Assembly (NCBI RefSeq): GCF_022808935.1
Contig: NZ_JAKZFR010000005.1
Span: 124,001-188,000, forward strand
DNA length: 64,000 nt
From: Geothrix sp. SG200
Lineage (GTDB): Bacteria > Acidobacteriota > Holophagae > Holophagales > Holophagaceae
Direction of reading: 5' to 3'
Shown here: positions 1 through 64,000 of the stretch, in pieces
How the letters are laid out: each line of letters opens with the position of its first letter
Numbering within the stretch: the stretch's first letter is position 1
The notes under the pieces: generated by a model
What the model was told of the DNA's origin: nothing
Seen by the model: the letters and a program-made list of their open reading frames with translations, nothing else
The model's database searches: none
Made by a program: the position numbers and the translations under genes

Positions 1-1
1 C

Positions 2-745
2 TTCAGCCGCACCACCACGTGGGTGTTCCTCGCCGGTCCCGTGGGGGGCGTGGCCGCGGGCCTGGTGGCCTCCTGCCTCGTCCCCTTCGGCCACACACCC
101 GCGCCGGTCTCCTTCGAGGGCGACGTCATCCTCTTCGCCTACCTCTTCGGGCTGGCCCGCTTCCTCACGATCCTCTCGGCCCTGGACACGGGCTCCAGCT
201 TCGAGGGCATGGGCGCGGCCCGGGAGGCGACCTTCTCGGCCCTGGCGGAACCCGCGCTCTTCCTGGGCTTCGCCGCCCTGGCCAAGGCGACGTCCAGCCT
301 CTCGCTGAGCACCATGCTGGCCTTCCCGGGCAGCCTCACGGCGCGGTTCACGGGGCCCCTGATCCTCATCCTCGCGGGCTGGGTGATCGTCTACCTGGCT
401 GAGAATTCGCGCATCCCCGTGGACGATCCCAACACCCACCTGGAGCTCACCATGATCCACGAGGTGATGGTGCTCGACCACTCGGGTCGGCCCTTCGCCC
501 TGGTGCTCTACGGCGCCAGCCTCAAGCTCCTGGTGCTGGGCACCCTCATCCTCACGCCGGCCCTTCCTCGGGCGCCCCACGCCTGGCAGAACTGGCTGGC
601 GTTCTATGCGGCCCTGGCGGGCCTGGCCGTGGCCGTGGGCGTGGTGGAGAGCTCCATGGCCCGCTTCCGCATGACGAAAGTCCCCCAGTTCCTCGTGGCC
701 GGCGTGCTGGCCACCGCCTTCGCCTTCCTCCTGATGCTGGTGTAG
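2..745 (+). CDS. Ehr/group 4 hydrogenase-type membrane subunit, HyfC/NuoH-like (5' truncated by window edge)
   Basis: Membrane subunit of the NuoH/HyfC/HycD family, which couples the peripheral electron-transfer arm of complex I-like enzymes to ion translocation. The reading frame is open to the left edge (residues FSRTTTW precede the first GTG at 23), so the start lies outside the window. About 247 residues are visible, where the family has about 310. Several hydrophobic segments are present, with the conserved loop AENSRIPVDDPNTHLELTMI that in this family faces the quinone or Fe-S interface. It is followed 2 bp later by the HyfE-like gene in one operon. Family assignment is firm; the substrate of the complex is not known. 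Confidence 0.85.
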   Translation, partial: FSRTTTWVFLAGPVGGVAAGLVASCLVPFGHTPAPVSFEGDVILFAYLFGLARFLTILSALDTGSSFEGMGAAREATFSALAEPALFLGFAALAKATSSLSLSTMLAFPGSLTARFTGPLILILAGWVIVYLAENSRIPVDDPNTHLELTMIHEVMVLDHSGRPFALVLYGASLKLLVLGTLILTPALPRAPHAWQNWLAFYAALAGLAVAVGVVESSMARFRMTKVPQFLVAGVLATAFAFLLMLV

Positions 746-747
746 TC

Positions 748-1383
748 ATGCTGCCCGACCTGCTCATCGCCCTCACCATGCTGTCCAACTTCAGCCTCGT
801 GGCCACCAGCCGCGTGGCCAAGGCCATCCAGTTCGCCGTGCTCCAGGGCGTGCTGCTGGGCCTGATGCCGCTGGCCATGGGCCTGGGCCGCCACTTCCAC
901 ATCGTCCTGCTCGCCGTCGCGGCGGTCACGGTGAAGGGCTGGCTCATTCCCTTCCTGTTCCGCCGCGCCCTGAAGCAGGTGCAGATCAAGCGCGAGGTGG
1001 ATCCCACCGTCGGCTACACGGTCTCGCTCATGCTGTGCGCGCTGGGCACGGGCCTCAGCCTGCTCCTGGCCCACAACCTGCCGCTCAAGCCGGGTACGGA
1101 GTACGTGCTGATGGTGCCGGCCTCGCTGGCGACGCTGTTCACGGGCTTCCTGCTGCTGGTGTCGCGACGGAAGGCCCTCATGCAGGTGGTGGGCTACCTG
1201 GTGCTGGAGAACGGCATCTACCTCTTCGGCCTCCTGCTGGTGGAGGACATGCCGGCCCTGGTGGAGGCGGGGATCCTGCTCGACCTCTTCGTGGGCATCT
1301 TCGTGATGGGCATCGTCATCAACCACATCCGCGTGGCCTTCGATTCCACGGATACCCGGCACCTGGCCGAGCTGAAGGACTGA
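748..1383 (+). CDS. Hydrogenase-4 component E-like (HyfE) membrane subunit
   Basis: A 211-residue, almost entirely hydrophobic protein of the HyfE family, which contains a NuoK-like part of the ion-translocating membrane arm. The signature LENGIYLFGLLL near residue 155 is typical of HyfE. It starts 2 bp after the HyfC-like gene and ends 3 bp before the HyfF-like gene, so the genes are co-transcribed and probably translationally coupled. No truncation or unusual composition is seen. By context it belongs to an energy-converting hydrogenase-related (Ehr) complex rather than a true hydrogenase (see the large subunit at 2841). Confidence 0.85.
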   Translation: MLPDLLIALTMLSNFSLVATSRVAKAIQFAVLQGVLLGLMPLAMGLGRHFHIVLLAVAAVTVKGWLIPFLFRRALKQVQIKREVDPTVGYTVSLMLCALGTGLSLLLAHNLPLKPGTEYVLMVPASLATLFTGFLLLVSRRKALMQVVGYLVLENGIYLFGLLLVEDMPALVEAGILLDLFVGIFVMGIVINHIRVAFDSTDTRHLAELKD

Positions 1384-1386
1384 CCC

Positions 1387-2840
<1,454 letters not shown>

Positions 2841-2844
<4 letters not shown>

Positions 2845-4355
2845 GCCTCGACTTGCCGATTCTTCGCAACGGTCAGCGCCTGCCCCTGCGGGAGGTGCCC
2901 GACCTGCCCATCCGCGACTTCCGCGAGGCCATCCTGCGGCGCGTGCAGGAGGGGGACCGCCTCGCCTGCCTGTGCGCCGGCTTCGATCTGCAGCTCATGG
3001 CGGTGCTCGCCGACGATGCGGGGCACGCGCTCCGCGTCCTCCGCACGAAGCTGGACGCGCCCCGCTATCCCGCCCTCACGCCGGACTGCCCCCAGGCCCA
3101 CCTCTTCGAGCGGGAGATCGCCGAGCAGACCGGCATCGTCGCCGAAGGCCACCCCTGGCTGAAGCCCGTGCGCTTCCACCTCCCTTGGACCGGCGCGCCG
3201 GATCCATGGAACCGGGGCGGGGCGCCCATTCCCGGCGTGGCGGACTTCTACCGGGTGGAGGGCGAGGAGGTCCACGAGGTGGCCGTGGGGCCCGTCCATG
3301 CGGGCGTCATTGAGCCCGGCCACTTCCGGTTCCAGTGCCACGGCGAGCGGGTCTTCCACCTGGAGATCGCCCTGGGCTACCAGCACCGCGGACTGGAGAA
3401 GGCCCTGATCGGCGGGCCCCATCCCCTCAGCCTCAAGCAGGCGGAGACCGCCGCCGGGGACAGCAGCATCGCCCACGCCTGGGCCTACTGCCGCCTGCTG
3501 GAGGGCCTGGCGGACGTCCAGGTACCCGAGCGCGTGGACCTGGTGCGGGGCGTGGCCCTGGAGCTGGAGCGCGCCGCCAACCACGTGGGCGACCTCGGCG
3601 CCCTGTCGGGCGATGTGGGCTTCCTGCCCACGGCGTCCTTCTGCGGGCGCATCCGCGGCGACTGGCTGAACCTGAGCGCCGAGGGCTGCGGCAGCCGTCT
3701 GGGCCGGGACTGGCTGCGCCCCGGGGGACTGCGGCAGGATCTGGAGCCGGCGCGGGCCGCCGCCATGCGGCCGCGCCTGGACCGCGCCTGGGCGGACACG
3801 GAGGACGCGGTGGAACTGCTCTGGGGCGCGGCTTCCGTGATGATCCGCTTCGAGGCGGCGGGCCGCGTGGATCCGGACCAGGCCCGCGAGATCGGGCTGG
3901 TGGGTGTGGCGGCGCGAGCCTGCGGCCTGGATCGGGATGTGCGCCGCGACCATCCGTTCGGACCCTACGGGACTCGTCCCCTCTCCGTGGCGCAGGCCGA
4001 GAGCGGCAACGTGCACTCCCGGGCCTGGGTGCGCTGGCTGGAGCTGGGCGAGAGCTCGCGCTTCCTCGCCGCGGCCCTGGCCTCGCTGGCGGAGCGCGAA
4101 GCCGACCCCAGACCCCGGCCCCTGCCGCCGAGGGCCCCGGAGCACCTGTGCGTCTCGCTCACGGAGGGCTGGCGCGGCGAAGTGCTGCACCTGGCCTGGA
4201 CCGATGCCCAGGGCCGCTTCGCCCGCTACAAGATCGTGGATCCCTCCTTCCACAACTGGTTCGGCCTGGCCCTGGCCCTGCGGGGCGAGCAGGTCTCCGA
4301 CTTCCCCCTGTGCAACAAGAGCTTCAACCTCTCCTACTGCGGGCACGACCTATGA
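2841..4355 (+). CDS. Ehr complex large subunit: NuoC-NuoD/HyfG-like, lacking NiFe cysteines
   Basis: A 504-residue fusion of a NuoC-like N-terminal domain (about residues 20-140) and a NuoD/hydrogenase-large-subunit domain (about 145-504). VGPVHAGVIEPGHF (149-162) and the HRGLEK segment (182-187) place it in the complex I/group 4 hydrogenase family. Where true hydrogenases carry RxCGxC, this protein has ETAAGDSS (202-209), and the C-terminal DPCxxC is absent. The C-terminal region (487-504) has only two isolated Cys (491, 500). It therefore cannot bind a canonical NiFe centre. This matches the energy-converting hydrogenase-related (Ehr) complexes, whose catalytic reaction is unknown. It overlaps both neighbours by 4 bp. 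Confidence 0.85.
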
Positions 4356-5179
4356 TCCACATCCTGCTCTCCCGCTGGCGCCAGGGGTACCGCACCTTGC
4401 CCTATCCGAAGGCGCTGCCCGCGCTGCCTGACCGGTTCCGGGGGCGGCCGAAGATCCATCCGGAGCGCTGCGCCGAGAGCTACTCCGGGGCCTGCCGGGC
4501 CTGCGCGGAGGCCTGTCCCACCGAGGCCATCACGCCCGGCCCCACAGGACCGCGCCTGGATCTCGGCCGCTGCCTCTTCTGCCCCGACTGCGTCGAGGCC
4601 TGCCCCGAGGGCGCCATCGAGTACACGCAAGAGCATCGCCTCGCCACCCGCGACCGCGGGGACCTGGTGTGGGATTCCACGGAGGAATACCGGCTGGCGA
4701 CGGCCCTGGATGGGGAGATGAAGCGGCTCTTCGGCCGTTCGCTCAAGCTCCGGGTGGTGAGCGCCGGCGGTTGCAACGGCTGCGAGGTGGACGTGAACGT
4801 GCTGGGCACCCTGGCCTGGGACCTGGGGCGCTTCGGCATCCAGTACGTGGCCTCGCCGCGCCACGCCGACGGCCTGCTCCTCTGCGGACCCGTGACGAAG
4901 AACATGGCGCTGGCCGTCCGCAAGACCTACGACGCCATCCCGGGTCCCAAGCTCGTCATCGCCGTGGGGGCCTGCGCCATCGCCGGTGGGCCCTTCTTCC
5001 GCCAGGAGGAGCAGCTCGGCGGCGCCGCGAGCGTGGTGCCCGTGGACCTCTTCATCCCCGGCTGCCCGCCGCACCCGCTGACCATCCTGGATGGCCTGCT
5101 CCGCCTGCTGGGGCGGATCGGAACCAATGGCCGAGATGGAACTACGCCTTTGGATGGGGGCGAAACGTCACAAAAATAG
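4352..5179 (+). CDS. Ehr complex small subunit: 2x[4Fe-4S] ferredoxin domain fused to NuoB/HyfI-like domain
   Basis: A 275-residue protein that combines two subunits which are separate in E. coli Hyf. The N-terminal ferredoxin domain has two clusters: C40, C48, C51, C55 (the first with an enlarged C-x7-C gap) and C74, C77, C80, C84. The C-terminal NuoB/HyfI-like domain has C141, C144 (GGCNGCE), C208 (GACA) and C238 (PGCPP), which are all four ligands of the N2-type proximal [4Fe-4S] cluster. Electron transfer up to the large subunit is thus intact although the NiFe site is lost. The start ATG overlaps the large-subunit stop (ATGA). It is the last gene of the operon; an AT-rich stretch follows at 5180-5240. 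Confidence 0.85.
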   Translation: MIHILLSRWRQGYRTLPYPKALPALPDRFRGRPKIHPERCAESYSGACRACAEACPTEAITPGPTGPRLDLGRCLFCPDCVEACPEGAIEYTQEHRLATRDRGDLVWDSTEEYRLATALDGEMKRLFGRSLKLRVVSAGGCNGCEVDVNVLGTLAWDLGRFGIQYVASPRHADGLLLCGPVTKNMALAVRKTYDAIPGPKLVIAVGACAIAGGPFFRQEEQLGGAASVVPVDLFIPGCPPHPLTILDGLLRLLGRIGTNGRDGTTPLDGGETSQK

Positions 5180-5320
5180 GCACTCGGCGGGCTCCGATTT
5201 TTATCGCCGTTCATGATTTTGTATAAACATTCATATTCTTGACGCTTGGCCATGGCGAGGGCTTTCCGCCCTTCAACCAAAGAATGGTTTCGGGACTCAA
5301 TAACCCCCGAGGAGGCAACC

Positions 5321-6472
5321 ATGAGCCGTTGGCGTGGATTCACCATCGTTGTTTTGGCAACCCTGGGATTGGCGTTCCTGATGGCCTGCGGGGGCTCTTC
5401 AGGCTCCAGCACCGGCACCATGAACGTCCACCTCGTGGATGGCCCCATCACGGGCTACCAGGAGGTGAACGTCCACATCCAGTCCGTGGAGATCAGCGGC
5501 AACGGCGGCTGGATCACCCTTGGAACCCCGGACAAGACCTACAACCTGCTGAGCCTCACCGGCGGCGTGAGCGAGATGTTGGCCTCGGGGACGACCCTGC
5601 CCGCGGGCCACTACCAGCAGATGCGACTGATCCTGGGCGCGGGGAACACCGTGAAGCTGGCGGATGGCAGCGTCCAGCCCCTCACCGTGCCTTCGGGCCT
5701 CCAGTCGGGCGTCAAGCTCATCGTGAGCTTCGACGTGGCGGCCGGCACCACGAAGGACGTATGGATCGACTTCGACGCGGCCCATTCCATCCAGGTGGTG
5801 CAGGCCGGGATGTCGAACCAGTACCTCCTCCGTCCCACGGTCTGGGCCTACGACAAGATCGTGACGGGCTCCATCTCAGGGAAGCTGACGGATGCCGCGA
5901 CGTCGACGGGCCTCGCCGGCGCCGTGGTCTATGCGGAGACCCTGGACACCGCGGGGAACGCCCGGATCGCGCGCAGCACCACCACGGACGCCACCGGCGC
6001 CTACACCTTGGACCTCCTGCCCGTGGGCGCCACCTACTACGTGGTGAGCCAGCCGGTGCTGGGGACCACCACGCCGAAGGCCTATGACGCCAAGGCCAGC
6101 GATGCGTTTGCGCTCAGCGCGGCCACGTCGGTCTTCACCTACAGCGCGGCTTTCACCGCGGACGCGGCCACCGGCGGTGTGTCCGGCGGACTGACGCCCG
6201 TGGCCACCAGCAGCCAGAGCGACGTGGTGAATCTCCTCCAGACCTTGTCCACGGGCTCGGGCAGCTTCGCCTTCATCGTGGACAGCGGCATGGCCACCGT
6301 GGGCACCTCCACGGAGACCTACGGCTTCGCCACGGTGCCCGTTGGGGCCTACAGCGTGCAGGCCGTGCGGACCACCCTCAATGCCGACGGCACCACCACC
6401 GTGACCACCTCCACCGTCCAGCCGGCCACCGTGAAGGCGGGCCTGACGCTGACGGTGAACCTGGGGCTGTGA
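5321..6472 (+). CDS. DUF4382 domain lipoprotein with carboxypeptidase-regulatory-like repeat
   Basis: A 383-residue predicted lipoprotein. The signal peptide ends in a lipobox (LAFLMAC, Cys about residue 23) followed by a Gly/Ser linker. The DUF4382 domain covers about residues 30-180 (MNVHLVDGPITGYQEVNVHI at its start). A beta-sandwich 'SGKLTDAATSTGLAGAVVYAE' type region follows, with Thr/Ala/Val-rich sequence to the end. The function of DUF4382 proteins is unknown; an outer-surface or periplasmic location is inferred. The ATG at 5321 is preferred because a strong ribosome binding site (GAGGAGG) ends 6 bp upstream; upstream in-frame starts lack one. It is separated by about 140 bp from the Ehr operon. 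Confidence 0.75.
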   Translation: MSRWRGFTIVVLATLGLAFLMACGGSSGSSTGTMNVHLVDGPITGYQEVNVHIQSVEISGNGGWITLGTPDKTYNLLSLTGGVSEMLASGTTLPAGHYQQMRLILGAGNTVKLADGSVQPLTVPSGLQSGVKLIVSFDVAAGTTKDVWIDFDAAHSIQVVQAGMSNQYLLRPTVWAYDKIVTGSISGKLTDAATSTGLAGAVVYAETLDTAGNARIARSTTTDATGAYTLDLLPVGATYYVVSQPVLGTTTPKAYDAKASDAFALSAATSVFTYSAAFTADAATGGVSGGLTPVATSSQSDVVNLLQTLSTGSGSFAFIVDSGMATVGTSTETYGFATVPVGAYSVQAVRTTLNADGTTTVTTSTVQPATVKAGLTLTVNLGL

Positions 6473-6485
6473 GGCCGACCTGAAT

Positions 6486-6517
6486 ACGGGAAGGGGCGCC
6501 CCGGCGCCCCTTCCCGT
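6486..6517. terminator. Perfect 15-bp inverted repeat between convergent genes
   Basis: ACGGGAAGGGGCGCC and its exact reverse complement are separated by 2 bases. It lies between the convergent DUF4382 gene (ends 6472) and gdh (ends 6521). There is no T-tract on either side, so bidirectional termination is inferred from position and stem strength only. Confidence 0.55.
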
Positions 6518-6520
6518 AGC

Positions 6521-7774
6521 TCAGGCGTAGAATCCGCGGTACTTCATGGCCTGGGCCACGCGGTCCAGGGCCAGGATGTAGGCGCCGATGCGGGGGTTGG
6601 TCTTGTACTTGTCGGTGGTGGCGAAAGTGGCCTGGAAGGCGTGGGTCATGTAGTCCACCAGGCGCTCGTTGATCTCGCGCTCCCGCCAGTAGAACCCCTG
6701 GCGGTTCTGCACCCACTCGAAGTAGCTGACGGTGACGCCGCCCACGTTGGCCAGGATGTCCGGCACCACGAGGACGCCGTGCTCCAGCAGGATGGGGTCG
6801 GCCTCGGGGGTGGTGGGGCCGTTGGCGCCCTCCACGATGACCTTGGCGCGGACTTGGGCGGCGTTGGCCTCGGTGATCTGGTTCTCCGAGGCGGCGGGCA
6901 CCAGGATGTCCACGGGATGGGCAAGGACGGCGTTGGGGTCCATGGGCTCGGCGCCCCGGAAGCCCACGACGGTGCGGGCCTCGGCCACATGCTTGAGGAG
7001 GGCGTGGATGTCCAGGCCGCGGTCGTTCCGCACGGCGCCCTGGATGTCGCTGATGGCGACGATGCGCGCCCCGGCCTCGTGCAGCAGGCGGGCGGCCTGG
7101 CTGCCCACGTTGCCGAAGCCCTGCACGGCCACCGTGGCGCCGGCCAGAGGCTTGCCCAGCCGCTGCATGGCCTCGCGGGCGGTGATGAGGATCCCGCGGC
7201 CCGTGGCCTCGTTGCGGCCCAGGCTGCCGCCCAGGCCCAGGGGCTTGCCCGTGACGATGGCGTTCTCGGTGCGGCGCACGTGCATGGAGTAGGTGTCCAG
7301 TACCCAGGCCATGGTCTGCGCGTCCGTGCCCATGTCGGGCGCGGGCACGTCGCGGTCTGGTCCGAGGATGTCCATGATCTCGGCGATGTAGCGGCGGGTG
7401 AGGCGCTCCTTCTCGCCCAGGCTCAGGCGCGAAGGGTCGCACACGATGCCGCCCTTGCCGCCGCCGAAGGGCACGTCCACCACGGCGCACTTCCAGGTCA
7501 TCCAGGCGGCAAGGGCCTTCACCTCGTCGAGGGTGACGTTCAGGTCGTAGCGGATGCCGCCCTTGGCGGGGCCGCGGGCGATGTTGTGCTGCACGCGGTA
7601 GCCCGTGAAGACCTCCCACTGCCCGTTGTCCATGAGCACGGGGAGGCTCACGATCATCGACCGGCTGGGGGCCATGAAGACTTTGAACAGTGCGTCATCC
7701 AGGCCGTAGAGCTGGGAAGCGACGCGGAGGCGGGCCTGCATGGCCTCGAAGGCGTTGGTCTGGTTGGTCAGCAT
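6521..7774 (-). CDS. gdhA: Glutamate dehydrogenase (Glu/Leu/Phe/Val dehydrogenase family)
   Basis: Catalyses reversible oxidative deamination of glutamate to 2-oxoglutarate and ammonia with NAD(P). 417 residues from the preferred start, the normal length of hexameric bacterial GDH. Substrate-site motif PAKGGIRY (about 70-77), catalytic-lysine motif VPFGGGKGGI (about 101-110), VPAPDMGT and a Rossmann fingerprint QGFGNVGS are all present. Two ATGs exist; the second (7774) is preferred because AGGAG sits 9 bases upstream of it, while the same AGGAG touches the first ATG (7783). It starts 12 bp downstream of rsfS and may be part of the same transcript. Cofactor preference cannot be read with certainty. 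Confidence 0.93.
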   Translation of the reverse strand: MLTNQTNAFEAMQARLRVASQLYGLDDALFKVFMAPSRSMIVSLPVLMDNGQWEVFTGYRVQHNIARGPAKGGIRYDLNVTLDEVKALAAWMTWKCAVVDVPFGGGKGGIVCDPSRLSLGEKERLTRRYIAEIMDILGPDRDVPAPDMGTDAQTMAWVLDTYSMHVRRTENAIVTGKPLGLGGSLGRNEATGRGILITAREAMQRLGKPLAGATVAVQGFGNVGSQAARLLHEAGARIVAISDIQGAVRNDRGLDIHALLKHVAEARTVVGFRGAEPMDPNAVLAHPVDILVPAASENQITEANAAQVRAKVIVEGANGPTTPEADPILLEHGVLVVPDILANVGGVTVSYFEWVQNRQGFYWREREINERLVDYMTHAFQATFATTDKYKTNPRIGAYILALDRVAQAMKYRGFYA

Positions 7775-7786
7775 GGAGGGCATCTC

Positions 7787-8161
7787 CTACGGACGGGCTT
7801 CTTGGGCGGGATGGGTCTCGGCCGGCAGTTCCAGATCGCGGCCGGCGCTCCAGAGCCCCTCGATGTTGTAGTGGCGGCGGGTCTCTTCGTCCATGACGTG
7901 GACGACCAGGTTCCCGTAGTCCAGGAGCACCCAGTTGCCGTTGGCCTCGCCTTCGCGGGAGATGGGGCGCTCCCCAGCGAGCTTGAGGGCATCCTCCACC
8001 GCCTCGGCGATGGCGCGGTTCTGGCGGTCGCTGCCCCCGCTCATGAAGGCGAAGGTGTCGGTGAAGCTGGCGATGTCCCTCACGTCCAGGAGGCGGATGC
8101 GGAAGGCTTTCTTGGACCGGGCGGCTTCGACGACGGTCGCGAGCCGGGAATCAAGGGTCAT
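7787..8161 (-). CDS. rsfS: Ribosomal silencing factor RsfS (iojap family)
   Basis: A 124-residue RsfS/iojap protein. It binds ribosomal protein L14 and blocks subunit joining, lowering translation in starvation. The characteristic segments LLDVRDIASFTDTFAFMSG (about 24-42), NWVLLDYGNLVVHVM (about 76-90) and the YNIEGLW tail are present. It follows nadD by 18 bp, the conserved nadD-rsfS order. Length and motifs are normal. Confidence 0.93.
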   Translation of the reverse strand: MTLDSRLATVVEAARSKKAFRIRLLDVRDIASFTDTFAFMSGGSDRQNRAIAEAVEDALKLAGERPISREGEANGNWVLLDYGNLVVHVMDEETRRHYNIEGLWSAGRDLELPAETHPAQEARP

Positions 8162-8179
8162 GCGGGCTCCGAAACAGGG

Positions 8180-8797
8180 CTAACGATACAGGTTTTCCGC
8201 GCGGATGGCAGCGAGAACTTGGGGCGGGATGCCGCCCGGATCCTGGGCAGGATCCGCCGCCAGACGGTGCCGGAGCTCCGTGGAGGCGAGGTCCGTGTCC
8301 GTGGAGGGGAGCCAGACCAGCTCGCCGGTCCCGCCGGACCAGGCCGAGGCCGGTCGCAGCCCGGGAAAGGCCGGAACGTCCGCCGGGGCGCCGGGGCGCA
8401 GGGCCACGGCCAGGGAGGCCAGCTGGAGGATCCGCTCCGGGCGCCGCCAGGTGGCGAAGCCCGCCAGCTGGTCGCTGCCCATGACGAGGATCCAGGCCGT
8501 GCCGGGCTCCCGGGCGGACAGCGTCTCCAGGGTGTCCACGGTGTAGCTGGCGCCACCCCGCTCGAGCTCCGCGGTCTCGACGGCGCAGCGCGGATCGAAG
8601 GCGCGGAGTGCCTCATCCAGCAGGTGCAGGCGGGTTCCGGGCGCGGGGCCGCCGGGGTCGGGCTTGTGGGGGCTGATGGCCGTGGGCACGAAGCGCAGCT
8701 CATCCAGGTCCAGGTGGTCCAGGGCCAGCCGCGCCAGCTTCAGGTGACCTTCATGGGGGGGATTGAACGCCCCGCCGAGCAGGCCCACGCGCTTCAC
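8180..8797 (-). CDS. nadD: Nicotinate-nucleotide adenylyltransferase
   Basis: Adenylates nicotinate mononucleotide to deamido-NAD in NAD biosynthesis. 205 residues. The nucleotidyltransferase signature GGAFNPPHEGHL (residues 8-19) includes the HxGH-type motif, and a STDTDLASTELR segment near the C-terminus corresponds to the ISSTxIR motif. The start is a GTG at 8797 that overlaps the obgE stop codon (GTGA), which suggests translational coupling. Part of the obgE-nadD-rsfS run. Confidence 0.93.
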   Translation of the reverse strand: MKRVGLLGGAFNPPHEGHLKLARLALDHLDLDELRFVPTAISPHKPDPGGPAPGTRLHLLDEALRAFDPRCAVETAELERGGASYTVDTLETLSAREPGTAWILVMGSDQLAGFATWRRPERILQLASLAVALRPGAPADVPAFPGLRPASAWSGGTGELVWLPSTDTDLASTELRHRLAADPAQDPGGIPPQVLAAIRAENLYR

Positions 8798-9816
8798 TGG
8801 GCCGCGTCCTTGTCCTTGAGGGCCGCATCGACCGCGAAGGCCAGCTCGCGCAGTCCCTCGCCCGTGACGCCCGAGATGAAGATGGGCTTCTGGCCGCGGT
8901 CGGCGCAGAGGGTCTCGAAGGCGGTACGCCGCTCGTCGTCCTGCAGGGCGTCGAGCTTGGTGCCCACCAGCCAGCGGGGCTTGGCGGCCAGCACGGAGCT
9001 GAAGGCCTCCACCTCGCCTTCGATGACGCGCACGGCCTCCGCGGGCTCCGTGATGGGATCGGACAGATCCACCAGGTGGAGCAGCATGCGGGTGCGTTCC
9101 ACGTGGCGGAGGAACTGGATGCCGAGGCCCGCACCGCCTGCCGCGCCTTCGATGAGGCCGGGGATGTCGGCGATGACCCAGCTGTCCAGCAGGTCGCCGC
9201 CGAAGCGGTCCAGGCTCACCACGCCGAGCTGGGGCTCCAGGGTGGTGAAGGGGTAGTCGGCGATCTTGGGCCGCGCCGCGCTCAGGCGGCTCACCAGGGT
9301 GCTCTTGCCGGCGTTGGGGAAGCCCACCAGGCCCACATCCGCGATGAGCTTCAGCTCCAGGTCGAGGGTGCGCTCCTCGCCCTCCTCGCCGGGCTGGTGA
9401 TGGCGGGGCGTGCGGTTGGTGGAGCTCTTGAAGTGCGTGTTGCCCAGGCCGCCGCGCCCGCCGCGGGCCACGCAGACATCCTGGCCGTGGGCCAGCAGCT
9501 CCGCCAGCACCTCGCCGGTGTCGGCGTCCTTCACCTGAGTGCCGAGGGGCACGTCCAGGGTGATGTCGAGACCGTCCTTGCCGTGGCGCATGCAGCCCTC
9601 TCCCTGGCGCCCGCGGTCGGCGGCGAAGTCGCGCTTCTGGCGGTAGGGATTGAGGGTGTTCAGGGCCCGGTTGGCCCGCAGGAAGATCGAGCCGCCCTTG
9701 CCGCCGTCGCCGCCGTCCGGCCCGCCCTCGGGGGCGAACTTCTCGCGGCGGAAGCTCATGGCGCCGGACCCGCCGTGGCCGGCGACGACGCGGAGCTGGA
9801 CGTGGTCAAGGAACAT
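8794..9816 (-). CDS. obgE: GTPase Obg/CgtA
   Basis: Ribosome-assembly and stress-related GTPase. 340 residues: glycine-rich Obg fold (about 1-158, with GGDGGKGG near 36-43), then a G domain with GFPNAGKST (G1), DIPGLIEGA (G3), a TKLD motif (G4) and a terminal ISGVTGEG (G5). No C-terminal OCT extension is present, as in many Gram-negative homologues. It lies downstream of rpmA in the classical rplU-rpmA-obg order, separated here by a repeat-filled 175-bp gap. Confidence 0.95.
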
Positions 9817-9852
9817 TCGGACCTTTGATTGCGGAAGACCGGGGAGGCATAA

Positions 9853-9991
9853 GCATAGGCCGGGCTACGCCCGGCCTATGCGCGGGGGTCTCGGGGGGGG
9901 GGCTCCATCTCCACGAGCCCTGCGGGCGAGTGGGAGCCACGCGCCGCGTGGCGTCAGATGGAGGCGCGCAGCGCACACCCCCGGACAGCAT
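9853..9991 (-). repeat. Composite intergenic repeat: hairpin + REP-like element, 3' of rpmA
   Basis: Between rpmA and obgE. It contains a 13-bp hairpin (GCATAGGCCGGGC at 9853-9865 with its complement at 9869-9881). A REP-like element follows with head GTGGGAG (9930-9936), stem CCACGC/GCGTGG (9937-9942, 9946-9951) and outer helix CTCCATCT (9903-9910) pairing with AGATGGAG (9956-9963). The last part (CACACCCCCGG...) abuts the rpmA stop codon. The outer helix covaries with the copy at 12396-12456. Confidence 0.75.
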
Positions 9992-10252
9992 TCATCCTTC
10001 GATCGGGTCGATGTGGATGAAGCGGCCGGACTGGCCCTTGTCCTGGAAGCGCACCTTGCCGTCGATCTTGGCAAAGAGGGTGTGGTCCTTGCCCATGCCG
10101 ACATTGATGCCGGCCTTGAACTTGGTGCCGCGCTGGCGGACCAGGATGGAGCCGCCGGTGACGACCTCGCCACCGAACTCCTTCACGCCCAGGCGCTGGG
10201 AATGGGAATCACGACCGTTGCGGCTGGAACCGACGCCTTTTTTGTGAGCCAT
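9992..10252 (-). CDS. rpmA: 50S ribosomal protein L27
   Basis: An 86-residue L27, near the peptidyl-transferase centre. [20 protein letters not shown] at the N-terminus is canonical and begins directly with the mature-type sequence, so the cleavable N-terminal extension of some Firmicutes is absent. [14 protein letters not shown] and the [14 protein letters not shown] segment follow. It sits between rplU and obgE. The stop codon is immediately followed by a GC-rich repeat module. Confidence 0.97.
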
Positions 10253-10326
10253 GGAAGAACCTCTTCAGAATCGAATGTCATGGACGAGGAAGGATGCGAG
10301 CACGGGTGCGACCCGGGCGAGCATCG

Positions 10327-10370
10327 GGGGCTCCGGGGGTGTGCGCGCAGCGCGGAACCCCCGGACAACA
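10327..10370 (-). repeat. CCGGGGGT...ACCCCCGG module directly 3' of rplU
   Basis: An 8-bp perfect stem CCGGGGGT (10333-10340) / ACCCCCGG (10357-10364) encloses GTGCGCGCAGCGCGGA. It sits 7 bp from the rplU stop codon, inside the rplU-rpmA operon. The same module occurs at 12550-12589 and, in variant form, twice at 19031-19149. The position in the 3' untranslated region suggests an RNA-level role (attenuation or mRNA end); this is inference. Confidence 0.7.
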
Positions 10371-10682
10371 TCAACCCTTAATGGCTTTGATCCGCACTTC
10401 CGTGTACCCCTGGCGGTGGCCCTGGGTGCGCTGGTAGGTGGTGGTGCGCTTCTTCTTGAAGATGATCACCTTCTTGGCGCGGTCGTGGGTGATGACCTCG
10501 GCCTCGACCTTGGCGCCCTTCACGGTGGGCTGGCCCACCTTCAGGTCGCCGTCCTTGTCGATGAGGAGCACGTCCTCGAACGTCACGGCCTGCTTGGGAT
10601 CCTTCTCCAGCAGCTCCACGCGGAGGATGTCGCCCTCGGCGACGCGGTACTGCTTCCCGCCGGTCTTGATGATTGCGAACAT
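10371..10682 (-). CDS. rplU: 50S ribosomal protein L21
   Basis: A 103-residue L21 that binds 23S rRNA. MFAIIKTGGKQYRV at the start and the KKKRTTTYQRTQGHRQGYT segment near the C-terminus are diagnostic. The ATG at 10682 is chosen because the family begins exactly there; an upstream in-frame extension has no family similarity. First gene of the rplU-rpmA-obgE-nadD-rsfS run, divergent from ubiD. Confidence 0.97.
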   Translation of the reverse strand: MFAIIKTGGKQYRVAEGDILRVELLEKDPKQAVTFEDVLLIDKDGDLKVGQPTVKGAKVEAEVITHDRAKKVIIFKKKRTTTYQRTQGHRQGYTEVRIKAIKG

Positions 10683-10867
10683 GGAAACCTCATTCGGTTG
10701 GGGCGCGGGGGCGGCAGTCCATCGGACGCACTTGGGAGCCCACGGCCAGGGCAAGGCCCATCAGTATGCGGGAAAATCCCTGGCCCCTCAAGGGAAATTC
10801 CTGAATGACAGGGGATAGGGTTCCGGCGGCGAGGCCTGGATGGGATGATCGGGGTCCGGAGATTCCC

Positions 10868-12337
10868 ATGGGCCGTGATTTCCAGACCTTCCTCAAGCAG
10901 CTCGAGGCCGAGGGCGAGCTGAGCCGCATCGCCGCCGAAGTCGACCCCTATCTGGAGATGGGCGCCATCGCCGACCGGATCTCCAAGCAGCCCGGGGGCG
11001 GCAGGGCCCTGGTCTTCGACCGGCCCAGGGGCAAGGCCATGCCCGTGGCCATGAACGCCTTCGGCAGCCTCAAGCGCATGGAGCTGGCCCTGGGCGTGGA
11101 CAAAGATCCCCGCGGCCTGGACGCCGTCGCCGACCGCATCGAGAAGCTGGTGCAGGAGGCCATGCCCAAGCCCGGCACGGGCTTTTTCGAGAAGCTGGCC
11201 AAGCTGCCCGTGCTGGCCGAGGTCTCCAACTGGATGCCGAAGACCGTCCGCAAGGGCATCTGCCAGGAGGTGGTGCTGAAGGGCGACCAGGTGAAGCTCT
11301 CGGAGCTTCCCGTGCTCACCACCTGGCCCGAGGACGGCGGTCCCTTCATCACCCTCGGCATGAGCCACACCCGGAACAAGCAGACGGGGCACCGCAACAC
11401 GGGGCTCTACCGCCTGCAGGTCTTCGACGACCGGACCCTGGGCTTCCACACCCAGCTCCACCACGACGGCGCCCGCAACCGCCACGGCTACGGGAAGGAC
11501 GAGCGCATGCCCGTGGCCGTGAGCTTCGGCGGCGACCCGGCCCTCACCTATGCCGCCACGGCGCCCCTGCCGCCCTTCCTCAGCGAGGTCATGTTCGCGG
11601 GCTTCCTGCGGGGCGAGGGCATCGAGATGGTGCCGTGCGTGACGAACGACCTGGAGGTGCCCGCGGATTCCGAGCTCGTCATCGAGGGCTACGTGACCCC
11701 CGGCGAGCTGCGCCGCGAGGGCCCCTTCGGCGACCACACGGGCTACTACTCCCTGGCGGACAACTACCCGGTGCTCCACGTCGAGGCAATCACCAAGCGG
11801 AAAAATCCCGTGTTCCCCGCCACCATCGTGGGCCGTCCGCCCCAGGAGGACGCCTACCTGGGCCTGGCCACGGAGCGGATCTTCCTGCCCCTGCTCCGCA
11901 TGGTGCTGCCCGAGATCCGCGACATGCACCTGCCCGCCGCCGGGGCCTTCCACAACCTGGTGATCCTCTCCATGAGGAAGGAATACCCCGGCCACGCCCA
12001 GAAGGTGATGAACGCCATCTGGGGCACGGGCCAGATCATGTTCACCAAGGGCATCGTGGTGGTGGACGAGGACATCGACCCCCACGACCTGACCGAGGTG
12101 CTCTTCCGCCTCACCAGCAACGTGGACCCCAAGCGCGACATGCTCTTCACCGAAGGCCCGCTCGACGTGCTGGACCACAGCGCCGACCGCTTCGCCTTCG
12201 GCAGCAAGGTGGGCATCGACGCCACCCGCAAGAACCGGCCTTGGGACGGCTTCCCCCGCGAGTGGCCCCGCGATTTGGTCTTCCCCGACGAGATCCTCGA
12301 CCGCATCGGCCAGCGGTGGAAGGAATACGGCCTTTGA
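10868..12337 (+). CDS. ubiD: UbiD family (prenylated-FMN dependent) decarboxylase
   Basis: A 489-residue member of the UbiD family, which performs reversible aromatic or vinylic decarboxylation with prenylated FMN. The conserved active-site stretch RREGPFGDHTGYYS (about 281-294) contains the catalytic Glu and matches the ubiquinone/menaquinone-type UbiD proteins. Length is normal. No ubiX is visible in the window. A role in quinone biosynthesis is the usual assignment, but UbiD paralogues act on other aromatics, so the substrate is inferred. It is a single gene, divergent from rplU, with a large composite repeat after the stop. Confidence 0.85.
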   Translation: MGRDFQTFLKQLEAEGELSRIAAEVDPYLEMGAIADRISKQPGGGRALVFDRPRGKAMPVAMNAFGSLKRMELALGVDKDPRGLDAVADRIEKLVQEAMPKPGTGFFEKLAKLPVLAEVSNWMPKTVRKGICQEVVLKGDQVKLSELPVLTTWPEDGGPFITLGMSHTRNKQTGHRNTGLYRLQVFDDRTLGFHTQLHHDGARNRHGYGKDERMPVAVSFGGDPALTYAATAPLPPFLSEVMFAGFLRGEGIEMVPCVTNDLEVPADSELVIEGYVTPGELRREGPFGDHTGYYSLADNYPVLHVEAITKRKNPVFPATIVGRPPQEDAYLGLATERIFLPLLRMVLPEIRDMHLPAAGAFHNLVILSMRKEYPGHAQKVMNAIWGTGQIMFTKGIVVVDEDIDPHDLTEVLFRLTSNVDPKRDMLFTEGPLDVLDHSADRFAFGSKVGIDATRKNRPWDGFPREWPRDLVFPDEILDRIGQRWKEYGL

Positions 12338-12344
12338 TCGGAGT

Positions 12345-12592
12345 ACAAAGCGAAGCCCGGTTATGCCGGGCTTCGCGCGGGGGTCCGGGGGGAGGCTCCA
12401 CCTCCGCGAGCCCAAGGGGGGAGTGGGAGCCACGCCCTGCGTGGCGTCAGGTGGAGGCGCGCAGCGCGACACTAGATCCTCGCCACGCATGCGTGGCGAG
12501 GGGGACCCCGGAGAGCAAAGCGAAGCCCGGCTGGGCCGGGCTTCGCGCGGGGGTCCGGGGGTGTGCGCGCAGCGCGGAACCCCCGGAGAGCA
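12345..12592. repeat. Composite repeat block between ubiD and an OMP gene
   Basis: The largest repeat block. Two copies of a hairpin GCGAAGCCCGG...CCGGGCTTCGC start at about 12350 and 12521. A REP-like element has head GTGGGAG (12423-12429), stem CCACGC/GCGTGG (12430-12435, 12439-12444) and outer helix CTCCACCT (12396-12403) with AGGTGGAG (12449-12456). A 10-bp palindromic hairpin CTCGCCACGC/GCGTGGCGAG lies at about 12479-12500. A terminal CCGGGGGT...ACCCCCGG module (about 12554-12585) ends beside the stop codon of the minus-strand gene. Compared with the copy at 9903-9963, the outer helix shows a compensatory T-A to C-G change. Confidence 0.75.
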
Positions 12593-13126
12593 TTAGAACC
12601 GGATCGTGACCCCGGCCTGGAGCGCGTCGGCCTGGAACTGGCCAGTGATTCGCGAGTGGATGAAGCGGGCCTCGGTCCCCACGGTGGCGTTCCACTGATA
12701 GCCGGCGCCGACGGCCAGGCCCAGCTTGGTCGTGTGGGTGGAGACGTTGCCCAGGACAGGATCCTTCACTTCGAAGGACCAGCGCATGGCGGCCAGGCCC
12801 GCCGTCAGGTAGAGGCCCTCGGGCTTGCCGGCGATGAAGTAGAGGTAGTCACCGCCCAGGCTGAGGTTGTTGGCATCCTGCTTGAGGCTGCCGAAGCTGG
12901 ACTCCGGATAGACCGAGTAGTCGAGGCGGGGGCGCAGCATGTGGCCATCGCCCAGGTCGAAGGTGCCATGCACGCCGACTCCCGGGCCCGGCTTGCTGTC
13001 CACGTAGTCCTTCAGGTCGCCCAGGGGGATGTTGACGAGACCCTGCACGCCGTATCGGGGTGCCTCAGCCTGGAGGGACAGGGCGGTGGCCAGGACGGCC
13101 AGGGTCAGCGGGGACAGGATCTTCAT
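12593..13126 (-). CDS. Small outer-membrane beta-barrel protein (paralogue 1)
   Basis: A 177-residue protein with a signal peptide (cleavage near AEA, residue 20-22), alternating hydrophobic strands and a C-terminal phenylalanine (VTIRF), the typical recognition signal of BAM-assembled beta-barrels. About 8 strands are likely, as in OmpW/OmpX-like proteins. It is a clear paralogue of the gene at 13838-14392: shared NIP..DLKD.VDSK, TFDL..GHM.R.RLDY, DYLYF..GKP and TTKLGLA.G.GYQ. The ATG at 13126 has GGAGG 5 bp upstream. Function unknown. The two paralogues flank rplS. Confidence 0.8.
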   Translation of the reverse strand: MKILSPLTLAVLATALSLQAEAPRYGVQGLVNIPLGDLKDYVDSKPGPGVGVHGTFDLGDGHMLRPRLDYSVYPESSFGSLKQDANNLSLGGDYLYFIAGKPEGLYLTAGLAAMRWSFEVKDPVLGNVSTHTTKLGLAVGAGYQWNATVGTEARFIHSRITGQFQADALQAGVTIRF

Positions 13127-13287
13127 GGTTCCTCCGGAAGGCGCGGGCCCGGGGCGGGCCGACCGGCGCCGGGGCCATGTTCCCACAAATAACGGGAAGG
13201 CCGCCCCTCATTCAGGAAGGAAAAGATGGGGCTAGAAATAAAGATCTAGCTTGAGTTGAGGTGAATCCGATTCCGGTTATTTCCAAC

Positions 13288-13315
13288 GAAAAGGCGCCCT
13301 CGCGGGCGCCTTTTC
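13288..13315 (-). terminator. Rho-independent terminator of rplS
   Basis: GAAAAGGCGCC (13288-13298) pairs with GGCGCCTTTTC (13305-13315) around a 6-base loop, 17 bases after the rplS stop codon. On the minus strand the stem ends in TTTTC, compatible with intrinsic termination. Confidence 0.75.
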
Positions 13316-13331
13316 AGGGAAGCGGTCAGAC

Positions 13332-13691
13332 CTATTCGCCGTTCTCGGTGCGGCGCTCCTTGAGGCGACCGGCCTTGCCGAGCTTCTCGCGCAGGAAGTA
13401 GAGCTTGGCGCGGCGGACCTTGCCGTGGCGCACGACTTCCAGCTTGTCGATGGTGGGGCTGTTCAGGGGGAAGATGCGCTCCACGCCCACGCCGCTCGCG
13501 ATCTTGCGGACGGTGAAGGAGGTGCGCATGCCGCCGCCCTTGATGCCGATGACGATGCCCTGGAAGAGCTGGATGCGCTCCTTCTCGCCTTCCTTCACCT
13601 TCACGTGCACCTTGACGGTGTCGCCGGGCTGGATGCGGGGCAGGTCGGAACGAAGCAGGCTCGCTTCGAGCTGGTCGATGATGTGGCTCAT
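13332..13691 (-). CDS. rplS: 50S ribosomal protein L19
   Basis: A 119-residue L19 located at the 30S-50S interface. [20 protein letters not shown] and the [20 protein letters not shown] segment are characteristic, as is the [12 protein letters not shown] region. The ATG at 13691 fits the family start. Normally rplS directly follows trmD; here a beta-barrel gene lies between them. A terminator hairpin follows. Confidence 0.97.
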
Positions 13692-13837
13692 GTGGGCTCC
13701 TGGGCCAGCGGTCCCGGGCCGGAATCGGCGGACATGGCTCGATGTCCCCGGAGTCGGGGAGTCCATCAGTGTATCGGAAAAGGCCGGAAAGGCAAGGGGG
13801 CATTCCCGGAGGAAGCCCCCCATCCCTGAACCTCAAC

Positions 13838-14392
13838 CTAGAAACAGAAGGTGGCGCCCACCTGGATCATGTCGAGGTCGCCTTCCCAGGCGCTGCTCTT
13901 CAGGTAGCGGACGTCAGCTCCGACGGTCTTGTTGAACTGGTAGCCCACGCCGGCGGCCAGGCCCAGCTTGGTGGTGGTCTCACTGGCGGAGGCGCTGGCG
14001 CCCAGGTAGGAGGAGCTCAGCTCGGCCTTCCACTGCACGAGTGCGAGGCCACCGGTGACATAGAAACCCTGGGGCTTGCCCTCCACGAAGTACAGGTAAT
14101 CGGCGCCGAGGGAGATGTTGGAGAACTTGTGGCTGGTCGAGTAGCCGCCCCAGCCCCAGGAGTACTCCGGGAACCAGGTGTAGTCCAGGCGGTGGCGGAT
14201 CATGTGGCCGCCCCGGAGGTCGAAGGTGGCCTGGGCGCCGACGGTGAAGCCCACCTTGCTGTCCACCGCGTCCTTGAGGTCGCTCTGGGGGATGTTGAGG
14301 CCCGCCTGGAGCCCGAAGCGGGGACCTTCCTGGGCGCTGAGGGCGGGGGCCACCAGCGCGGCGGCGGCCAGGATGAGGGCGCGGATCGTCAT
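13838..14392 (-). CDS. Small outer-membrane beta-barrel protein (paralogue 2)
   Basis: A 184-residue beta-barrel candidate: signal peptide (cleaved after ALSA, residue about 20), amphipathic strands, and C-terminal Phe (GATFCF). It is homologous along its whole length to the product of 12593-13126 but has an insertion of about 8 residues in the WGWGGYSTSHKF loop and a longer Ser/Ala-rich loop near residue 125. The start at 14392 is supported by GGAG 6 bp upstream. It sits between trmD and rplS, an unusual place. Function unknown; porin-like or adhesion roles cannot be distinguished. Confidence 0.8.
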   Translation of the reverse strand: MTIRALILAAAALVAPALSAQEGPRFGLQAGLNIPQSDLKDAVDSKVGFTVGAQATFDLRGGHMIRHRLDYTWFPEYSWGWGGYSTSHKFSNISLGADYLYFVEGKPQGFYVTGGLALVQWKAELSSSYLGASASASETTTKLGLAAGVGYQFNKTVGADVRYLKSSAWEGDLDMIQVGATFCF

Positions 14393-14594
14393 GGGTTCTC
14401 CTGTGGGCCCAAGCGGGGCCCATCCACAAAAGCAGGCTTGATGCCAGCTCGTCCATAGAGGATGACGATATTGAATATCCTGAAGTTGCTTGTCCAAAAT
14501 TCCTCAGGACTGGCGACTGGCGCGGCTTTCCAGGCCACTGCGGCCTGTTGCAAAACACGCGCAGGGGCGTTGCGGCTCGCCACAAAGTGTCAAG

Positions 14595-15380
14595 CTACTT
14601 CCACCCCTTCCAGCCCTTCGGCTTGGGCCGCTCCCAGTCCTCCGGATGCTCCACCTGCCAGGCGCACCACTGGGCGGGGCGATCCAGGGCGGGCAGGCGG
14701 TCCCGCAGGAAGGCGGTCCAGAGGTCCGGCCGGAGACGCCGGGTCCGGGCCATGGCCTCCCGAAGGCGCCAGAGGCGGATGGCGCCGTGGTCGCCCCCCT
14801 GGAGCACCGCCGGCACCTCCAGACCATCGAAGGCGGCCGGGCGCGTGTAGTGGGGGTGGTCCAGCAGGCCCGTGGCGAAGCTGTCCTCCTCGGCGCTGGC
14901 CTCGTTGCCCAGCACGCCTGGCAACCAGCGGCACACGGCGTCGATGAGGAAGAGGGCCGGCAGCTCGCCGCCGCTGAGCACGGCCTCGCCCACGCTGAGC
15001 TCCTCGTCCACGTAGCGCTCCACCGCCCGCTGGTCCAGGCCCTCGTAGCGCGTGCAGACGAGGATCAGCTGATCCAGGCGGGCCAGCTCCAGCACCTTGG
15101 CGTGGGTGAGGGGCGGCGCCGCGGGACTGAAGTGGATGACGCGGTTCGACGCCGCCCGGGGCACGGAGGCCAGGGTGTCGCGCAGCACCTCGGGGCGCAG
15201 CACCATGCCTGGCCCGCCGCCGAAGGGGGCGTCGTCCACGTGGCCGAAGGGGTTGCCCGCGAAGGGCCGGTAGCTGTGGGTGAGGAGGGTGTGCCCCAGC
15301 TCCCGGAAGGCGCGCCCGGTGATGCCGAGGCGGGCGGCCTCGAAGAATTCCGGGAAGAGGGTGAGGGCGTCGATGCGCAT
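14595..15380 (-). CDS. trmD: tRNA (guanine-N1)-methyltransferase
   Basis: Methylates G37 of tRNAs reading CNN codons, using S-adenosylmethionine in a SPOUT trefoil knot. 261 residues. DALTLFPEFFEAA near the start, DDAPFGGGPGMVL (about 50-62) and the knot segments YEGLDQRAVERYVDEELSVG (about 114-133) and LSGGELPAL (about 135-143) are all diagnostic. The ATG at 15380 overlaps the upstream exoD stop by one base (TGATG), so the two are probably coupled. Confidence 0.95.
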   Translation of the reverse strand: MRIDALTLFPEFFEAARLGITGRAFRELGHTLLTHSYRPFAGNPFGHVDDAPFGGGPGMVLRPEVLRDTLASVPRAASNRVIHFSPAAPPLTHAKVLELARLDQLILVCTRYEGLDQRAVERYVDEELSVGEAVLSGGELPALFLIDAVCRWLPGVLGNEASAEEDSFATGLLDHPHYTRPAAFDGLEVPAVLQGGDHGAIRLWRLREAMARTRRLRPDLWTAFLRDRLPALDRPAQWCAWQVEHPEDWERPKPKGWKGWK

Positions 15381-15982
15381 CACTTCATCATCGCGTGGAA
15401 GGCCTTCATGAAGGTGCGGGCGATGAGGTCGAAGCTGAAGGCGAAGTACAGCGTGTTGGCGAGGGCGGCGGCGGCGCCGATCCAGGCCCAGAGGGGGCGT
15501 TCCTCCAGGAGGGAGGCGCCCAGGAGGCAGAGGATCGCCGCGGGCAGCTGGTTGCCGAAGGGAAGGGGGACGGGGATGGCCAGCAGGAACCCCGTCCAGG
15601 CGATGCAGGCGCCCACCCAGCGGCGGTTAATGGGCCGCCGCCGGGCCCTGGGCCAGCGGAGGCGGTCGAGCTGGGTCTCGAGCTTCGCCAGGGCGTTCTT
15701 GATGCGGCCCTTGTGGATGGGCTGGGCCTGCACCCGCCCGGGCACCCAGGGATGGGGTGTGTCCCAGGCCAACTGGGTGCCCAGGACGATGAGCCCGATG
15801 CCGCCCACCGGGGCCAGCCCGAGGTTCAGGCCCGGCACCAGGCTTGGGAGGGACAGCAGCAGCGTCAGCAGGCCGTAGGTCTGCTCGCCCGCGGCGTCCA
15901 GCAGCTCCCCGAGCGTGACTTCGCCTTCCGCGTCCAGCAGGGCGTGGAGGGTCTCGAAGAAGGGCTTCGGGGCGGACGGCAC
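15380..15982 (-). CDS. ExoD family exopolysaccharide-synthesis-like membrane protein
   Basis: About 200 residues of the ExoD family, first described as needed for exopolysaccharide synthesis and alkali tolerance in rhizobia; the biochemical role is unknown. TYGLLTLLLSLPSLVPGLNL and the LGTQLAWDTPHPWVP region are typical, with two further hydrophobic helices at the C-terminus. The start is uncertain. A GTG at 15982 gives the family length, but its GGAGG is only one base away. The frame stays open to an ATG at 16105, which would overlap rlmN by 53 bp. Between rlmN and trmD. Confidence 0.75.
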   Translation of the reverse strand: MPSAPKPFFETLHALLDAEGEVTLGELLDAAGEQTYGLLTLLLSLPSLVPGLNLGLAPVGGIGLIVLGTQLAWDTPHPWVPGRVQAQPIHKGRIKNALAKLETQLDRLRWPRARRRPINRRWVGACIAWTGFLLAIPVPLPFGNQLPAAILCLLGASLLEERPLWAWIGAAAALANTLYFAFSFDLIARTFMKAFHAMMK

Positions 15983-16052
15983 CCCTCCAGGATGACGGGA
16001 AAAGGGTCCTCGGTCCCTGGTCTTCAGTCCTGATGCCTCAGGCTCCGGGACC

Positions 16053-17153
16053 TCAGGCCCCGGCCTTCGGTTTCCGGGCCTGGCCTTCCCGCACCAGCTG
16101 GCCACAGGCGCCCGCCACGTCCTGGCCCCGGCTGCGGCGGACGCTCACGGGCAGGCCCGCTTCCGAGAGCAGGCGGCAGAGGGCGCCGACGCGCGCTTCC
16201 TCCGGGGGCTCGAAGCCGCTGCCCTCGTGGGGGTTGAAGGGGATCAGGTTCACCTTGGCGGGGAAGCGGCGTGCGAAGGCGGCGAGGCGCCGGCCGTCCT
16301 CCAGGCTGTCGGTGACCCCCTTCAGCAGCACGTATTCGAGGGTGATGCGCTCGCCGGATTGCAGGGGGAAAGCCGCCAGGGCCGCCGCCAGCGCCTCCAG
16401 GTTCCAGACCCGGTTCACGGGCATGATGGCCGAGCGGTGGACGTCCGTGGTGGCGTTGAGGCTCAGGGCCAGGCGCGGCCGCTTCGCGAAGCTGCCCAGC
16501 CGCTCGATGCCGCTCACCAGACCGGAGGTGGACACGGTGATGCGCCGGGGCGGGATGGCCAGGCCCTTGGGATCCGTGAGGATGGCGAAGGCCGCCATGA
16601 GGTGGTCAAGGTTGTGCAAGGGCTCGCCCATGCCCATGAACACCAGGTTCACGGCCCGGCCTTCCGGGTGGCCGTGATGGTTCAGCATGGCCACCACCTG
16701 GCCCACGATCTCCGCTGCCGAGAGGTTGCGGATGATGCCCATCTGCCCCGTGGCGCAGAACGTGCAGCCCATGGCGCAGCCCACCTGGCTGGAGAGGCAG
16801 AGGGTGGTGCGGTCCTCGTACGGCATGTGGACGCCCTCCACCTGCCGGCCGTCCGCGAGCTCGAAGGCGTGCTTGGTGGATCCGTCCTCCGAAGCCTGGC
16901 TCTGGACGATGGCGGGCCAGGTCAGGTCCACCTCGGCCTCCAGGCGCGTCCGCAGCGCCTTGGACAGGCTGGAGAACTGCTCCCAGCGGGTCCAACGCTG
17001 CCGGTAGAGGCCGTCGAAGAGCTGGCCTCCGCGCCAGGCCGGCTCCCCCAGGGCGGAGACCAGCGCCTTCAGGTCCGCGGCGTCCAGACCCGCGGCGTTG
17101 GGACGCGCGGCGCGGCCGGCTTCAGGGGCCGGCAGGTCCCACAACTGGGTCAT
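16053..17153 (-). CDS. rlmN: Dual-specificity RNA methyltransferase RlmN
   Basis: Radical-SAM enzyme that methylates C2 of A2503 in 23S rRNA and A37 in tRNAs. 366 residues. The radical SAM motif CAMGCTFC (CxxxCxxC, about residues 127-134), followed by ATGQMGIIRNL, is complete. GMGEPLHNLDHL, the catalytic-cysteine regions and EYVLLKGVTDS later in the sequence are typical. The C-terminal SRGQDVAGACGQL contains the methyl-accepting Cys. It ends 53 bp inside the longest reading of exoD. Confidence 0.95.
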   Translation of the reverse strand: MTQLWDLPAPEAGRAARPNAAGLDAADLKALVSALGEPAWRGGQLFDGLYRQRWTRWEQFSSLSKALRTRLEAEVDLTWPAIVQSQASEDGSTKHAFELADGRQVEGVHMPYEDRTTLCLSSQVGCAMGCTFCATGQMGIIRNLSAAEIVGQVVAMLNHHGHPEGRAVNLVFMGMGEPLHNLDHLMAAFAILTDPKGLAIPPRRITVSTSGLVSGIERLGSFAKRPRLALSLNATTDVHRSAIMPVNRVWNLEALAAALAAFPLQSGERITLEYVLLKGVTDSLEDGRRLAAFARRFPAKVNLIPFNPHEGSGFEPPEEARVGALCRLLSEAGLPVSVRRSRGQDVAGACGQLVREGQARKPKAGA

Positions 17154-17155
17154 CG

Positions 17156-17419
17156 TCAGTCCATCCGGATCTTGAAGGACTTCATCAGGCGCTTGTCGTC
17201 CTCGGAGAAGGGCTGCTCGGGGCCCTCCTGGGGCAGCCCTTCGCCGGGGCCCTCCCCGCGGAGCCGGATGGGCGCGGCCTCCAGGATGAGCATGAGTCCG
17301 TAGCCCTGGGCCTGGATCTGGAAGGTGAGGTCGCGGCAGTGGTCATCTTCGGCCAAGGCCTTCACCAGCGAATCGCCCAGTTCGCTGACCAGGTGATGCA
17401 GGTTCTCGGGCAGATCCAT
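17156..17419 (-). CDS. Hypothetical small protein (87 aa)
   Basis: An 87-residue acidic-to-neutral protein: an amphipathic N-terminal half (HHLVSELGDSLVKALAEDD), a beta-rich centre (FQIQAQGYGLMLILEAAPI) and a charged tail rich in Glu, Pro and Gly ending KSFKIRMD. No signal peptide or membrane segment. I do not recognise the family. The ATG has GGAGG 5-6 bp upstream and the gene ends 3 bp before rlmN, which supports real expression as a leader gene of the rlmN operon. Confidence 0.65.
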   Translation of the reverse strand: MDLPENLHHLVSELGDSLVKALAEDDHCRDLTFQIQAQGYGLMLILEAAPIRLRGEGPGEGLPQEGPEQPFSEDDKRLMKSFKIRMD

Positions 17420-17463
17420 GGAGCCTCCGCTCCCAGAATACCAGCCGGCTCCAGATCCGCCGG

Positions 17464-18021
17464 CTAGGAGGACTCGCGGAAGGCTGCGACTGCGCGGCGC
17501 GGATCTCCGTCCCAGAAGGGCCGGATGGCCGCCACTCCCGCCAGGCGCGGATGCCTGAGCAGGGCCGCCTTCACGGGATCGATTCCGCCCAGGGCCAGGA
17601 GGCGCGGGCCCTCCGCGGGCAGGCCGTCGAGAAAGCGGCCCAGCCGTACCGGCCCCCAGGGCGCGCCCTTGCCGGGGCTGGCGAAGATCGGCGAGATGAG
17701 CAGCTGGTCCACGCGGCTGCGCGCCGCCCACTGACTTTCGTCGTGCAGGGGACGGGACAGCGGCACCAGACCTGGTTCCACCTCCGGATGGGCTTCCGGG
17801 GCGTGCAAGCCGCAGCCCGCGGCGAAGGCCACATCCAGGCGACCGGCCACCCACAGCGCCACCTCCGGGGCGGCGTCCTGGCACCAGGTGGCGGCCTCCA
17901 GGAGCGCGCGCGCCTCCAGCTGCTTCTCGCGGATCAGAAAGCCATCCACCCCCGAGCGCAGCACGGCCGCCCAGCGGTCGCGGTCGAAGCCGAAACCCGG
18001 CGTGATGGCGAGGAGGATCAT
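17464..18021 (-). CDS. Thiamine phosphate synthase-like protein (ThiE/TenI fold)
   Basis: A 185-residue TIM-barrel protein of the ThiE/TenI superfamily. Visible motifs are GFLIREKQL (REK replacing the usual R.K), QLLISPIFASPGKGAP.G (the phosphate-binding strand-loop) and LLALGGIDP. True ThiE has FPTxTK at that loop; the SPIFASPGKG version is more like TenI or a diverged ThiE, so catalysis in thiamine synthesis is uncertain. Its start overlaps the aldo/keto reductase stop (ATGA), showing coupling. No other thiamine genes are nearby. Confidence 0.7.
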   Translation of the reverse strand: MILLAITPGFGFDRDRWAAVLRSGVDGFLIREKQLEARALLEAATWCQDAAPEVALWVAGRLDVAFAAGCGLHAPEAHPEVEPGLVPLSRPLHDESQWAARSRVDQLLISPIFASPGKGAPWGPVRLGRFLDGLPAEGPRLLALGGIDPVKAALLRHPRLAGVAAIRPFWDGDPRRAVAAFRESS

Positions 18022-19007
18022 CCGAAGAGGCCCTCCAGCACGGCTGGGTCCACCTTCGGAAGGGCCATCACCGCGGCGTTCTCGGTGGCGTGGTCCGCGC
18101 GGCCCATGCCGCAGAGGGCCACCGTGACGCCGGCGCAGGAACGGGTGAACTGGAGGGCCGCCTGGGCGGGGGTGGCCCCTCCCAGCGCTTCCACCAGGTC
18201 TGCGGGGAGCTGGGAAAGGATGCGGGCCTGCATGATCGACGCGGAGGTCTGCACCGACAGGCCGGCGGCGCGGGCGGCCTGGAGCGGCGTCAGGCCCTCG
18301 CCCCGGAATGGCTGGGTGGGGGCGATGAAGGCCTCGGGCAGGGCGAGGTTGAGGGGCAGCTGGATCCAGCGGAAGTGGTGATCCCGTCCTCCGGCGGCCT
18401 CGGCGGCGGCCATCAGGCGTTCCAGGCTGAGGTGGTCGGCCCGCCCCGGCGGCACGCGGAACCCGTTCCAGGTGGCCACGCCGTACGCGCGGATCGCGCC
18501 GGAGGCCACGAAGCCCTCGCAGGCTTCGAAGGCCTTCTGGATGGCGGCGTAGAAGGCCTCCGGCCCCAGGTGCGGGAGCTGCTGCTCGGGGTTGTGCAGG
18601 TGGAAGAGATCCACGGTCGCCACGCCCAGGGCGGCCCGGCTCACCTCCAGCTGGTGGGCCAGGTAGCGGGGTGTCATGGCGTGGCAGCCGTCCACCACAT
18701 CTTCGGCGGACAGGATGCCCGGGCCCTCCAGCACCCGCTGGAACCAGGCGCGGGGGCTCTCCTCCGTGATCCCGTCGCCCATGGGCAGGTAGCCGGCCTT
18801 GGTGGAGACGAAGAACGCCTCCCGGGACAGCCCGGCGAAGGCCGAACCCAGGGCCCGCTCCGAGCGCCCTCCGCGGTAGTTCGCCGCCGTGTCGAAGACA
18901 TTCCCCCCGGCCGCGAAGAAGGCGCGGGCCGCGGCGGCATAGCCCTCATCGGCGGCGGAGGTGGCCTCCCCGAGGTAGGTGCCGAGGCCGAGGCTGCTCA
19001 GGTCCAT
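18018..19007 (-). CDS. Aldo/keto reductase
   Basis: A 329-residue NADPH-dependent AKR with the (beta/alpha)8 fold. The catalytic residues are recognisable: Asp and Tyr in FDTAANYRGGRSE (about 39-51), Lys in STKAGYL (about 68-74) and His in DLFHLHNPEQQ (about 133-143). QLPLNLALPEAF replaces the common QxxYN motif. The substrate is unknown. First gene of a two-gene unit with the ThiE-like gene. A tandem pair of GC-rich repeat modules separates it from bamD upstream. Confidence 0.85.
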   Translation of the reverse strand: MDLSSLGLGTYLGEATSAADEGYAAAARAFFAAGGNVFDTAANYRGGRSERALGSAFAGLSREAFFVSTKAGYLPMGDGITEESPRAWFQRVLEGPGILSAEDVVDGCHAMTPRYLAHQLEVSRAALGVATVDLFHLHNPEQQLPHLGPEAFYAAIQKAFEACEGFVASGAIRAYGVATWNGFRVPPGRADHLSLERLMAAAEAAGGRDHHFRWIQLPLNLALPEAFIAPTQPFRGEGLTPLQAARAAGLSVQTSASIMQARILSQLPADLVEALGGATPAQAALQFTRSCAGVTVALCGMGRADHATENAAVMALPKVDPAVLEGLFG

Positions 19008-19030
19008 GACGCCTCCGGGTGATGGCGGAG

Positions 19031-19150
19031 TCCGGGGGTGCTCGCGCTCTGGAGGACCCCCGGAAGGGTAAAGCGAGGTTCGGCTTTGCCGAACCGAGTG
19101 CGGGGGTCCGGGGGTATGCGCGCAGCGAAGCGAAGCGCGGGACCCCCGGA
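19031..19150 (-). repeat. Tandem pair of CCGGGGGT...ACCCCCGG modules with a central hairpin, 3' of bamD
   Basis: Module 1: CCGGGGGT (19032-19039) with ACCCCCGG (19056-19063). Then a hairpin GCGAGGTTCGG...CCGAACC (about 19073-19095). Module 2: CCGGGGGT (19108-19115) with ACCCCCGG (19142-19149). The hairpin is a sequence variant of the GCGAAGCCCGG hairpins at 12350 and 12521 with compensatory changes in the stem. It ends 6 bp from the bamD stop codon. Confidence 0.7.
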
Positions 19151-19155
19151 GAGAA

Positions 19156-20088
19156 CTAACTATCCAGGTCTTCCTTCACGCCGTCGGTGCCCATGGTCAC
19201 CAGGCGGTCCGCCGCACGGCGGGCCCACTCGGAGCCCGGATAGCTCTCCACCAGCTTCTGGTAGTAGCTCCTGGCCTCGTCGCGGAAACCCTTGATGCGC
19301 TCGGTGGTGAAGGTGATGAAGTCCTTCTGGTACTGCATGCCCTGTTCCCGGGTGAGCTCCTTCAGATCCTCTTTCTGGAGCTTCTTGGCGTAGTCCTTCT
19401 CGAACTGGTTCAGCTCTTCGGGAAGCAGCAGCCGCTGGCGCAGGGCCTCGCCGAGGTAGAAATAGGCCCGCTCGCGATCCACGTAGTCGGGATAGGTCTC
19501 CAGCAGGGCCTTCAGGCGCCGCTCGGCCCCCGGGTAGTAGTAGACGTTCACATAGAAGATGCCCACGACTAGCTCGTGTTCGGCGATGCGCCGCCAGCAC
19601 TGGACGACCTTGGACCTGGCCTCGGGGGCGTAGGGGCTGCCCGGAGATTCCGTCAGCAGCTGCTGGAACCCGTCGAGTGCCTTGCGGGTCTCGGTCTGGT
19701 CGCGCTCGGCGCTTTCGATGGACGAGAAGTGACACAAGGCCCGGTGGTACAGGGCATAGTCCCGGAGCTCGTGGCGGGGGAAGTAGTTCAGGAAGCTCGT
19801 GTATTCCACTTCCGCTTCGGGAAAGCTGGGGTTCGACTGGAAGAAGAAGCTGTCCCCCAGCATGAGCTTGGCCTTGGGGAACTCGGGAGAGCCCGGAAGG
19901 TACTGCTCCAGCTGGCGGAGGGTCGTCCTGGCCTCGTTGAACTTGCCCTGCTTCATCTGCTTGTCCGCCTGAGCCATCAGGACGGTGGAGCTGAGGGTCA
20001 CCTGGCTGGCGGTCTTCGGCTTGCGGCAGCCCAATCCCAGCCCCGCGAGGAGGAGGCTGACGGACAGGGTGGTGAGGATGCGCTTCAT
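19156..20088 (-). CDS. bamD: Outer-membrane assembly lipoprotein BamD-like
   Basis: A 310-residue predicted lipoprotein (lipobox LAGLGLGC, Cys about 21) with tetratricopeptide-type helices. SPEFPKAKLMLGDSFFFQ, the EYTSFLNYFPRHE region, RDQTETRKALDGFQQLL followed by PGSPYAPEA, and the YFLGEAL-type helices match the BamD/YfiO component of the outer-membrane beta-barrel assembly machine. It is longer than E. coli BamD (245) because of an insertion at about 205-255. The start overlaps the lipase stop by 4 bp. It supports a diderm organism. Confidence 0.85.
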   Translation of the reverse strand: MKRILTTLSVSLLLAGLGLGCRKPKTASQVTLSSTVLMAQADKQMKQGKFNEARTTLRQLEQYLPGSPEFPKAKLMLGDSFFFQSNPSFPEAEVEYTSFLNYFPRHELRDYALYHRALCHFSSIESAERDQTETRKALDGFQQLLTESPGSPYAPEARSKVVQCWRRIAEHELVVGIFYVNVYYYPGAERRLKALLETYPDYVDRERAYFYLGEALRQRLLLPEELNQFEKDYAKKLQKEDLKELTREQGMQYQKDFITFTTERIKGFRDEARSYYQKLVESYPGSEWARRAADRLVTMGTDGVKEDLDS

Positions 20089-21086
20089 GCGGACTCCGGG
20101 GACAGCATTTCAGACATGGCGGGACGGAGCGAAGGGTTCCGGGGGCGCTGGGAGGGATTCCATGCCTGGTAGAGGTGGTCCAGCCAGGGCTCGGCCAGGG
20201 CCTGGGCCTCCGCGCGCCGGCGGTCGTGGAAGACCTCGTGGTAGAAACCGGGCAGGCGGTGCCGCTCCAGCAGGCCTGGATTCACCGCGGACCACAGCGC
20301 CTCGGAGGCGTCCGGATCCACCACCGTGTCCTCGCCGGATTCCAGCAGCAACATGGGGCGATCCAGCTCCTGGCCCAGGGGCAGCAGCTCGGCCCGGCCC
20401 TCTTCCAGGGCGGCGCCGAAGGCGGCGGTGGCCCAGCGGTGGCAGAGGGGATCCGTCTGGTAACGCTGCACGAGGACAGGATCCGAGCAGACCCGGCTCT
20501 TGTCGCCATGGAGCTGGATGGGCCGGTGGGGCATGAGCCAGCTGAGGAGGCGGGAGAGCACGACCAGGGCCTTCGAATTGGACCGCACGGCCACGCTGGG
20601 GCTCGACAGGATCAGACCGTCCAGGGTGTCCGCGTGCCAGAGCAGGGTGAGCAGGGCAACCAGCCCGCCGAAGCTGTGGCCCAGCACCACCTGGGGGCAG
20701 ACCGGCAGCGGTGGCATGGGCACGCCGTCCACCACCCGGGCCTGGGCCCCTGTGCGTTCGGCGTCGTGGCGGCGCTCCTGGCGGAGGAAGAGGGCGAAGT
20801 CATCCACGAAGACGCGGATGCCATCCGCGTCGCCCCGGATGCCCCCGGACCGCCCAAAGCCGCTGTGATCCATGGCGGACACGGACCAGCCCAGCCCGTG
20901 CAGCCAGCGGGCCGTGTGGCGGTAGCGCTCGCCGTGCTCGCCGTAGCCATGGGAGATGACCACCCGCCCCTTGGGCGCCGGGTGCTCCCAGCGCGCGTAG
21001 GCGAGGGTCACGCCCCCATGGCCCGACAGGACCCCACGGGCGGTGGGCTCCAGATCGGCGGGCAGCACGGGGGTGGGATCATGCAT
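20085..21086 (-). CDS. Alpha/beta hydrolase, monoacylglycerol lipase-like
   Basis: A 333-residue serine hydrolase of the Hydrolase_4 (monoglyceride lipase/lysophospholipase) type. VISHGYGEHGERYRH (about 44-58) forms the oxyanion-hole region. GHSFGG is the nucleophile elbow, ESGEDTVVDPDAS provides the Asp, and FYHEVFHD provides the His of the triad. No signal peptide, so cytoplasmic or membrane-associated. The ATG at 21086 fits the family; further upstream the frame is antisense to prfB. Upstream gene of bamD, overlapping it by 4 bp. Its real substrate is unknown. Confidence 0.82.
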   Translation of the reverse strand: MHDPTPVLPADLEPTARGVLSGHGGVTLAYARWEHPAPKGRVVISHGYGEHGERYRHTARWLHGLGWSVSAMDHSGFGRSGGIRGDADGIRVFVDDFALFLRQERRHDAERTGAQARVVDGVPMPPLPVCPQVVLGHSFGGLVALLTLLWHADTLDGLILSSPSVAVRSNSKALVVLSRLLSWLMPHRPIQLHGDKSRVCSDPVLVQRYQTDPLCHRWATAAFGAALEEGRAELLPLGQELDRPMLLLESGEDTVVDPDASEALWSAVNPGLLERHRLPGFYHEVFHDRRRAEAQALAEPWLDHLYQAWNPSQRPRNPSLRPAMSEMLSPESA

Positions 21087-21171
21087 CTGATCAGAATACC
21101 GTGGGGACGGCCGATCCCCGATTGGCATAAACTTGAAGGTTCCCCGGAAGCTCGGGCTGGAGACGCGGACG

Positions 21172-22278
21172 ATGGATTTCGAGACCCTGGTGCGGGCCAA
21201 GAACGAACTGGAGCCCCGGGTCCGGCAGCTGGTCGCCCACCTGGATCCCGAGCGCAAGGCCCTGGAACTGGAACAGATCGAGGAGCGGACCACCGCCCCG
21301 GGCTTCTGGGACGATCCCGAGGCCGCCAAGCCCCTGCTCCAGAAGCGGGGCTCCATCAGCGATGACATCGCCCTGGCCAAGCGCCTGTCCGGCGGGCTGG
21401 AGGACCTGGAGACGGGGCTGGAGCTGGCCCGCGAGGACGCCGAGATGCTGGTCGAGGCCGAGGCCGTGGAGACGGGGCTCCGCAAGGCGGTGGAGGATGC
21501 CGAGCTGAGGATGATGCTCAGCGGCGACCTGGACAACAACCACGCCATCGTTGCCATCGCACCCGGCGCCGGCGGCACCGAGAGCCAGGACTGGGCCGCC
21601 ATGCTGCTGCGCATGTACCTGCGCTTCTGCGAAGCCAAGGGCTGGGCCACGGAGATGATCGACTACCAGGACGGGGAGGAGGCCGGCATCAAGGGCGCCA
21701 CCTTCATCGTCGACGCGCCCTTCTCCTACGGCTACCTGCGGGCCGAGGCGGGCGTCCACCGGCTCGTGCGCATCAGCCCCTTCGATGCCGCCAAGCGGCG
21801 CCACACCAGCTTTGCCGCCGTGTACGTGAGCCCCGAGCTGGACGACACCATCAACGTCGAGATCCCCGAGAAGGACCTCAAGATCGATGTCTTCCGCGCC
21901 AGCGGCGCCGGCGGCCAGCACGTGAACCGCACCGAATCAGCCGTGCGCTTCACCCACCTGCCCACGGGCATCGTGGTGAGCTGCCAGAACGAGCGCAGCC
22001 AGATCAAGAACCGCGCGACAGCCATGAAGGTGCTCCAGGCCCGGCTCTACGAGCTGGAACAGCGCAAGTTCCAGGAGAAGGTGGCCGCCGCCAGCGGCGA
22101 CAAGGCCGACGTGGCCTGGGGCAGCCAGATCCGCAGCTACGTCCTCCAGCCCTACCAGATGGTGAAGGACCACCGCACCGGCGAGGAGACCAGCCAGACC
22201 CAGAAGGTCCTCGACGGCGACATCGACGCCTTCATCCGCGCCCAGCTCCTGGCCAAGTCGCTCAAGACCGAAGGCTGA
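21172..22278 (+). CDS. prfB: Peptide chain release factor 2
   Basis: Terminates translation at UGA and UAA. 368 residues from the ATG at 21172, which has GGAGA 8 bp upstream. The GGQ peptidyl-hydrolysis motif lies in SGAGGQHVNRTESAVR, and the stop-codon-reading tripeptide is SPF (RISPFDA), which defines RF2 rather than RF1. The frame is continuous: the programmed +1 frameshift that autoregulates prfB in E. coli and most bacteria is absent. Divergent from the lipase gene. Confidence 0.95.
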   Translation: MDFETLVRAKNELEPRVRQLVAHLDPERKALELEQIEERTTAPGFWDDPEAAKPLLQKRGSISDDIALAKRLSGGLEDLETGLELAREDAEMLVEAEAVETGLRKAVEDAELRMMLSGDLDNNHAIVAIAPGAGGTESQDWAAMLLRMYLRFCEAKGWATEMIDYQDGEEAGIKGATFIVDAPFSYGYLRAEAGVHRLVRISPFDAAKRRHTSFAAVYVSPELDDTINVEIPEKDLKIDVFRASGAGGQHVNRTESAVRFTHLPTGIVVSCQNERSQIKNRATAMKVLQARLYELEQRKFQEKVAAASGDKADVAWGSQIRSYVLQPYQMVKDHRTGEETSQTQKVLDGDIDAFIRAQLLAKSLKTEG

Positions 22279-22280
22279 GG

Positions 22281-22896
22281 CTCACTCGCCCTTGGCGATC
22301 TTCTGCTGCTCATCCTTAGGCAGCCGGAAGACCCAGCGGCCCGTGATGCGGTCCCAGAGGTCGAAGCAGCAGAGCCAGTTGAGGAGGCCGGCGACCGGGG
22401 GCCCCGCTCCGCGAACGGGGTCGAAGGCCCCGTGAGTGGGAGGACGCGCCAGTGGCGCGTTAGATCGCGGGCAGCCAGGGCCGCGTGCGCGCTCGAAGGC
22501 GCGCCCAGCGGCCGCCCGGAGGGCGTGATGGCTACTCGCCCTTGGCGATCTTCTCCTGCTCATCCTTGGGCAGCCGGAAGACCCAGCGGCCCGTGATGCG
22601 GTCCCAGAGGTCGAAGCAGCAGAGCCAGTTGAGGAGGCCGGCGACCGGGGGCCCCGCTCCGCGAACGGGGTCGAAGGCCCCGTGAGTGGGAGGACGCGCC
22701 AGTGGCGCGTCCGATCGCGGGCAGCCAGGGCCGCGTGCGCGCTCGAAGGCGCGCCCAGCGGCCGCCCGGAGGGCGTGATGGCTACTCGCCCTTGGCGATC
22801 TTCTCCTGCTCGTCCTTGGGGAGGCGGAAGACCCAGCGACCCGTGATGCGGTCCCAGAGGTCGAAGCAGCAGAGCCAGTTGAGGAGGCCGGCGACC
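22281..22896 (-). repeat. Tandem duplication of a gene 3' end: two 250-bp units plus the native copy
   Basis: The last 37 codons plus stop of the membrane gene (native at 22781-22896, 116 bp) recur at 22531-22646 and 22281-22396, exactly 250 bp apart each time. Each copy is followed by a 134-bp spacer that holds a REP-like hairpin (head GTGGGAG at 22686-22692, stem GACGCGCC/GGCGCGTC at 22693-22700 and 22704-22711; equivalent at 22436-22461). The two downstream copies resemble each other more than the native one. They have no start codon context of their own and are not considered genes. This accounts for all of the roughly 500-bp gap between prfB and the membrane gene. Confidence 0.93.
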
Positions 22897-23282
22897 ATCA
22901 CGTAGGTGGCTCCGTACTCCTGCGTGAGCGTGCGCACAGGCTCGGTGCCCGCGCCACCGAAGGCCCAGGCGAAGATGCCGTACGCCGGCCCGATGCCCGC
23001 GGTGGCGAAGGCGCCCAGGGTGGGCAGCCAGGCCCCGGCCTGGGGCACGAAGACGCCGCCCTTCACGCCCGCGACCGCGCCGTACTGCATCTGCAGGGCG
23101 CCCAGGAGGCAGAAGAGCGTCCAGACGCCGAAGAACGCCTTGGCCCGGCCCTTTTCGCCGATCATCCAGTAGCCCGCACCCGGCACCAGCCACTGGAACA
23201 GCAGCGGCTTCCACGCGGCCTGGACGGCCTTCTGGCGGCGGAGGGGCATGGGGAGCCGTGGAACGGACTTGTCGTCGGTCAT
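22782..23282 (-). CDS. Small integral membrane protein of unknown function (DUF6677/TM2-like)
   Basis: A 166-residue protein with about four hydrophobic segments, beginning after a basic N-terminus (MPLRRQKAVQAAWKP). The LVPGAGYWMIGEKGRAKAFF segment resembles the PG.GH...G...A motif of TM2/DUF6677-type acidobacterial membrane proteins. That match is by eye only. The conserved C-terminus (LLNWLCCFDLWDRITGRW and a charged tail KDEQEKIAKGE) is the part duplicated twice downstream. It is divergent from the histidine kinase gene with a 68-bp spacer. Confidence 0.7.
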   Translation of the reverse strand: MTDDKSVPRLPMPLRRQKAVQAAWKPLLFQWLVPGAGYWMIGEKGRAKAFFGVWTLFCLLGALQMQYGAVAGVKGGVFVPQAGAWLPTLGAFATAGIGPAYGIFAWAFGGAGTEPVRTLTQEYGATYVMVAGLLNWLCCFDLWDRITGRWVFRLPKDEQEKIAKGE

Positions 23283-23350
23283 GCCCCTAGGTTACCCCAG
23301 AACGGACGAGCCCCCGCCGGCCTCGCCTTTCCTCGTCCTTCCGCCCTACG

Positions 23351-24964
23351 ATGGTCCCTACCATGCCGCGGATGCGCCCGTTCCTCCAGCTCCGGACCCG
23401 GATCACCATCCTGGTCTCGCTGATCTTGGCCCTGGCCTTGACTGTCACGGGGGCCATGGTGGACTGGCGCATGGCTCGCCAGACCCGGGACACCCTGGGG
23501 CAGAAGGTGGTCCTGCTCTCTCGGATCACCGCCGAGGCGGAGGTGGTGCGGGACGCCCTGGCGGGAGGCCGCCCCCAGGCGGACGTCCAGGACCTTGCGG
23601 AGCGCATGCGCACCGAATCCGGCGTGGACTACGTCGTGGTCATGGACATGAACGGGATGCGGCTCTCGCACCCCAACGCGTCCCTCATCGGTGCCCGCTT
23701 CGCTGGCGGTGACGATGCGGAGGTGTACCGGGGGCGGTCCTACCTTTCCATCGCCAAGGGCACCCTCGGCCTCTCGCTGCGTGCCTTCACGCCCGTGTGG
23801 AAGGGGGACCGGCAGGTGGGGGCGGTGGCGGTGGGCATCCTCCAGTCCGGGGTGGACCGCACGCTCGTGAGCGTGCGCAAGCGCATCGTCATCGGGGGCG
23901 TCATCGGGTTTGCCGCGGGAATCCTGGGGGCCATGTACCTGGGTGGCCGCATCAAGAAGATCCTGCTGGGCATGGAGCCGCAGGAAATCGCCACCATGCT
24001 CCAGCAGCGCAACGCCATGCTGCACTCGGTGCGGGAGGGCATCATCGGCGTGAACCGGGACCTGGTGGTCACCATCGTCAACGAGGAGGCCCTGCGCCTG
24101 TTCGCGCTGGCGGGAAGCCATGGCGAGCTGGTGGGCCACCCGGTGGAGGAGGTCCTCCCCAGCTCCAGGCTGGGCACGGTGATGGAGACCGGCCAGGCGG
24201 AGTACGACCAGGAGGGCGACATCCTGGGCCTGCCGATCCTGACGAACCGCGTTCCCGTCATGGTGGGCGGCCGCATCACCGGGGCGCTGGCCACCTTCCG
24301 CGACATCACGGAGATGAACCGGCTGGCGGAGCAGCTGACGGGGGTCCGCCTGTACGCCAATGCCCTGCGGGCCCAGGCCCATGAGTTCATGAACAAGCTC
24401 CACGTGATCCTGGGGCTGGTCCGGCTGGAGGAGTACGAGCGCCTCAAATCCTTCATCGCCGGGGTGGTGGGCCGGCTGGACGACGAGGTGGGCTTCGTGG
24501 TCCAGCGGATCAAGGACCCGGTCATCGCGGGCTTCCTGCTGGCCCGGTTCGCCTCGGCGCGGGAGCAGAACATCCACATGGAGCTGGACCAGGACGCCTC
24601 GCTGCCTCCCTGCCCCGATGACGCGGCCTCCCACGACCTCGTCACCGTGCTCGGCAACCTGCTGGAGAACGCGGTCGAGGCCATCGGCGACGGCACGCGC
24701 CGCGAGATCCAGGTGTCCCTCCGGCCCGAGGGCACCCTGCTGCACCTGTCCGTCGCGGACAGCGGTCCGGGGATGCCCGAGGACATTCTGGCCGAGGCCT
24801 TCAACCTGGGGTTCTCCACCAAGGGGGAGAACCGCGGCTTCGGCCTCTGGCAGGCCGCCCGGGCCATCGAGGCCCGGGGCGGGCGCCTGGTGGCGCAGAA
24901 CCGCGAAGAAGGCGGCGCCCTCTTCACGGCCACGTTTACCCTGTTCCTCCGGGAGGAACCATGA
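23351..24964 (+). CDS. Sensor histidine kinase, CitA/DcuS family
   Basis: A 537-residue membrane sensor. TM1 is about residues 17-37. An extracytoplasmic PAS-like (sCache) domain covers about 40-175 with the SGVDYVVVMDMNGMRLSHPN core and RAFTPVWKGDRQVGAV. TM2 is about 178-198, a cytoplasmic PAS domain about 215-325, and the kinase core follows with the phospho-acceptor His in RAQAHEFMNKLHVILGL. N-box LLENAVEAIGD, G-boxes DSGPGMP and RGFGLW complete it. The order matches sensors for C4-dicarboxylates or citrate. Three ATGs occur (23351, 23363, 23372) and none has a strong ribosome site. It overlaps its response regulator by 4 bp. Confidence 0.85.
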   Translation: MVPTMPRMRPFLQLRTRITILVSLILALALTVTGAMVDWRMARQTRDTLGQKVVLLSRITAEAEVVRDALAGGRPQADVQDLAERMRTESGVDYVVVMDMNGMRLSHPNASLIGARFAGGDDAEVYRGRSYLSIAKGTLGLSLRAFTPVWKGDRQVGAVAVGILQSGVDRTLVSVRKRIVIGGVIGFAAGILGAMYLGGRIKKILLGMEPQEIATMLQQRNAMLHSVREGIIGVNRDLVVTIVNEEALRLFALAGSHGELVGHPVEEVLPSSRLGTVMETGQAEYDQEGDILGLPILTNRVPVMVGGRITGALATFRDITEMNRLAEQLTGVRLYANALRAQAHEFMNKLHVILGLVRLEEYERLKSFIAGVVGRLDDEVGFVVQRIKDPVIAGFLLARFASAREQNIHMELDQDASLPPCPDDAASHDLVTVLGNLLENAVEAIGDGTRREIQVSLRPEGTLLHLSVADSGPGMPEDILAEAFNLGFSTKGENRGFGLWQAARAIEARGGRLVAQNREEGGALFTATFTLFLREEP

Positions 24965-25677
24965 TCCGGGTGCTGCTGGTCGAAGACGACCCCATGGTGG
25001 CCGAGCTCAACCGGATGTACCTGAGCCGCGTGCCGGGGTTCGAGGCCGTGGCCTCCGCCGGCAACGCCGCCGAGGCCCTGGACCTGCTCCGGCGCCACAC
25101 CGTGGACCTGCTGCTGATGGACATCTTCATGCCCGGGCAGAGCGGCATCGAGCTCATGGGGGAGATCCGTCGGCAGGCCCTGGATGTGGACGTCATCTTC
25201 GTGACGGCCGCGAGGGACGCGGCAACCATCGATCGGGCCCTGAAGCTGGGCGCGGTGGACTACCTCATCAAGCCCTTCGAGTTCGAGCGGCTCAAGCAGG
25301 CCCTGGATCGCTACGGCGAGACCCGCCGCCTGATCCGGGGCGGGCAGGTCCTCGACCAGACCGAGCTCGACAAGCGCCTGGCCGGGCGGGCCACGGAAGG
25401 CCGGAAGGCGGAAGGACTCCCCAAGGGCCTGGACCGGAACACCCTGGAGAAGGTGGTGAAGGCGGTCGCGGCCTGGCAGGGACCGTCCCCCTGGTTCACC
25501 GCCGAGGAGATCGGCCACCAGGTGGGCATCTCCAGGGTCTCCGTGCGGAAGTACTTCGAGTTCCTCAGCGCGCTGAAGGTGCTCCGGATGGAACCCGGCT
25601 ACGGCACCGGGGGGCGGCCGGTCCACCGGTTCCAGTTCCAGAAGGGGTACTTGCGCGAAGTCCAGACATTCCTCTGA
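24961..25677 (+). CDS. Response regulator, CitB/DcuR family
   Basis: A 238-residue regulator. The receiver domain (1-120) has acidic pocket E8/D9/D10, phospho-acceptor D54 (LLMDIFMPG) and Lys in LIKPFEF (about 104). A linker and a C-terminal HTH follow (WFTAEEIGHQVGISRVSVRK, about 180-199) as in DcuR/CitB. The pair with the upstream kinase probably controls the dctA transporter 420 bp downstream; this is inferred from position and family habit. ATGA overlap with the kinase. Confidence 0.87.
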   Translation: MIRVLLVEDDPMVAELNRMYLSRVPGFEAVASAGNAAEALDLLRRHTVDLLLMDIFMPGQSGIELMGEIRRQALDVDVIFVTAARDAATIDRALKLGAVDYLIKPFEFERLKQALDRYGETRRLIRGGQVLDQTELDKRLAGRATEGRKAEGLPKGLDRNTLEKVVKAVAAWQGPSPWFTAEEIGHQVGISRVSVRKYFEFLSALKVLRMEPGYGTGGRPVHRFQFQKGYLREVQTFL

Positions 25678-25718
25678 GGCCCCCGGGCGTTCCCCCCGCC
25701 GCGCAAGCGTGGCAGGGA

Positions 25719-25803
25719 TCTAGAGGCGCGCTGCGCGTCTCCACCTGACGCCACGCGGGGCGTGGCTCCCACCCGCCCTCTGGGCTCGCGGAGGGGGACC
25801 TCC
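25719..25803 (-). repeat. REP-like element, inverted orientation
   Basis: Minus-strand copy of the REP-like family: head CTCCCAC (complement of GTGGGAG, 25766-25772), stem GCCACGC (25750-25756) / GCGTGGC (25760-25766), tail CTGACG and flank GGCGCGCTGCGCG. It lies 42 bp after the response regulator stop. The outer helix is partly degraded here (CCCCCTCC against AGGTGGAG). Confidence 0.72.
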
Positions 25804-26099
25804 CCCCGGACCTCGCTTCGGCGCGCCGGACATTGCGGGTTGCGTTGTAGGTCCCTCGATGAATCCGCTTTCAAAAGTTCCAAATCGGGGAATCAACTTC
25901 CAGAACGGCGCGTTCCGGGAAGGCTGACCGAGAATCAGGAAACCTACCCGCAGGTCGTGTGAGCAGTGCAGCTGTTCGGCACCCGGGACCCCTCCCGGGT
26001 TTCCGCTCAGACCTCCGGCATCTTTCCCACCACGTTTCCTTCCGGCCCCCTTGGGGCCGCCCGTTCCCCATGTCTGGATCTTCTGAAAGGACCATCCGC
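25804..26099 (+). other. Leader region upstream of dctA, no gene seen
   Basis: About 300 bp without a supported coding frame. It begins in GC-rich repeat remnants, passes a less GC-rich stretch (25860-25960) and ends with AAAGGA 9 bases before the dctA ATG. I found no convincing sigma-54 -24/-12 pair, although DctA genes are often sigma-54 controlled. The binding site of the upstream CitB-type regulator is expected here but cannot be identified. Confidence 0.5.
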
Positions 26100-27410
26100 A
26101 TGTTCAAGCGTGCCGCATCAAAACTGTACAACTGGGTTGCCGTCATGATCGTCCTCGGCGCGCTTCTGGGGCACTTCTATCCCGCCATCGCGGTGAAGAT
26201 GCAGCCGGCGGCCGACGGCTTCATCAACCTGATCAAGATGCTGATCCCGCCGGTGATCATGTGCAGCGTGGTGCTGGGCATCGCCGGCTCCGGCAGCATC
26301 AAGAAGGCCGGCCGCGTGGGCGGGAAGGCCATCCTCTACTTCGAGATCGTCAGCACGCTGGCCCTGGTGATCGGCCTGGTCATGGCCAACGTGTTCGGGC
26401 CCGGCCGCGGCTTCCATGCCGACCCCTCGAAGCTTGATCCCAAGCTCGTGGCCAACTACGTCACCCAGGCCCAGCACCTGACGATCACCGACCACCTGCT
26501 GAAGATGATCCCGAAGACGCTGTTCAGCGCCTTCACGGAGGGTGACATCCTCCAGGTGCTGCTGATCTCCGTGCTGATGGGCTTCTCCCTCGCGGCCCTG
26601 CCCGACAAGGTCAAGGATCCCGTCATCGCCATGCTGGACAACCTCAGCAAGATGTTCTTCGGGGTCATGAAGCAGATCCTCTACCTCGCCCCCCTGGGCG
26701 CCGGTGCCGCCATCGCCTACACCATCGGGAAGTTCGGCCTCAAGTCGCTGATTCCCATGGCCCAGCTCATCTTCCTCTTCTACGCCACCTGCGCGGTCTT
26801 CATCTTCGTGGTGCTCGGCCTCATCGCGCGCCTGGCGGGCTTCAACATCTTCAAGGTGGTGAGCTACATCAAGAGCGAGCTGCTGCTCGTGATGGCCACC
26901 AGCTCCTCCGAGTCCGCCCTCATCCCCCTGATGGACAAGATGGAGAAGCTGGGCCTGTCGAAATCCATCGTCGGACTGGTGATCCCCACGGGCTACTCGT
27001 TCAACCTGGACGGCACGAACATCTACATGACGCTGGCCTCGCTCTTCATCGCGCAGGCGCTCGGCATCGAGCTGACCCTGGGCCAGCAGCTGGGCATCCT
27101 CGTGGTGGCCATGATCACCAGCAAGGGCGCCGCCGGCGTCACGGGCTCGGGCTTCATCACCCTGGCCGCCACCCTGGCCGTGGTGCCCACGATCCCCGTG
27201 GCGGGCATGGCCCTCATCCTCGGCATCGACAAGTTCATGTCCGAGGCCCGCGCCATCACCAACCACATCGGCAACTGCATCGCCGCCGTCGTGATGGCCA
27301 GCTGGGAGAAGGAACTGGACTGGGACAAGTTCCACGCCACCCTGGGCGGCAAGGCGGAAGCGGCGCTGCCCGTGGGCGAGGTTCCCGTCCTGGCCAACGA
27401 GATGGAATAG
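26100..27410 (+). CDS. dctA: C4-dicarboxylate:cation symporter DctA
   Basis: A 436-residue DAACS-family symporter for succinate, fumarate, malate and similar acids, in the inner membrane. The signatures TSSSESALIPLMDKMEKLGL and GLVIPTGYSFNLDGTNIYMT (substrate and Na+/H+ site) are almost those of DctA rather than GltP. TSKGAAGVTGSGFI and MSEARAITNHIGNCIA complete the transport core. Eight helices and two hairpin loops are expected. The ATG at 26100 has AAAGGA 9 bp upstream. Context with a CitA/CitB-type system fits induction by dicarboxylates. Confidence 0.92.
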   Translation: MFKRAASKLYNWVAVMIVLGALLGHFYPAIAVKMQPAADGFINLIKMLIPPVIMCSVVLGIAGSGSIKKAGRVGGKAILYFEIVSTLALVIGLVMANVFGPGRGFHADPSKLDPKLVANYVTQAQHLTITDHLLKMIPKTLFSAFTEGDILQVLLISVLMGFSLAALPDKVKDPVIAMLDNLSKMFFGVMKQILYLAPLGAGAAIAYTIGKFGLKSLIPMAQLIFLFYATCAVFIFVVLGLIARLAGFNIFKVVSYIKSELLLVMATSSSESALIPLMDKMEKLGLSKSIVGLVIPTGYSFNLDGTNIYMTLASLFIAQALGIELTLGQQLGILVVAMITSKGAAGVTGSGFITLAATLAVVPTIPVAGMALILGIDKFMSEARAITNHIGNCIAAVVMASWEKELDWDKFHATLGGKAEAALPVGEVPVLANEME

Positions 27411-27429
27411 GGCCTCCGGGTCTGATGGA

Positions 27430-27461
27430 GAAGCGGGGGCTCCGGCCTCCGCTTTTTTTTG
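27430..27461 (+). terminator. Rho-independent terminator of dctA
   Basis: AAGCGGGG and CTCCGCTT arms around GCTCCGGC, directly followed by a run of eight T. It lies 20 bp after the dctA stop. Confidence 0.88.
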
Positions 27462-27661
27462 GGGCCGACACCAAAATCTTCGCGACCACGGCTTCGATGA
27501 ACCCCTCCTTGAGTGAAGAGATCATGGCCTTTAAGTGAGGCGCACCTCCGCAGGGATGGGCTGGCGGTAGAACAAATGGTGTATATACATTGACTTGCGT
27601 GAATCCGGAGGCGGCACCACCCTTCAGGTCCAGTGTTTCCCCGCTCTCTGAGGAGGTGTGC

Positions 27662-28777
27662 ATGACATTCCTGAAACCCTTCGCCCTCGGGGCCGCCCTT
27701 GCGGTCCTCCCGCTCGCCCTCGCGGTCGGGTGCAATCAGAAGTCGCAGTCCGAGTCCACGGAATCCAAGGATTTCGCCAGCAAGGTGGCGGAGGCCCAGC
27801 AGGCTGAAGGCCAGGCCCAGGGCGTCACCAAGGCCCAGGCCGAGGCCATGGCCAAGGCGGGGCTCCAGCCCAACGCCGCGGGCATCCAGCTGACGGAGGA
27901 CCAGCGCGCCCTTCTGGAAGCGCGCATCAAGGCCGAGAAGAACAACGGCACCGCGGCCCTCCTGCAGGAGATCCTCGACCGCGACAAGCAGATCCGCGAG
28001 CTCAACACCAAGGTGGCCAGGCTGCAGTCCCAGCTGCCCAAGCCCCAGATCGCCACCGAGAAGGACAACCACTTCGCCATGGCCGTGCGCTTCCTGAAGG
28101 GCAAGGGCCTCTCGGAGGAGAAGGCCAAGACCCTCGCCGCCCGGGCGAACATCCTGGAAGAGCTCCAGCCCGGCTGGCAGGTCTACCAGCAGTACGCCGG
28201 CGGCGCCTACATCACGGCCGTCACACAGGGCAAGGCCGAGATCGGCCCCACCGAGTATCTGCACAATCAGCGGGCGGCCCTTCAGAAGGATCGCGATGAC
28301 CTCTCCACCCAGGTGCAGGACCTGAAGACCGAGCGCTCCAAGGTGCAGGAGGAGGTGGACGCCCTCCATTCCGAGAAGACCACCCTGACGGCCCAGGTGA
28401 GCGAGCTGACCACCCTGAGCCAGGCCCAGAAGGTCAAGCTCAACTCGATGCACTACCTGGTCGGCCAGCGCAAACAGCTGGAGAACGAAGGCGTCATCGT
28501 GGTGCCAGTCTTCGCCAAGGACCGCATGGGCCCCAAGGCCGTGGCTTCCCGCTTCGTGAAGGATCTCCCCTTGGACGATCCCAATCCCCAGGTCCAGATC
28601 CAGGCCTCGGACGTGGGTCTCGCCAAGATCAGCAAGGTGAACGTGGTGCCCGGCTCCCTCCAGAAGGACAAGGACTACACCGTGATCCTCGCCGAGGACC
28701 GGAAGAACGCCACCATCCGCATCCTGGATCCCGAGCGCCTGCGCAACGACCGCGTGGTGTTCGCGGTGACGGATTGA
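27662..28777 (+). CDS. Predicted lipoprotein with long coiled coil, function unknown
   Basis: A 371-residue protein with a lipobox (LALAVGC, Cys about 21). Helical, Ala/Gln/Lys-rich segments follow (about 30-120), and a strong heptad coiled coil lies at about 215-275 (QVQDLKTERSKVQEEVDALH and following). The C-terminal beta-rich domain (about 280-371; VVPVFAKDRMGPKAVASRFV, KDYTVILAEDRKNATI) is not recognised. The ATG at 27662 follows AGGAGG by 6 bp. It is monocistronic between two terminators. A cell-envelope spacer or trafficking role is possible but unsupported. Confidence 0.7.
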   Translation: MTFLKPFALGAALAVLPLALAVGCNQKSQSESTESKDFASKVAEAQQAEGQAQGVTKAQAEAMAKAGLQPNAAGIQLTEDQRALLEARIKAEKNNGTAALLQEILDRDKQIRELNTKVARLQSQLPKPQIATEKDNHFAMAVRFLKGKGLSEEKAKTLAARANILEELQPGWQVYQQYAGGAYITAVTQGKAEIGPTEYLHNQRAALQKDRDDLSTQVQDLKTERSKVQEEVDALHSEKTTLTAQVSELTTLSQAQKVKLNSMHYLVGQRKQLENEGVIVVPVFAKDRMGPKAVASRFVKDLPLDDPNPQVQIQASDVGLAKISKVNVVPGSLQKDKDYTVILAEDRKNATIRILDPERLRNDRVVFAVTD

Positions 28778-28796
28778 GTGATGGTCTTGTGCCATG

Positions 28797-28828
28797 CGAA
28801 AAGCGGGGGCGCAGGCCCCCGCTTTTCG
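28797..28828 (+). terminator. Strong hairpin terminator after the coiled-coil lipoprotein
   Basis: A perfect 14-bp stem CGAAAAGCGGGGGC / GCCCCCGCTTTTCG with loop GCAG. The TTTT lies inside the 3' arm, so it can terminate in either direction. Confidence 0.8.
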
Positions 28829-29134
28829 CAGGTTCAAGAACGAACCTGATCCTCGTGAATGGCGGCAGCGCGATGCGAGGGACGATGCGGGCCGCGGGTG
28901 GCCCCTTTCGTTGAATGCCCGCCGACGCCTGGCTTCGTCCGGAACCCTTGGGATGGAACCACCCAGTCTGTCCTGAGCCCCAGGCCGACTCGTCCGACCC
29001 TCCCAGAGTGCCCGTTGCGAATTCTTCAACTAAAGCCCTAAAAACAGATCAATTTAGGCTTCCTGATTTTCTCCATTCGCAACACTTGTCCTCAGGGTGC
29101 CAGGTGTTCACAGTGAGCTCATCCGGAGCCACCC
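28829..29134 (+). other. Intergenic region with a segment shared with the rpsR decoy locus
   Basis: About 300 bp without a supported gene. The segment at about 28861-28897 (GCGCGATGCGAGGGACGATG core) closely matches about 30877-30914, and TTTCGTTGAATGCCCGCC near 28905 loosely resembles the sequence just 3' of rpsR at 31164. The second half (29030-29110) is AT-richer and is the likely promoter region of the next gene. Confidence 0.5.
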
Positions 29135-30754
29135 GTGGTCACGGAATCGAACCTGCCCAGACCTCTCATGTTGAGCCGACGAGCGCAGGTGCTGGTCGCG
29201 TGCGCGCTGCTGGTGGTGCTGTCGCTGTGGATGAATCCCCAGATCCCCCACCGGATGGCCACCTTGGGGCACCCGCTGAAACGGTTGATCTACCTGGTGG
29301 AAATCCTGGCCGCGGTCTTGGCGCTGGTGGGCTGCGGGTTCGCCCGTCGCCGGTGGGCGATCCTGGGGGGGCTTTTCTTCTCTCTCAATTTCCTGGTCGG
29401 CACCTCCTTCTTCAGGATCAGGGGGCGGCCCCTGACCCTGGTCGATGGGAAGACCCTCCTGGAATCGGTCGGGAACACGGGCGATGCGCTATCCCAATTC
29501 ACGGCACCCATCCTCGTCGTGGTGCTGCAGATCCTGGCGGTGCTGGCCCTGCTTGTCTGGGTCCGCGTCGCCGGGCGGGCCAGGAACAGCATCCCCATGA
29601 TCAGCGCCAGCCTGACCGCGATCGTCATGTACTTGGCGATCCTGGTCATCGGTGGAGACACGGCTTTGAATGGGTTTCCCATGCAGTTCCAGGCGGGTCT
29701 GCACGCCGGAACGCTGGCCGTGGATGCCGCGGCCCGCCGATGGGTACAGGACGGGAAAGCCGCGGCGGCGTTCCAGCACGTTCCCCTTGATCCCGCCGTG
29801 CGGCACGTCATTCTCGTCATCGACGAATCGGTGGAAGGTGGCGCGTTCCGCGACCTGGTCGATCGGGCCCACCTGCCGGACCTCCGCAATCTCGGTCTGG
29901 GGTACAGCTTCGCCAATTCCAGCGCCGCGTCGAACCTGATGCTCAGGCGGGGCGCTGATCCGAAAGATCCGGGAACATCCCTTCGCCACTTCCCCAGCCT
30001 GTTCCAGGTGGCGAAGGAGGCTGGGTTCCGGACCGCCTACATCGATTGCCAGGGCGTGTTGGACGACCTGGCCATCCAGGACTATTTCGATGACCTCGAG
30101 AAGTCCTTCATCGACGAAGTCCTGCCGTCCGGGGCCTTGGGTGCGCGAACGGAACGGGATCTCAATGCCGTCCCCGCGCTGTTCGGCCAGCTGGGGAAGG
30201 CGGATCGGACGTTCACCCTCATCAACAAGGTCGGGACCCACTTCCCCTATGCGCATAGCCTTCCGCCTGAGCTGGCTGGGACCCCGGACCCCTATTCCAT
30301 CTCGATCTCCCGGGCCTCGCTGGCGTTCCTCCAGGGCCTGGCCGGGCGGCTTCCGGAGGGCACCCTGGTGTTCTACACCAGCGACCACGGGCAGAATTTC
30401 CAGGCCAAGGCCCCCCACGGGAATCTGCCCGGGGAATGCGGCATTTCCGAATGGACCGTCCCCGTGATCGTCCTTTCCAGCCCTGAGCTGGCTGGCAGGC
30501 TCCAGGGCATCGATCCAGGCTGGCAGGACCGTGCCTCGCATGCGCTGATAAGTGAATCCATCCGGAATCTCCTGGGCCAGCGGATGCCCGGGATGCCGTC
30601 GCTCTGGTCGGCGCCCAGCCCCGAAGACGCCTCCAGGCACCGCGCCTTCTACGGCTCGCCCATGGGATTGTTCGGCAAGCCCATTTCCTATCTGATCATC
30701 GACAAGGATAGACGTGTGTTCGTGCCCCGGCCGGGGGTGCCAGTCCCCCCTTGA
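29135..30754 (+). CDS. Membrane protein with alkaline-phosphatase-superfamily (sulfatase/PEtN transferase-like) domain
   Basis: A 539-residue protein: about five hydrophobic helices in the first 190 residues, then a periplasmic alkaline-phosphatase-like domain. HVILVIDESVEGG opens the domain, FANSSAASN lies where EptA-type enzymes carry their catalytic Thr, and FYTSDHGQNF near residue 410 is the conserved metal-binding Asp-His. This resembles lipid A phosphoethanolamine transferases (EptA/YhjW-like), but the nucleophile would have to be Ser and several family motifs are weak. The GTG at 29135 has GGAG 7 bp upstream; an ATG at 29168 is the alternative. Single gene. Confidence 0.65.
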   Translation: MVTESNLPRPLMLSRRAQVLVACALLVVLSLWMNPQIPHRMATLGHPLKRLIYLVEILAAVLALVGCGFARRRWAILGGLFFSLNFLVGTSFFRIRGRPLTLVDGKTLLESVGNTGDALSQFTAPILVVVLQILAVLALLVWVRVAGRARNSIPMISASLTAIVMYLAILVIGGDTALNGFPMQFQAGLHAGTLAVDAAARRWVQDGKAAAAFQHVPLDPAVRHVILVIDESVEGGAFRDLVDRAHLPDLRNLGLGYSFANSSAASNLMLRRGADPKDPGTSLRHFPSLFQVAKEAGFRTAYIDCQGVLDDLAIQDYFDDLEKSFIDEVLPSGALGARTERDLNAVPALFGQLGKADRTFTLINKVGTHFPYAHSLPPELAGTPDPYSISISRASLAFLQGLAGRLPEGTLVFYTSDHGQNFQAKAPHGNLPGECGISEWTVPVIVLSSPELAGRLQGIDPGWQDRASHALISESIRNLLGQRMPGMPSLWSAPSPEDASRHRAFYGSPMGLFGKPISYLIIDKDRRVFVPRPGVPVPP

Positions 30755-30864
30755 ACTGGCCAGGCGCCTGACATCCGCGTCGCCGCTGGCATGGAAGCCG
30801 GATGCGACGAAGCGGAGGCACCCACCCCCGCTTTGTCGACAGCTGCGATCAGGACCAGCCCCCG

Positions 30865-31065
30865 GTCCCCGGCGAACGGCAGGAGCGCGATGCGAGGGAC
30901 GACGCGGGTCGCGGAGGAGGCTCCAAGGGAGCCTTCGGAGCGGGGCCCCGCCGACCCGAGTGCGCGCTTGATGGCTTCGACGGAGGCTCCATCTCCGCGA
31001 GTGGAGCGAGCGGGAGGGCACGCCGGGGGCGTGCCCGTCAGATGGAGGGCGCGCTGGTGGACGGC
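30865..31065 (-). pseudogene. Decoy copy of the rpsR 3' end split by two repeat insertions
   Basis: Read on the minus strand, a degenerate copy of the last codons of rpsR appears 125 bp beyond the real gene. AVHQRAL (31046-31065), VEAIKRA (30962-30982) and IALLPFA plus a near-identical 3' end (30865-30892) are separated by two insertions of about 21 and 23 codons, both keeping frame. The first insertion is a REP-like element: head GCGGGAG (31010-31016), stem GGGCACGCC/GGCGTGCCC (31016-31024, 31028-31036) and outer helix CTCCATCT/AGATGGAG (30987-30994, 31040-31047). It cannot encode a functional S18. Confidence 0.85.
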
Positions 31066-31089
31066 AGAAGCTGACCGGCCCCGGAGGGG

Positions 31090-31116
31090 CGACAGGGCTC
31101 CGGGGGAGCCCTGTCG
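31090..31116. repeat. 12-bp hairpin in the rpsR 3' region
   Basis: CGACAGGGCTCC and GGAGCCCTGTCG surround GGG, between the rpsR decoy and the rpsR terminator. It may be a further variant of the REP-like hairpins. Confidence 0.6.
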
Positions 31117-31135
31117 AGGGAGGCTTTCGTGCGGA

Positions 31136-31169
31136 AACGAAGAGGGGGCCGAATGGCCCCCTCTTCGTT
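31136..31169 (-). terminator. Terminator hairpin after rpsR
   Basis: A perfect 15-bp stem AACGAAGAGGGGGCC / GGCCCCCTCTTCGTT with a 4-base loop, 21 bp after the rpsR stop codon. No long T-tract follows on the minus strand (CGTTTCC), so its strength is inferred from the stem. Confidence 0.65.
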
Positions 31170-31190
31170 GAAAGTCCGCCAGCGCCAGGA

Positions 31191-31457
31191 CTAGTCCGTG
31201 GCGAACGGCAGCAGCGCGATGTTGCGAGCGCGCTTGATGGCTTCGACGAGGGCGCGCTGGTGGACGGCGCACACGCCGCTGGTGCGGCGGGGCAGCACCT
31301 TGCCGCGCTCCGGGGTGAAGGCCTGGAGGGTCTTCACGTCCTTGTAGTCGATGAGGGTGCTCTTTTCGACGCAGAACTTGCAGAACTTGGCGCGTCGTCC
31401 CCCAAAGGCCTTCTTCTTCTTGGGCTTGCCCTTCTTGGCGTCGCTGCGGCGCTTCAT
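31191..31457 (-). CDS. rpsR: 30S ribosomal protein S18
   Basis: An 88-residue S18 that pairs with S6 on the 30S platform. A basic N-terminal tail ([15 protein letters not shown]) precedes [20 protein letters not shown], where the CxxC is the zinc-type variant of S18. [17 protein letters not shown] and [18 protein letters not shown] follow. It overlaps rpsF by 4 bp. The usual downstream rplI is not here; instead a repeat-rich region with a decoy copy of its own 3' end follows. Confidence 0.97.
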
Positions 31458-31843
31458 CCCATCACCTCTTCAGCGGAACGTTCCTTGATGCCTGCCTGGG
31501 CCTTGCGCTTGGCCTCGCGCTCGATGCGCTGCTTGGCGCGGCCCGCGGCCTTCTCGGCCTCGTCCATGCGGACGCTCAGGTACTTGATGACCGAATCGTG
31601 GTTGCGGAAGCGGCGCTCCAGCTCGGCGATGAGGTCGGGGCCCGCGTTCATCTCGAACAGCGTGTAGTAGCCCTCGCTGAACTTCTGGACTTCGTAGGCC
31701 AGCTTCTTGCGGCCCCACTTGTCGGTCTTGAGCAGCTCGCCACCCTGCTCGGCAATGATCCCCTCGAACTGCTTGACGAGCTCATCGCTCTGCTCGTCCG
31801 TCAGCGTGGGGGAGGCGATGAAGATGGTCTCGTAGTGACGCAT
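31454..31843 (-). CDS. rpsF: 30S ribosomal protein S6
   Basis: A 129-residue S6. [18 protein letters not shown] starts the ferredoxin-like fold, and [20 protein letters not shown] and [12 protein letters not shown] are diagnostic. The C-terminus is extended by a Lys/Ala/Glu-rich tail. The ATG at 31843 has GGAGGACAG immediately upstream. It overlaps rpsR (ATGA), giving coupled synthesis of the S6-S18 pair. Confidence 0.97.
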
Positions 31844-31954
31844 CTGTCCTCCTTGTGGATGTGAAGCCCCCCTCTGGGTTCCGGGGAGCAAGAGAGGTCC
31901 CATCTCTCGCCGGCAGCGCCGGTGAGGAGCACGGTCCGGGGGGCCGTGCGTTCG

Positions 31955-31985
31955 ATGGGTACGCCTCCAGCGGAGGCGCGAACGG
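31955..31985. repeat. REP-like hairpin between pth and rpsF
   Basis: GATGGGTA head, stem CGCCTCC/GGAGGCG (31962-31968, 31972-31978) around AGC, tail CGAACGGA. It has the same loop (AGC) and layout as the element at 55817-55846, but a different stem sequence. Confidence 0.55.
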
Positions 31986-32032
31986 ATAGTTTCGCGCGGA
32001 AGGTCAGGAAATTCAATGAAAAGTCGTGCGGC

Positions 32033-32611
32033 TCAGCCCTCGACCGGGGTCCAGAACGCCGTCGGATTCACCAGGTTCGCCAGGCCACCCAGATCCTCCG
32101 TCTGCCCGAGCAGATCCAGGAACCGGGCAAAGGGGGCGTCCAGCCGGTCGATGACCTCCCATTCGGGGTCGGTCCAACGCTGCAGCACGTAGTCCACCAG
32201 GGGGCGCTGGAAGGGGCCGATGCCCAGGCGGAGGCGGGCGATGTCCGTGGTTCCCAGGCACTCGAACACGGAGCGGAGGCCGTTGTGGCCGCCGCTGGAG
32301 CCGTCGAGCCGGAAGCGGCCCGTGCCCAGGGGCAGGTCCTTGTCGTCGTAGAGGAGCACCAGCCTTCGGGGGTAGATCCCCGCGGCCTCGGCCTGGAGGC
32401 AAGCCTCCCCGGAGAGGTTCATGTAGGTGGCGGGCACCAGGGCCTGGAGGCCCTCCGTCAGCGGATAGAGCGTGCCCGAGGGGAACCGCTTGGCGGGAGT
32501 CGGCGCCAGCTCCCGGTCCGCCATCCAGCGCTGGAGCATGAGGCGGCCGAGGTTGTGCCGGGTGTCCTGGTACTCCGGGCCGGGGTTTCCGAGGGGAACG
32601 AGGGTCCACAT
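32033..32611 (-). CDS. pth: Peptidyl-tRNA hydrolase
   Basis: Releases tRNA from prematurely dropped peptidyl-tRNA. 192 residues. Active-site N9 and H19 (LGNPGPEYQDTRHN, 7-20), D89-D92 region (LLYDDKDLPLG) and GGHNGLRS are all present. It stands in the conserved rplY...pth-rpsF-rpsR neighbourhood. The gap of about 190 bp to rpsF contains a REP-like hairpin. Confidence 0.95.
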   Translation of the reverse strand: MWTLVPLGNPGPEYQDTRHNLGRLMLQRWMADRELAPTPAKRFPSGTLYPLTEGLQALVPATYMNLSGEACLQAEAAGIYPRRLVLLYDDKDLPLGTGRFRLDGSSGGHNGLRSVFECLGTTDIARLRLGIGPFQRPLVDYVLQRWTDPEWEVIDRLDAPFARFLDLLGQTEDLGGLANLVNPTAFWTPVEG

Positions 32612-32654
32612 GGGTCGAAGCTATCAGCTGTCGGCTGTCAGCTTTCGGAAAAGG

Positions 32655-32680
32655 CAGCGGGCGCCTTCGGGCGCCCGCTG
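32655..32680 (-). terminator. Terminator of the DUF6448-like gene
   Basis: CAGCGGGCGCC and GGCGCCCGCTG form an 11-bp perfect stem with a TTCG tetraloop. On the minus strand it is followed by CCTTTTCC. Confidence 0.75.
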
Positions 32681-32696
32681 GCGGAGTGAAGAGCCT

Positions 32697-33329
32697 TCAA
32701 TGCTGGTGGTGGGGCTCGGGCTTGGCGGGGGCGGTGCGGGCTTCCACTTCGGCACCCTCGGCGTGGGCACTGCCACCAGCGGCGGCCTGATAGACGCCGT
32801 CCACGTAGTGGAGGAAGTCCACATAGGCGGCCACGGCCTTGCGGCCGGAGGCGGGATTCGTCGGCGCCTCGCTGCGGGTGGCGCGGGTCTCCTTGAAGCG
32901 GGCTTCGAGGCCGGGCTTGAGGACGCTGTGCATGAGCTCGAACACGGGCTTCATGTCGCCGGAGGCCAGGGCCTTGTCCGCCGCCGGGATGGCGGGGCCC
33001 AGGTCCAGACCCGCAGGCTTGAGCCCCGTGTAGGGTGCGCCCTCGCCCGCACGGTGAAGGCGCACCAGAGTCTCGAAGAAGTAGGTCTCGGCCAGCTCCT
33101 TCGCCTCGGGGCCCAGCGCGCCGACCTTGAGGGTGCGGGCGAAGGCTGCGCGGATCTGGGCTTCGTCCTCGGCCTTCACCCATGCGAGCACGGGGTTGAC
33201 GTCGCCCTTCGCCAGGGCCTTCCGGGCAGTGACGATCACGGGACCGTCCAGGGCATCGCAATGGGCGCTCAGGGGCAGGGCGCCGAGGCCGGCCAGGAGG
33301 ATCGTGAGCAGGATGGGAAGCTTTCGCAT
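32697..33329 (-). CDS. DUF6448-like exported protein
   Basis: A 210-residue protein with a signal peptide (cleavage near PLSAHC, residue about 22). The mature N-terminus CDALDGPVIVTARKALAKGD followed by VNPVLAWV resembles DUF6448 proteins. A His/Pro-rich tail (PEPHHQH) closes the protein and could bind metal. No enzymatic motif is recognised. It lies 24 bp downstream of the TetR gene on the same strand and is a candidate member of that regulator's operon. Confidence 0.65.
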   Translation of the reverse strand: MRKLPILLTILLAGLGALPLSAHCDALDGPVIVTARKALAKGDVNPVLAWVKAEDEAQIRAAFARTLKVGALGPEAKELAETYFFETLVRLHRAGEGAPYTGLKPAGLDLGPAIPAADKALASGDMKPVFELMHSVLKPGLEARFKETRATRSEAPTNPASGRKAVAAYVDFLHYVDGVYQAAAGGSAHAEGAEVEARTAPAKPEPHHQH

Positions 33330-33353
33330 GGGGAGCTCCGGGAAGCCGCCGGC

Positions 33354-33947
33354 TCAGGGGGCTGGCGGTGGTTGCAGTAGCGCCAGAAGGGTGGCGCAGG
33401 TTTCATCGGTGTCCTGGGCTCGGCCCTGGCCGGCGGCTTGGGCGTGCACGAGTTGCATGAGCATTCCGAAGACCACGGCCAGCAGGGCCCCCGCCGTGAG
33501 ATCGCTGCGGATGACACCTTCCCGCTGCCCCTCCTCGAGGGCGGCCTGAAGGAAGGCCCTGGTCCGCACGACCACGGAGCGGAGCCGCTCGGCGGCGGCG
33601 GCCGGCAGGGCCAGGGCGAACTGCTCGGAGAACATCAGCCGGCCGATGCCCCGATGGCCGCCCACCACCCTCGCCCGGGCCCGAAGCAGGGCCAGGAGGC
33701 GCTCCAGGGGCGGATCGGTCTCCGGGGGGAAGGTGCCGAGGATCAGTTCCTCCACCCGCAGGACCACGGCCTCGAGGATCTCGTCGCGGTTCGCGAAGTG
33801 GCGGAAGGGGGCGCCGCTGCTCACGCCCAGCTCGGCCGCCAGGGCGCTGGTGGTCAAGGCCGCGATGCCCCGAGTCTCGATGATTCGGAGTGCCGCATCC
33901 GTAATTTCTACGCGCTTAGAGGTGAGTTCCAGAGCCGATCCAGCCAT
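33354..33947 (-). CDS. TetR/AcrR family transcriptional regulator
   Basis: A 197-residue repressor. The N-terminal HTH includes ALRIIETRGIAALTTSALAAE and LGVSSGAPFRHFANRDEIL (about 19-58), the usual TetR DNA-binding domain. The C-terminal ligand domain (about 80-190) is Ala/Leu-rich and variable. The ligand is unknown. A 16-bp perfect palindrome 12 bp upstream of the start is the obvious operator, so autorepression is likely. It forms an operon with the DUF6448-like gene and sits between rplY and pth. Confidence 0.88.
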   Translation of the reverse strand: MAGSALELTSKRVEITDAALRIIETRGIAALTTSALAAELGVSSGAPFRHFANRDEILEAVVLRVEELILGTFPPETDPPLERLLALLRARARVVGGHRGIGRLMFSEQFALALPAAAAERLRSVVVRTRAFLQAALEEGQREGVIRSDLTAGALLAVVFGMLMQLVHAQAAGQGRAQDTDETCATLLALLQPPPAP

Positions 33948-33958
33948 GTCTCGAGTGT

Positions 33959-33974
33959 AAGTAAGTACTTACTT
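33959..33974. promoter_or_regulatory. Probable TetR-family operator
   Basis: The perfect palindrome AAGTAAGTACTTACTT lies 12 bp upstream of the TetR ATG in an AT-rich island of otherwise GC-rich DNA. Size, symmetry and position are typical of TetR-family sites. It also contains TAAGTA/TACTTA half-sites typical of AcrR/TetR operators. Confidence 0.75.
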
Positions 33975-33988
33975 TTGTCAACCTCAAA

Positions 33989-34016
33989 AAAACGAGCGCC
34001 AAGTGGCGCCCGTTTT
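33989..34016 (-). terminator. Rho-independent terminator of rplY
   Basis: AAAACGAGCGCC and GGCGCCCGTTTT (one mismatch) with loop AAGT. Transcription on the minus strand runs into TTTTTTT, giving a full intrinsic terminator 22 bp after the rplY stop. Confidence 0.87.
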
Positions 34017-34037
34017 CCAGCAGCTGATCGCTGACAG

Positions 34038-34679
34038 CTACTTCTTCTCTTCCTTCTTGCCCTTCTTGGCCACTTCGGGCTCGGCGGCGGCCGGCGCGGC
34101 GGCTTCCTCTTCCTCGGCGGCCTTGCCGCGGACGGAGCAGACCGTCTGGTGGGCGTCGCCCACGAAGGCCACGTTGGGCATGAGGGCAATCTGCTCGAAG
34201 CGGATGCTGTCACCCACGGCCAGGTTGGTCACGTCCACATCGATGTGGGCGGGGATGATGCTGGGCAGGCACTCGAGCTCGATCTCCCGGTGGGCGAAGT
34301 CGAGGATGCCGCCCATGCTCTTCACGCCGATGGAGGTGCCGATGAGGCGCACGGGCACCTTCACGCGCACCTTGTGGGTCATGTCCACGCGCATGAAGTC
34401 GACATGGCGGAGGCGGCCGGTGACGGGGTCGCGCTGCAGGTCCTTGATGATGACGTGGCGCTTGATGTCCGTGCCCTCGCGCTGGAGGAACATCACGGAG
34501 TTCATGCCGGCGTCGCTGGCCAGCACGCGGGCCACGGCCTTGGGGCTGATGGCGATGGCGATGGGCGCCTCGTTCAGGCCATAGACCACGGCGGGGATCA
34601 TGCCGTTCTTCTTGAGATCGCGAATGGCGGCCTTGCCGAAGGTCTCGCGCTTGGGGACGACCAGGACTTCCTGGGACAT
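34038..34679 (-). CDS. rplY: 50S ribosomal protein L25/general stress protein Ctc
   Basis: A 213-residue long-form L25 (TL5/Ctc) that binds 5S rRNA. The N-terminal L25 domain has VPKRETFGKAAIRDLKKNG, PAVVYGL and RHVDFMRVDM. A second beta domain follows (about 95-185; LECLPSIIPAHIDVDVTNLA). The tail is Glu/Ala/Lys-rich (about 190-213). It starts at 34679 with AGGAGGA upstream. It is separated from pth by the TetR unit, whereas these genes are usually adjacent. Confidence 0.95.
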   Translation of the reverse strand: MSQEVLVVPKRETFGKAAIRDLKKNGMIPAVVYGLNEAPIAIAISPKAVARVLASDAGMNSVMFLQREGTDIKRHVIIKDLQRDPVTGRLRHVDFMRVDMTHKVRVKVPVRLIGTSIGVKSMGGILDFAHREIELECLPSIIPAHIDVDVTNLAVGDSIRFEQIALMPNVAFVGDAHQTVCSVRGKAAEEEEAAAPAAAEPEVAKKGKKEEKK

Positions 34680-34860
34680 GTCTTCCTCCTACCTGGCGGC
34701 TGGCTGCCGCCCTCTCGTTGGGGTGGGTCCGGGCGGACCGGTCGGCGCCTCCCCATGGAGGGCCGAACCACCGATTCTGCCTGAAAAAGCCCCGGAACCA
34801 AAGGGGATATTCCCCGCGGCCCGACACACGGCCGTCACAGGCCGGGATTATCCTGCTTCC

Positions 34861-36984
34861 ATGTTCCACCCCATCCCCCGTCCCGAGGAACTGCTCAACC
34901 GCGAGCTGAGCTGGCTGGACTTCAATGCCCGGGTCATGGAGGAGGCGGAGGATCCCTCGGTGCCGCTGCTGGAGCGGGTGAAGTTCCTCGGCATCGTATC
35001 GAACAACTGGGACGAGTTCTTCATGGTGCGGGTGGCGGGCATCTGGCGCCAGATCGACGCGGGGATCACCCAGCCCGGCCCGGACGGTCTCACGCCCCGC
35101 CAGCTGCTGGAGCGGGTGGCGGGGCGGATCCACGCCTACTCCGCCCGGCAGCACGAGCTCTTCCACGCCATCCTCGAGCCCCAGCTGGAGGCCTCAGGCA
35201 TCCGCATCCTCGACCCGAAGGACCTGGATGGAGTGCAGGAGGCCTTTGTCCTCGACTACTTCGAGCGCAGCATCCTGCCCCTCATCACGCCTCTGGCCGT
35301 GGACACGGGCCACCCCTTCCCCCGCCTGGGCAACCGGGCCCTGGTGCTGGTGGTGGAGCTAGTGCCGGACGAGGACCTGCTGGACGGGGACCTGCCGGCC
35401 TCGGAGCTGTCCTTCATCCACGTGCCCACGGGCCTCGCCTCCCGCTTCCTCCGTGTGCCCTCGGCGGCGGACACCCACGCCTTCGTCATGCTCGAGGACG
35501 TGGTCCGCCATCACCTGGCCCGCCTCTTCCTGGGCTATGCGGTGAAGTGCTGCCACGCCATCCGCGTCACCCGCGACTCGGACCAGCCGGTGGAGGAGGA
35601 TCCCTCCGAGGACCTGCTCAAGACCGTGGAGGAGAGCCTGCGCGATCGGCGCCGGGGCGCCGTGGTGCGCCTCCAATACGAGCATGGCCTGTCGGCCAAG
35701 GTACTGGACCTGCTCATCGAGGAGATGGAGCTGAGCCCCGAGGACCTCTACCCGAGTTCGGGCCTCACGGCCTTCTCGGACCTCATGCAGCTCTACGTCC
35801 AGCTGGACCTGCCCCACCTCAAGGACTCGCCGCTGCCGCCCCTGCCCGTGCCCCAGCTGGACCAGGCGGGCAGCGTCTTCGACGCCATCGCCAAGAACGA
35901 CATCCTCCTCCACCATCCCTACCAGAGCTTCGACGACAGCGTGGTGCGCTTCGTGCGCGAGGCCGCCGAGGATCCCAAGGTCCTCGCCATCAAGATGACG
36001 CTCTACCGGGTGACGGCCAACAGCCCCGTGGCCGCGGCCCTGGAGCGCGCGGCGGAGCGGGGCAAGCAGGTGGCCGCCATCGTGGAGCTGCGGGCCCGCT
36101 TCGACGAAGCCGCCAACATCGCCTGGGCCCGGCGCCTGGAGAAGACCGGCGTCCACGTGGTCTACGGCCTGCCCAACCACAAGATCCACTGCAAGGCCTG
36201 CCTGGTGGTGCGCCAGGAGGCCGCCGGCATCCAGCGCTACTGCCACCTGGGCACGGGCAACTACAACGAGCGGACCAGCCGCCTCTACTCGGACCTGGGC
36301 CTCTTCACCGCCCGGCCGGAGTTCGGCGAGGATCTCTCCAACCTCTTCAACATGCTCACGGGCTACACCCGCCCCCCGAAGTTCAACCAGATCCTCCTGG
36401 CGCCCCAGCACCTGAAGAAGGCGCTTAAGGAGCGCATCCAGCGGGAGATCGGCCACGCGCGGAAGCAGCGCCCGGCGCGGATGGTGCTCAAGATGAACGC
36501 CCTGGTGGACCCGCAGCTCATCCAGCTGCTCTACGAGGCCAGCCGCGAAGGCGTGAAGGTCGACCTCATCGTGCGGGGCACCTGCTGCCTGCGGCCCGGC
36601 GCGCCGGGCCTGTCGGAGAACATCCGCGCCCTGTCCATCCTCGACCGCTTCCTGGAACACGCCCGGGTCTACCACTTCGCCAACGACGGACAGCCCGAGA
36701 CCCTCCTCGCCAGCGCCGACCTCATGCCCCGCAACCTGGATCGCCGCGTGGAACTGGCCTTCCCCCTGGTGGATCCCCAGCTGGCCGCCCAGGTGGTGGA
36801 GATGCTGGACCTGCAGCTCCATGACACGCTCAAGGGGCGGGTACTGGGCCCCGACGGCGACGTGCTCCGCAGGGGCCTCGACGAGCAGGATCCTCCGCTG
36901 CGAAGCCAATTGCGGATCTACGAGCACTCCCTCCTGGCCAGCGGCGTGGGGGCCGTGACTCGGAAGCTGCCGCCCGAGGCCTGA
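34861..36984 (+). CDS. ppk1: Polyphosphate kinase 1
   Basis: Makes inorganic polyphosphate from ATP. 707 residues, normal for PPK1 (E. coli 688). The N-terminal domain starts LLNRELSWLDFNARV. IKMTLYRVTANSP, the histidine motif HKIHCKACLVVR and the autophosphorylated-His segment RYCHLGTGNYNERTSRLYSD are diagnostic, followed by DLGLFT and SADLMPRNLDRRVELAFP. The ATG at 34861 is the family start; upstream reading is antisense to rplY. No strong ribosome site is seen. Polyphosphate storage may relate to the PstS-like gene at 41 kb. Confidence 0.95.
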   Translation: MFHPIPRPEELLNRELSWLDFNARVMEEAEDPSVPLLERVKFLGIVSNNWDEFFMVRVAGIWRQIDAGITQPGPDGLTPRQLLERVAGRIHAYSARQHELFHAILEPQLEASGIRILDPKDLDGVQEAFVLDYFERSILPLITPLAVDTGHPFPRLGNRALVLVVELVPDEDLLDGDLPASELSFIHVPTGLASRFLRVPSAADTHAFVMLEDVVRHHLARLFLGYAVKCCHAIRVTRDSDQPVEEDPSEDLLKTVEESLRDRRRGAVVRLQYEHGLSAKVLDLLIEEMELSPEDLYPSSGLTAFSDLMQLYVQLDLPHLKDSPLPPLPVPQLDQAGSVFDAIAKNDILLHHPYQSFDDSVVRFVREAAEDPKVLAIKMTLYRVTANSPVAAALERAAERGKQVAAIVELRARFDEAANIAWARRLEKTGVHVVYGLPNHKIHCKACLVVRQEAAGIQRYCHLGTGNYNERTSRLYSDLGLFTARPEFGEDLSNLFNMLTGYTRPPKFNQILLAPQHLKKALKERIQREIGHARKQRPARMVLKMNALVDPQLIQLLYEASREGVKVDLIVRGTCCLRPGAPGLSENIRALSILDRFLEHARVYHFANDGQPETLLASADLMPRNLDRRVELAFPLVDPQLAAQVVEMLDLQLHDTLKGRVLGPDGDVLRRGLDEQDPPLRSQLRIYEHSLLASGVGAVTRKLPPEA

Positions 36985-37014
36985 TGCCGATTTCCATTCG
37001 ATGGTTAGGAGTAC

Positions 37015-39108
37015 CTACTTCCCAAGGCCCTGGAGGCTGACGGTGGGAGGGGGCGGAAGTGGAGCCAGCGGGGTTCCGACCTGTTCGTCATACAGGACAT
37101 TCAGAGAAACCACCTGCATTCCGATTGCGGCCTGGCTGACCTGGCAGAGCAGATGGAAGTGGCCGTAGGGATCAAAGGCCGGAAAGGCGTTGGAACCAGG
37201 GTTGGCATCCAGGAGGTGCGCCGTCCAATTCCCCTTGGTTCCGAGCACGACCCTGGTGCCTTCATTGCTGCCATTGAAAAAGGCCAGGCGATCCCCCGCC
37301 GGGCTCTTCGCCCAGGTGAAGGAAAGCGAGTCGTAGGCTGGGTGGAATACCGGATCCACGTTCTGCCATGTCCCGGAGATTCTGCTCAGGAGGACGAGTT
37401 CGTCGTCAAAGGTTCCCGCGGCGACCCTCAGCAGGAAGAGGGTGAAATCACCCGGACCGTCCCCAAAACCTGCATCATTGGGCAGCTTGAAAAACCGACC
37501 CTGCCCAAGGTCTCCGAGGTTGTCCCAGGCCCAGGTCCCCGCTCCTGTTCGGACCCCGTGATAGACGGTGAAGATGTCATCGACCAGGAGGTGGGGCGTG
37601 TCGGTCGCATCGAGGAAGAGCTGAAAGGATCTTCCACTGAAGCTCTGTGCAGTCTGGGGCAGGTTCACGGGCTCGATGGACCAGGTGCCGTCAGTCCCCC
37701 GGAAAGCAAACTCCAGGGCCTGTGGTTGGGTGTAGTCACCCACGGCCCAGATGAGGCGTGGAATTCCGGCGCTGTCCAGCCTCCAGGCTACGCCTGGGGT
37801 GAAAGAAGCATTGATGTCCCGCTGGGCGATGGCTTCTGTCTGCCAGGCGTTGCCGTCATGCCACCCGCGGAGGAGGCTCTGTGGATTGGTTCCTGGTGCG
37901 CCTGTGCGGAAGATTGTGTGGGGATGCTCCTTGGCATCGAGCGCCAGATAGGGGGCGATCAGCTGGTCAGCGCCGCTGGGCGTGGCGGTGTTCCAGGCGT
38001 TGTTCACGGGCAGGTAGATCGAGGGGTGTCCGTCATGCATCTCCTGGGCGAAATACCATGCCCCCGAGTCTCCCCTCAGGGCTTGGCGGGCCACGGGCAT
38101 TTGCTGGATGCTCGAGATCAGGGACAATCCGTTGGCGGGAGGCAGTGTGCCAGCCATGACCGGGATGGCCATGGCGCTTGCCCACAGGCTCGTCCGGGCC
38201 TCCAGAGAATAGGTGTAGTAGCCCGGCGCGGGTACGGTGTCAGTCCAGGTCTGGGTCGATGGGAAGAGGGTCGCCACCTCGAGGCCGGCACCCGAGGCAT
38301 TCAGACCGGCGCTGCGCAGGACCACGATCTTGGTGGCAGCGGCACTATGGTTGTTCCAGGATAGGGAGATGGACTGGCCCGCCACGGTCGCTGCCAAGTC
38401 ACTGGGAGGACGGAAGGCGGCGGAGCACTTGTTCGAGGTGTTGGAAGCAGTTGCACTGCCCTTGCTGTAGGTGGCGGTGTAATACACGACCGATCCCTCT
38501 GGAGGTGCGTCATCCACGATGGATGTCGTTCCGACAGGAAAATCGCCCATCGACGTGGTATTCCAGATCAGCAGGTTGAGGTCGAACGAGTGCAGGCGGT
38601 CCACGTGGAGATGATCGGCGACCTTGCTGTGGTTGGTCAGCGTGAGCCGTTCCACCCCATCCTCAGAGGTCGCCAGGGCCAACTCGGGCCGGAGCAGGGG
38701 CGCACTGGTCGAGGCGACTGTGCTGATGCCTGGAGGCAGGGTGCCTTTATAGCCCAGGACTCGGAACTCGATCGTTGAAAGCTCCGGGACGTTCAGGGCA
38801 TCGAGGGTCGTCGGGAAAGACAGGAATTTGCCGGTGGCGGCAATGGTGGTCGGATTCACCGTGCGGAAGTCAGCGGGAGCCACCCGTGCCTGAACGTCAT
38901 ACCCATCGGCTCCGCTGACGGGGGCTTCCCAGGTGACGAGGACCGATCCGGCGGGGTCCGCCGAGGCGCGCACATTCACTGGTGGTCCAGAGGTGGTGGA
39001 AGGCGCTGGAGAGGCCGTCCCGCCTCCTCCCCCGCCACCACAGGCCGCAGACAGCCCAAGGATCAGGAAGAGAAAAATGGCCTTGTGGTTGTCGAGCGAA
39101 AACATCAT
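37015..39108 (-). CDS. Large fibronectin-type-III-like lipoprotein, function unknown
   Basis: About 697 residues. A signal peptide ends at lipobox LSAAC, followed by seven Gly and a Ser/Thr/Pro linker. A fibronectin type III-like domain covers about 45-150 (NVRASADPAGSVLVTWEAPV start). A second possible Fn3 domain lies at about 235-325 (PPSDLAATVAGQSISLSWNN). The C-terminal part has recurring W-x-x-E/D-F-x-G and DxxxxPHL segments that suggest a beta-propeller. Function unknown; surface exposure is inferred. Base composition is visibly less GC-rich than its neighbours, a hint of transfer or relaxed constraint. The start at 39108 has GAGG 5 bp upstream; 39105 is an equal alternative. Confidence 0.72.
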   Translation of the reverse strand: MMFSLDNHKAIFLFLILGLSAACGGGGGGGTASPAPSTTSGPPVNVRASADPAGSVLVTWEAPVSGADGYDVQARVAPADFRTVNPTTIAATGKFLSFPTTLDALNVPELSTIEFRVLGYKGTLPPGISTVASTSAPLLRPELALATSEDGVERLTLTNHSKVADHLHVDRLHSFDLNLLIWNTTSMGDFPVGTTSIVDDAPPEGSVVYYTATYSKGSATASNTSNKCSAAFRPPSDLAATVAGQSISLSWNNHSAAATKIVVLRSAGLNASGAGLEVATLFPSTQTWTDTVPAPGYYTYSLEARTSLWASAMAIPVMAGTLPPANGLSLISSIQQMPVARQALRGDSGAWYFAQEMHDGHPSIYLPVNNAWNTATPSGADQLIAPYLALDAKEHPHTIFRTGAPGTNPQSLLRGWHDGNAWQTEAIAQRDINASFTPGVAWRLDSAGIPRLIWAVGDYTQPQALEFAFRGTDGTWSIEPVNLPQTAQSFSGRSFQLFLDATDTPHLLVDDIFTVYHGVRTGAGTWAWDNLGDLGQGRFFKLPNDAGFGDGPGDFTLFLLRVAAGTFDDELVLLSRISGTWQNVDPVFHPAYDSLSFTWAKSPAGDRLAFFNGSNEGTRVVLGTKGNWTAHLLDANPGSNAFPAFDPYGHFHLLCQVSQAAIGMQVVSLNVLYDEQVGTPLAPLPPPPTVSLQGLGK

Positions 39109-39389
39109 CTGCCTCGCGAATGGAAGGATGCTTGCACGTGTGACTGGGGTGAGGGATGTAGAAGGTCCCAAAGGAATGCCGGCGACAATCCTGACCCTGG
39201 GCTATTTTTTGATCCGAGAATAGCAGGGCCTTTAGAGGGTGGCTTCCGGATTTCGGTCAGGGGCTTTTCGGGGGTGGGACCCGATGCCGGGCCCCTCGAA
39301 GTCGATACGTGGCCTTCTTCCGAGTCCCCTTGGATCCCACCTGCTGCGGCACAATTCTCTCGTGGCACACTGTCGGGCTGGAGACACGC

Positions 39390-40424
39390 ATGACGAAGAT
39401 CAGCCGCGCCGCCCTGTTCGAAGCCCTGAATGCCTATGTCGTTCCCGGGACCACCGCCACGCTCACGAACCTGAAGGCCGTGAAGGGCATCGATGTCACC
39501 GAGGGCAAGGTGACGGTGCTGCTCCAGCTCATGGAGGCCTACCGGGACCGCGTGGCGGTCATCAAGCAGGCGCTGGAGGAGATCATCCTCAACCAGCCGG
39601 GCGTCGCGGCGGCGGACATCGAGATCGGCTGGGAGAAGACGGCCCAGGTGGAGTTCAAGAACCTCATCCCCGGCATCAAGCGTTGCGTGGTGGTGGGCTC
39701 GGGCAAGGGCGGCGTGGGCAAGAGCACGGTCACGGCCAACCTCGCCATCGCCCTGGCCCAGGAAGGCCTCAGGGTGGGCCTTCTGGATTCCGACATCTAC
39801 GGCCCCTCCATCCCCATGATGCTGGGCCTGAAGGACTCGCCCCTGGGCACGCCGGACGGCCAGATCCTGCCCCTCGAGAAGTTCGGCATCAAGGTCATGT
39901 CCATGGGCCTGCTCATCGAGGAGGACCGGCCCGTCATCTGGCGCGGCGCCATGCTCAACAAGGCCCTCCAGCAGTTCCTGAAGGACGTGGCCTGGGGCGA
40001 CCTGGACGTGCTGCTCATCGACCTGCCGCCCGGCACCGGCGACGTGCAGCTCACCCTCATCCAGAACGCCCAGGTGGACGGCGCCATCATCGTCAGCACG
40101 CCCCAGGACGTGGCCTTCCTCGATGCGAAGAAGGCCATCGGCATGTTCGGCACGGTGAAGGTGCCCGTGCTCGGCATCATTGAGAACATGAGCAGCTTCA
40201 TCTGCCCCGGCTGCGGGAAGGAGACCCAGATCTTCGGCCACGGCGGCGTGAAGGCCGCCGCCATCCGCATGGAACTGCCCTTCCTGGGCGAGGTGCCCAT
40301 CGACCTGGCCATCCGCGAGGGCGGCGACAGCGGCAAACCATTTGTGGCGGAGCATCCCCACAGTGTCCAGACGAAGGTCTTCCAGGACATGGCCGAGACC
40401 CTCAAGGGCGTGCTGAAGCTTTAG
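39390..40424 (+). CDS. mrp: Mrp/ApbC-type iron-sulfur carrier ATPase
   Basis: Mrp/NBP35-family P-loop protein that carries and delivers Fe-S clusters. 344 residues: an N-terminal MIP18/DUF59-like domain (about 1-90), a deviant Walker A GSGKGGVGKS (103-112), a LLDSDIYGPSIPMMLGL segment, IDLPPGTGDVQLT, and ICPGCGK with the CxxC that binds the bridging cluster. The start at 39390 has GGAG upstream. It may supply Fe-S enzymes such as the Ehr subunits. Confidence 0.93.
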   Translation: MTKISRAALFEALNAYVVPGTTATLTNLKAVKGIDVTEGKVTVLLQLMEAYRDRVAVIKQALEEIILNQPGVAAADIEIGWEKTAQVEFKNLIPGIKRCVVVGSGKGGVGKSTVTANLAIALAQEGLRVGLLDSDIYGPSIPMMLGLKDSPLGTPDGQILPLEKFGIKVMSMGLLIEEDRPVIWRGAMLNKALQQFLKDVAWGDLDVLLIDLPPGTGDVQLTLIQNAQVDGAIIVSTPQDVAFLDAKKAIGMFGTVKVPVLGIIENMSSFICPGCGKETQIFGHGGVKAAAIRMELPFLGEVPIDLAIREGGDSGKPFVAEHPHSVQTKVFQDMAETLKGVLKL

Positions 40425-40436
40425 GCTCTCAAGGCT

Positions 40437-40976
40437 CTATGGTTTCCCGAAGGCCTCGACGCGGAGGGGCCGGGCCACGGTGAGCGTGGCCCGGCCGCCG
40501 TCATGGATGTCGAGCTGGGCTCCCGGGCCCAGGCGGAACCCTTCCTCCGGAGCCCCCAGGCTGCGGCCGTCCGGGAGGGTCAGGGACTGGAAGGCCATGA
40601 ACCGGTACTCGCCGCGCAGCAGGTGAACCAGGCCCACCAGGCGGGTGCCGGCCGGCAGCAGCAGGGCGCGGCGTCGCGCATCATAGACCGGCGCCTCCAG
40701 GCTGAAGTGGATCAGGGTACGGCCGGGATCCGTCGGGGGCGCCGCGAGATCCCCTTCGATCCGCAGGGGCACTTCGAGCCCTGCGGGCACCGGGTACGTC
40801 GAGCCGTTCTCCTGGAGGCGCAGATCGGCGGTTCCCCGCGCCGCGGGCATGGCCGGCAGCTGCAGAACGGTGCGGTGGGGAGGCGGCGCGGGAAGGGGCT
40901 CCGGCCCGGCCTCGAACAGGGCGCCGAGCATCACCGGCATCAGCAGGGGCGTCATCAGTGGCCTCAGGAGTGGCAT
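40437..40976 (-). CDS. Hypothetical protein downstream of the PstS-like gene
   Basis: A 179-residue protein, with an N-terminal hydrophobic stretch (MTPLLMPVMLGALF) that may be a signal or anchor. It then has a beta-rich domain. ALLLPAGTRLVGLVHLLRGE is reminiscent of the IPAGTxLxG element of VirB10/TrbI-type proteins, but no transfer genes are near. Family not recognised. It follows the PstS-like gene by 7 bp and is probably co-transcribed. Confidence 0.6.
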   Translation of the reverse strand: MPLLRPLMTPLLMPVMLGALFEAGPEPLPAPPPHRTVLQLPAMPAARGTADLRLQENGSTYPVPAGLEVPLRIEGDLAAPPTDPGRTLIHFSLEAPVYDARRRALLLPAGTRLVGLVHLLRGEYRFMAFQSLTLPDGRSLGAPEEGFRLGPGAQLDIHDGGRATLTVARPLRVEAFGKP

Positions 40977-40983
40977 GGCTACC

Positions 40984-41982
40984 TCAGTTCAGCTTGCCCA
41001 CGCCCATGCCCGCCAGGTCCCCGGGGATGGACACGGCCCCGAAGCTGGCCACCGCCGCCTGGCCCTCCCGGGACAGGACGAAGTGGAGGAACTCCTTCAC
41101 CGTGGGATCGAGCGCCCGGCCCGGGGCCTTGTTCACGTAGAGGTAGAGGAAGCGGGTTAGGGGGTAGGTGGCCTTCTGGATGGTCTCCAGGGTGGGTTCC
41201 ACGAAGGTGTCGCTGCCGAAGGAGGCCACGGGCACGCCCTTCACCATGCGGTTGGCGTACTGGAGGGGGCCGTAGCTGATGCCGCCGCCGTCCACCGCCG
41301 GCGCCTCCACCACGGCGAACTGGTCCATGAAGGCCTTCACGCCGGGCTTGAAGTCGCCCTTCTTCATCACGTGCTCGCGGAAGAAGGCCCTGGTGCCGGA
41401 GTTCTCGTCCCGGCCGTAGGCCTGGATGTCCCGCTGCTTCCAGTCGCCGCCGAGGCCCAGGTCGCCCCAGCGCAGGATGTCGCGCCGGGCGCCGCCCCTG
41501 CGGGTGGTGGAGAAGATGGCGTCGATCTCCTCCATGCGGAGCTGCTTGATGGGATTGTTGGCGTTGACGTAGACCACCAGGGCGTCCACGGCCACGGGGA
41601 TGCGGGTGGGTGCGTAACCGTACTTGGCCTGGAAGGCCGCCAGCTCCGCGTCGGTCATCTCGCGGCTCATCTGGCCCATGATGGCGCTGCCTTCCAGGAG
41701 GGCCTTGGGGGCCGTGGCCGAGCCCTTGCAGATGAACTGCGTGGCGACCCGGGGGTGGACCTTCTTGAAGTCCTCGCCCCAGAGCACCATCAACGGTTCC
41801 ATGGAATCCGAGCCCACGCTCTTCAGCTCGCCCGATACGGGCCGCTCCGCGGCGTAGGCGGGCAAGGCCACTTCCCGGGCCGGGGGGGCCGGGGGAGGCG
41901 CCAGCGCGGGGACCGTTCCGGGCGGCTGGCACGCCAGGCCGAAGGCGAGAAGGACGATGGGTGCGATCGCGCGAAAGGTCAT
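40984..41982 (-). CDS. Phosphate-binding (PstS-like) lipoprotein
   Basis: A 332-residue periplasmic substrate-binding protein with lipobox LAFGLAC (Cys about 18). KSVGSDSMEPLMVLWGEDFK (phosphate-site SDSM), GSATAPKALLEG, the YGRDENSGTRAFFREHV segment and SYGPLQYANRMVKGV match the PstS/PBP-like family that binds phosphate. No pstCAB genes accompany it, so it may serve a distant transporter, act in sensing, or bind another oxyanion. The ATG at 41982 has GGAGGA upstream. Confidence 0.8.
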   Translation of the reverse strand: MTFRAIAPIVLLAFGLACQPPGTVPALAPPPAPPAREVALPAYAAERPVSGELKSVGSDSMEPLMVLWGEDFKKVHPRVATQFICKGSATAPKALLEGSAIMGQMSREMTDAELAAFQAKYGYAPTRIPVAVDALVVYVNANNPIKQLRMEEIDAIFSTTRRGGARRDILRWGDLGLGGDWKQRDIQAYGRDENSGTRAFFREHVMKKGDFKPGVKAFMDQFAVVEAPAVDGGGISYGPLQYANRMVKGVPVASFGSDTFVEPTLETIQKATYPLTRFLYLYVNKAPGRALDPTVKEFLHFVLSREGQAAVASFGAVSIPGDLAGMGVGKLN

Positions 41983-42080
41983 GGGGATTCCTCCAAAACC
42001 ATTGCCCCATGGCGCCGTGACGCGGCCGTGAAGCCCCGGCTCCATTGCCGTGACCTCGGCAATTGGAGCTATCCTGGACC

Positions 42081-42524
42081 ATGGTCAAGCCGCACATACC
42101 TGAGACCCTCGCGCCGGATCTCCTGGAGCGATTGCGCGACCGCTTCCACCCCTGGCCGCTCATCAGCGGCTGGGGGCTCACCATCGAGTCCGTCACGCCC
42201 GGTCAGGCGGTCATGGTGCTGGCGCCCACCAAGGCCGTCATCAACGGCACCCGCGGCACGGTGAACGGCGGGGTGCTGGCCACCATTGCCGACATGGTGA
42301 GCGCCCTCGCCCTCAGCACGGCCTTCGACGGCGCCATGCCCTTCGCCACCTCCGATCTGCACATCCGCTACCTGGAGCCCGCCCGGGGCGAGGTTCGTGC
42401 GGAAGCCCAGGTGGTGCGGATCTCCGGCCGCAGCGGCATTCTCGCCTGCCGCCTCACCTGCGGCCCGGACCTGGTGGCGCACAGCACCGCCAACTTCGCC
42501 ATCAAGGCCGGTCTCGGAGGGTGA
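42081..42524 (+). CDS. PaaI-like hot-dog thioesterase
   Basis: A 147-residue hot-dog fold protein (PaaI/YiiD_C-like thioesterases that hydrolyse acyl-CoA). NGGVLATIADMVSALAL (about 68-84) is the long hot-dog helix with conserved Gly and Asp. TSDLHIRYLEPARG (about 95-108) and the terminal HSTANFAIK strand are typical. The substrate is unknown. Directly followed by the K+ channel gene with 1 bp between stop and start, so co-translation is likely. Confidence 0.8.
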   Translation: MVKPHIPETLAPDLLERLRDRFHPWPLISGWGLTIESVTPGQAVMVLAPTKAVINGTRGTVNGGVLATIADMVSALALSTAFDGAMPFATSDLHIRYLEPARGEVRAEAQVVRISGRSGILACRLTCGPDLVAHSTANFAIKAGLGG

Positions 42525-42525
42525 T

Positions 42526-43569
42526 GTGAGGGCCGGGACGCCATTCCCCGAGAAGCGGAACGGGCGCCAGGCCGTTCCCCTGAGGCGCCTGCAGTACACC
42601 CTGGCCCTGCTGGTGGCGGTCATCGTGTGCGGGGGGCTCGGCTACCATCAGCTGGCGCACATCAACGCCCTCGACAGCCTCTACATGGCCGTCACCACCC
42701 TGTTCACCGTGGGCTTCCGGGAGCTGGGCGACGTGAACGCCCAGACCAAGCTCTTCACGATCTTCTATCTCATCATCGGCCTGGGCACGGCTTCCTACGC
42801 CGTATCGAACCTGACCGCCCTGCTCCTGGAGGGGGACCTCAAGGGCTACATCATGGAGCGCCGCATGCAGAAGCGCCTGGACGACCTCAAGGACCACATC
42901 ATCGTCTGCGGCTTCGGGAAGATGGGATTCCAGGCCGCCTGGGAGCTGAAGAAGGCCGGCATCCCCTTCGTCATCATCGAGCAGGACGAGACCAAGGGCC
43001 GCAGCCCGCGTTTCGCCGGCGAGATGATCCTCTACGGCAACGCCATGGAGGAGATGGTGCTGGAGCGCGCGGGCGTCCGCCGGGCCCGTGGTCTCATTAC
43101 GGCGCTCACCACGGACGCCGACAACGTGCTGGTCACTCTCACCGTCAAGCAGATGCGCCCGGACCTCCCCGTCGTGGCCCGCAGCGCCAAGCTGGGCACC
43201 GAGCGCCAGCTCAAGGCCGCCGGCGCGGACCACATCGTGAGCCCCTACGAGATCGGTGGCCGCCGCATGGCCGGCCTGCTGCTCAAGCCCGAGATGATGA
43301 GCTTCTTCGACATCGTGCTGCAGCAGGAGCAGCTGGAGCTCGGACTGGAGCGCATCGCCATCGCCACCGGTTCGCCCCTGGTGGGCCAGACCCTGCGGGA
43401 GGCCCGGCTGCGCCACGCCACGGGCTCGCTCCTGGTGGGTCTCGTGCATCCCGGCTCCGGCCTGCGGTTCAATCCCTCCGGCGAAGAGCGGTTCCAGACC
43501 GGCGACGAACTGCTGGTGATGGGCCCGGCGGACGCGCTGGAGACCCTCACGCGGCTGGCCAAGGGCTGA
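42526..43569 (+). CDS. Two-TM potassium channel with RCK (TrkA-N/TrkA-C) regulatory domain
   Basis: A 347-residue channel: TM1 (about 25-45), pore loop with TTLFTVGFRELG (about 60-71), TM2 (about 82-102). It is followed by an RCK/TrkA-N domain beginning HIIVCGFGKMG (Rossmann GxGxxG) and a C-terminal TrkA-C domain (about 260-345). The selectivity filter reads TVGFRE rather than TVGYGD/E. The Tyr-to-Phe change is common but the third Gly is Arg, so K+ selectivity is not guaranteed. The GTG start is supported by GGAGG 5 bp upstream. Confidence 0.83.
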   Translation: MRAGTPFPEKRNGRQAVPLRRLQYTLALLVAVIVCGGLGYHQLAHINALDSLYMAVTTLFTVGFRELGDVNAQTKLFTIFYLIIGLGTASYAVSNLTALLLEGDLKGYIMERRMQKRLDDLKDHIIVCGFGKMGFQAAWELKKAGIPFVIIEQDETKGRSPRFAGEMILYGNAMEEMVLERAGVRRARGLITALTTDADNVLVTLTVKQMRPDLPVVARSAKLGTERQLKAAGADHIVSPYEIGGRRMAGLLLKPEMMSFFDIVLQQEQLELGLERIAIATGSPLVGQTLREARLRHATGSLLVGLVHPGSGLRFNPSGEERFQTGDELLVMGPADALETLTRLAKG

Positions 43570-43573
43570 GGCC

Positions 43574-45595
43574 ATGGAGGGGCACGCGCGCCTCCTGCTG
43601 GACCTGGCCATGGTGCTGGGCGTCGCCGCGCTGACCTCGGTGCTCTTCCAGAAGCTGAAGCAGCCGGCGGTCCTGGGCTACCTCCTGGCGGGCATGATCG
43701 TCGGTCCCCACGTGCCCGTGCCACTGGTCGCGGACCTGGGCAACGTGCGCCTCATGGGCGAGCTGGGCGTCATCCTGCTGATGTTCACCATCGGCCTGGA
43801 GTTCAGCCTGTCGAAGCTGCTGCAGGCCGGGCCCCAGGCCCTGCTCACGGGCACGCTGCAGGTGGGGACCCAGCTCGTGGTGGGCTTCCTTGCGGCGCGG
43901 CTGCTGGGGTGGCCGCCCCTGGAGAGCGCCTTCTTCGGCGCCAGCCTCGCCATCGCCTCCACCATGATCCTGGCCAAGCTCTTCGACGAGCGGGGCATCC
44001 GGGGCCCGCTGAAGGAGACGATCCTGGGCGTCCTGCTGGTGGAGGACCTCCACGCCGTGCTGCTCCTGGCGGCGCTCACGGCGGCGGCCTCCCTGGGCGG
44101 GCCCAGCGCCAGGGCCATCGCGGGCACGCTGCTCAAGCTGGCCGCCTTCCTGGCCGTGCTCATCGGCCTGGGCCGCCTGGTGGTGCCCCGCGCCGTGCGC
44201 TGGGTGGCGGACCATGCGCGGGACGAGGTGCTGCTGGTGGCGGCGGCGGCCCTCTGCTTCGGCCTGGCCCAGCTGGCGGCCTGGGCGGGTTTCTCCGTGG
44301 CCATGGGCGCCTTCGTGGCGGGCATGCTGGTCTGCGAGTCGGGCCGGGGCCGCAAGGTGGAGCACCTGGTCCACCCCCTGCGGGACCTCTTCGCCGCCAT
44401 GTTCTTCGTGGCCGTGGGCATGCTGATGGAACCGGCCGTGGTGGCGCGCGACTGGCCGCTGGTGCTGCTCTTCACCGCCCTGGTCATCGTCGTGAACGCG
44501 CTGTCCGTCACCGTGGGAGCCACGCTGGCGGGCCTGCCCCTGGCCCTCGGCGTGCGCGCGGGACTCGCCCTGGGGCAGGTGGGGGAGTTCGGGTTCATCC
44601 TCCTCAGCGCGGGCATCGGCCTGGGCGTGGTGGACCCTTCCCGCTACGCCCTGCTGGCGGCCATCGGCGTCGCCACGGCCCTGGCCACGCCGGCGCTCCT
44701 CAGCGGGGGGGAACCCGCGGCCCGGTTCGTGGAGCGGCACCTGCCCGCGGCCCTGAAGACTTATCTGGGCCTCTACCAGTCCTGGGCCGCCGCCCTGCGC
44801 GCCCCGGCCCTCCGCAAGGCCCCTGGGGCCGCGGCGCGGCGGACCTTCCTGCGCCTGCTGCTGGATGCCGTGCTCATCGGCCTGGTGGGCGTCCTCGCCC
44901 CGCGGGTGATGCGGCTGGGCGCCACCTGGCTCGAGGGGCGGGGCGCGCTGGGGCACACCCTGGCCCAGGGAGTCGTCCTGCTGGCGGCGGTGGCCGTGGT
45001 GGGGTTCCTGGTGAGCCGCATGGTGCGCCGCACCCGGATCCTGGCCGAGCGCCTGCTGGACCTGCCGGGTCCCGGCGGCCTGGGCAGCCGCCCCGACATG
45101 CGCCGCGCCTTCCGCACGGGCCTGCGCCTCGGCGTGCTGCTGCTCACGGGCCTGCCCGTGCTGGCGGCGGTCTCGGCCCTCATCCCCCTGGCCTCCCTGG
45201 GGGCACTGGGTGCGGCCGCGGCCCTGGCGATTCCGCTGCTGCTCTGGCGGCGGGCCCGGGGCCTCCAGAGGGACCTGGATGCCGGCGCCGACTGGATGGG
45301 CGCGGACGCCCGGGATCCCTGGGGCGATCCAGATGCGGCCTCCGCGGCTCCGGCCGGAGGCTGGCGCACGCTCCGCATCGGGCCCCGGTGCCCCTCGCTG
45401 GGCCGCAGCCTCGGAGACCTGGATCTGCCGGGCGGTTCGGGCGCGGCCCTCGTGGCCCTGCTGCGGGAGGGCCACCTGCTGGAGCCCCGGCCCGACGCGC
45501 GCCTCCAGGCCGGCGACTTGCTGGCTCTCAGCGGCCCGGCCCCGGCCCTGGATCGGGCCGAGGCCCTGCTGGGGCGGGATCCTGGGCGGGGCTAG
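43574..45595 (+). CDS. Kef-type monovalent cation:proton antiporter (CPA2)
   Basis: A 673-residue CPA2 antiporter. The N-terminal part carries 12-13 helices with QPAVLGYLLAGMIVGPH, GVILLMFTIGLEFS, the core ASTMILAKLFDERG and GVLLVEDLHAV segments, and GFSVAMGAFVAGMLVCES. A second hydrophobic region lies at about 420-560. The C-terminus (about 590-670) is a TrkA-C-like domain (LLEPRPDARLQAGDLLALSG), with no TrkA-N domain between, unlike KefB/C. It follows the K+ channel gene by 4 bp, so the pair probably controls K+ or Na+ and pH homeostasis. The stop is directly adjacent to the stop of the convergent peptidase gene. Confidence 0.85.
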   Translation: MEGHARLLLDLAMVLGVAALTSVLFQKLKQPAVLGYLLAGMIVGPHVPVPLVADLGNVRLMGELGVILLMFTIGLEFSLSKLLQAGPQALLTGTLQVGTQLVVGFLAARLLGWPPLESAFFGASLAIASTMILAKLFDERGIRGPLKETILGVLLVEDLHAVLLLAALTAAASLGGPSARAIAGTLLKLAAFLAVLIGLGRLVVPRAVRWVADHARDEVLLVAAAALCFGLAQLAAWAGFSVAMGAFVAGMLVCESGRGRKVEHLVHPLRDLFAAMFFVAVGMLMEPAVVARDWPLVLLFTALVIVVNALSVTVGATLAGLPLALGVRAGLALGQVGEFGFILLSAGIGLGVVDPSRYALLAAIGVATALATPALLSGGEPAARFVERHLPAALKTYLGLYQSWAAALRAPALRKAPGAAARRTFLRLLLDAVLIGLVGVLAPRVMRLGATWLEGRGALGHTLAQGVVLLAAVAVVGFLVSRMVRRTRILAERLLDLPGPGGLGSRPDMRRAFRTGLRLGVLLLTGLPVLAAVSALIPLASLGALGAAAALAIPLLLWRRARGLQRDLDAGADWMGADARDPWGDPDAASAAPAGGWRTLRIGPRCPSLGRSLGDLDLPGGSGAALVALLREGHLLEPRPDARLQAGDLLALSGPAPALDRAEALLGRDPGRG

Positions 45596-47083
45596 TCAGC
45601 GCGCAGCGGACGGATTCACGGCTCCCACGGGCGGCCGCAGGTTCACGCCGTGGGGCAGGCGGACTGGCAGCTCCGCCAGCTCCCAGGCCGTGACGGCCAT
45701 GGCCTGAGTGCCCTGGACGAGCTGGTCCGGGATCAGGTGGTCCGGGAAGTCCATCTGGCTGTGGTGGGTGCCCAGGAAGTAGTCCGCCGGGTCCTGGGTG
45801 GCGGGGAAGGCGGGGACGCCGGCCCGGTCGAAGGGGGCGTGGTCCGTGCTGCCCATGACGCGTAGCGAAAGGTCCTTCACGCCCAGGTCGTTGAGGGGCG
45901 CGATGGCCTGGGCCATGGGGCCGCGGCAGTCCTCCCGGCCCTGCAGGGTGAAGCCCTTCACCAGGCCCGTGCCCATGTCGTGGACCAGCACGGCCTGGAT
46001 GGCGTCCAGCTCGGCCTTGTGGGCCTCCACATAGGCGCGGGAGCCCAGCAGGCCCTGCTCCTCCCCGCTGAAGAGCACGAAGCGGATCGTGCGCCTGGGC
46101 TTCAGGCCCGAGGCCTGGAAGGCGCGCAGGGCCTCCAGGACGATGGCGCTGCCCGTGGCGTTATCGGTCGCGCCGGTGCCCAGGTCCCAGCTGTCCAGGT
46201 GGGCGCCGAGGATCACCACCTCGTCGGGCTTCCCGGTGCCCTTGAGCTCGCCCACCACGTTGAAGGCCTGCACGGGGGCCTTGGAGAAGGCGCCGCCGAG
46301 GGTCAGCTCCAGCTTCACCGGCTCCTTCCGGGCCAGGAGGCGCAGCAGCATCTTGTAGGGCTCCTGGGGGACATAGGCCGCGGGAAGCCCGGCCTTCTGC
46401 GGGTCCCGGCCAGCACCGCCGGAAGCGAAGCCCAGGCCGTTCTTCCGCGCGGACAGGGTCAGGGCGGCCAGGGCGCCCTCGTCCTGGAGGAACTGGGTCA
46501 TGGCCGCCTGCTCGGCCTGGAAGGCCGCGAAATCCGCCCCTCGGCGTGCCAGCGGAGGCCGCTTGTCGTCGGGGTTGGTGCGCAGGAGGATCTTCCCCTT
46601 GAGCTGCCCCTTGAAGGCCTGCAGCTCCGCCAGATTCCGGGCGTCCACCAGGATCAGCTCGCCCCGCACCGGGCCGCCGGTGGCCGGCGTCCAGGCCTGC
46701 TGGTCCACCCGGAAGCGCAGGCCGCTGTGGGTGAGCAGGCGGGCGGAGTCGGCGCCGCGGGTCCAGGCCCGGCCGAAGTCGTAGGCCTCCTCGTGTACGT
46801 TCGTGGCACCCAGGTTCTTCATCTCGGCCATGGCCCAGGCCTGAGCCTGGCGCAGCTTCTCGGAACCCGTGAGGCGGGGGCCGATGGTGTCGCAGAGCTG
46901 CTCCACCCGGGCCACCACCTCCGCGTGGTCGTGGATCTCCCGGAGCAGGCGGCCGGCCGGGGTGGCGGAGTATTCTTTCAGGACGGGCACCGGCGAAGGG
47001 GCGGGCGCGGGCGCGAAGGGGGCCTGGGCCCGGAGGAGGGTGGCCAAGGCCAGCCAGGGCAGGGCGGAGGGACGCCGCATCAT
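45596..47083 (-). CDS. Secreted M28 family zinc aminopeptidase
   Basis: A 495-residue exported metallopeptidase. Signal peptide (ATLLRAQA, about 20). A PA domain is inserted at about 110-250, and the M28 catalytic domain runs from about 270. The two-zinc site is recognisable: His and Asp in GAHLDSWDLG, bridging Asp in GATDNATGSA, catalytic Glu pair in FSGEEQGLLGS, Asp in STDHAPFD and His in THHSQMDFPDH. It likely trims peptides in the periplasm or outside the cell. Convergent with the antiporter gene with no spacer. Confidence 0.9.
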   Translation of the reverse strand: MMRRPSALPWLALATLLRAQAPFAPAPAPSPVPVLKEYSATPAGRLLREIHDHAEVVARVEQLCDTIGPRLTGSEKLRQAQAWAMAEMKNLGATNVHEEAYDFGRAWTRGADSARLLTHSGLRFRVDQQAWTPATGGPVRGELILVDARNLAELQAFKGQLKGKILLRTNPDDKRPPLARRGADFAAFQAEQAAMTQFLQDEGALAALTLSARKNGLGFASGGAGRDPQKAGLPAAYVPQEPYKMLLRLLARKEPVKLELTLGGAFSKAPVQAFNVVGELKGTGKPDEVVILGAHLDSWDLGTGATDNATGSAIVLEALRAFQASGLKPRRTIRFVLFSGEEQGLLGSRAYVEAHKAELDAIQAVLVHDMGTGLVKGFTLQGREDCRGPMAQAIAPLNDLGVKDLSLRVMGSTDHAPFDRAGVPAFPATQDPADYFLGTHHSQMDFPDHLIPDQLVQGTQAMAVTAWELAELPVRLPHGVNLRPPVGAVNPSAAR

Positions 47084-47187
47084 GGGAACTCCTGCAGGGG
47101 ATCTCGGGATTCATCAAACATCAAAAAACGAGGCATTTCAAGATGCGGCCCAGGGGCTATCATGGGGATGTTTCGGGAAATAGCGAA

Positions 47188-47577
47188 ATGACTTCCGACC
47201 CCCTCCGTCCACTCGTGGACACCCTCAAAGTCCTGGCCCACCCCGTGCGCCTGCGCATCCTCGCGCTCCTGCACGGGGGCGAGCTGTGCGTCTGCGAGGT
47301 GGCCGAGGTGCTGGGCCTGGCGTCCTCCACCGTCTCCGAGCACCTGACCGGCCTGCGCCGGACGGGCCTGGTGCGCGAGTGGAAGGTGGGCCGCTGGGTC
47401 CACGTGGCCCTCTCCGACGAGGCCGCCGCCCGCCCCCTGCTGGAGGCCCTCTGGCCCCTCATGGCCGGCGCCGAAGCCGAGCTCTCCCGCGACCGGGCCC
47501 AGGCTCGGGCCCTCCGGTGCGATCCCTGCGATCCCGCCGCCTGTCCCCCTTCACGCACCCTCCAGGAGCACGCATGA
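47188..47577 (+). CDS. arsR: ArsR-family arsenite-responsive repressor
   Basis: A 129-residue winged-helix repressor. The As(III)-binding ELCVCE motif (C34, C36) is in the DNA-recognition region, as in classical ArsR. SSTVSEHLTGLRRTGLV is the recognition helix. The C-terminus carries additional cysteines (RCDPCDPAACPP, about 112-123), which could add metal-binding capacity. First gene of the arsenic island, divergent from the M28 peptidase. An AT-richer stretch at 47105-47190 is the likely promoter-operator, but no clear symmetrical site is seen. It overlaps the next gene by 4 bp. Confidence 0.92.
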   Translation: MTSDPLRPLVDTLKVLAHPVRLRILALLHGGELCVCEVAEVLGLASSTVSEHLTGLRRTGLVREWKVGRWVHVALSDEAAARPLLEALWPLMAGAEAELSRDRAQARALRCDPCDPAACPPSRTLQEHA

Positions 47578-47909
47578 CCTCCCAGCCTCAGACCGAGACC
47601 GAAACCACCGGCCTCAGCGAGACCACCCTCAACCTCATCGCCCTGGGCGCCGCCATCGGGTCCAACGCCGAGCGCGCCTTCCGCGCCCACCATTCCCGCC
47701 TGGAAGAGCTGGGCGTCTCCAAGGACGACATGATCGAGGCCGTGAACATGGCCCTGCGCGTGAAGGGCGATCCCCACTCCCAGATCATGGCCCTGGCCCA
47801 GACCACCCTGGTGGGCGAGAGCGCCGGCGGCTGCTGCGGCGGCGCCTGCGCCTGCGAGGAGGCCGGCGGCCAGAAGGGCGACTGCGGCGACGACTGCGAC
47901 TGCCACTAG
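47574..47909 (+). CDS. Carboxymuconolactone decarboxylase-like protein with Cys-rich tail
   Basis: A 111-residue protein. Residues about 15-82 form helices typical of the AhpD/CMD fold (NLIALGAAIGSNAERAFRAH, LEELGVSKDDMIEAVNMALR), but the AhpD catalytic CxxC within the fold is missing. The C-terminal 27 residues are extremely Cys-rich (GGCCGGACACEE, then GDCGDDCDCH), with nine Cys and a terminal His. Such a tail is consistent with binding As(III) or another soft metal. CMD-like genes do occur in ars operons; a chaperone or buffer role is inferred. ATGA overlap with arsR. Confidence 0.72.
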   Translation: MTSQPQTETETTGLSETTLNLIALGAAIGSNAERAFRAHHSRLEELGVSKDDMIEAVNMALRVKGDPHSQIMALAQTTLVGESAGGCCGGACACEEAGGQKGDCGDDCDCH

Positions 47910-47918
47910 GAGTTGACG

Positions 47919-49013
<1,095 letters not shown>

Positions 49014-49016
49014 GCC

Positions 49017-49430
49017 ATGGGCACCTTCGACGGCCAAGGCATGGTGATCGCGGGGCTGCGCTTCCTGGCGCCGAAGGACGCGCTGGCCGCGCTGAACGAG
49101 GGCGCGGTCCTGGTGGACCTCCGCCTCGATGAGCTGGCGGAGATGAAGTCCTTCCAGGTGCCCGAGACCATCCGCATCCCCCATAAGGAGCTGGCCGGCC
49201 TGCTGTCCGAGCTGCCCAGGGACCGCCCCCTGCTCCTGGCGGACAGCGCCGGCGTCTACACCAAGGAAGCGGCCCACCTGCTGCTCGACCACGGCTTCAC
49301 TCAGGTGGCCTGCCTCAACGGCGGCATGCTCCTCTGGGACCAGGAGGGATGGCCCGTGACGACCGACGCCGCCGCGCTCCTCCACGGCCAGTGCCCCTGC
49401 GTGCTGCGCCCCCGGAAAGGCCACCGATGA
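49017..49430 (+). CDS. Rhodanese-like protein without the catalytic cysteine
   Basis: A 137-residue single-domain rhodanese fold. The active-site loop normally reads CxxGxR; here it is D76-S-A-G-V-Y81 (LLLADSAGVYTKEAA), so both the persulfide Cys and the Arg are lost. A C-terminal HGQCPCVLRP introduces a CxC pair (about 126-128). Sulfurtransferase activity by the standard mechanism is therefore unlikely, while the CxC could bind As(III). The gene is embedded in the ars operon (3 bp after acr3, 4-bp overlap with arsN), which supports an arsenic role. Confidence 0.75.
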   Translation: MGTFDGQGMVIAGLRFLAPKDALAALNEGAVLVDLRLDELAEMKSFQVPETIRIPHKELAGLLSELPRDRPLLLADSAGVYTKEAAHLLLDHGFTQVACLNGGMLLWDQEGWPVTTDAAALLHGQCPCVLRPRKGHR

Positions 49431-49909
49431 TCCGCCCCGTCCTGCCCACGGATGCCCCGGCCCTGGCCGAGATCTACAACCCCTACGTCCGGGACACCCT
49501 CATCACCTTCGAGGAGCAGCCCGTGACCGCCGAGGAGATGGGCGCCCGCATCGCCAAGGTGACGGCCACCTACCCCTGGCTTGTGTGGGAGGAGGACGGC
49601 CGCGTGCTCGGTTACGCCTACGGCTCCACCTGGCGGACGCGGCACGCCTACCGCTTCGCCGTGGAGACCACCATCTACCTGGACCGGGGCCACCAGGGGA
49701 GGGGCCGCGGCGTGGTGCTCTACCAGGCGCTGCTGGACGAGCTCAAGCAGCAGGGGTTCCACTCGGCCCTGGGCTGCCTAAGCCTGCCCAACGCGCCCAG
49801 CGTGCGATTGCACGAGAAGCTCGGCTTCAGGAAGGTGGGCCACATGACCGAGGCGGGCTGGAAGTTCGGCGCCTGGGTGGACGTGGGCTTCTGGGAGCTG
49901 CTCTTGTGA
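49427..49909 (+). CDS. arsN: GNAT acetyltransferase, ArsN1/phosphinothricin acetyltransferase-like
   Basis: A 160-residue GNAT enzyme. [20 protein letters not shown] begins the fold, and the acetyl-CoA loop appears as [19 protein letters not shown] (Q/RxxGxG/A). [15 protein letters not shown] is typical of PAT/ArsN1-type enzymes. ArsN1 proteins in ars operons acetylate trivalent organoarsenicals such as arsinothricin; that substrate is inferred from context, and general PAT activity is the alternative. Coupled by ATGA to the rhodanese-like gene. Confidence 0.82.
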
Positions 49910-49919
49910 CGGAGACCGC

Positions 49920-50339
49920 ATGACCTCGATCCTCTTCCTCTGTGTGGCCAACAGCGCCCGGTCCCAGCTGGGCGAGGGCCTGGCGCGCCGGATGTTCCCT
50001 GGCTTCCGCATCCAGAGCGCCGGCAGCCGGCCCAGCCGCGTGAACCCCTACGCCATCGAGACCCTGGCGGAGCGGGGCATCGATGCCTCGACCCACGCCT
50101 CGAAGCCCGTGTCGGACATCGACCCCACCTCCGTGGACCTGGTCATCACCCTCTGCGCCGAGGAAGTCTGCCCCGCCTTCCTGGGCCGGGCCGAGCGCCT
50201 GCACTGGCCCATCCCGGATCCTGCCAGCGACGATCCCGCGCTCACGCCCGAGGACCTGCGCGCCCGCTTCCGCGCCGCCCGGGACGAGATCGCCGGCCGC
50301 CTGGAGGCCCTTGGCCGTGATCGGGGCTGGATTTCATGA
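49920..50339 (+). CDS. arsC: Arsenate reductase, LMW-phosphatase type
   Basis: A 139-residue thioredoxin-coupled arsenate reductase. The P-loop C8-VANSA-R14-S (CX5RS) holds the nucleophile. The resolving cysteines are C79 and C84 ([10 protein letters not shown]), closer together than in S. aureus ArsC (82/89), and the general acid Asp is in [10 protein letters not shown]. It reduces As(V) to As(III) for export by Acr3. Last gene of the first ars unit; its end overlaps an AT-rich palindrome that precedes the second arsR. Confidence 0.93.
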
Positions 50340-50360
50340 ATTTCGAAAAAAATCGAAATT
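50339..50360. promoter_or_regulatory. Probable ArsR-type operator/promoter for the second ars unit
   Basis: AATTTCGA and TCGAAATT are perfect inverted half-sites separated by six A. The site begins on the last base of the arsC stop codon and lies about 50 bp before the arsR2 start, in an AT-rich island (to 50400) that also contains a third half-site (ATTTCGACAAAT near 50375). Suited to a dimeric winged-helix repressor, most simply ArsR2. Confidence 0.7.
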
Positions 50361-50410
50361 AGGCCTTGCGCACTATTTCGACAAATCTAGAATTAGTTCA
50401 GGAGGAGACC

Positions 50411-50746
50411 ATGACCGGGCGTGTGGAACAGGCGGCAGAGCGGCTGAAGGCCCTCGGGCATCCCCTCCGTCTGTCCATCCTGCGCCGCCTGGTGCAGGGC
50501 CCCGAGGCGGGGACGCCCGCCGGAGAGCTGCAGACGCGCCTGGACATCCCGGCCTCCACCCTCAGCCATCACCTGGCCACCCTCGCCGACGCCGACCTGG
50601 TGCTGGTGGCCCGGGAAGGCACCACGCTCCGCTACCGCGCCGACTACGGCACCCTGCGGGCGCTGACCGAGTACCTCTGGCAGGACTGCTGCGCCGGCGG
50701 CGCCGCGGACGACCCCCAACCTTCGCCCTGCTGCCGCAGGGACTGA
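50411..50746 (+). CDS. arsR: Second ArsR-family repressor (C-terminal Cys type)
   Basis: A 111-residue winged-helix repressor of the type found in metal- and organoarsenical-responsive operons. The HTH is DIPASTLSHHLATLADADLV. The classical ELCVCD motif is absent (TPAGELQTRLD there). Instead vicinal cysteines are found near the C-terminus (DCCAGG, about 94-99, and SPCCRRD at the end), as in ArsR variants with a C-terminal As site (AfArsR/CgArsR-like types). AGGAGGAGACC precedes the ATG. It probably controls arsM-arsP downstream. Confidence 0.88.
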   Translation: MTGRVEQAAERLKALGHPLRLSILRRLVQGPEAGTPAGELQTRLDIPASTLSHHLATLADADLVLVAREGTTLRYRADYGTLRALTEYLWQDCCAGGAADDPQPSPCCRRD

Positions 50747-50813
50747 CCTTCCATCGTCCTGGGATGTGGATGCCACTGGCGTCCCGGGAAACTTCCATCC
50801 GAAAGGCCCCACC

Positions 50814-51665
50814 ATGGAACCCGAAATCCTCAAATCCGCCGTCCGGGACCGCTACGCGGGCTTCGTCACCAAGAACCAGAGCTGCTGCGGCCCTTCCACT
50901 TCCTGCGGCTGCGCCCCCGGCGACGCCAGCCTGGACGTGGGCTACGACTCGAAGGACCTGGCCGCCGTGCCCGAGGGCGCCAACCTGGGCCTGGGCTGCG
51001 GGAACCCCGTGGCCCTGGCGGACCTGAAGCCCGGCGAGACCGTGCTGGACCTGGGCTCCGGCGCGGGCTTCGACGCCTTCCTCGCCGCGCAGCGCGTGGG
51101 CCCCGAAGGCCGCGTCATCGGCGTGGACATGACGCCGGAGATGATCGAGCGCGCCACCGCCCTGGCCCGCAAGCACGGCTACGGGAACGTGGAATTCCGA
51201 CGGGGCGACATCGAGGCGTTGCCCGTGGATGACGCCAGCGTGGACGTCATCCTCTCCAACTGCGTGGTGAACCTCGCCCCGGACAAGGCCAAGGTCTTCC
51301 GCGAGGCCTTCCGCGTGCTCAAGCCCGGCGGGCGCCTCCACGTCTCCGACCTGGTGCTGGCCCGGCCCCTGCCCGAGGCGCTGCTCCAGGACCTGGACGC
51401 CTACGCGGCCTGCGTGTCCGGCGCCATGCTCAAGGACGACTACCTGGCCGCCATCCGCGCCGCCGGCTTTGAGGGCGTGACCGTGGCCTCCGAGCGGCGC
51501 TTCGGCCTGGCGGAGCTGTCGCCGGAGCTGATGGCGCTGGCGAAGCAGCGCTACCCGGGCATGAGTCCGGAGGAACTGGAACTGCTGGCCGGGTCCGTGC
51601 TCAGCGTGCAGGTGGAGGCCACCAAGGCTGCGAAGGCCTGCTGCGCGCCCGGCTGCTGCGGGTGA
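50814..51665 (+). CDS. arsM: Arsenite S-adenosylmethionine methyltransferase
   Basis: Methylates As(III) to MAs and DMAs species. 283 residues. SAM-binding motif VLDLGSGAGFDAFLA (about 77-91). The conserved arsenic-site cysteines are C62 (LGLGCGNPVA), C150 (ILSNCVVNL) and C200 (AACVSGA), matching the three essential Cys of known ArsM proteins. An N-terminal Cys cluster (C24, C25, C31, C33) and a C-terminal CCAPGCCG add further thiols. Co-located with arsP and arsR2. Confidence 0.94.
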   Translation: MEPEILKSAVRDRYAGFVTKNQSCCGPSTSCGCAPGDASLDVGYDSKDLAAVPEGANLGLGCGNPVALADLKPGETVLDLGSGAGFDAFLAAQRVGPEGRVIGVDMTPEMIERATALARKHGYGNVEFRRGDIEALPVDDASVDVILSNCVVNLAPDKAKVFREAFRVLKPGGRLHVSDLVLARPLPEALLQDLDAYAACVSGAMLKDDYLAAIRAAGFEGVTVASERRFGLAELSPELMALAKQRYPGMSPEELELLAGSVLSVQVEATKAAKACCAPGCCG

Positions 51666-51672
51666 GGATGCC

Positions 51673-52746
51673 ATGACGGATGCTTCGAAAAGCTGCGCCT
51701 GTCCGGCGCCGACACCGGCTTCCAACGGCGGCTTCTGGAGATCGGGAGGGTGGCTGCTGGCCGCCCTCCCGGCCTGGATCGCGCTGTACCTGATCCTCCA
51801 TCCCGCCGCCGACTGGCTGGCCTTCCGGGTCTTCGGGCTGGCGCCCGGCAGCCGCCTGGGCGAGGCGGTGGCCTTCTTCGTCTATGACGCGCCGAAGGTC
51901 CTGATGCTCCTCGGGGCCGTGGTGCTGGGCGTGAGCTTCGTGCAGACCTTCCTGAGCCCCGAGCGCACCCGCGACTTGCTGGCGAAGCGCACGGGCGCCT
52001 GGAGCAACCTGCTGGCCGCGCTCCTGGGCATCGCCACGCCCTTCTGCTCCTGCTCGGCGGTGCCGCTCTTCATCGGCTTCGTGCGGGTGGGCGTGCCCCT
52101 GGGCGCCACCTTCAGCTTCCTGGTGTCGGCGCCCATGGTGAACGAAGTGGCCCTCTTCCTGCTGCTGGGCCTCTTCGGCTGGAAGATTGCGCTCCTCTAC
52201 ACGGCGACCGGCGTGACCGTGGCCTTCCTCTCCGGCTGGGTCCTCGGGAACCTGCGCCTGGAGCGGCACCTGGAGCCCTGGGTCCTGACCGTTCCCTTCG
52301 AACCCTCCAGGGGCGCCGAGGTGTCTGCGGGCTTCTCGGCGCGCCTGGAGCTGGCGCTCCAGGCGACGAAGGAGATCGTCGGGAAGGTCTGGCCGTACAT
52401 CCTCGTGGGCATCGCCGTGGGGGCCTTCCTGCACGGCTACGCGCCCGCCGAGCTGCTGGCCCGGTTCATGGGCAAGTCCGCCTGGTGGAGCGTGCCCCTG
52501 GCCGTCCTCATCGGCGTGCCCCTCTACGCCAACGCCGCCGGCATCATCCCCATCGTGCAGGTGCTGCTGGCCAAGGGCGCGGCCCTGGGCACGGCCCTGG
52601 CTTTCATGATGGCGGTGACAGGCCTCTCCCTCCCCGAGACCGTCATCCTCCGCAAGGTGCTCAAGCCCCGCCTGCTGGCGGTCTTCCTGGGCATCGTGGC
52701 CGCCGGCATCGTGCTGGTGGGCTTTCTGTTCAACCTCGTGATGTAG
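51673..52746 (+). CDS. arsP: ArsP/YraQ family permease (organoarsenical efflux candidate)
   Basis: A 357-residue permease with 8-10 helices. TPFCSCSAVPLFIGFVRVGV (about 118-137) is the conserved Cys-containing motif of the YraQ/ArsP family, and SAPMVNEVALFLL and IGVPLYANAAGIIPIV are the mirrored second-half motifs. ArsP exports trivalent methylated arsenicals. That substrate is inferred from the adjacent arsM. The N-terminus has a CAC pair (residues 8-10). 8 bp after arsM. Confidence 0.88.
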   Translation: MTDASKSCACPAPTPASNGGFWRSGGWLLAALPAWIALYLILHPAADWLAFRVFGLAPGSRLGEAVAFFVYDAPKVLMLLGAVVLGVSFVQTFLSPERTRDLLAKRTGAWSNLLAALLGIATPFCSCSAVPLFIGFVRVGVPLGATFSFLVSAPMVNEVALFLLLGLFGWKIALLYTATGVTVAFLSGWVLGNLRLERHLEPWVLTVPFEPSRGAEVSAGFSARLELALQATKEIVGKVWPYILVGIAVGAFLHGYAPAELLARFMGKSAWWSVPLAVLIGVPLYANAAGIIPIVQVLLAKGAALGTALAFMMAVTGLSLPETVILRKVLKPRLLAVFLGIVAAGIVLVGFLFNLVM

Positions 52747-52754
52747 GAGTTCCC

Positions 52755-52985
52755 ATGAAGATCGAGATCCTGGGCAGCGGCTGCGCCAAATGCAAGCTGC
52801 TGGCGGAGCGGACGGAGGAGGCCGCGAAGGGGCTGGGGCTGGACTTCACGCTGGTGAAGGTCACGGAGTATCCGGACATCGTGGCCCGGGGCGTGATGTC
52901 CACGCCGGGGCTGGTGGTGGATGGCGTGGTGAAGAGCCAGGGCCACGTGCCCACGGTGGCGGCCATCAAGGACCTGCTGCGGTAG
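52755..52985 (+). CDS. Small thioredoxin-like redox protein
   Basis: A 76-residue thioredoxin-fold protein ('redox-active disulfide protein 2' type). The active site is SGCAKCK (CAKC, residues 10-13), the cis-Pro is in MSTPGLVVDG, and the length is that of the minimal fold. It directly follows arsP by 8 bp. Such genes often accompany YraQ/ArsP permeases; a reductant role in organoarsenical handling is inferred. Confidence 0.85.
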   Translation: MKIEILGSGCAKCKLLAERTEEAAKGLGLDFTLVKVTEYPDIVARGVMSTPGLVVDGVVKSQGHVPTVAAIKDLLR

Positions 52986-53012
52986 GATTTCCCCACACCG
53001 CGAGGGGATTTC

Positions 53013-54053
53013 ATGCGCATCGGCATCCTGGGCTATGGCCGCTTCGGGCGCGCGCTGGGCGAGCTGCTCCGCGAGGCCGGCCATGGCTATCGGGCCTGGG
53101 ATCCCGCCGTGGAGGTCCCCGCCGAGCGCCGGGCCGCCGGCCTCCGGGACCTGGTGGAGGCGGAGGCCCTGGTGCTGGCGGTGCCCGTGGCCGCCCAGGT
53201 CGCGGCCCTGGCGAGCCTGCGGCCCCACCTGCGGCCAGACCAGCTGGTCTTCGATGTGGGCAGCGTGAAGTCAGGCCCCTGCGCCCTGATGGACGCCCAG
53301 CTCGGCGCGGCCATCCCCCACGCAGGGACGCATCCTCTCTTCGGTCCCGTGAGTCTGGCCCGGGCGGAGCGTCCCCTGCGCGTGGTGCTCTGCCCCTCGA
53401 ACCACCATCCCGCTGCCGCCGATCGGGTGCAGGCCCTGTTCGAGAGCCTGGGCTGCGAGGTGCTGCGGCAGAGCCCCGAGGACCACGACCGCGTGATGGC
53501 CACCACCCACGCCCTCACCTTCTTCATCGCCAAGGGCCTTCTGGCCGTGGGCGCCGGGGCCGAGCTGCCCTTCACGCCGCCCTCCTTCCACGCCATCGCC
53601 CGCACCCTGGAATCCGTGCGCGAGGATGCCGGCCACCTCTTCGCCGCGCTGCAGAACCAGAACCCCTTCGCCAAGGGAGCCCGCGAAGGACTGCTGGAGG
53701 CCCTCTCCGCCATCCACCAGACCCTGGCGGAAGCCGTGGCGGAAGGCGCGGACGAGCAGCAGCTGGCCATCCCCAGCCTGGGGGAGCGCTCCCCCATCCT
53801 CCAGGAGACCCGCGACCACATCGACGCCCTGGACCAGGAGCTGGTGGCCCTGCTGGCCCGCCGCACGGAGCTGGTGCTCCGCGCCGGCCGCGCCAAGTCC
53901 GAGCTGGGCCTCCCCGTGCACGATCCCGACCGGGAAGCCACGCAGCTCCAGGCCCGGCGGGCCTGGGCCCGGGAGGCAGGCCTGGACACCCAGGGCGTGG
54001 AGGACGTCTTCCGCGCGGTGCTGCGAGCCTCGCGTGCCGCCCAGGGGCGCTGA
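53013..54053 (+). CDS. tyrA: Prephenate dehydrogenase fused to a C-terminal chorismate mutase
   Basis: Bifunctional enzyme for tyrosine synthesis. 346 residues. An N-terminal prephenate dehydrogenase has GYGRFG (7-12, NAD(P) site), FDVGSVKSGP (about 89-98), AGTHPLFGP and HALTFFIAKGL. A C-terminal AroQ chorismate mutase (about 265-345) begins ETRDHIDALDQELVALLARR. E. coli TyrA has the opposite order (mutase first). The gene follows the ars island by 27 bp on the same strand but appears functionally unrelated. It converges with the DUF2461 gene, 5 bp apart. Confidence 0.9.
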   Translation: MRIGILGYGRFGRALGELLREAGHGYRAWDPAVEVPAERRAAGLRDLVEAEALVLAVPVAAQVAALASLRPHLRPDQLVFDVGSVKSGPCALMDAQLGAAIPHAGTHPLFGPVSLARAERPLRVVLCPSNHHPAAADRVQALFESLGCEVLRQSPEDHDRVMATTHALTFFIAKGLLAVGAGAELPFTPPSFHAIARTLESVREDAGHLFAALQNQNPFAKGAREGLLEALSAIHQTLAEAVAEGADEQQLAIPSLGERSPILQETRDHIDALDQELVALLARRTELVLRAGRAKSELGLPVHDPDREATQLQARRAWAREAGLDTQGVEDVFRAVLRASRAAQGR

Positions 54054-54058
54054 ACCGC

Positions 54059-54760
54059 CTAGAACGGCAAGTCCAGGGCCTTGCACAGGAAGGCCACCAG
54101 GGGCGCCGCGTCCCGGAGGGCCTCCGCCAGGCGGTCCGGGAAGTCCGGGGCCAGCACCTGGGCATTGGTGAACGCCGTGGAGGCGTAGAAGTCCTTGAGC
54201 TTGAGGTCCTCGGCGTGGGCGTGGCCGGCGTCGAAGCCCTGGGGCACCCGCTTGAGCGCCTCGCCCTCGATTTCCAGGCCCGCGTCCTTGAGCTTCTTCC
54301 ACGCGGCGGACCGGGCCACGATGGCCTGCCGCACCTTGAACAGCGCCTCTGGCTCCGGATGCCACAGGCCGCCGCCGGCAAAACAGCCGCCGGGCTCGAA
54401 GTGGAGGTAGAAGCCGGGCCCGTGCACCCCGCCGGCCGCGGCCGAGCGGTGGCGGAAGTTCACGCCCAGGTGCGTCTTGTAGGGGCTCTTGTCCCGGCTG
54501 AAGCGGGTGTCGCGGTAGATGCGGAACAGCGACCCGCCCGACGGGCGGGGGTCGGCCTCCACCTGGCGGCTGATGCCAGCCAGCGGCCCGCTGAAGGCCG
54601 CGATGAGACGAAGTACGGGATCCCGGGCCTCCGCCTCGTACCGGGACTTGTTCGCCTGGAACCACTCGCGGTCGTTGTGCGCCTTGAGGTCCTTCAAGAA
54701 CCGGAAGAGGCCAGGTCCCAGCGGGTTCTCGAGTCCAGTGGAAGCCGTCTTCGTCGCCAC
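54059..54760 (-). CDS. DUF2461 family protein
   Basis: A 233-residue member of DUF2461 (unknown function). The family motif LKAHNDREWFQANKSRYE (about 26-43), FRIYRDTRFSRDKSPYKTH (about 80-98) and a GPGFYLHFEPGG segment are typical. The Arg/Asp/Lys cluster suggests a binding or nuclease-like site, but no activity is established. Cytoplasmic. Convergent with tyrA, and no operon partner is visible. Confidence 0.85.
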   Translation of the reverse strand: MATKTASTGLENPLGPGLFRFLKDLKAHNDREWFQANKSRYEAEARDPVLRLIAAFSGPLAGISRQVEADPRPSGGSLFRIYRDTRFSRDKSPYKTHLGVNFRHRSAAAGGVHGPGFYLHFEPGGCFAGGGLWHPEPEALFKVRQAIVARSAAWKKLKDAGLEIEGEALKRVPQGFDAGHAHAEDLKLKDFYASTAFTNAQVLAPDFPDRLAEALRDAAPLVAFLCKALDLPF

Positions 54761-54804
54761 ATCGCCTCCGGGTAGTGCTCCCAGGCTACGCCCAAAAACA
54801 AGGC

Positions 54805-54825
54805 GGGCCCCCGATTCGGGGGCCC
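54805..54825. terminator. Hairpin upstream of DUF2461/downstream of the sodB decoy
   Basis: GGGCCCCCG and CGGGGGCCC around ATT; a 9-bp perfect stem. It could end the sodB transcript, which on the minus strand runs through the duplicated 3' end and then into this hairpin. The following TTGTTTTTGGG is partly T-rich. Confidence 0.6.
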
Positions 54826-54863
54826 AACCACGAGCACGCGTGGAGAGGCGCCGAGGCGCCCGC

Positions 54864-55055
54864 GCGCCCTCTTACTTGCCGAACCGCTTGGAGACTTCGC
54901 TCCACTTGATGTTCTCGACAAACGCCTCGAGGTACTTCGCGCGGGCGGTGCCAGCGGGGCCCCGTCCGTGAAGCCGAGCGAAGCGAAAGCTGAACGGGAG
55001 CAGGCCCCATGCGGGGCCTGCGATCCGGGGGGCGACGAGGTTCACCCGCGCCCTC
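54864..55055 (-). repeat. Duplicated 3' end of sodB plus REP-like spacer
   Basis: An 89-bp copy of the sodB 3' end (54864-54952; one mismatch to 55048-55136, offset exactly 184 bp) encodes the last 25-26 residues and stop. The spacer contains a REP-like element: head ACGGGAG (54994-55000), stem CAGGCCCC/GGGGCCTG (55001-55008, 55013-55020), tail CGAT. The copy lacks a start. It is the same arrangement as at 22281-22896. Confidence 0.92.
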
Positions 55056-55634
55056 TTACTTGCCGAACCGCTTGGAGACTTCGCTCCACTTGATGTTCTC
55101 GACAAAGGCCTCGAGGTACTTCGCGCGGGCGGTGCCGTAGTCGACCATGAACGCGTGCTCCCAGCTGTCCAGCACCAGGAGCAGGTCCTGCTCGATGGGC
55201 AGGCCCAGGTGGTGCTCGGCGATGAAGTAGGTGTGCAGCTTGCCGTCGCGGCGGTTGCGGGTGAGCACGGCCCAGCCGGGGCCGCAGAGGGCCGCGGCCT
55301 TGAGGTCGGCGACCACCTTGTCCTTGCCACCCACGGCGTCCAGGGCGGCCTTGAGGCCGGAACTGATGTCGCCGTCGGCGCCCAGGTTCTCGAAGTAGAG
55401 CTCATGGAGGAAGGAGCCGTTGAAGGCCACGGCCTCGCGGCGCTTCAGTTCGCTGTACTCGTTGAAGGAGTAGTTGGCCTTGGTGTTGTCCGCCGTCGCC
55501 AGCTTCTCCTCGATCTCGTTCAGCTTGGTGATGTAGCCCTTGTAGAGGCCGAAGTGCTGGTCCAGCTGGGAATCGCTGAGCCCCTTCAGGGCGCCGCCCT
55601 TCAGGTGGTCGTAGTTCTTGGCGGTGTAGGCCAT
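55056..55634 (-). CDS. sodB: Superoxide dismutase (Fe/Mn), atypical short-loop type
   Basis: A 192-residue Fe/Mn SOD. Metal ligands: H27 (LDQHFGLYKGY), H77 (FNGSFLHELYF), D156 and H160 (LDSWEHAFMVDYG). The usual HxxxHHxxY helix segment is replaced by HFGLYKGY, one residue shorter, as in an acidobacterial/Bacteroidetes-like SOD subgroup. No signal peptide, so cytoplasmic. The ATG at 55634 is preceded by AGGAGA. The last 25 codons are duplicated downstream. Neighbouring dps and rubrerythrin genes make an oxidative-stress cluster. Confidence 0.9.
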   Translation of the reverse strand: MAYTAKNYDHLKGGALKGLSDSQLDQHFGLYKGYITKLNEIEEKLATADNTKANYSFNEYSELKRREAVAFNGSFLHELYFENLGADGDISSGLKAALDAVGGKDKVVADLKAAALCGPGWAVLTRNRRDGKLHTYFIAEHHLGLPIEQDLLLVLDSWEHAFMVDYGTARAKYLEAFVENIKWSEVSKRFGK

Positions 55635-55816
55635 GGGTGTCTCCTTGGCTGCGCGACGCGCGGATGGGTAGTTTACTGAAGAAGTCGGAAATTGGATGAA
55701 ACAGGCACAATGTTCAGGTGCGGGTCCGGTATCAGACGCGGTGCCGGGCTTGGCTCGGACCCCGCGTGGGGATGCGCGAGGGGGGACAGGGGTCCCGGAT
55801 CCGTGAGCACATGCGA

Positions 55817-55846
55817 GCGGGAACACGCTCCAGCGGAGCGTGCGAT
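55817..55846. repeat. REP-like element between dps and sodB
   Basis: Head GCGGGAA (55817-55823), stem CACGCTCC/GGAGCGTG (55824-55831, 55835-55842) around AGC, tail CGAT (55843-55846). The surrounding 55690-55890 region is GC-rich with further inverted segments and no supported gene. Confidence 0.7.
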
Positions 55847-55892
55847 AACCGGGCAGGTCGCGAAGCGTCCGGGCGGTCCCCCCTCGTCCAGA

Positions 55893-56336
55893 TCAGCCCA
55901 GCATTTCCCTCAGGAACCAGGCTTCTTTCTGGTGGACCTGGACGAAGCGGGTGAGCAGGTCGGCGGTGCCAGGATCGCTGGCCTCGTTGGCGAGCTCGAT
56001 GCCCTCGTGCATGAGGGACACGGTGGCCTCCTCATTGGCCAGGGCCTCCTTCAGCATGGCCTCGGGATCGAGACGGGCGGAGGGGTTGGAGATGGCGGCC
56101 TTGGTCTGGGCCTCGATCTGGGCCGGGGCGTGGATCGGCACGCCGCCCATCATGCGGATGCGCTCCGCCAGCTCGTCCACGGTGCCGTCGGCGGCGGTGT
56201 AGAGGTCCTCGAAGCGCAGGTGGTAGTCGCGGAAGTGGGGGCCGGTGACGGTCCAGTGGTAGCGCTTGGCATTGAGGGCCAACACGAAGGCGGTGGCCAG
56301 CTCGGCATTCAGGTGGTCGATGACGGAACGGTTCAT
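55893..56336 (-). CDS. dps: Dps-family DNA-protecting mini-ferritin
   Basis: A 147-residue Dps/miniferritin. The ferroxidase site at the subunit interface is seen in NAKRYHWTVTGPHFRDYHLR followed by FEDLYTAADGTVDELAERI (His, Asp, Glu ligands). It protects DNA by oxidising Fe(II) with peroxide. Short N-terminus without the Lys-rich DNA-binding tail of E. coli Dps, so DNA binding is uncertain. Downstream of the DUF3501-like and rubrerythrin genes on the same strand, and probably co-transcribed. Confidence 0.92.
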   Translation of the reverse strand: MNRSVIDHLNAELATAFVLALNAKRYHWTVTGPHFRDYHLRFEDLYTAADGTVDELAERIRMMGGVPIHAPAQIEAQTKAAISNPSARLDPEAMLKEALANEEATVSLMHEGIELANEASDPGTADLLTRFVQVHQKEAWFLREMLG

Positions 56337-56345
56337 GGCTTCTCC

Positions 56346-56909
56346 TCAGGAAGACCAGGACGTCCAGGCGGCCGGCGCGGGCCAGCGGCCGGGAAGCCCG
56401 GCGTGGGTGGAGACGAGGGCGGCGATGGGGCGGCCGTCCGGAATGAGGTAGCGCAGGGCCAGCACCGAGGGCAGGCGGTCCTCCGGCCCGGCGGCGCCGC
56501 GGTCCACGGAAGGGGCGACGAGGGATCCATCCGCGAGCTCCAGCGCCAGCTGGTCCGGGAACGTGTGCAGGGCCGCCAGTCGGCGGTCCCGCACGTCGTC
56601 GGGGAAGCCCAGCATGAGCGTGGCGGCCACACTGGCGCCTCCGGGCTCGCGACGGGGCGCCAGCACGGAGAAGGAGGCGCGGGCCTCGGCCAGGTCCTCC
56701 GCCGGGGCGGAGTCCAAGGTCATGCCTTCGGCCCAGAGGGTCTCGACCACCTGGTCCTCCACGCTCTCCGCCGTCTCGGGCTGGAAGCTGATGCCTTCCG
56801 CCAGCTCCAGCCGCAGGGCCGCCTGGCGGACCAGGAAGGCCTGCCGTGCCTGGAAGCGTGCCCGTTCGGTGGCGGGGTCGAAGGAAGGGGCCGCCAGGAA
56901 CTCAGACAT
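56346..56909 (-). CDS. DUF3501-like protein
   Basis: A 187-residue soluble protein: a helical N-terminal part (ERARFQARQAFLVRQAALRL), an acidic centre (about 45-75), then a beta-rich region (SVAATLMLGFPDDVRDRRLA). The alternation and its place directly after rubrerythrin match DUF3501, which typically accompanies rubrerythrin genes; the match is by eye. The function is unknown. The C-terminus (about 170-187) is Trp/Pro/Ala-rich. It overlaps rubrerythrin by 8 bp and precedes dps by 9 bp. Confidence 0.6.
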   Translation of the reverse strand: MSEFLAAPSFDPATERARFQARQAFLVRQAALRLELAEGISFQPETAESVEDQVVETLWAEGMTLDSAPAEDLAEARASFSVLAPRREPGGASVAATLMLGFPDDVRDRRLAALHTFPDQLALELADGSLVAPSVDRGAAGPEDRLPSVLALRYLIPDGRPIAALVSTHAGLPGRWPAPAAWTSWSS

Positions 56910-57375
56910 GCTGGGCGATGTCGGCGGAGGGTTGGGCGAAGGCGGGCTTGGTGCCGGCCTGCAGCTTGGTCAGGGCCTCCTGGAAGCGACCGGCGTGGAA
57001 GCGCTCGACCTTGGCCAGGGTCTCGAACCAGGCGGCGATTTCCGGGTAGCCCTCTTCCTTGGCCAGGCGGGCGAACTCGGGGTACATGTCCGTGTATTCG
57101 TAGGTCTCGCCGGCCACGGCGGACTTCAGGTTGGTGAGCGTGTCGCCCAGGGGCAGGCCCGTGGCGGGGTCGCCGGCCTTCTCCGCCAGGAACATCAGGT
57201 GCCTCAGGGCGTGGCCCGTCTCGCCATCGGCGCTGTGCTTGAAGAGGTCGGCCACCTCCTTCAGGCCTTCCTTCTCGGCCACCTGGGCCATCCAGGTGTA
57301 GCGGCGGTTCGCCTGGCTCTCGCCAGCGAAGGCGGCCTTGAGGTTCTGGTGGGTCTTGGAATCGGTGAAGGACAT
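56902..57375 (-). CDS. Rubrerythrin-type di-iron protein lacking the rubredoxin domain
   Basis: A 157-residue rubrerythrin core. Four-helix-bundle ligands are visible in FAGESQANRRY, ADGETGHALRH, AVAGETYEYTDMYPEFA and KVERFHAGRF. Classical rubrerythrin (about 190) ends in a CxxC...CxxC rubredoxin domain; here the protein ends after about 25 residues without Cys, so electrons must come from a separate partner. It probably reduces peroxide. The ATG at 57375 has GAGGAGA upstream. A distinctly AT-rich promoter region lies at 57425-57475. Confidence 0.87.
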   Translation of the reverse strand: MSFTDSKTHQNLKAAFAGESQANRRYTWMAQVAEKEGLKEVADLFKHSADGETGHALRHLMFLAEKAGDPATGLPLGDTLTNLKSAVAGETYEYTDMYPEFARLAKEEGYPEIAAWFETLAKVERFHAGRFQEALTKLQAGTKPAFAQPSADIAQHV

Positions 57376-57542
57376 GGCATCTCCTCTTGGGCCGCGATCG
57401 GCGGCATCAAGGTAGAGCCATCTCCATGCCAAAGCAATAAGTCAAATCATTGAATAAATTCTGTAAATTCCAATCCGCGCTTTCCCAAGAGAATCCCGAC
57501 CGATCGAGAGCCGGATCCTCGGCATGTCGCGAGTCGCGCCGG

Positions 57543-58022
57543 TCAGGGGATCGCGCGGAGGCTGCCTTGGATCTGAGCGGCGTCCAGGCTGAGCGCCCGG
57601 CCGAAACCCAGCACCAGCCGTCCGGAGGCGGGACGGATGAGGAAGAAGGAGAAGTCCCCCAGGCCCAGGGTCGTCTCCGCCTCCGGGAACCGAGCCAGGT
57701 AGGCCGCGGCCGCCTGGTCGTGGCGGCTGGATTCCCGGGGGATCTCCTCCGCCCCGCCCTGCACGGTCACCCGGGGCAGGGCCAGCGGGTTCTGGCCCTC
57801 CTCCATGGGCACCACGAGCATCAGGCTGGCGCGGGCGTCCGCCCGCAGGTCGCGGGTGTGCTGGGCCAGGCCGCTTACGTGGATGAGGAAGCCCGCACCA
57901 TCCGGCGCCGGGACCACCGGCACCATGGAGACGAAGGGGGCCCCTTCATGCAGCGTGCCCAGGGAGGCCACGGGGAGTCCCGTCAGCAGGGCGTGGAGTG
58001 TCGCTTCCGTGTTCGGATCCAT
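57543..58022 (-). CDS. Pyridoxamine 5'-phosphate oxidase-like FMN-binding protein
   Basis: A 159-residue split-barrel protein (PPOX/HugZ N-terminal type). ASLGTLHEGAPFVSMVP (about 19-35), GFLIHVSGLAQHTRDLRAD (about 44-62) and ASLMLVV are conserved strands of the flavin/heme-binding barrel. It lacks the C-terminal DUF2470 domain of full HugZ heme oxygenases. The substrate is unknown. It lies 18 bp downstream of the beta-lactamase gene. Confidence 0.8.
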   Translation of the reverse strand: MDPNTEATLHALLTGLPVASLGTLHEGAPFVSMVPVVPAPDGAGFLIHVSGLAQHTRDLRADARASLMLVVPMEEGQNPLALPRVTVQGGAEEIPRESSRHDQAAAAYLARFPEAETTLGLGDFSFFLIRPASGRLVLGFGRALSLDAAQIQGSLRAIP

Positions 58023-58040
58023 GAGACCTCCTCGGCCTGG

Positions 58041-58931
58041 TCAGTTCGGGAAGGCGGCGGCCACGATGCGGCCCACTTCGGCCAGCACGGCGTTGCGGTC
58101 CTTCATGGGGGCCCGGGAGCCAGTGTAGTAGGCGGCCACCAGGATCGGCGCCCGGCCAGGCGGACGCAGGACGGCCACATCGTTCACGGTGCCCCGCTCG
58201 CCTGAGCCGGTCTTGTCGCCCACGGCCCAGGTGACCGGGAGGCCCGCCCTCAGGCGATCTCCGCCGGTGAGGCAGCCCCGCATCCAGCCCTCCAGGCGCT
58301 GGCACGAGGCCGGTTCGAGGGCCCCGCCCAGCAGCATGGCCTTCAGGGAATCCACCATGGCCGTGGGGCTGGTGGTGTCCCGGGGGTCGCCGGGGATGGC
58401 GGTGTTCAGGGTGGGCTCAGTGCGGTCGAGCCGCGTCACGGCGTCACCCAGGCTTCGGGCGAATGCCGTCACCTCGGCGGGACCGCCGAGGGCCTGGAGC
58501 AGCAAGTTGGCGGCGGTGTTGTCGCTGGACTCCACGGCGGCGGCGCAGAGCGCCTCCACGGTCATGTGCCCCTCCGCCAAACGGGCCGCGGTGACGGGCG
58601 CATAATCCAGCAGGTCTGCGGACGTGTAGGCGATGGGCCGATTCAGGTGCTCCTGGCCCCGCTCCACCCGCGCGAGCACCGCGCCCGCCAGCAGGACCTT
58701 GAAGGTGCTGCACAGGGGGAACCGCTCTTCGCCGCGGTGAGCGATGCGGCGGCCCGTGCCGGTGTCCAGCGCCGCCACGCCCAGGCGCCCGCCCGCGCGG
58801 GCTTCCAGGGCGGCAAGGCGGGACTGGGCCAGGGCCTGGGCTGGGGCCGGGGCCCTGGCCGGGGTGGGTGCGGGCGGCGCGGCCTGGAGGGTCTGGATCA
58901 GGAGAACGGCGGTGCACAGGATCCGGCTCAT
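58041..58931 (-). CDS. bla: Class A beta-lactamase
   Basis: A 296-residue class A serine beta-lactamase with signal peptide (LIQTLQA, about 17) and an Ala/Pro-rich linker. Motifs: S75-T-F-K78 preceded by C74 (Ambler 69), S136-D-N138, E172-P-T-L-N176 (Ambler E166, N170) and K240-T-G242 followed by S243 (Ambler 237) and G244. All catalytic residues are intact. Cys69 is shared with SME/KPC-type enzymes, but the disulfide partner at 238 is Gly here; Ser237 is found in CTX-M. The spectrum cannot be predicted. No ampR-like regulator is adjacent. Confidence 0.93.
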   Translation of the reverse strand: MSRILCTAVLLIQTLQAAPPAPTPARAPAPAQALAQSRLAALEARAGGRLGVAALDTGTGRRIAHRGEERFPLCSTFKVLLAGAVLARVERGQEHLNRPIAYTSADLLDYAPVTAARLAEGHMTVEALCAAAVESSDNTAANLLLQALGGPAEVTAFARSLGDAVTRLDRTEPTLNTAIPGDPRDTTSPTAMVDSLKAMLLGGALEPASCQRLEGWMRGCLTGGDRLRAGLPVTWAVGDKTGSGERGTVNDVAVLRPPGRAPILVAAYYTGSRAPMKDRNAVLAEVGRIVAAAFPN

Positions 58932-58982
58932 GGGGACTCCTGAAGGCCCTTCCTTCTACCACGGTGCGGGCCGCGGCGGCGG

Positions 58983-59168
58983 CTACTCGGGATCCTGGTC
59001 GGGACCCTGGCCGCCCTCGGCGGTGCCTTCCGGGCCTTCGACTTCCGGAATGTCGTTGCCCTGGGCGTCCTTCTTCATCGCCTTCTTCTGCAGTTTCTCT
59101 TCCTTCTTCTTCTGGCGGGCCAGGTCCTTCTGCCGCTTCTCGAAGTTGTAGTTGGGCTTTCTGGCCAT
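58983..59168 (-). CDS. Small Lys-rich conserved hypothetical protein
   Basis: A 61-residue protein: MARKPNYNFEKRQKDLARQK, then KKKEEKLQKKAMKKD, and an acidic Gly/Pro/Glu tail. The opening sequence is that of a widely distributed small bacterial hypothetical family. Strongly charged and likely helical or disordered; the function is unknown. It may bind nucleic acid, an inference from the basic half only. Confidence 0.75.
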   Translation of the reverse strand: MARKPNYNFEKRQKDLARQKKKEEKLQKKAMKKDAQGNDIPEVEGPEGTAEGGQGPDQDPE

Positions 59169-59219
59169 GGCGCGTCCGATCTCGAAAAAGGTTGAAGCCT
59201 GTGAAGCCCTTTCCTAAGT

Positions 59220-59714
59220 CTACCGCCTCGTCCGCCGGAGCGCCTGGATGAGGTCGTCCAGCCGCTGCAGGAAGGTGGAGCGGTCCCTCGCGCTGAACGG
59301 GGCCGGGCCCGTGCCCAACTCGCCCATGGCGCGCAGATGGCTCATCAGCTCGCGGCTGGCCAGGGCGTCGCCGATGGAATCCGGCGTGTAGACGCGACCT
59401 CGCGCGTCCAGGGCCCGGGCGCCCTTTTCGAGGCAGCGGGCCGCCAGGGGGATGTCGGCGGTCACGGCGATGTCCGAGGCCGTGATGTTCGCCACGATCC
59501 AGTCGTCGGCGCCGTCGAACTGGCCCCGGGCCACCACCACGGACTCGAACAGGGGATGGCGCGGTACCCGCAACGGCGTGTTCGAGACAAGGAAGACCTT
59601 CAGCCCGCAGCGCGAGGCCACCCGGAAGACCTCCTCCTTCACGGGGCAGGCGTCCGCGTCCACGAAGATGCGGATGGCGGGGGCCTCCACGCTCATGCCA
59701 TGCATGCCGCTCAT
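59220..59714 (-). CDS. YaiI/YqxD (DUF188) family protein
   Basis: A 164-residue PIN-like UPF0178 protein. IRIFVDADACPVKEEVFRVA (about 14-33), the VSNTPLRVP segment, ADDWIVANITASDIAVTADI and LASRELMSHLRAMGE are the family hallmarks; conserved Asp residues suggest a nuclease-like site. Function not established. The start at 59714 gives an ATGA overlap with the flavin reductase; ATGs at 59705 and 59696 are alternatives. Confidence 0.9.
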   Translation of the reverse strand: MSGMHGMSVEAPAIRIFVDADACPVKEEVFRVASRCGLKVFLVSNTPLRVPRHPLFESVVVARGQFDGADDWIVANITASDIAVTADIPLAARCLEKGARALDARGRVYTPDSIGDALASRELMSHLRAMGELGTGPAPFSARDRSTFLQRLDDLIQALRRTRR

Positions 59715-60244
59715 GCCGCGTTTCCGGCGGCGATCAGGGCCTGGATCGCCTCCGCCATGCGGGCCACCTGGACTGGATCGATCAGCCGGCCTTCGGCATC
59801 CAGGCCCGAGGCGGCCAGGGTGAGGCAGAGCGAAGCCTCCGGCACCACCCGCGCCGACATCACCGCCAGCGTGTGGGCCAGGGAGGCCTGGGCCTTGGCG
59901 CCGCCCTCCGGCGAGGGCGAGGCGCTCCAGGCCGCCGCGGGCTTGCCCACACAGGCGCCCGACGAGACCACCCACTCCAGCAGGTTCTTCAGCACCGCGG
60001 GCATGGCGTGGATGTACTCGGGCGTGCAGACGAGCAGGGCGTCCGCCGCCAGGATCCGGGCCCGCAGGTCGGCCACGGGCTCCGGCACGGGTTCGACGTC
60101 GCGCTCGGGGCTGAAGTGGGGCAGGTCGTCCAGACGCTCCCAGAACTCGAACGCGGCCTCCGGCGCCAGGCGCGCAGCCTCCCGCAGCAGCCGGGCGTTG
60201 AGGGAGGCCGCCCGCAGGCTGCCGGCCAGGGCGAGGATCCGCAT
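59711..60244 (-). CDS. NADPH-dependent FMN reductase/quinone reductase-like flavoprotein
   Basis: A 177-residue flavodoxin-like protein. ILALAGSLRAASLNARLLRE (about 3-22) holds the phosphate-binding loop GSLRxxSxN. CTPEYIHAMPAVLKNLLEWV (about 73-92) is the conserved PEYxxxxPxxLKNxxDW motif. It probably reduces FMN, quinones or chromate-like acceptors. Its start overlaps the stop of the upstream membrane gene by one base, within a four-gene unit (doxX to yaiI). Confidence 0.9.
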   Translation of the reverse strand: MRILALAGSLRAASLNARLLREAARLAPEAAFEFWERLDDLPHFSPERDVEPVPEPVADLRARILAADALLVCTPEYIHAMPAVLKNLLEWVVSSGACVGKPAAAWSASPSPEGGAKAQASLAHTLAVMSARVVPEASLCLTLAASGLDAEGRLIDPVQVARMAEAIQALIAAGNAA

Positions 60245-60468
60245 CAGCCCTTCCGCCGCCACAGAAGGGCCGTGCCCGCGGCAATGGCCGCGAACCCGGC
60301 CCAGGCCGGGATGCGCAGGGTGTCCTTCTCCTTCAGGGTGAACTCCAGGGGACCCAGCTTGGCGTCGTGACTGTCCTTCGTGTAGCTGAACTCCGGCCAG
60401 GCCAGGGCCGCGGCGCCCAGGGCGATGAGGGCCAGGCCCGCGAGGGACTTGAGGGTGGCGGCCTTCAT
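60244..60468 (-). CDS. Small two-helix membrane protein
   Basis: A 74-residue protein with two hydrophobic helices (SLAGLALIALGAAALAW, about 8-24; WAGFAAIAAGTALLW, about 56-70). They flank a periplasmic or cytoplasmic beta segment (DSHDAKLGPLEFTLKEKDTL). The pattern is a common small-protein type (two TM helices with a LGPLxxTxxE middle). No function known. It overlaps doxX by 4 bp. Confidence 0.7.
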   Translation of the reverse strand: MKAATLKSLAGLALIALGAAALAWPEFSYTKDSHDAKLGPLEFTLKEKDTLRIPAWAGFAAIAAGTALLWRRKG

Positions 60469-60851
60469 GCGGTCTTGTCCAGGCACCACTTCACGCCACC
60501 CTTGGCGGCGATGAAGAGGAACAGGAAGCAGAACACCACCGCCAGCTCGCCCTTGTTCACGGCGGGCCAGAAGGCGGCGCCGAACTGGAACTTCCAGTGG
60601 AACTGCATGTAGGCCACCGCCATCATGCCGCTGCACAGGAATGCCGCCCGCTGAGTCTGGAAGCCCACCAGGATCGCCAGGCCGCCCACCAGCTCGATGA
60701 GGCCGCCAATCCAGAGCTGAGAGCCCACCGGGGGCTGGAAGCCGCTCACCACCCCGAAGATCTTCTGGAGCCCGTGGAACGCCAGCAACAGGCCCGACAC
60801 GATGCGCAGCAGCGCGTAGGTCTGGTCCGAGTACTTGCTGAGCCATGTCAT
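60465..60851 (-). CDS. DoxX family membrane protein
   Basis: A 128-residue, four-helix DoxX/DoxD-type protein. LLRIVSGLLLAFHGLQKIFG (about 13-32) is the family entry motif, with GGLIELVGGLAILVGFQT and AVAYMQFHWKFQFGA later. DoxX proteins associate with redox or detoxification complexes; the exact role is unknown. The ATG at 60851 follows GGAGG. First gene of the unit doxX / small TM / flavin reductase / yaiI. Confidence 0.87.
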   Translation of the reverse strand: MTWLSKYSDQTYALLRIVSGLLLAFHGLQKIFGVVSGFQPPVGSQLWIGGLIELVGGLAILVGFQTQRAAFLCSGMMAVAYMQFHWKFQFGAAFWPAVNKGELAVVFCFLFLFIAAKGGVKWCLDKTA

Positions 60852-60978
60852 GAAAGCCCCCTCCGATGGGTGTGAAAACATTCTGGACCTGGAGACCGGA
60901 TCCGGACAGGGAACTCTTCTCCCGGTTTGCGTTCGGATCCCGCCTGTTATCCGGCCCTGTGAAAACAATGCGTGGCAG

Positions 60979-61653
60979 TCAGGGGATCGGGTGCCCGCTG
61001 GTGTCCGTCTGGTAGGCCTGGGTCTTGAACTTGGTCAGGAATGCCACGATGGAATGATCCTTTTTCTCGATGATCACCCCCCCGTCCTGCCAGATCCCGT
61101 TTTCTGACCACCACTGCGAACCGGCAGGGTCCCCCTGGTTCTGGTGGATGTTGTGGACGCCCAACCCGCCGTAGGTGAAGGGTTCCCCGAAGATGAAAAG
61201 TCGCGTGGAGTCATCAAGAAGCGGCTCGAGCACTGCGAGGGCATCGATGCTGGTGCCAGCCTTCCAAGGGGGATTGATCCAGATGTTGAACCAGCGCCGC
61301 AGTGCTTCGAGAATAGGGTCAAAAATAATGAAGATAATGTTGCAGCCCTTTCGGTGGAACGCTGCGGTCCTGATGTTGTCCAGGGCCCCGGACGTGTCAT
61401 TGCAGACCAGGGTGTGCCAGCCGTTGGCCATGGCGAACACACCTTTCATGTCCGCTTCTCCCAGGGGAACCACGCGCCATTGGATGCCGTCGTTCGTCAT
61501 CTTGGTGTCGACGTCGACGGCGCAGTGGTAGAGGCCGCCCGGCGTCGAGACATAGACGTTATCGTGGTAATACTGGCCATAGTTGTTGACAGGGTCGCGT
61601 TGGTAATGGTCCAGCGTTCCGATGACGACGCCGTAGCCGTTGGGAAGGGGCAC
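60979..61653 (-). CDS. DUF2278 (YukJ-like) protein
   Basis: A 224-residue soluble protein. MPLPNGYGVVIGTLDHYQRD (1-20), YHCAVDVDTK and FLIFGEPFTYGG-like segments match DUF2278, which occurs with toxin-like and secretion-associated proteins; the function is not established. The GTG at 61653 is preferred because GGAGG lies 5-6 bp upstream and the family starts MPLxxYGVxxG; the GTG at 61659 is too close to it. The local base composition is clearly lower in GC than neighbouring genes, suggesting acquisition. About 280 bp of low-GC sequence without a gene lies upstream (61654-61932). Confidence 0.72.
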   Translation of the reverse strand: MPLPNGYGVVIGTLDHYQRDPVNNYGQYYHDNVYVSTPGGLYHCAVDVDTKMTNDGIQWRVVPLGEADMKGVFAMANGWHTLVCNDTSGALDNIRTAAFHRKGCNIIFIIFDPILEALRRWFNIWINPPWKAGTSIDALAVLEPLLDDSTRLFIFGEPFTYGGLGVHNIHQNQGDPAGSQWWSENGIWQDGGVIIEKKDHSIVAFLTKFKTQAYQTDTSGHPIP

Positions 61654-61932
61654 GCGCACCTCCGAGAGGGTGGTTTGGCCAGATTCGTGGAAGCCCTGGA
61701 TATGAGAATGAGAGCGGCAAAAGATCGTTGCCCGTCACCCTTGCATCACGGCAAAAGGGGTGGCAAGGAGACCTTGAGGCAGGTCAATGGCAAGCCTGGA
61801 AGCCCTGGAGATAAGGCCTCGAAGGTTGTTGATGCTCGATCGACAAGCTAGGCAGAAAATGACCCGGGACAAGCCCGTGGGATCGCCGGATCCGAACCTG
61901 TGGAATTGGCAGGGGCTGGCGGGCCCGCGGGC

Positions 61933-62232
61933 CTACGCGTGCACCGGCGTGGCCGCGTCCGCGCCCACCACGGTGATCCAGGGGCGCACCTGCCAGCGAT
62001 GCACCAGGCCGTGGAGCACGTAGGGATCCGCCGCGGCGAAGCGCTGGGCCGCCGCCGGGGAGTCCCCCTGGAAGAGGAGGACGGACATGTCCACGGGATC
62101 CGCCACCGCCCCGCCCAGCACCAGCTCGCCCCGCTCATGGGCGGCCCAGGCCAGGGCCAGGTGCTCCTTCCGGAATTCCCCTCGGCGATCCACATATTCC
62201 GGACCGACCTCGTAGATCAGGAGGTAGTGCAT
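61933..62232 (-). CDS. YciI-like protein
   Basis: A 99-residue ferredoxin-like-fold protein of the YCII family. MHYLLIYEVGPEYVDRRGEF, HLALAWAAHERGELVLGGAV and the SAAAQRFAAADPYVLHGLV-like segments are typical, with the conserved His in HL and Asp in ADPY. Putative enzymatic fold; the function is unknown. Monocistronic. Confidence 0.87.
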   Translation of the reverse strand: MHYLLIYEVGPEYVDRRGEFRKEHLALAWAAHERGELVLGGAVADPVDMSVLLFQGDSPAAAQRFAAADPYVLHGLVHRWQVRPWITVVGADAATPVHA

Positions 62233-62398
62233 AGATACCCCTCATCGATGGGAGGCGGTCATCATGACGGCCGCATCCACCGGAAAAGATGGAGCAAGAT
62301 GCCTCGCGGTTCCATCGTATTTTTCCATGATTGTCGCTGCCTGCAGAGGCTGCCGACCTTCGAATGGCGACGCCTACTCGGCCCGGTAAGCCCGGCCC

Positions 62399-62716
62399 TC
62401 AGCCCTTGGCGCCAGGCTCCTTCTTGACGGCCCGCCTCCGGCGGTCCGGCTTCTTCGCCTTGGCGGCCGGCTGGGTGGCGTGGTCGTACAGGTATTCCAG
62501 ACGCACCGCCTTGGCCGAAGTGTCCGCCGCCTTGTGGAGCTCCTTCAGCACCGAGGCCACCAGGTCCAGGTCCGCCGCGTCGCCCTTCAGAAGCTCCTGG
62601 AAGGCCGCCGACTTCAGCGCCTCCAGCCGCTTCGACGACCGCTTCCCCGCCGCCCAGGTCAGCAGCTTGGAGAACAGCTCATAGCCGAGCTTGAGTTCGG
62701 GGGTGGGGAGGGACAT
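62399..62716 (-). CDS. Hypothetical helical protein (105 aa)
   Basis: A 105-residue protein, predicted helical throughout (ELFSKLLTWAAGKRSSKRL, then LLKGDAADLDLVASVLKEL), with a strongly basic C-terminus (KAKKPDRRRRAVKKE). No membrane or signal segment. I do not recognise the family. The basic tail could bind nucleic acid or membranes. The 166 bp between it and yciI contain nothing recognisable. Confidence 0.6.
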   Translation of the reverse strand: MSLPTPELKLGYELFSKLLTWAAGKRSSKRLEALKSAAFQELLKGDAADLDLVASVLKELHKAADTSAKAVRLEYLYDHATQPAAKAKKPDRRRRAVKKEPGAKG

Positions 62717-62805
62717 TGCGGAAGGTTAGCTGAAGGTACGCGTCAGGGCTTGTCCACTCGGGCATGGAGCAGGCCAGGTGGGGCCGGTCTCCGGGGCCGC
62801 CGCAG

Positions 62806-63432
62806 TCAGCGGATGGGCTCGCGGGGCAGGAGGTCGATCCTCTGGAGGTCGGCGATGATCCAGCGGGCCAAGCCCCTGGCCTGCTCGCGGGCCCGGTTCG
62901 CGGCGACCAGCTTGGCGTCGCCGGAGAGCGGGTCCATGAAGGCCATGAGGTGGGCCTTCATGAAGATCGATGTATAGGGGTGGGCGGCGGTGGCTCTGCC
63001 GTAGATCCGGATGTCCCCCTGCATGTCGTCCGCGTCGTAGCCGAGCCGGTCCCGCTGGATGGCCTCGGGGTTCCTGGTGGCTGGACGGGGCCTGTCGCGA
63101 TCGAAGAGGGAGGCCAACTCCATGGTGGCGTCGGCCTGCCTGGCGAATTCGCTCCGGCACGCGCAGCTGATGCGGATTCGCAGGGTGATGTCGCCTTCCT
63201 TCGCGGGCTCGGCCTCGGGCAGGATCTCCGCCCAGGACGAAAGGGCCTCGTGGATCGAATCCACGTACAGCTTCTGGGCTTCGGGTGTGAGCTTGGCCTT
63301 GGGGTCGAACTGGGTCTGGATCCGGAGAGCGATGGGAGTGTTCACGGCGTTCGGAGCGGTCCGCCAGGTGTAGTGGGGCCTTCCGCATCCGAGGAGGGCC
63401 AGCCCGAGGACGAGCAGGAATCGGTGTCGCAT
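62806..63432 (-). CDS. Predicted lipoprotein (208 aa)
   Basis: A 208-residue protein with a lipobox (LVLGLALLGC, Cys 16). The mature part is mixed alpha/beta: an ALRIQTQFDPKAKLTPEA-type strand-helix, GDITLRIRISCACRSEF (two Cys), and LGYDADDMQGDIRIYGR. A C-terminal helix ends LLPREPIR. It resembles periplasmic lipoproteins of the DUF4136 kind in layout only. It follows the incomplete membrane-anchored gene on the same strand by 57 bp. Confidence 0.6.
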   Translation of the reverse strand: MRHRFLLVLGLALLGCGRPHYTWRTAPNAVNTPIALRIQTQFDPKAKLTPEAQKLYVDSIHEALSSWAEILPEAEPAKEGDITLRIRISCACRSEFARQADATMELASLFDRDRPRPATRNPEAIQRDRLGYDADDMQGDIRIYGRATAAHPYTSIFMKAHLMAFMDPLSGDAKLVAANRAREQARGLARWIIADLQRIDLLPREPIR

Positions 63433-63489
63433 GGAGGTCCTTTGGGGAGGAGTCGATGGCTGGTTTCCATCCAGGCACAGCAACTGGGC

Positions 63490-64000
63490 TTATTTCGGGT
63501 CGATCATCAGATCCAGCAGCAGCGGCGAGTGGTAGTTGAACTCGACGATCTTGTAGGCATCGCCGCGCTTGGCGAGGCGGAAGCGGATCGTGCCCTCGCC
63601 GTTCGTGAACCTGGCCGAGTACTGGATCCTCGACCACTTCCCCGTCTGATCGAAGCCGGACTCGACATGCTGCACCTGCTTGGATTCGAGCTTTCCCAGC
63701 TTCCCGTAGACGGCGCCCAGCAGGGCCCGGTGCTTCTCCCGGGTCACGACCAGCTTCAGGCTGTCGTCGAACTCCTCATAGGCCCAGTCGTAGCGCCCCT
63801 CATTGGCATAGGCCAGGTAGGCATCGCAGGTGGGTCCGAGCTGGCGTTCGCCGAGGGTCATGACCCCCCGGGCCATGACATAGCAGCTGGCCAGTAGGAG
63901 CAGGCTGGCCCCGAGGCAGCCGCCGCAGCCCCAGGTGACCCACTTCCAGATTTTGGATTTTGGGGCGGGTGGATTCGGGGCACAGGGGGCTTGGTAGGGG
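63490..64000 (-). CDS. Membrane-anchored protein, 5' end outside the window
   Basis: The frame is open to the right edge with no start in the window. Visible, in order: a Pro/Ala/Asn-rich stretch (YQAPCAPNPPAPKS), then a single transmembrane helix preceded by KIWKWVTWGCGGCLG (about residues 17-31 of the visible part) and continuing ASLLLLASCYVMARG. A domain of about 125 residues follows (TCDAYLAYANEGRYDWAYEE...) that resembles DUF4864/NTF2-like folds. N-terminal Cys residues just before the helix hint at a zinc-ribbon domain beyond the edge; this is inference. Function unknown. Confidence 0.62.
   Translation of the reverse strand, partial: PYQAPCAPNPPAPKSKIWKWVTWGCGGCLGASLLLLASCYVMARGVMTLGERQLGPTCDAYLAYANEGRYDWAYEEFDDSLKLVVTREKHRALLGAVYGKLGKLESKQVQHVESGFDQTGKWSRIQYSARFTNGEGTIRFRLAKRGDAYKIVEFNYHSPLLLDLMIDPK

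Follow-up and report, generated by a model that had tools for sequence, protein, structure and literature searches.

The DNA analysed here (the window) is a 64,000-nt stretch of the genome of Geothrix sp. SG200, in which prfB and a gene for a DUF6677 membrane protein converge on a three-copy array. The last 115 nt of the DUF6677 gene (37 codons plus stop) are present three times in steps of exactly 250 nt, and the copies are separated by two 135-nt spacers, here called X. A second instance of the arrangement lies in the window at a superoxide dismutase gene. The outer, truncated gene-end copy is termed D1 and the copy on the other side of X D2, and the features of both sites are as follows.

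21133–22278, plus strand: prfB, convergent neighbour of the DUF6677 gene
22282–22396, minus strand: D1, outer truncated DUF6677 gene end (37 codons and TGA stop), 3 nt from the prfB stop
22397–22531, plus strand: X copy 1 (three-way junction, hairpin 3 and tail), from fold and covariation
About 22400–22407 paired with 22467–22476: closing stem of X copy 1
About 22408–22440, 22442–22462 and 22480–22512: hairpins 1, 2 and 3 of X copy 1
22532–22646, minus strand: D2, middle DUF6677 gene-end copy (TAG stop)
22647–22781, plus strand: X copy 2
22782–22896, minus strand: native DUF6677 3′ end; the inner junction, 22896/22897, matches the D/X junctions
22782–23282, minus strand: DUF6677 membrane gene, intact, 166 aa
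54872–54952, minus strand: superoxide dismutase D1, gene-end copy (27 codons including stop)
54953–55055, plus strand: X of the superoxide dismutase site
55056–55136, minus strand: superoxide dismutase D2, the native 3′ end; the gene continues rightward

Self-comparison of the prfB/DUF6677 locus confirmed what a preliminary description had reported, namely three copies of the last 37 codons and stop with a constant period. As also described there, the inner edge of the duplication falls within the DUF6677 gene, and the element sits at the 3′ end of a gene that is left intact; the outer edge of the duplication is at the stop codon. The array had a TRF score of 1171, against at most 58 for every other array in the window. 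By repeat comparison, the two 250-nt units were 98% identical, and the outer and native gene-end copies 95% identical. Within the gene, the outer and middle copies differed by three synonymous and one non-synonymous changes, the middle and native copies by four and none, and the outer and native copies by seven and one, so that the claim of a closer resemblance between the two downstream copies than to the native one holds only mildly. G. terrae and G. paludis have orthologues of the DUF6677 gene that are 97% identical. Six genomes, this one among them, share the junction and the 250-nt period at this site, and relatives carried 0, 1 or 2 units with identical junctions, in keeping with the variation that the preliminary description had looked for. 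An assembly artefact, which it had raised against itself, is very unlikely, because five other genomes share the 250-nt structure, with one X, and X with duplications also occurs in single-contig genomes (e.g. G007, G032).

X is a short structured element of about 85–140 nt without an ORF. Searching with X revealed diverged relatives at four other places in this genome, namely a RidA gene, prfA, a MacB-type permease gene and the 5′ end of rsmI; each time X separates the intact gene from an incomplete duplicate of its terminus. Further X-like matches in this genome, such as L019, L020, L021 and L024, had no such copy on inspection. The consensus fold from 11 X copies comprised a closing stem enclosing two hairpins (a three-way junction) and then a third hairpin, with 38 pairs, 11 of which showed two-sided changes. 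A covariance model, R1, was built from 11 X sequences, every one of them duplication-bearing; pattern searches and single-X queries recovered fewer X than this model. Among 90 model-aligned matches, 95.2% of pair cells were standard, 30 of the 38 pairs showed two-sided change, and the covariation score was 0.386, compared with 0.118 (sd 0.005) for shuffled and at most 0.061 for slid alignments; the 90-match alignment was fitted to the model and leans toward it, whereas the 11-copy fold alignment does not. Positions 22200–22950 matched no Rfam family at E up to 1, and identity with a known RNA family was rejected on this basis.

The element begins with GGGGGCCCC or a variant immediately after D1. 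Alignment of 22 representatives showed that this start is constant and that the far end varies in length, comprising the three-way junction only, or hairpin 3, or hairpin 4 in addition. A GTGGGAG stretch precedes hairpin 2, and one subtype ends in GGGGGTAGTC. The GTGGGAG hairpin noted in the preliminary description is indeed present in the spacers, but as one part of the larger three-way-junction element. Subtypes could be told apart by their closing stems (GGCCCCGC/GCGGGCTGCC, CCCGC/GCGGG, CCCCC/GGGGG and GTCT/AGAC-type; L241–L260 and site representatives), in which the letters change and the pairing is kept.

Some variants were also recorded. At the rsmI 5′ site of this genome (L012:1561–1730), hairpin 2 is much longer, as if a second hairpin had been inserted in its tip. 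Four weak X-like matches in the window (30–44 bits; 9899–9998, 30983–31072, 31894–32013 and 55789–55926) have no adjacent duplication and are possibly decayed or different members. At 25765–25803 (minus strand), a short X-like hairpin fragment without flanking duplication lies between a response-regulator-like ORF and a transporter-like ORF. Elsewhere in the genome, L020 (~1400–1700) and L021 (~1400–1800) hold longer REPIN-like composites of inverted X-like hairpins, near-identical to one another and in inverted orientation.

Read in the orientation of X, the order was constant at both 5′ and 3′ gene ends: outer flank, D1, X, D2, rest of the intact gene. The polarity of X follows D1 and D2, not transcription, and its orientation relative to the gene is opposite at 5′ and 3′ ends; RNA-level splicing was rejected on account of this flip. 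The end of X adjoins the stop codon in 3′ cases or the start region in 5′ cases, 91–143 nt from the X start, a distance too short to encode a homing endonuclease. D spans 28–199 nt of the gene start or end, in rows with a called frame. We tabulated 20 distinct sites in 18 genes (22 representatives), with host-gene names taken from NCBIfam or Pfam. The 3′-end sites were in genes for DUF6677 (two), RidA (two), prfA, YebC, 2-oxoacid dehydrogenase E2, MoaE, MetK, aspartate-semialdehyde dehydrogenase, a MacB/FtsX-type permease, a PcrA/UvrD-type helicase, RecR and superoxide dismutase, and the 5′-end sites in rsmI, mutL, uvrA, miaB, dusB and a gene for a Gfo/Idh-type oxidoreductase. The base after the inner junction was A or T at 16 of the 20 sites (p about 2e-5 against 33%). 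A fixed outer D edge about 7 nt past the stop was considered and dropped: 6–8 nt were shared at four sites, and 0–2 at the others. Many host genes belong to DNA repair or translation (uvrA, uvrD-type, mutL, recR, prfA, rsmI, miaB, dusB), which may reflect conservation only.

With an E-value limit of 1e-3, R1 had matches in 46 of the 47 Geothrix genomes. Across the class Holophagae, at E up to 1e-4, it matched 44 of 47 Geothrix genomes, 10 of 30 genomes of other Holophagaceae and none of 16 genomes of two other Holophagae families. The association with duplications was assessed in 60 regions picked from the listed matches together with loci already in the analysis, which gave 90 matches in 71 sources, 89 of them analysed. 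In 83 of the 89, a direct duplication ended within 8 nt of the X start. As controls, shuffling the left flanks produced such a duplication twice in 1780 trials, and substituting genuine flanks from unrelated sites produced it twice in 600; the latter control excludes orthologous sites, and an earlier random pairing that included them gave 46 similar of 297, 24 at X. Six matches lacked a duplication alongside: L158, where a 12-nt stub is left, and five weak matches of 30–44 bits, being the four in the window and one in L203. Twenty further X regions were taken from other genera (14) and from partial Geothrix matches (6, with X edges extended by hand and a search core of 60 nt instead of 85), and 19 of these 20 carried the duplication. 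They include a ClpB C-terminus (168 nt) and a tRNA-Arg 5′ end; at L246 the gene-end copy lies 84 nt away. At the miaB site in three genomes of another genus, the inner junction was that of this genome, with G078 shorter. We conclude with high confidence, as regards anatomy and generality, that the X elements form a family-wide class, encode no protein and come with gene-end duplications. The preliminary description was partly right and too narrow, as the locus belongs to a family-wide system at some 20 gene ends.

Divergence between D1 and D2 was examined in 62 pairs, these being chosen rows with a clear frame (L172, L176, L010, L012 and array-internal rows that had been framed wrongly, such as L009:1292 and L147:836, set aside). 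The pairs held 118 synonymous and 37 non-synonymous differences, a non-synonymous share of 24%, compared with about 60% expected if D1 drifted freely; the p-value is only indicative because array copies and orthologues among the 62 rows are not independent. The D1 stop codon was kept in 52 of 54 3′ cases, with a different stop in six. Since the differences are mostly synonymous and the stop is kept, D1 looks, on sequence grounds, like the displaced end of a functional allele and not like a decaying target duplication. D1 was nearest to the D2 of its own genome in 28 of 43 cases, with 10 ties (sites common to several species, retaining two rows mis-registered by indels, G017 prfA and G002 MacB), a closeness that also fits local conversion. 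Element insertion with target duplication, as first proposed, is therefore incomplete: a plain target duplication accounts neither for the synonymous bias (118 of 155) nor for the resemblance of D1 to its own D2.

At the uvrA site of this genome, D1 and D2 showed 14 differences, all synonymous, and D1 was joined to the upstream region that is found before intact uvrA in other Geothrix species. It was D2, not D1, that lay nearer to the closest relatives (13 against 19 differences from G046). These distances are the reverse of a simple picture in which D2 is foreign.

Comparison of X sequences showed site-specific lineages. For one site across genomes, the median X distance was 0.135 (102 pairs), whereas for different sites in one genome the median was 0.451 and the minimum 0.328 (50 pairs). 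A recently jumping transposon was rejected on this basis, X at different sites of one genome being more diverged than same-site X between genomes, and no recent jump between sites was seen in the sample of 42 X. At three of the four sites compared, X distances were correlated with those between the gene bodies, a pattern that vertical descent would also give. Occupancy, compared between species with one genome per species, was patchy between close species, X-less relatives standing beside X-bearing ones. A single D was found at 61 of the DUF6677 loci searched, some genomes being counted twice, and the gap between the DUF6677 gene and prfB was only 31 bp in G. paludis and 4 bp in G. oryzisoli. 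G. limicola carried X at another junction of the DUF6677 gene (34 nt of gene end). Two or three X stood in tandem at 11 of 71 loci, and the stepwise amplification proposed for the window's array is plausible.

Searches for candidate enzymes gave low confidence in any named driver. Domains of Y1 (RAYT) transposases (PF01797) were absent from this genome and present in 5 of 47 Geothrix genomes; as a separate observation, G030 and G032 each hold several identical copies of a Y1 transposase ORF, which are ordinary active insertion sequences, unlike most of the genus. Reverse transcriptase (PF00078) occurred in only 15 of 47 genomes and was rejected as a universal driver. The TnpB-type zinc-ribbon domain (PF07282) occurred in 6 of 47 and not in this genome, and TnpB was likewise rejected; LAGLIDADG_3 was found in none of the 47. 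None of these four enzyme types is a general driver of X. An element of the REP type, moved by a RAYT transposase, would agree with the presence in X of GTGGGAG, then a hairpin and CGATCGCGG, a succession which we take to be typical of some Pseudomonas REPs. Y1 transposases are nevertheless missing from 42 of 47 Geothrix genomes including this one, the fold with its three-way junction is larger, and the duplications are long. The REP reading of the preliminary description, in the RAYT sense, is thus largely refuted for present genomes, and we give it very little credence.

The reading that we prefer, with a probability of roughly 0.45, is that X spreads by homing-like allelic invasion, in which X and a gene end are copied in and the recipient's own end is left behind. 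It starts from what was observed, that is, the architecture and its generality, the fold, the site-specific X lineages, the X-less relatives and the coding-like conservation of D1. We infer from these that D1 is the recipient allele and that invasion is recurrent. An X-bearing allele would consist of X beside an intact gene end, at a fixed site of a conserved gene. Where it meets an allele of that gene without X, recombination using the conserved gene as its anchor would connect the start of X with a fixed position within the recipient gene, importing X and the gene end (D2). The recipient gene would stay intact, and its own end, now the truncated D1, would be stranded on the far side of X. 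If the D copies then recombined, X could be expanded to two or three tandem units, as in the window, or be cleanly deleted. Allelic invasion fits most of the facts: the genes are intact, divergence is synonymous and stops are kept, junctions are fixed from species to species, X lineages keep to their sites, occupancy is patchy, and the genes chosen are conserved ones. A similar architecture published for fungal mitochondria also speaks for it. Active drive and passive recombination could serve it alike, and how X first reached some 20 gene ends lies outside its account. Against it stand the enzyme searches, which yielded no driver, the uvrA D2 nearer to relatives, the closeness of D1 to its own D2, the correlation of X with gene-body distance, the six matches that lack a neighbouring duplication, and L246 with its distant copy. 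A bolder form would make X a protein-free homing element of ~85–140 nt that repeatedly invades fixed gene-end sites, swaps the terminus synonymously, leaves the old one, and persists family-wide by invasion and clean loss, perhaps acting in RNA or single-stranded DNA form together with a host enzyme supplied in trans; this is conceivable and, in our judgement, doubtful.

The main rival to allelic invasion is passive recombination with gene conversion. Under it, an ancient X insertion made a long target duplication, and unequal exchange, conversion and ordinary allelic recombination have since kept D1 like D2, X being static and without drive. The closeness of D1 to its own D2 (28 of 43, 10 ties), the arrays of two or three X at 11 of 71 loci, and the correlation of X and gene-body distances at three of four sites all agree with such upkeep. 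Local conversion alone, however, predicts mostly non-synonymous D1 changes, where 24% was observed, and closely spaced direct repeats should be deleted often, yet the sites persist across the genus; we consider this account rather unlikely. The constant start and length-variable far end of X across 20 sites, the A or T after the inner junction at 16 of them, and the RNA-like covarying fold would suit retroposition. X RNA would then be reverse-transcribed from a nick inside the gene, in the manner of target-primed reverse transcription, and the X start would correspond to the 3′ end of the RNA. The other end would be truncated to a variable extent and the target duplications would be long and of variable size, as with LINEs and SINEs, and later exchange would homogenise D. 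Just 15 of 47 genomes have a reverse transcriptase domain, D stops at the gene boundary on its outer side, an outcome not expected of second nicks placed at random, and the 42 X showed no recent jump between sites, all of which make retroposition improbable. X might instead be kept by selection as a terminator, mRNA stabiliser or attenuator, with D1 a by-product of its arrival. Its strong conserved fold and its place beside a stop or start would accord with a regulatory role; its occurrence at 5′ as well as 3′ ends, X facing opposite ways with respect to the gene in the two cases, and its patchy occupancy between close species would not, and such a role appears more improbable still.

Among known systems, the closest architecture found is that of the mobile-ORF gene hybrids of fungal mitochondria, in the parts of the source available (PMC3630166). 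In Glomus (atp6, atp9, cox2, nad3) and Allomyces (atp6), an element encoding an endonuclease brings along a gene terminus of foreign origin, and the native terminus is left downstream. As far as that account extends, the native Glomus atp6 terminus shows only synonymous differences from that of a relative, the two copies share 63.5% of nucleotides, and its authors inferred that the inserted terminus was transferred from another species (PMC3630166). X sites have the same succession of gene body, inserted terminus, element and displaced native terminus (PMC3630166), and both of their termini are coding sequence of functional type (118 against 37 differences; 52 of 54 stops). The mobile-ORF elements described in those parts are about 1 kb long and encode a LAGLIDADG or GIY-YIG endonuclease, whereas X, of about 85–140 nt, has no ORF. 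Unlike these mitochondrial hybrids, X is bacterial and lies at some 20 gene ends, including 5′ ends and a tRNA, and D1 and D2 are much more alike than the termini that the same account compares.

REPs and RAYTs have been described, including, in the part of that source available, a GTAG-type tag at one palindrome end (PMC3733652). X resembles the REPs and REPINs covered there as a short dispersed intergenic hairpin element with a GTGGGAG-type stretch (PMC3733652). It differs in that Y1 transposases are absent here and from 42 of 47 genomes, in its larger covarying fold, in its tie to gene-end duplications (83 of 89), and in its site-specific lineages in place of recent spread. Insertion of a REP or REPIN is not known to leave long direct repeats of the target. 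SINE/LINE-type retroposons share with X one constant and one variable end, a variable target duplication and a structured core; unlike them, X has no universal reverse transcriptase, its duplication is bounded by the gene end, and its fixed sites are common to species. Some integrative elements rebuild the end of the gene they enter, with one dedicated site per integrase, and carry genes. As with these, the DNA arriving at X sites would make the gene end whole and push the former end aside; unlike them, a single X family, devoid of genes, occupies many sites that have no core in common.

X works like a gene-terminus-replacing mobile element. We file it under neither RAYT-REPs nor endonuclease elements because it has what defines neither. 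No bacterial element of this architecture was found in searches of the open-licence literature, and we know of no class of small bacterial repeats in which gene-end duplication is the rule. As the sole matching architecture is that of protein-coding mitochondrial elements, we regard X as a categorically new class; counted as an odd small hairpin repeat, it would be a variant of a known one. The duplication next to X points to an undescribed route by which tiny DNA elements settle in genes that stay unbroken.

Even if X is maintained only passively, it constitutes a family-wide repeat class whose architecture searches of the open-licence literature did not yield. If allelic invasion is correct, tiny non-coding elements would settle in conserved genes by supplying a replacement end, which would sidestep the constraint that compact bacterial genomes normally place on mobile DNA and would parallel the mobile elements of fungal mitochondria. 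For the soil bacterium Geothrix and its Holophagaceae relatives, which carry X, the comparison of D1 with D2 would then show allelic exchange as recorded in nature, and with so many sites there would be many opportunities to find the enzyme.
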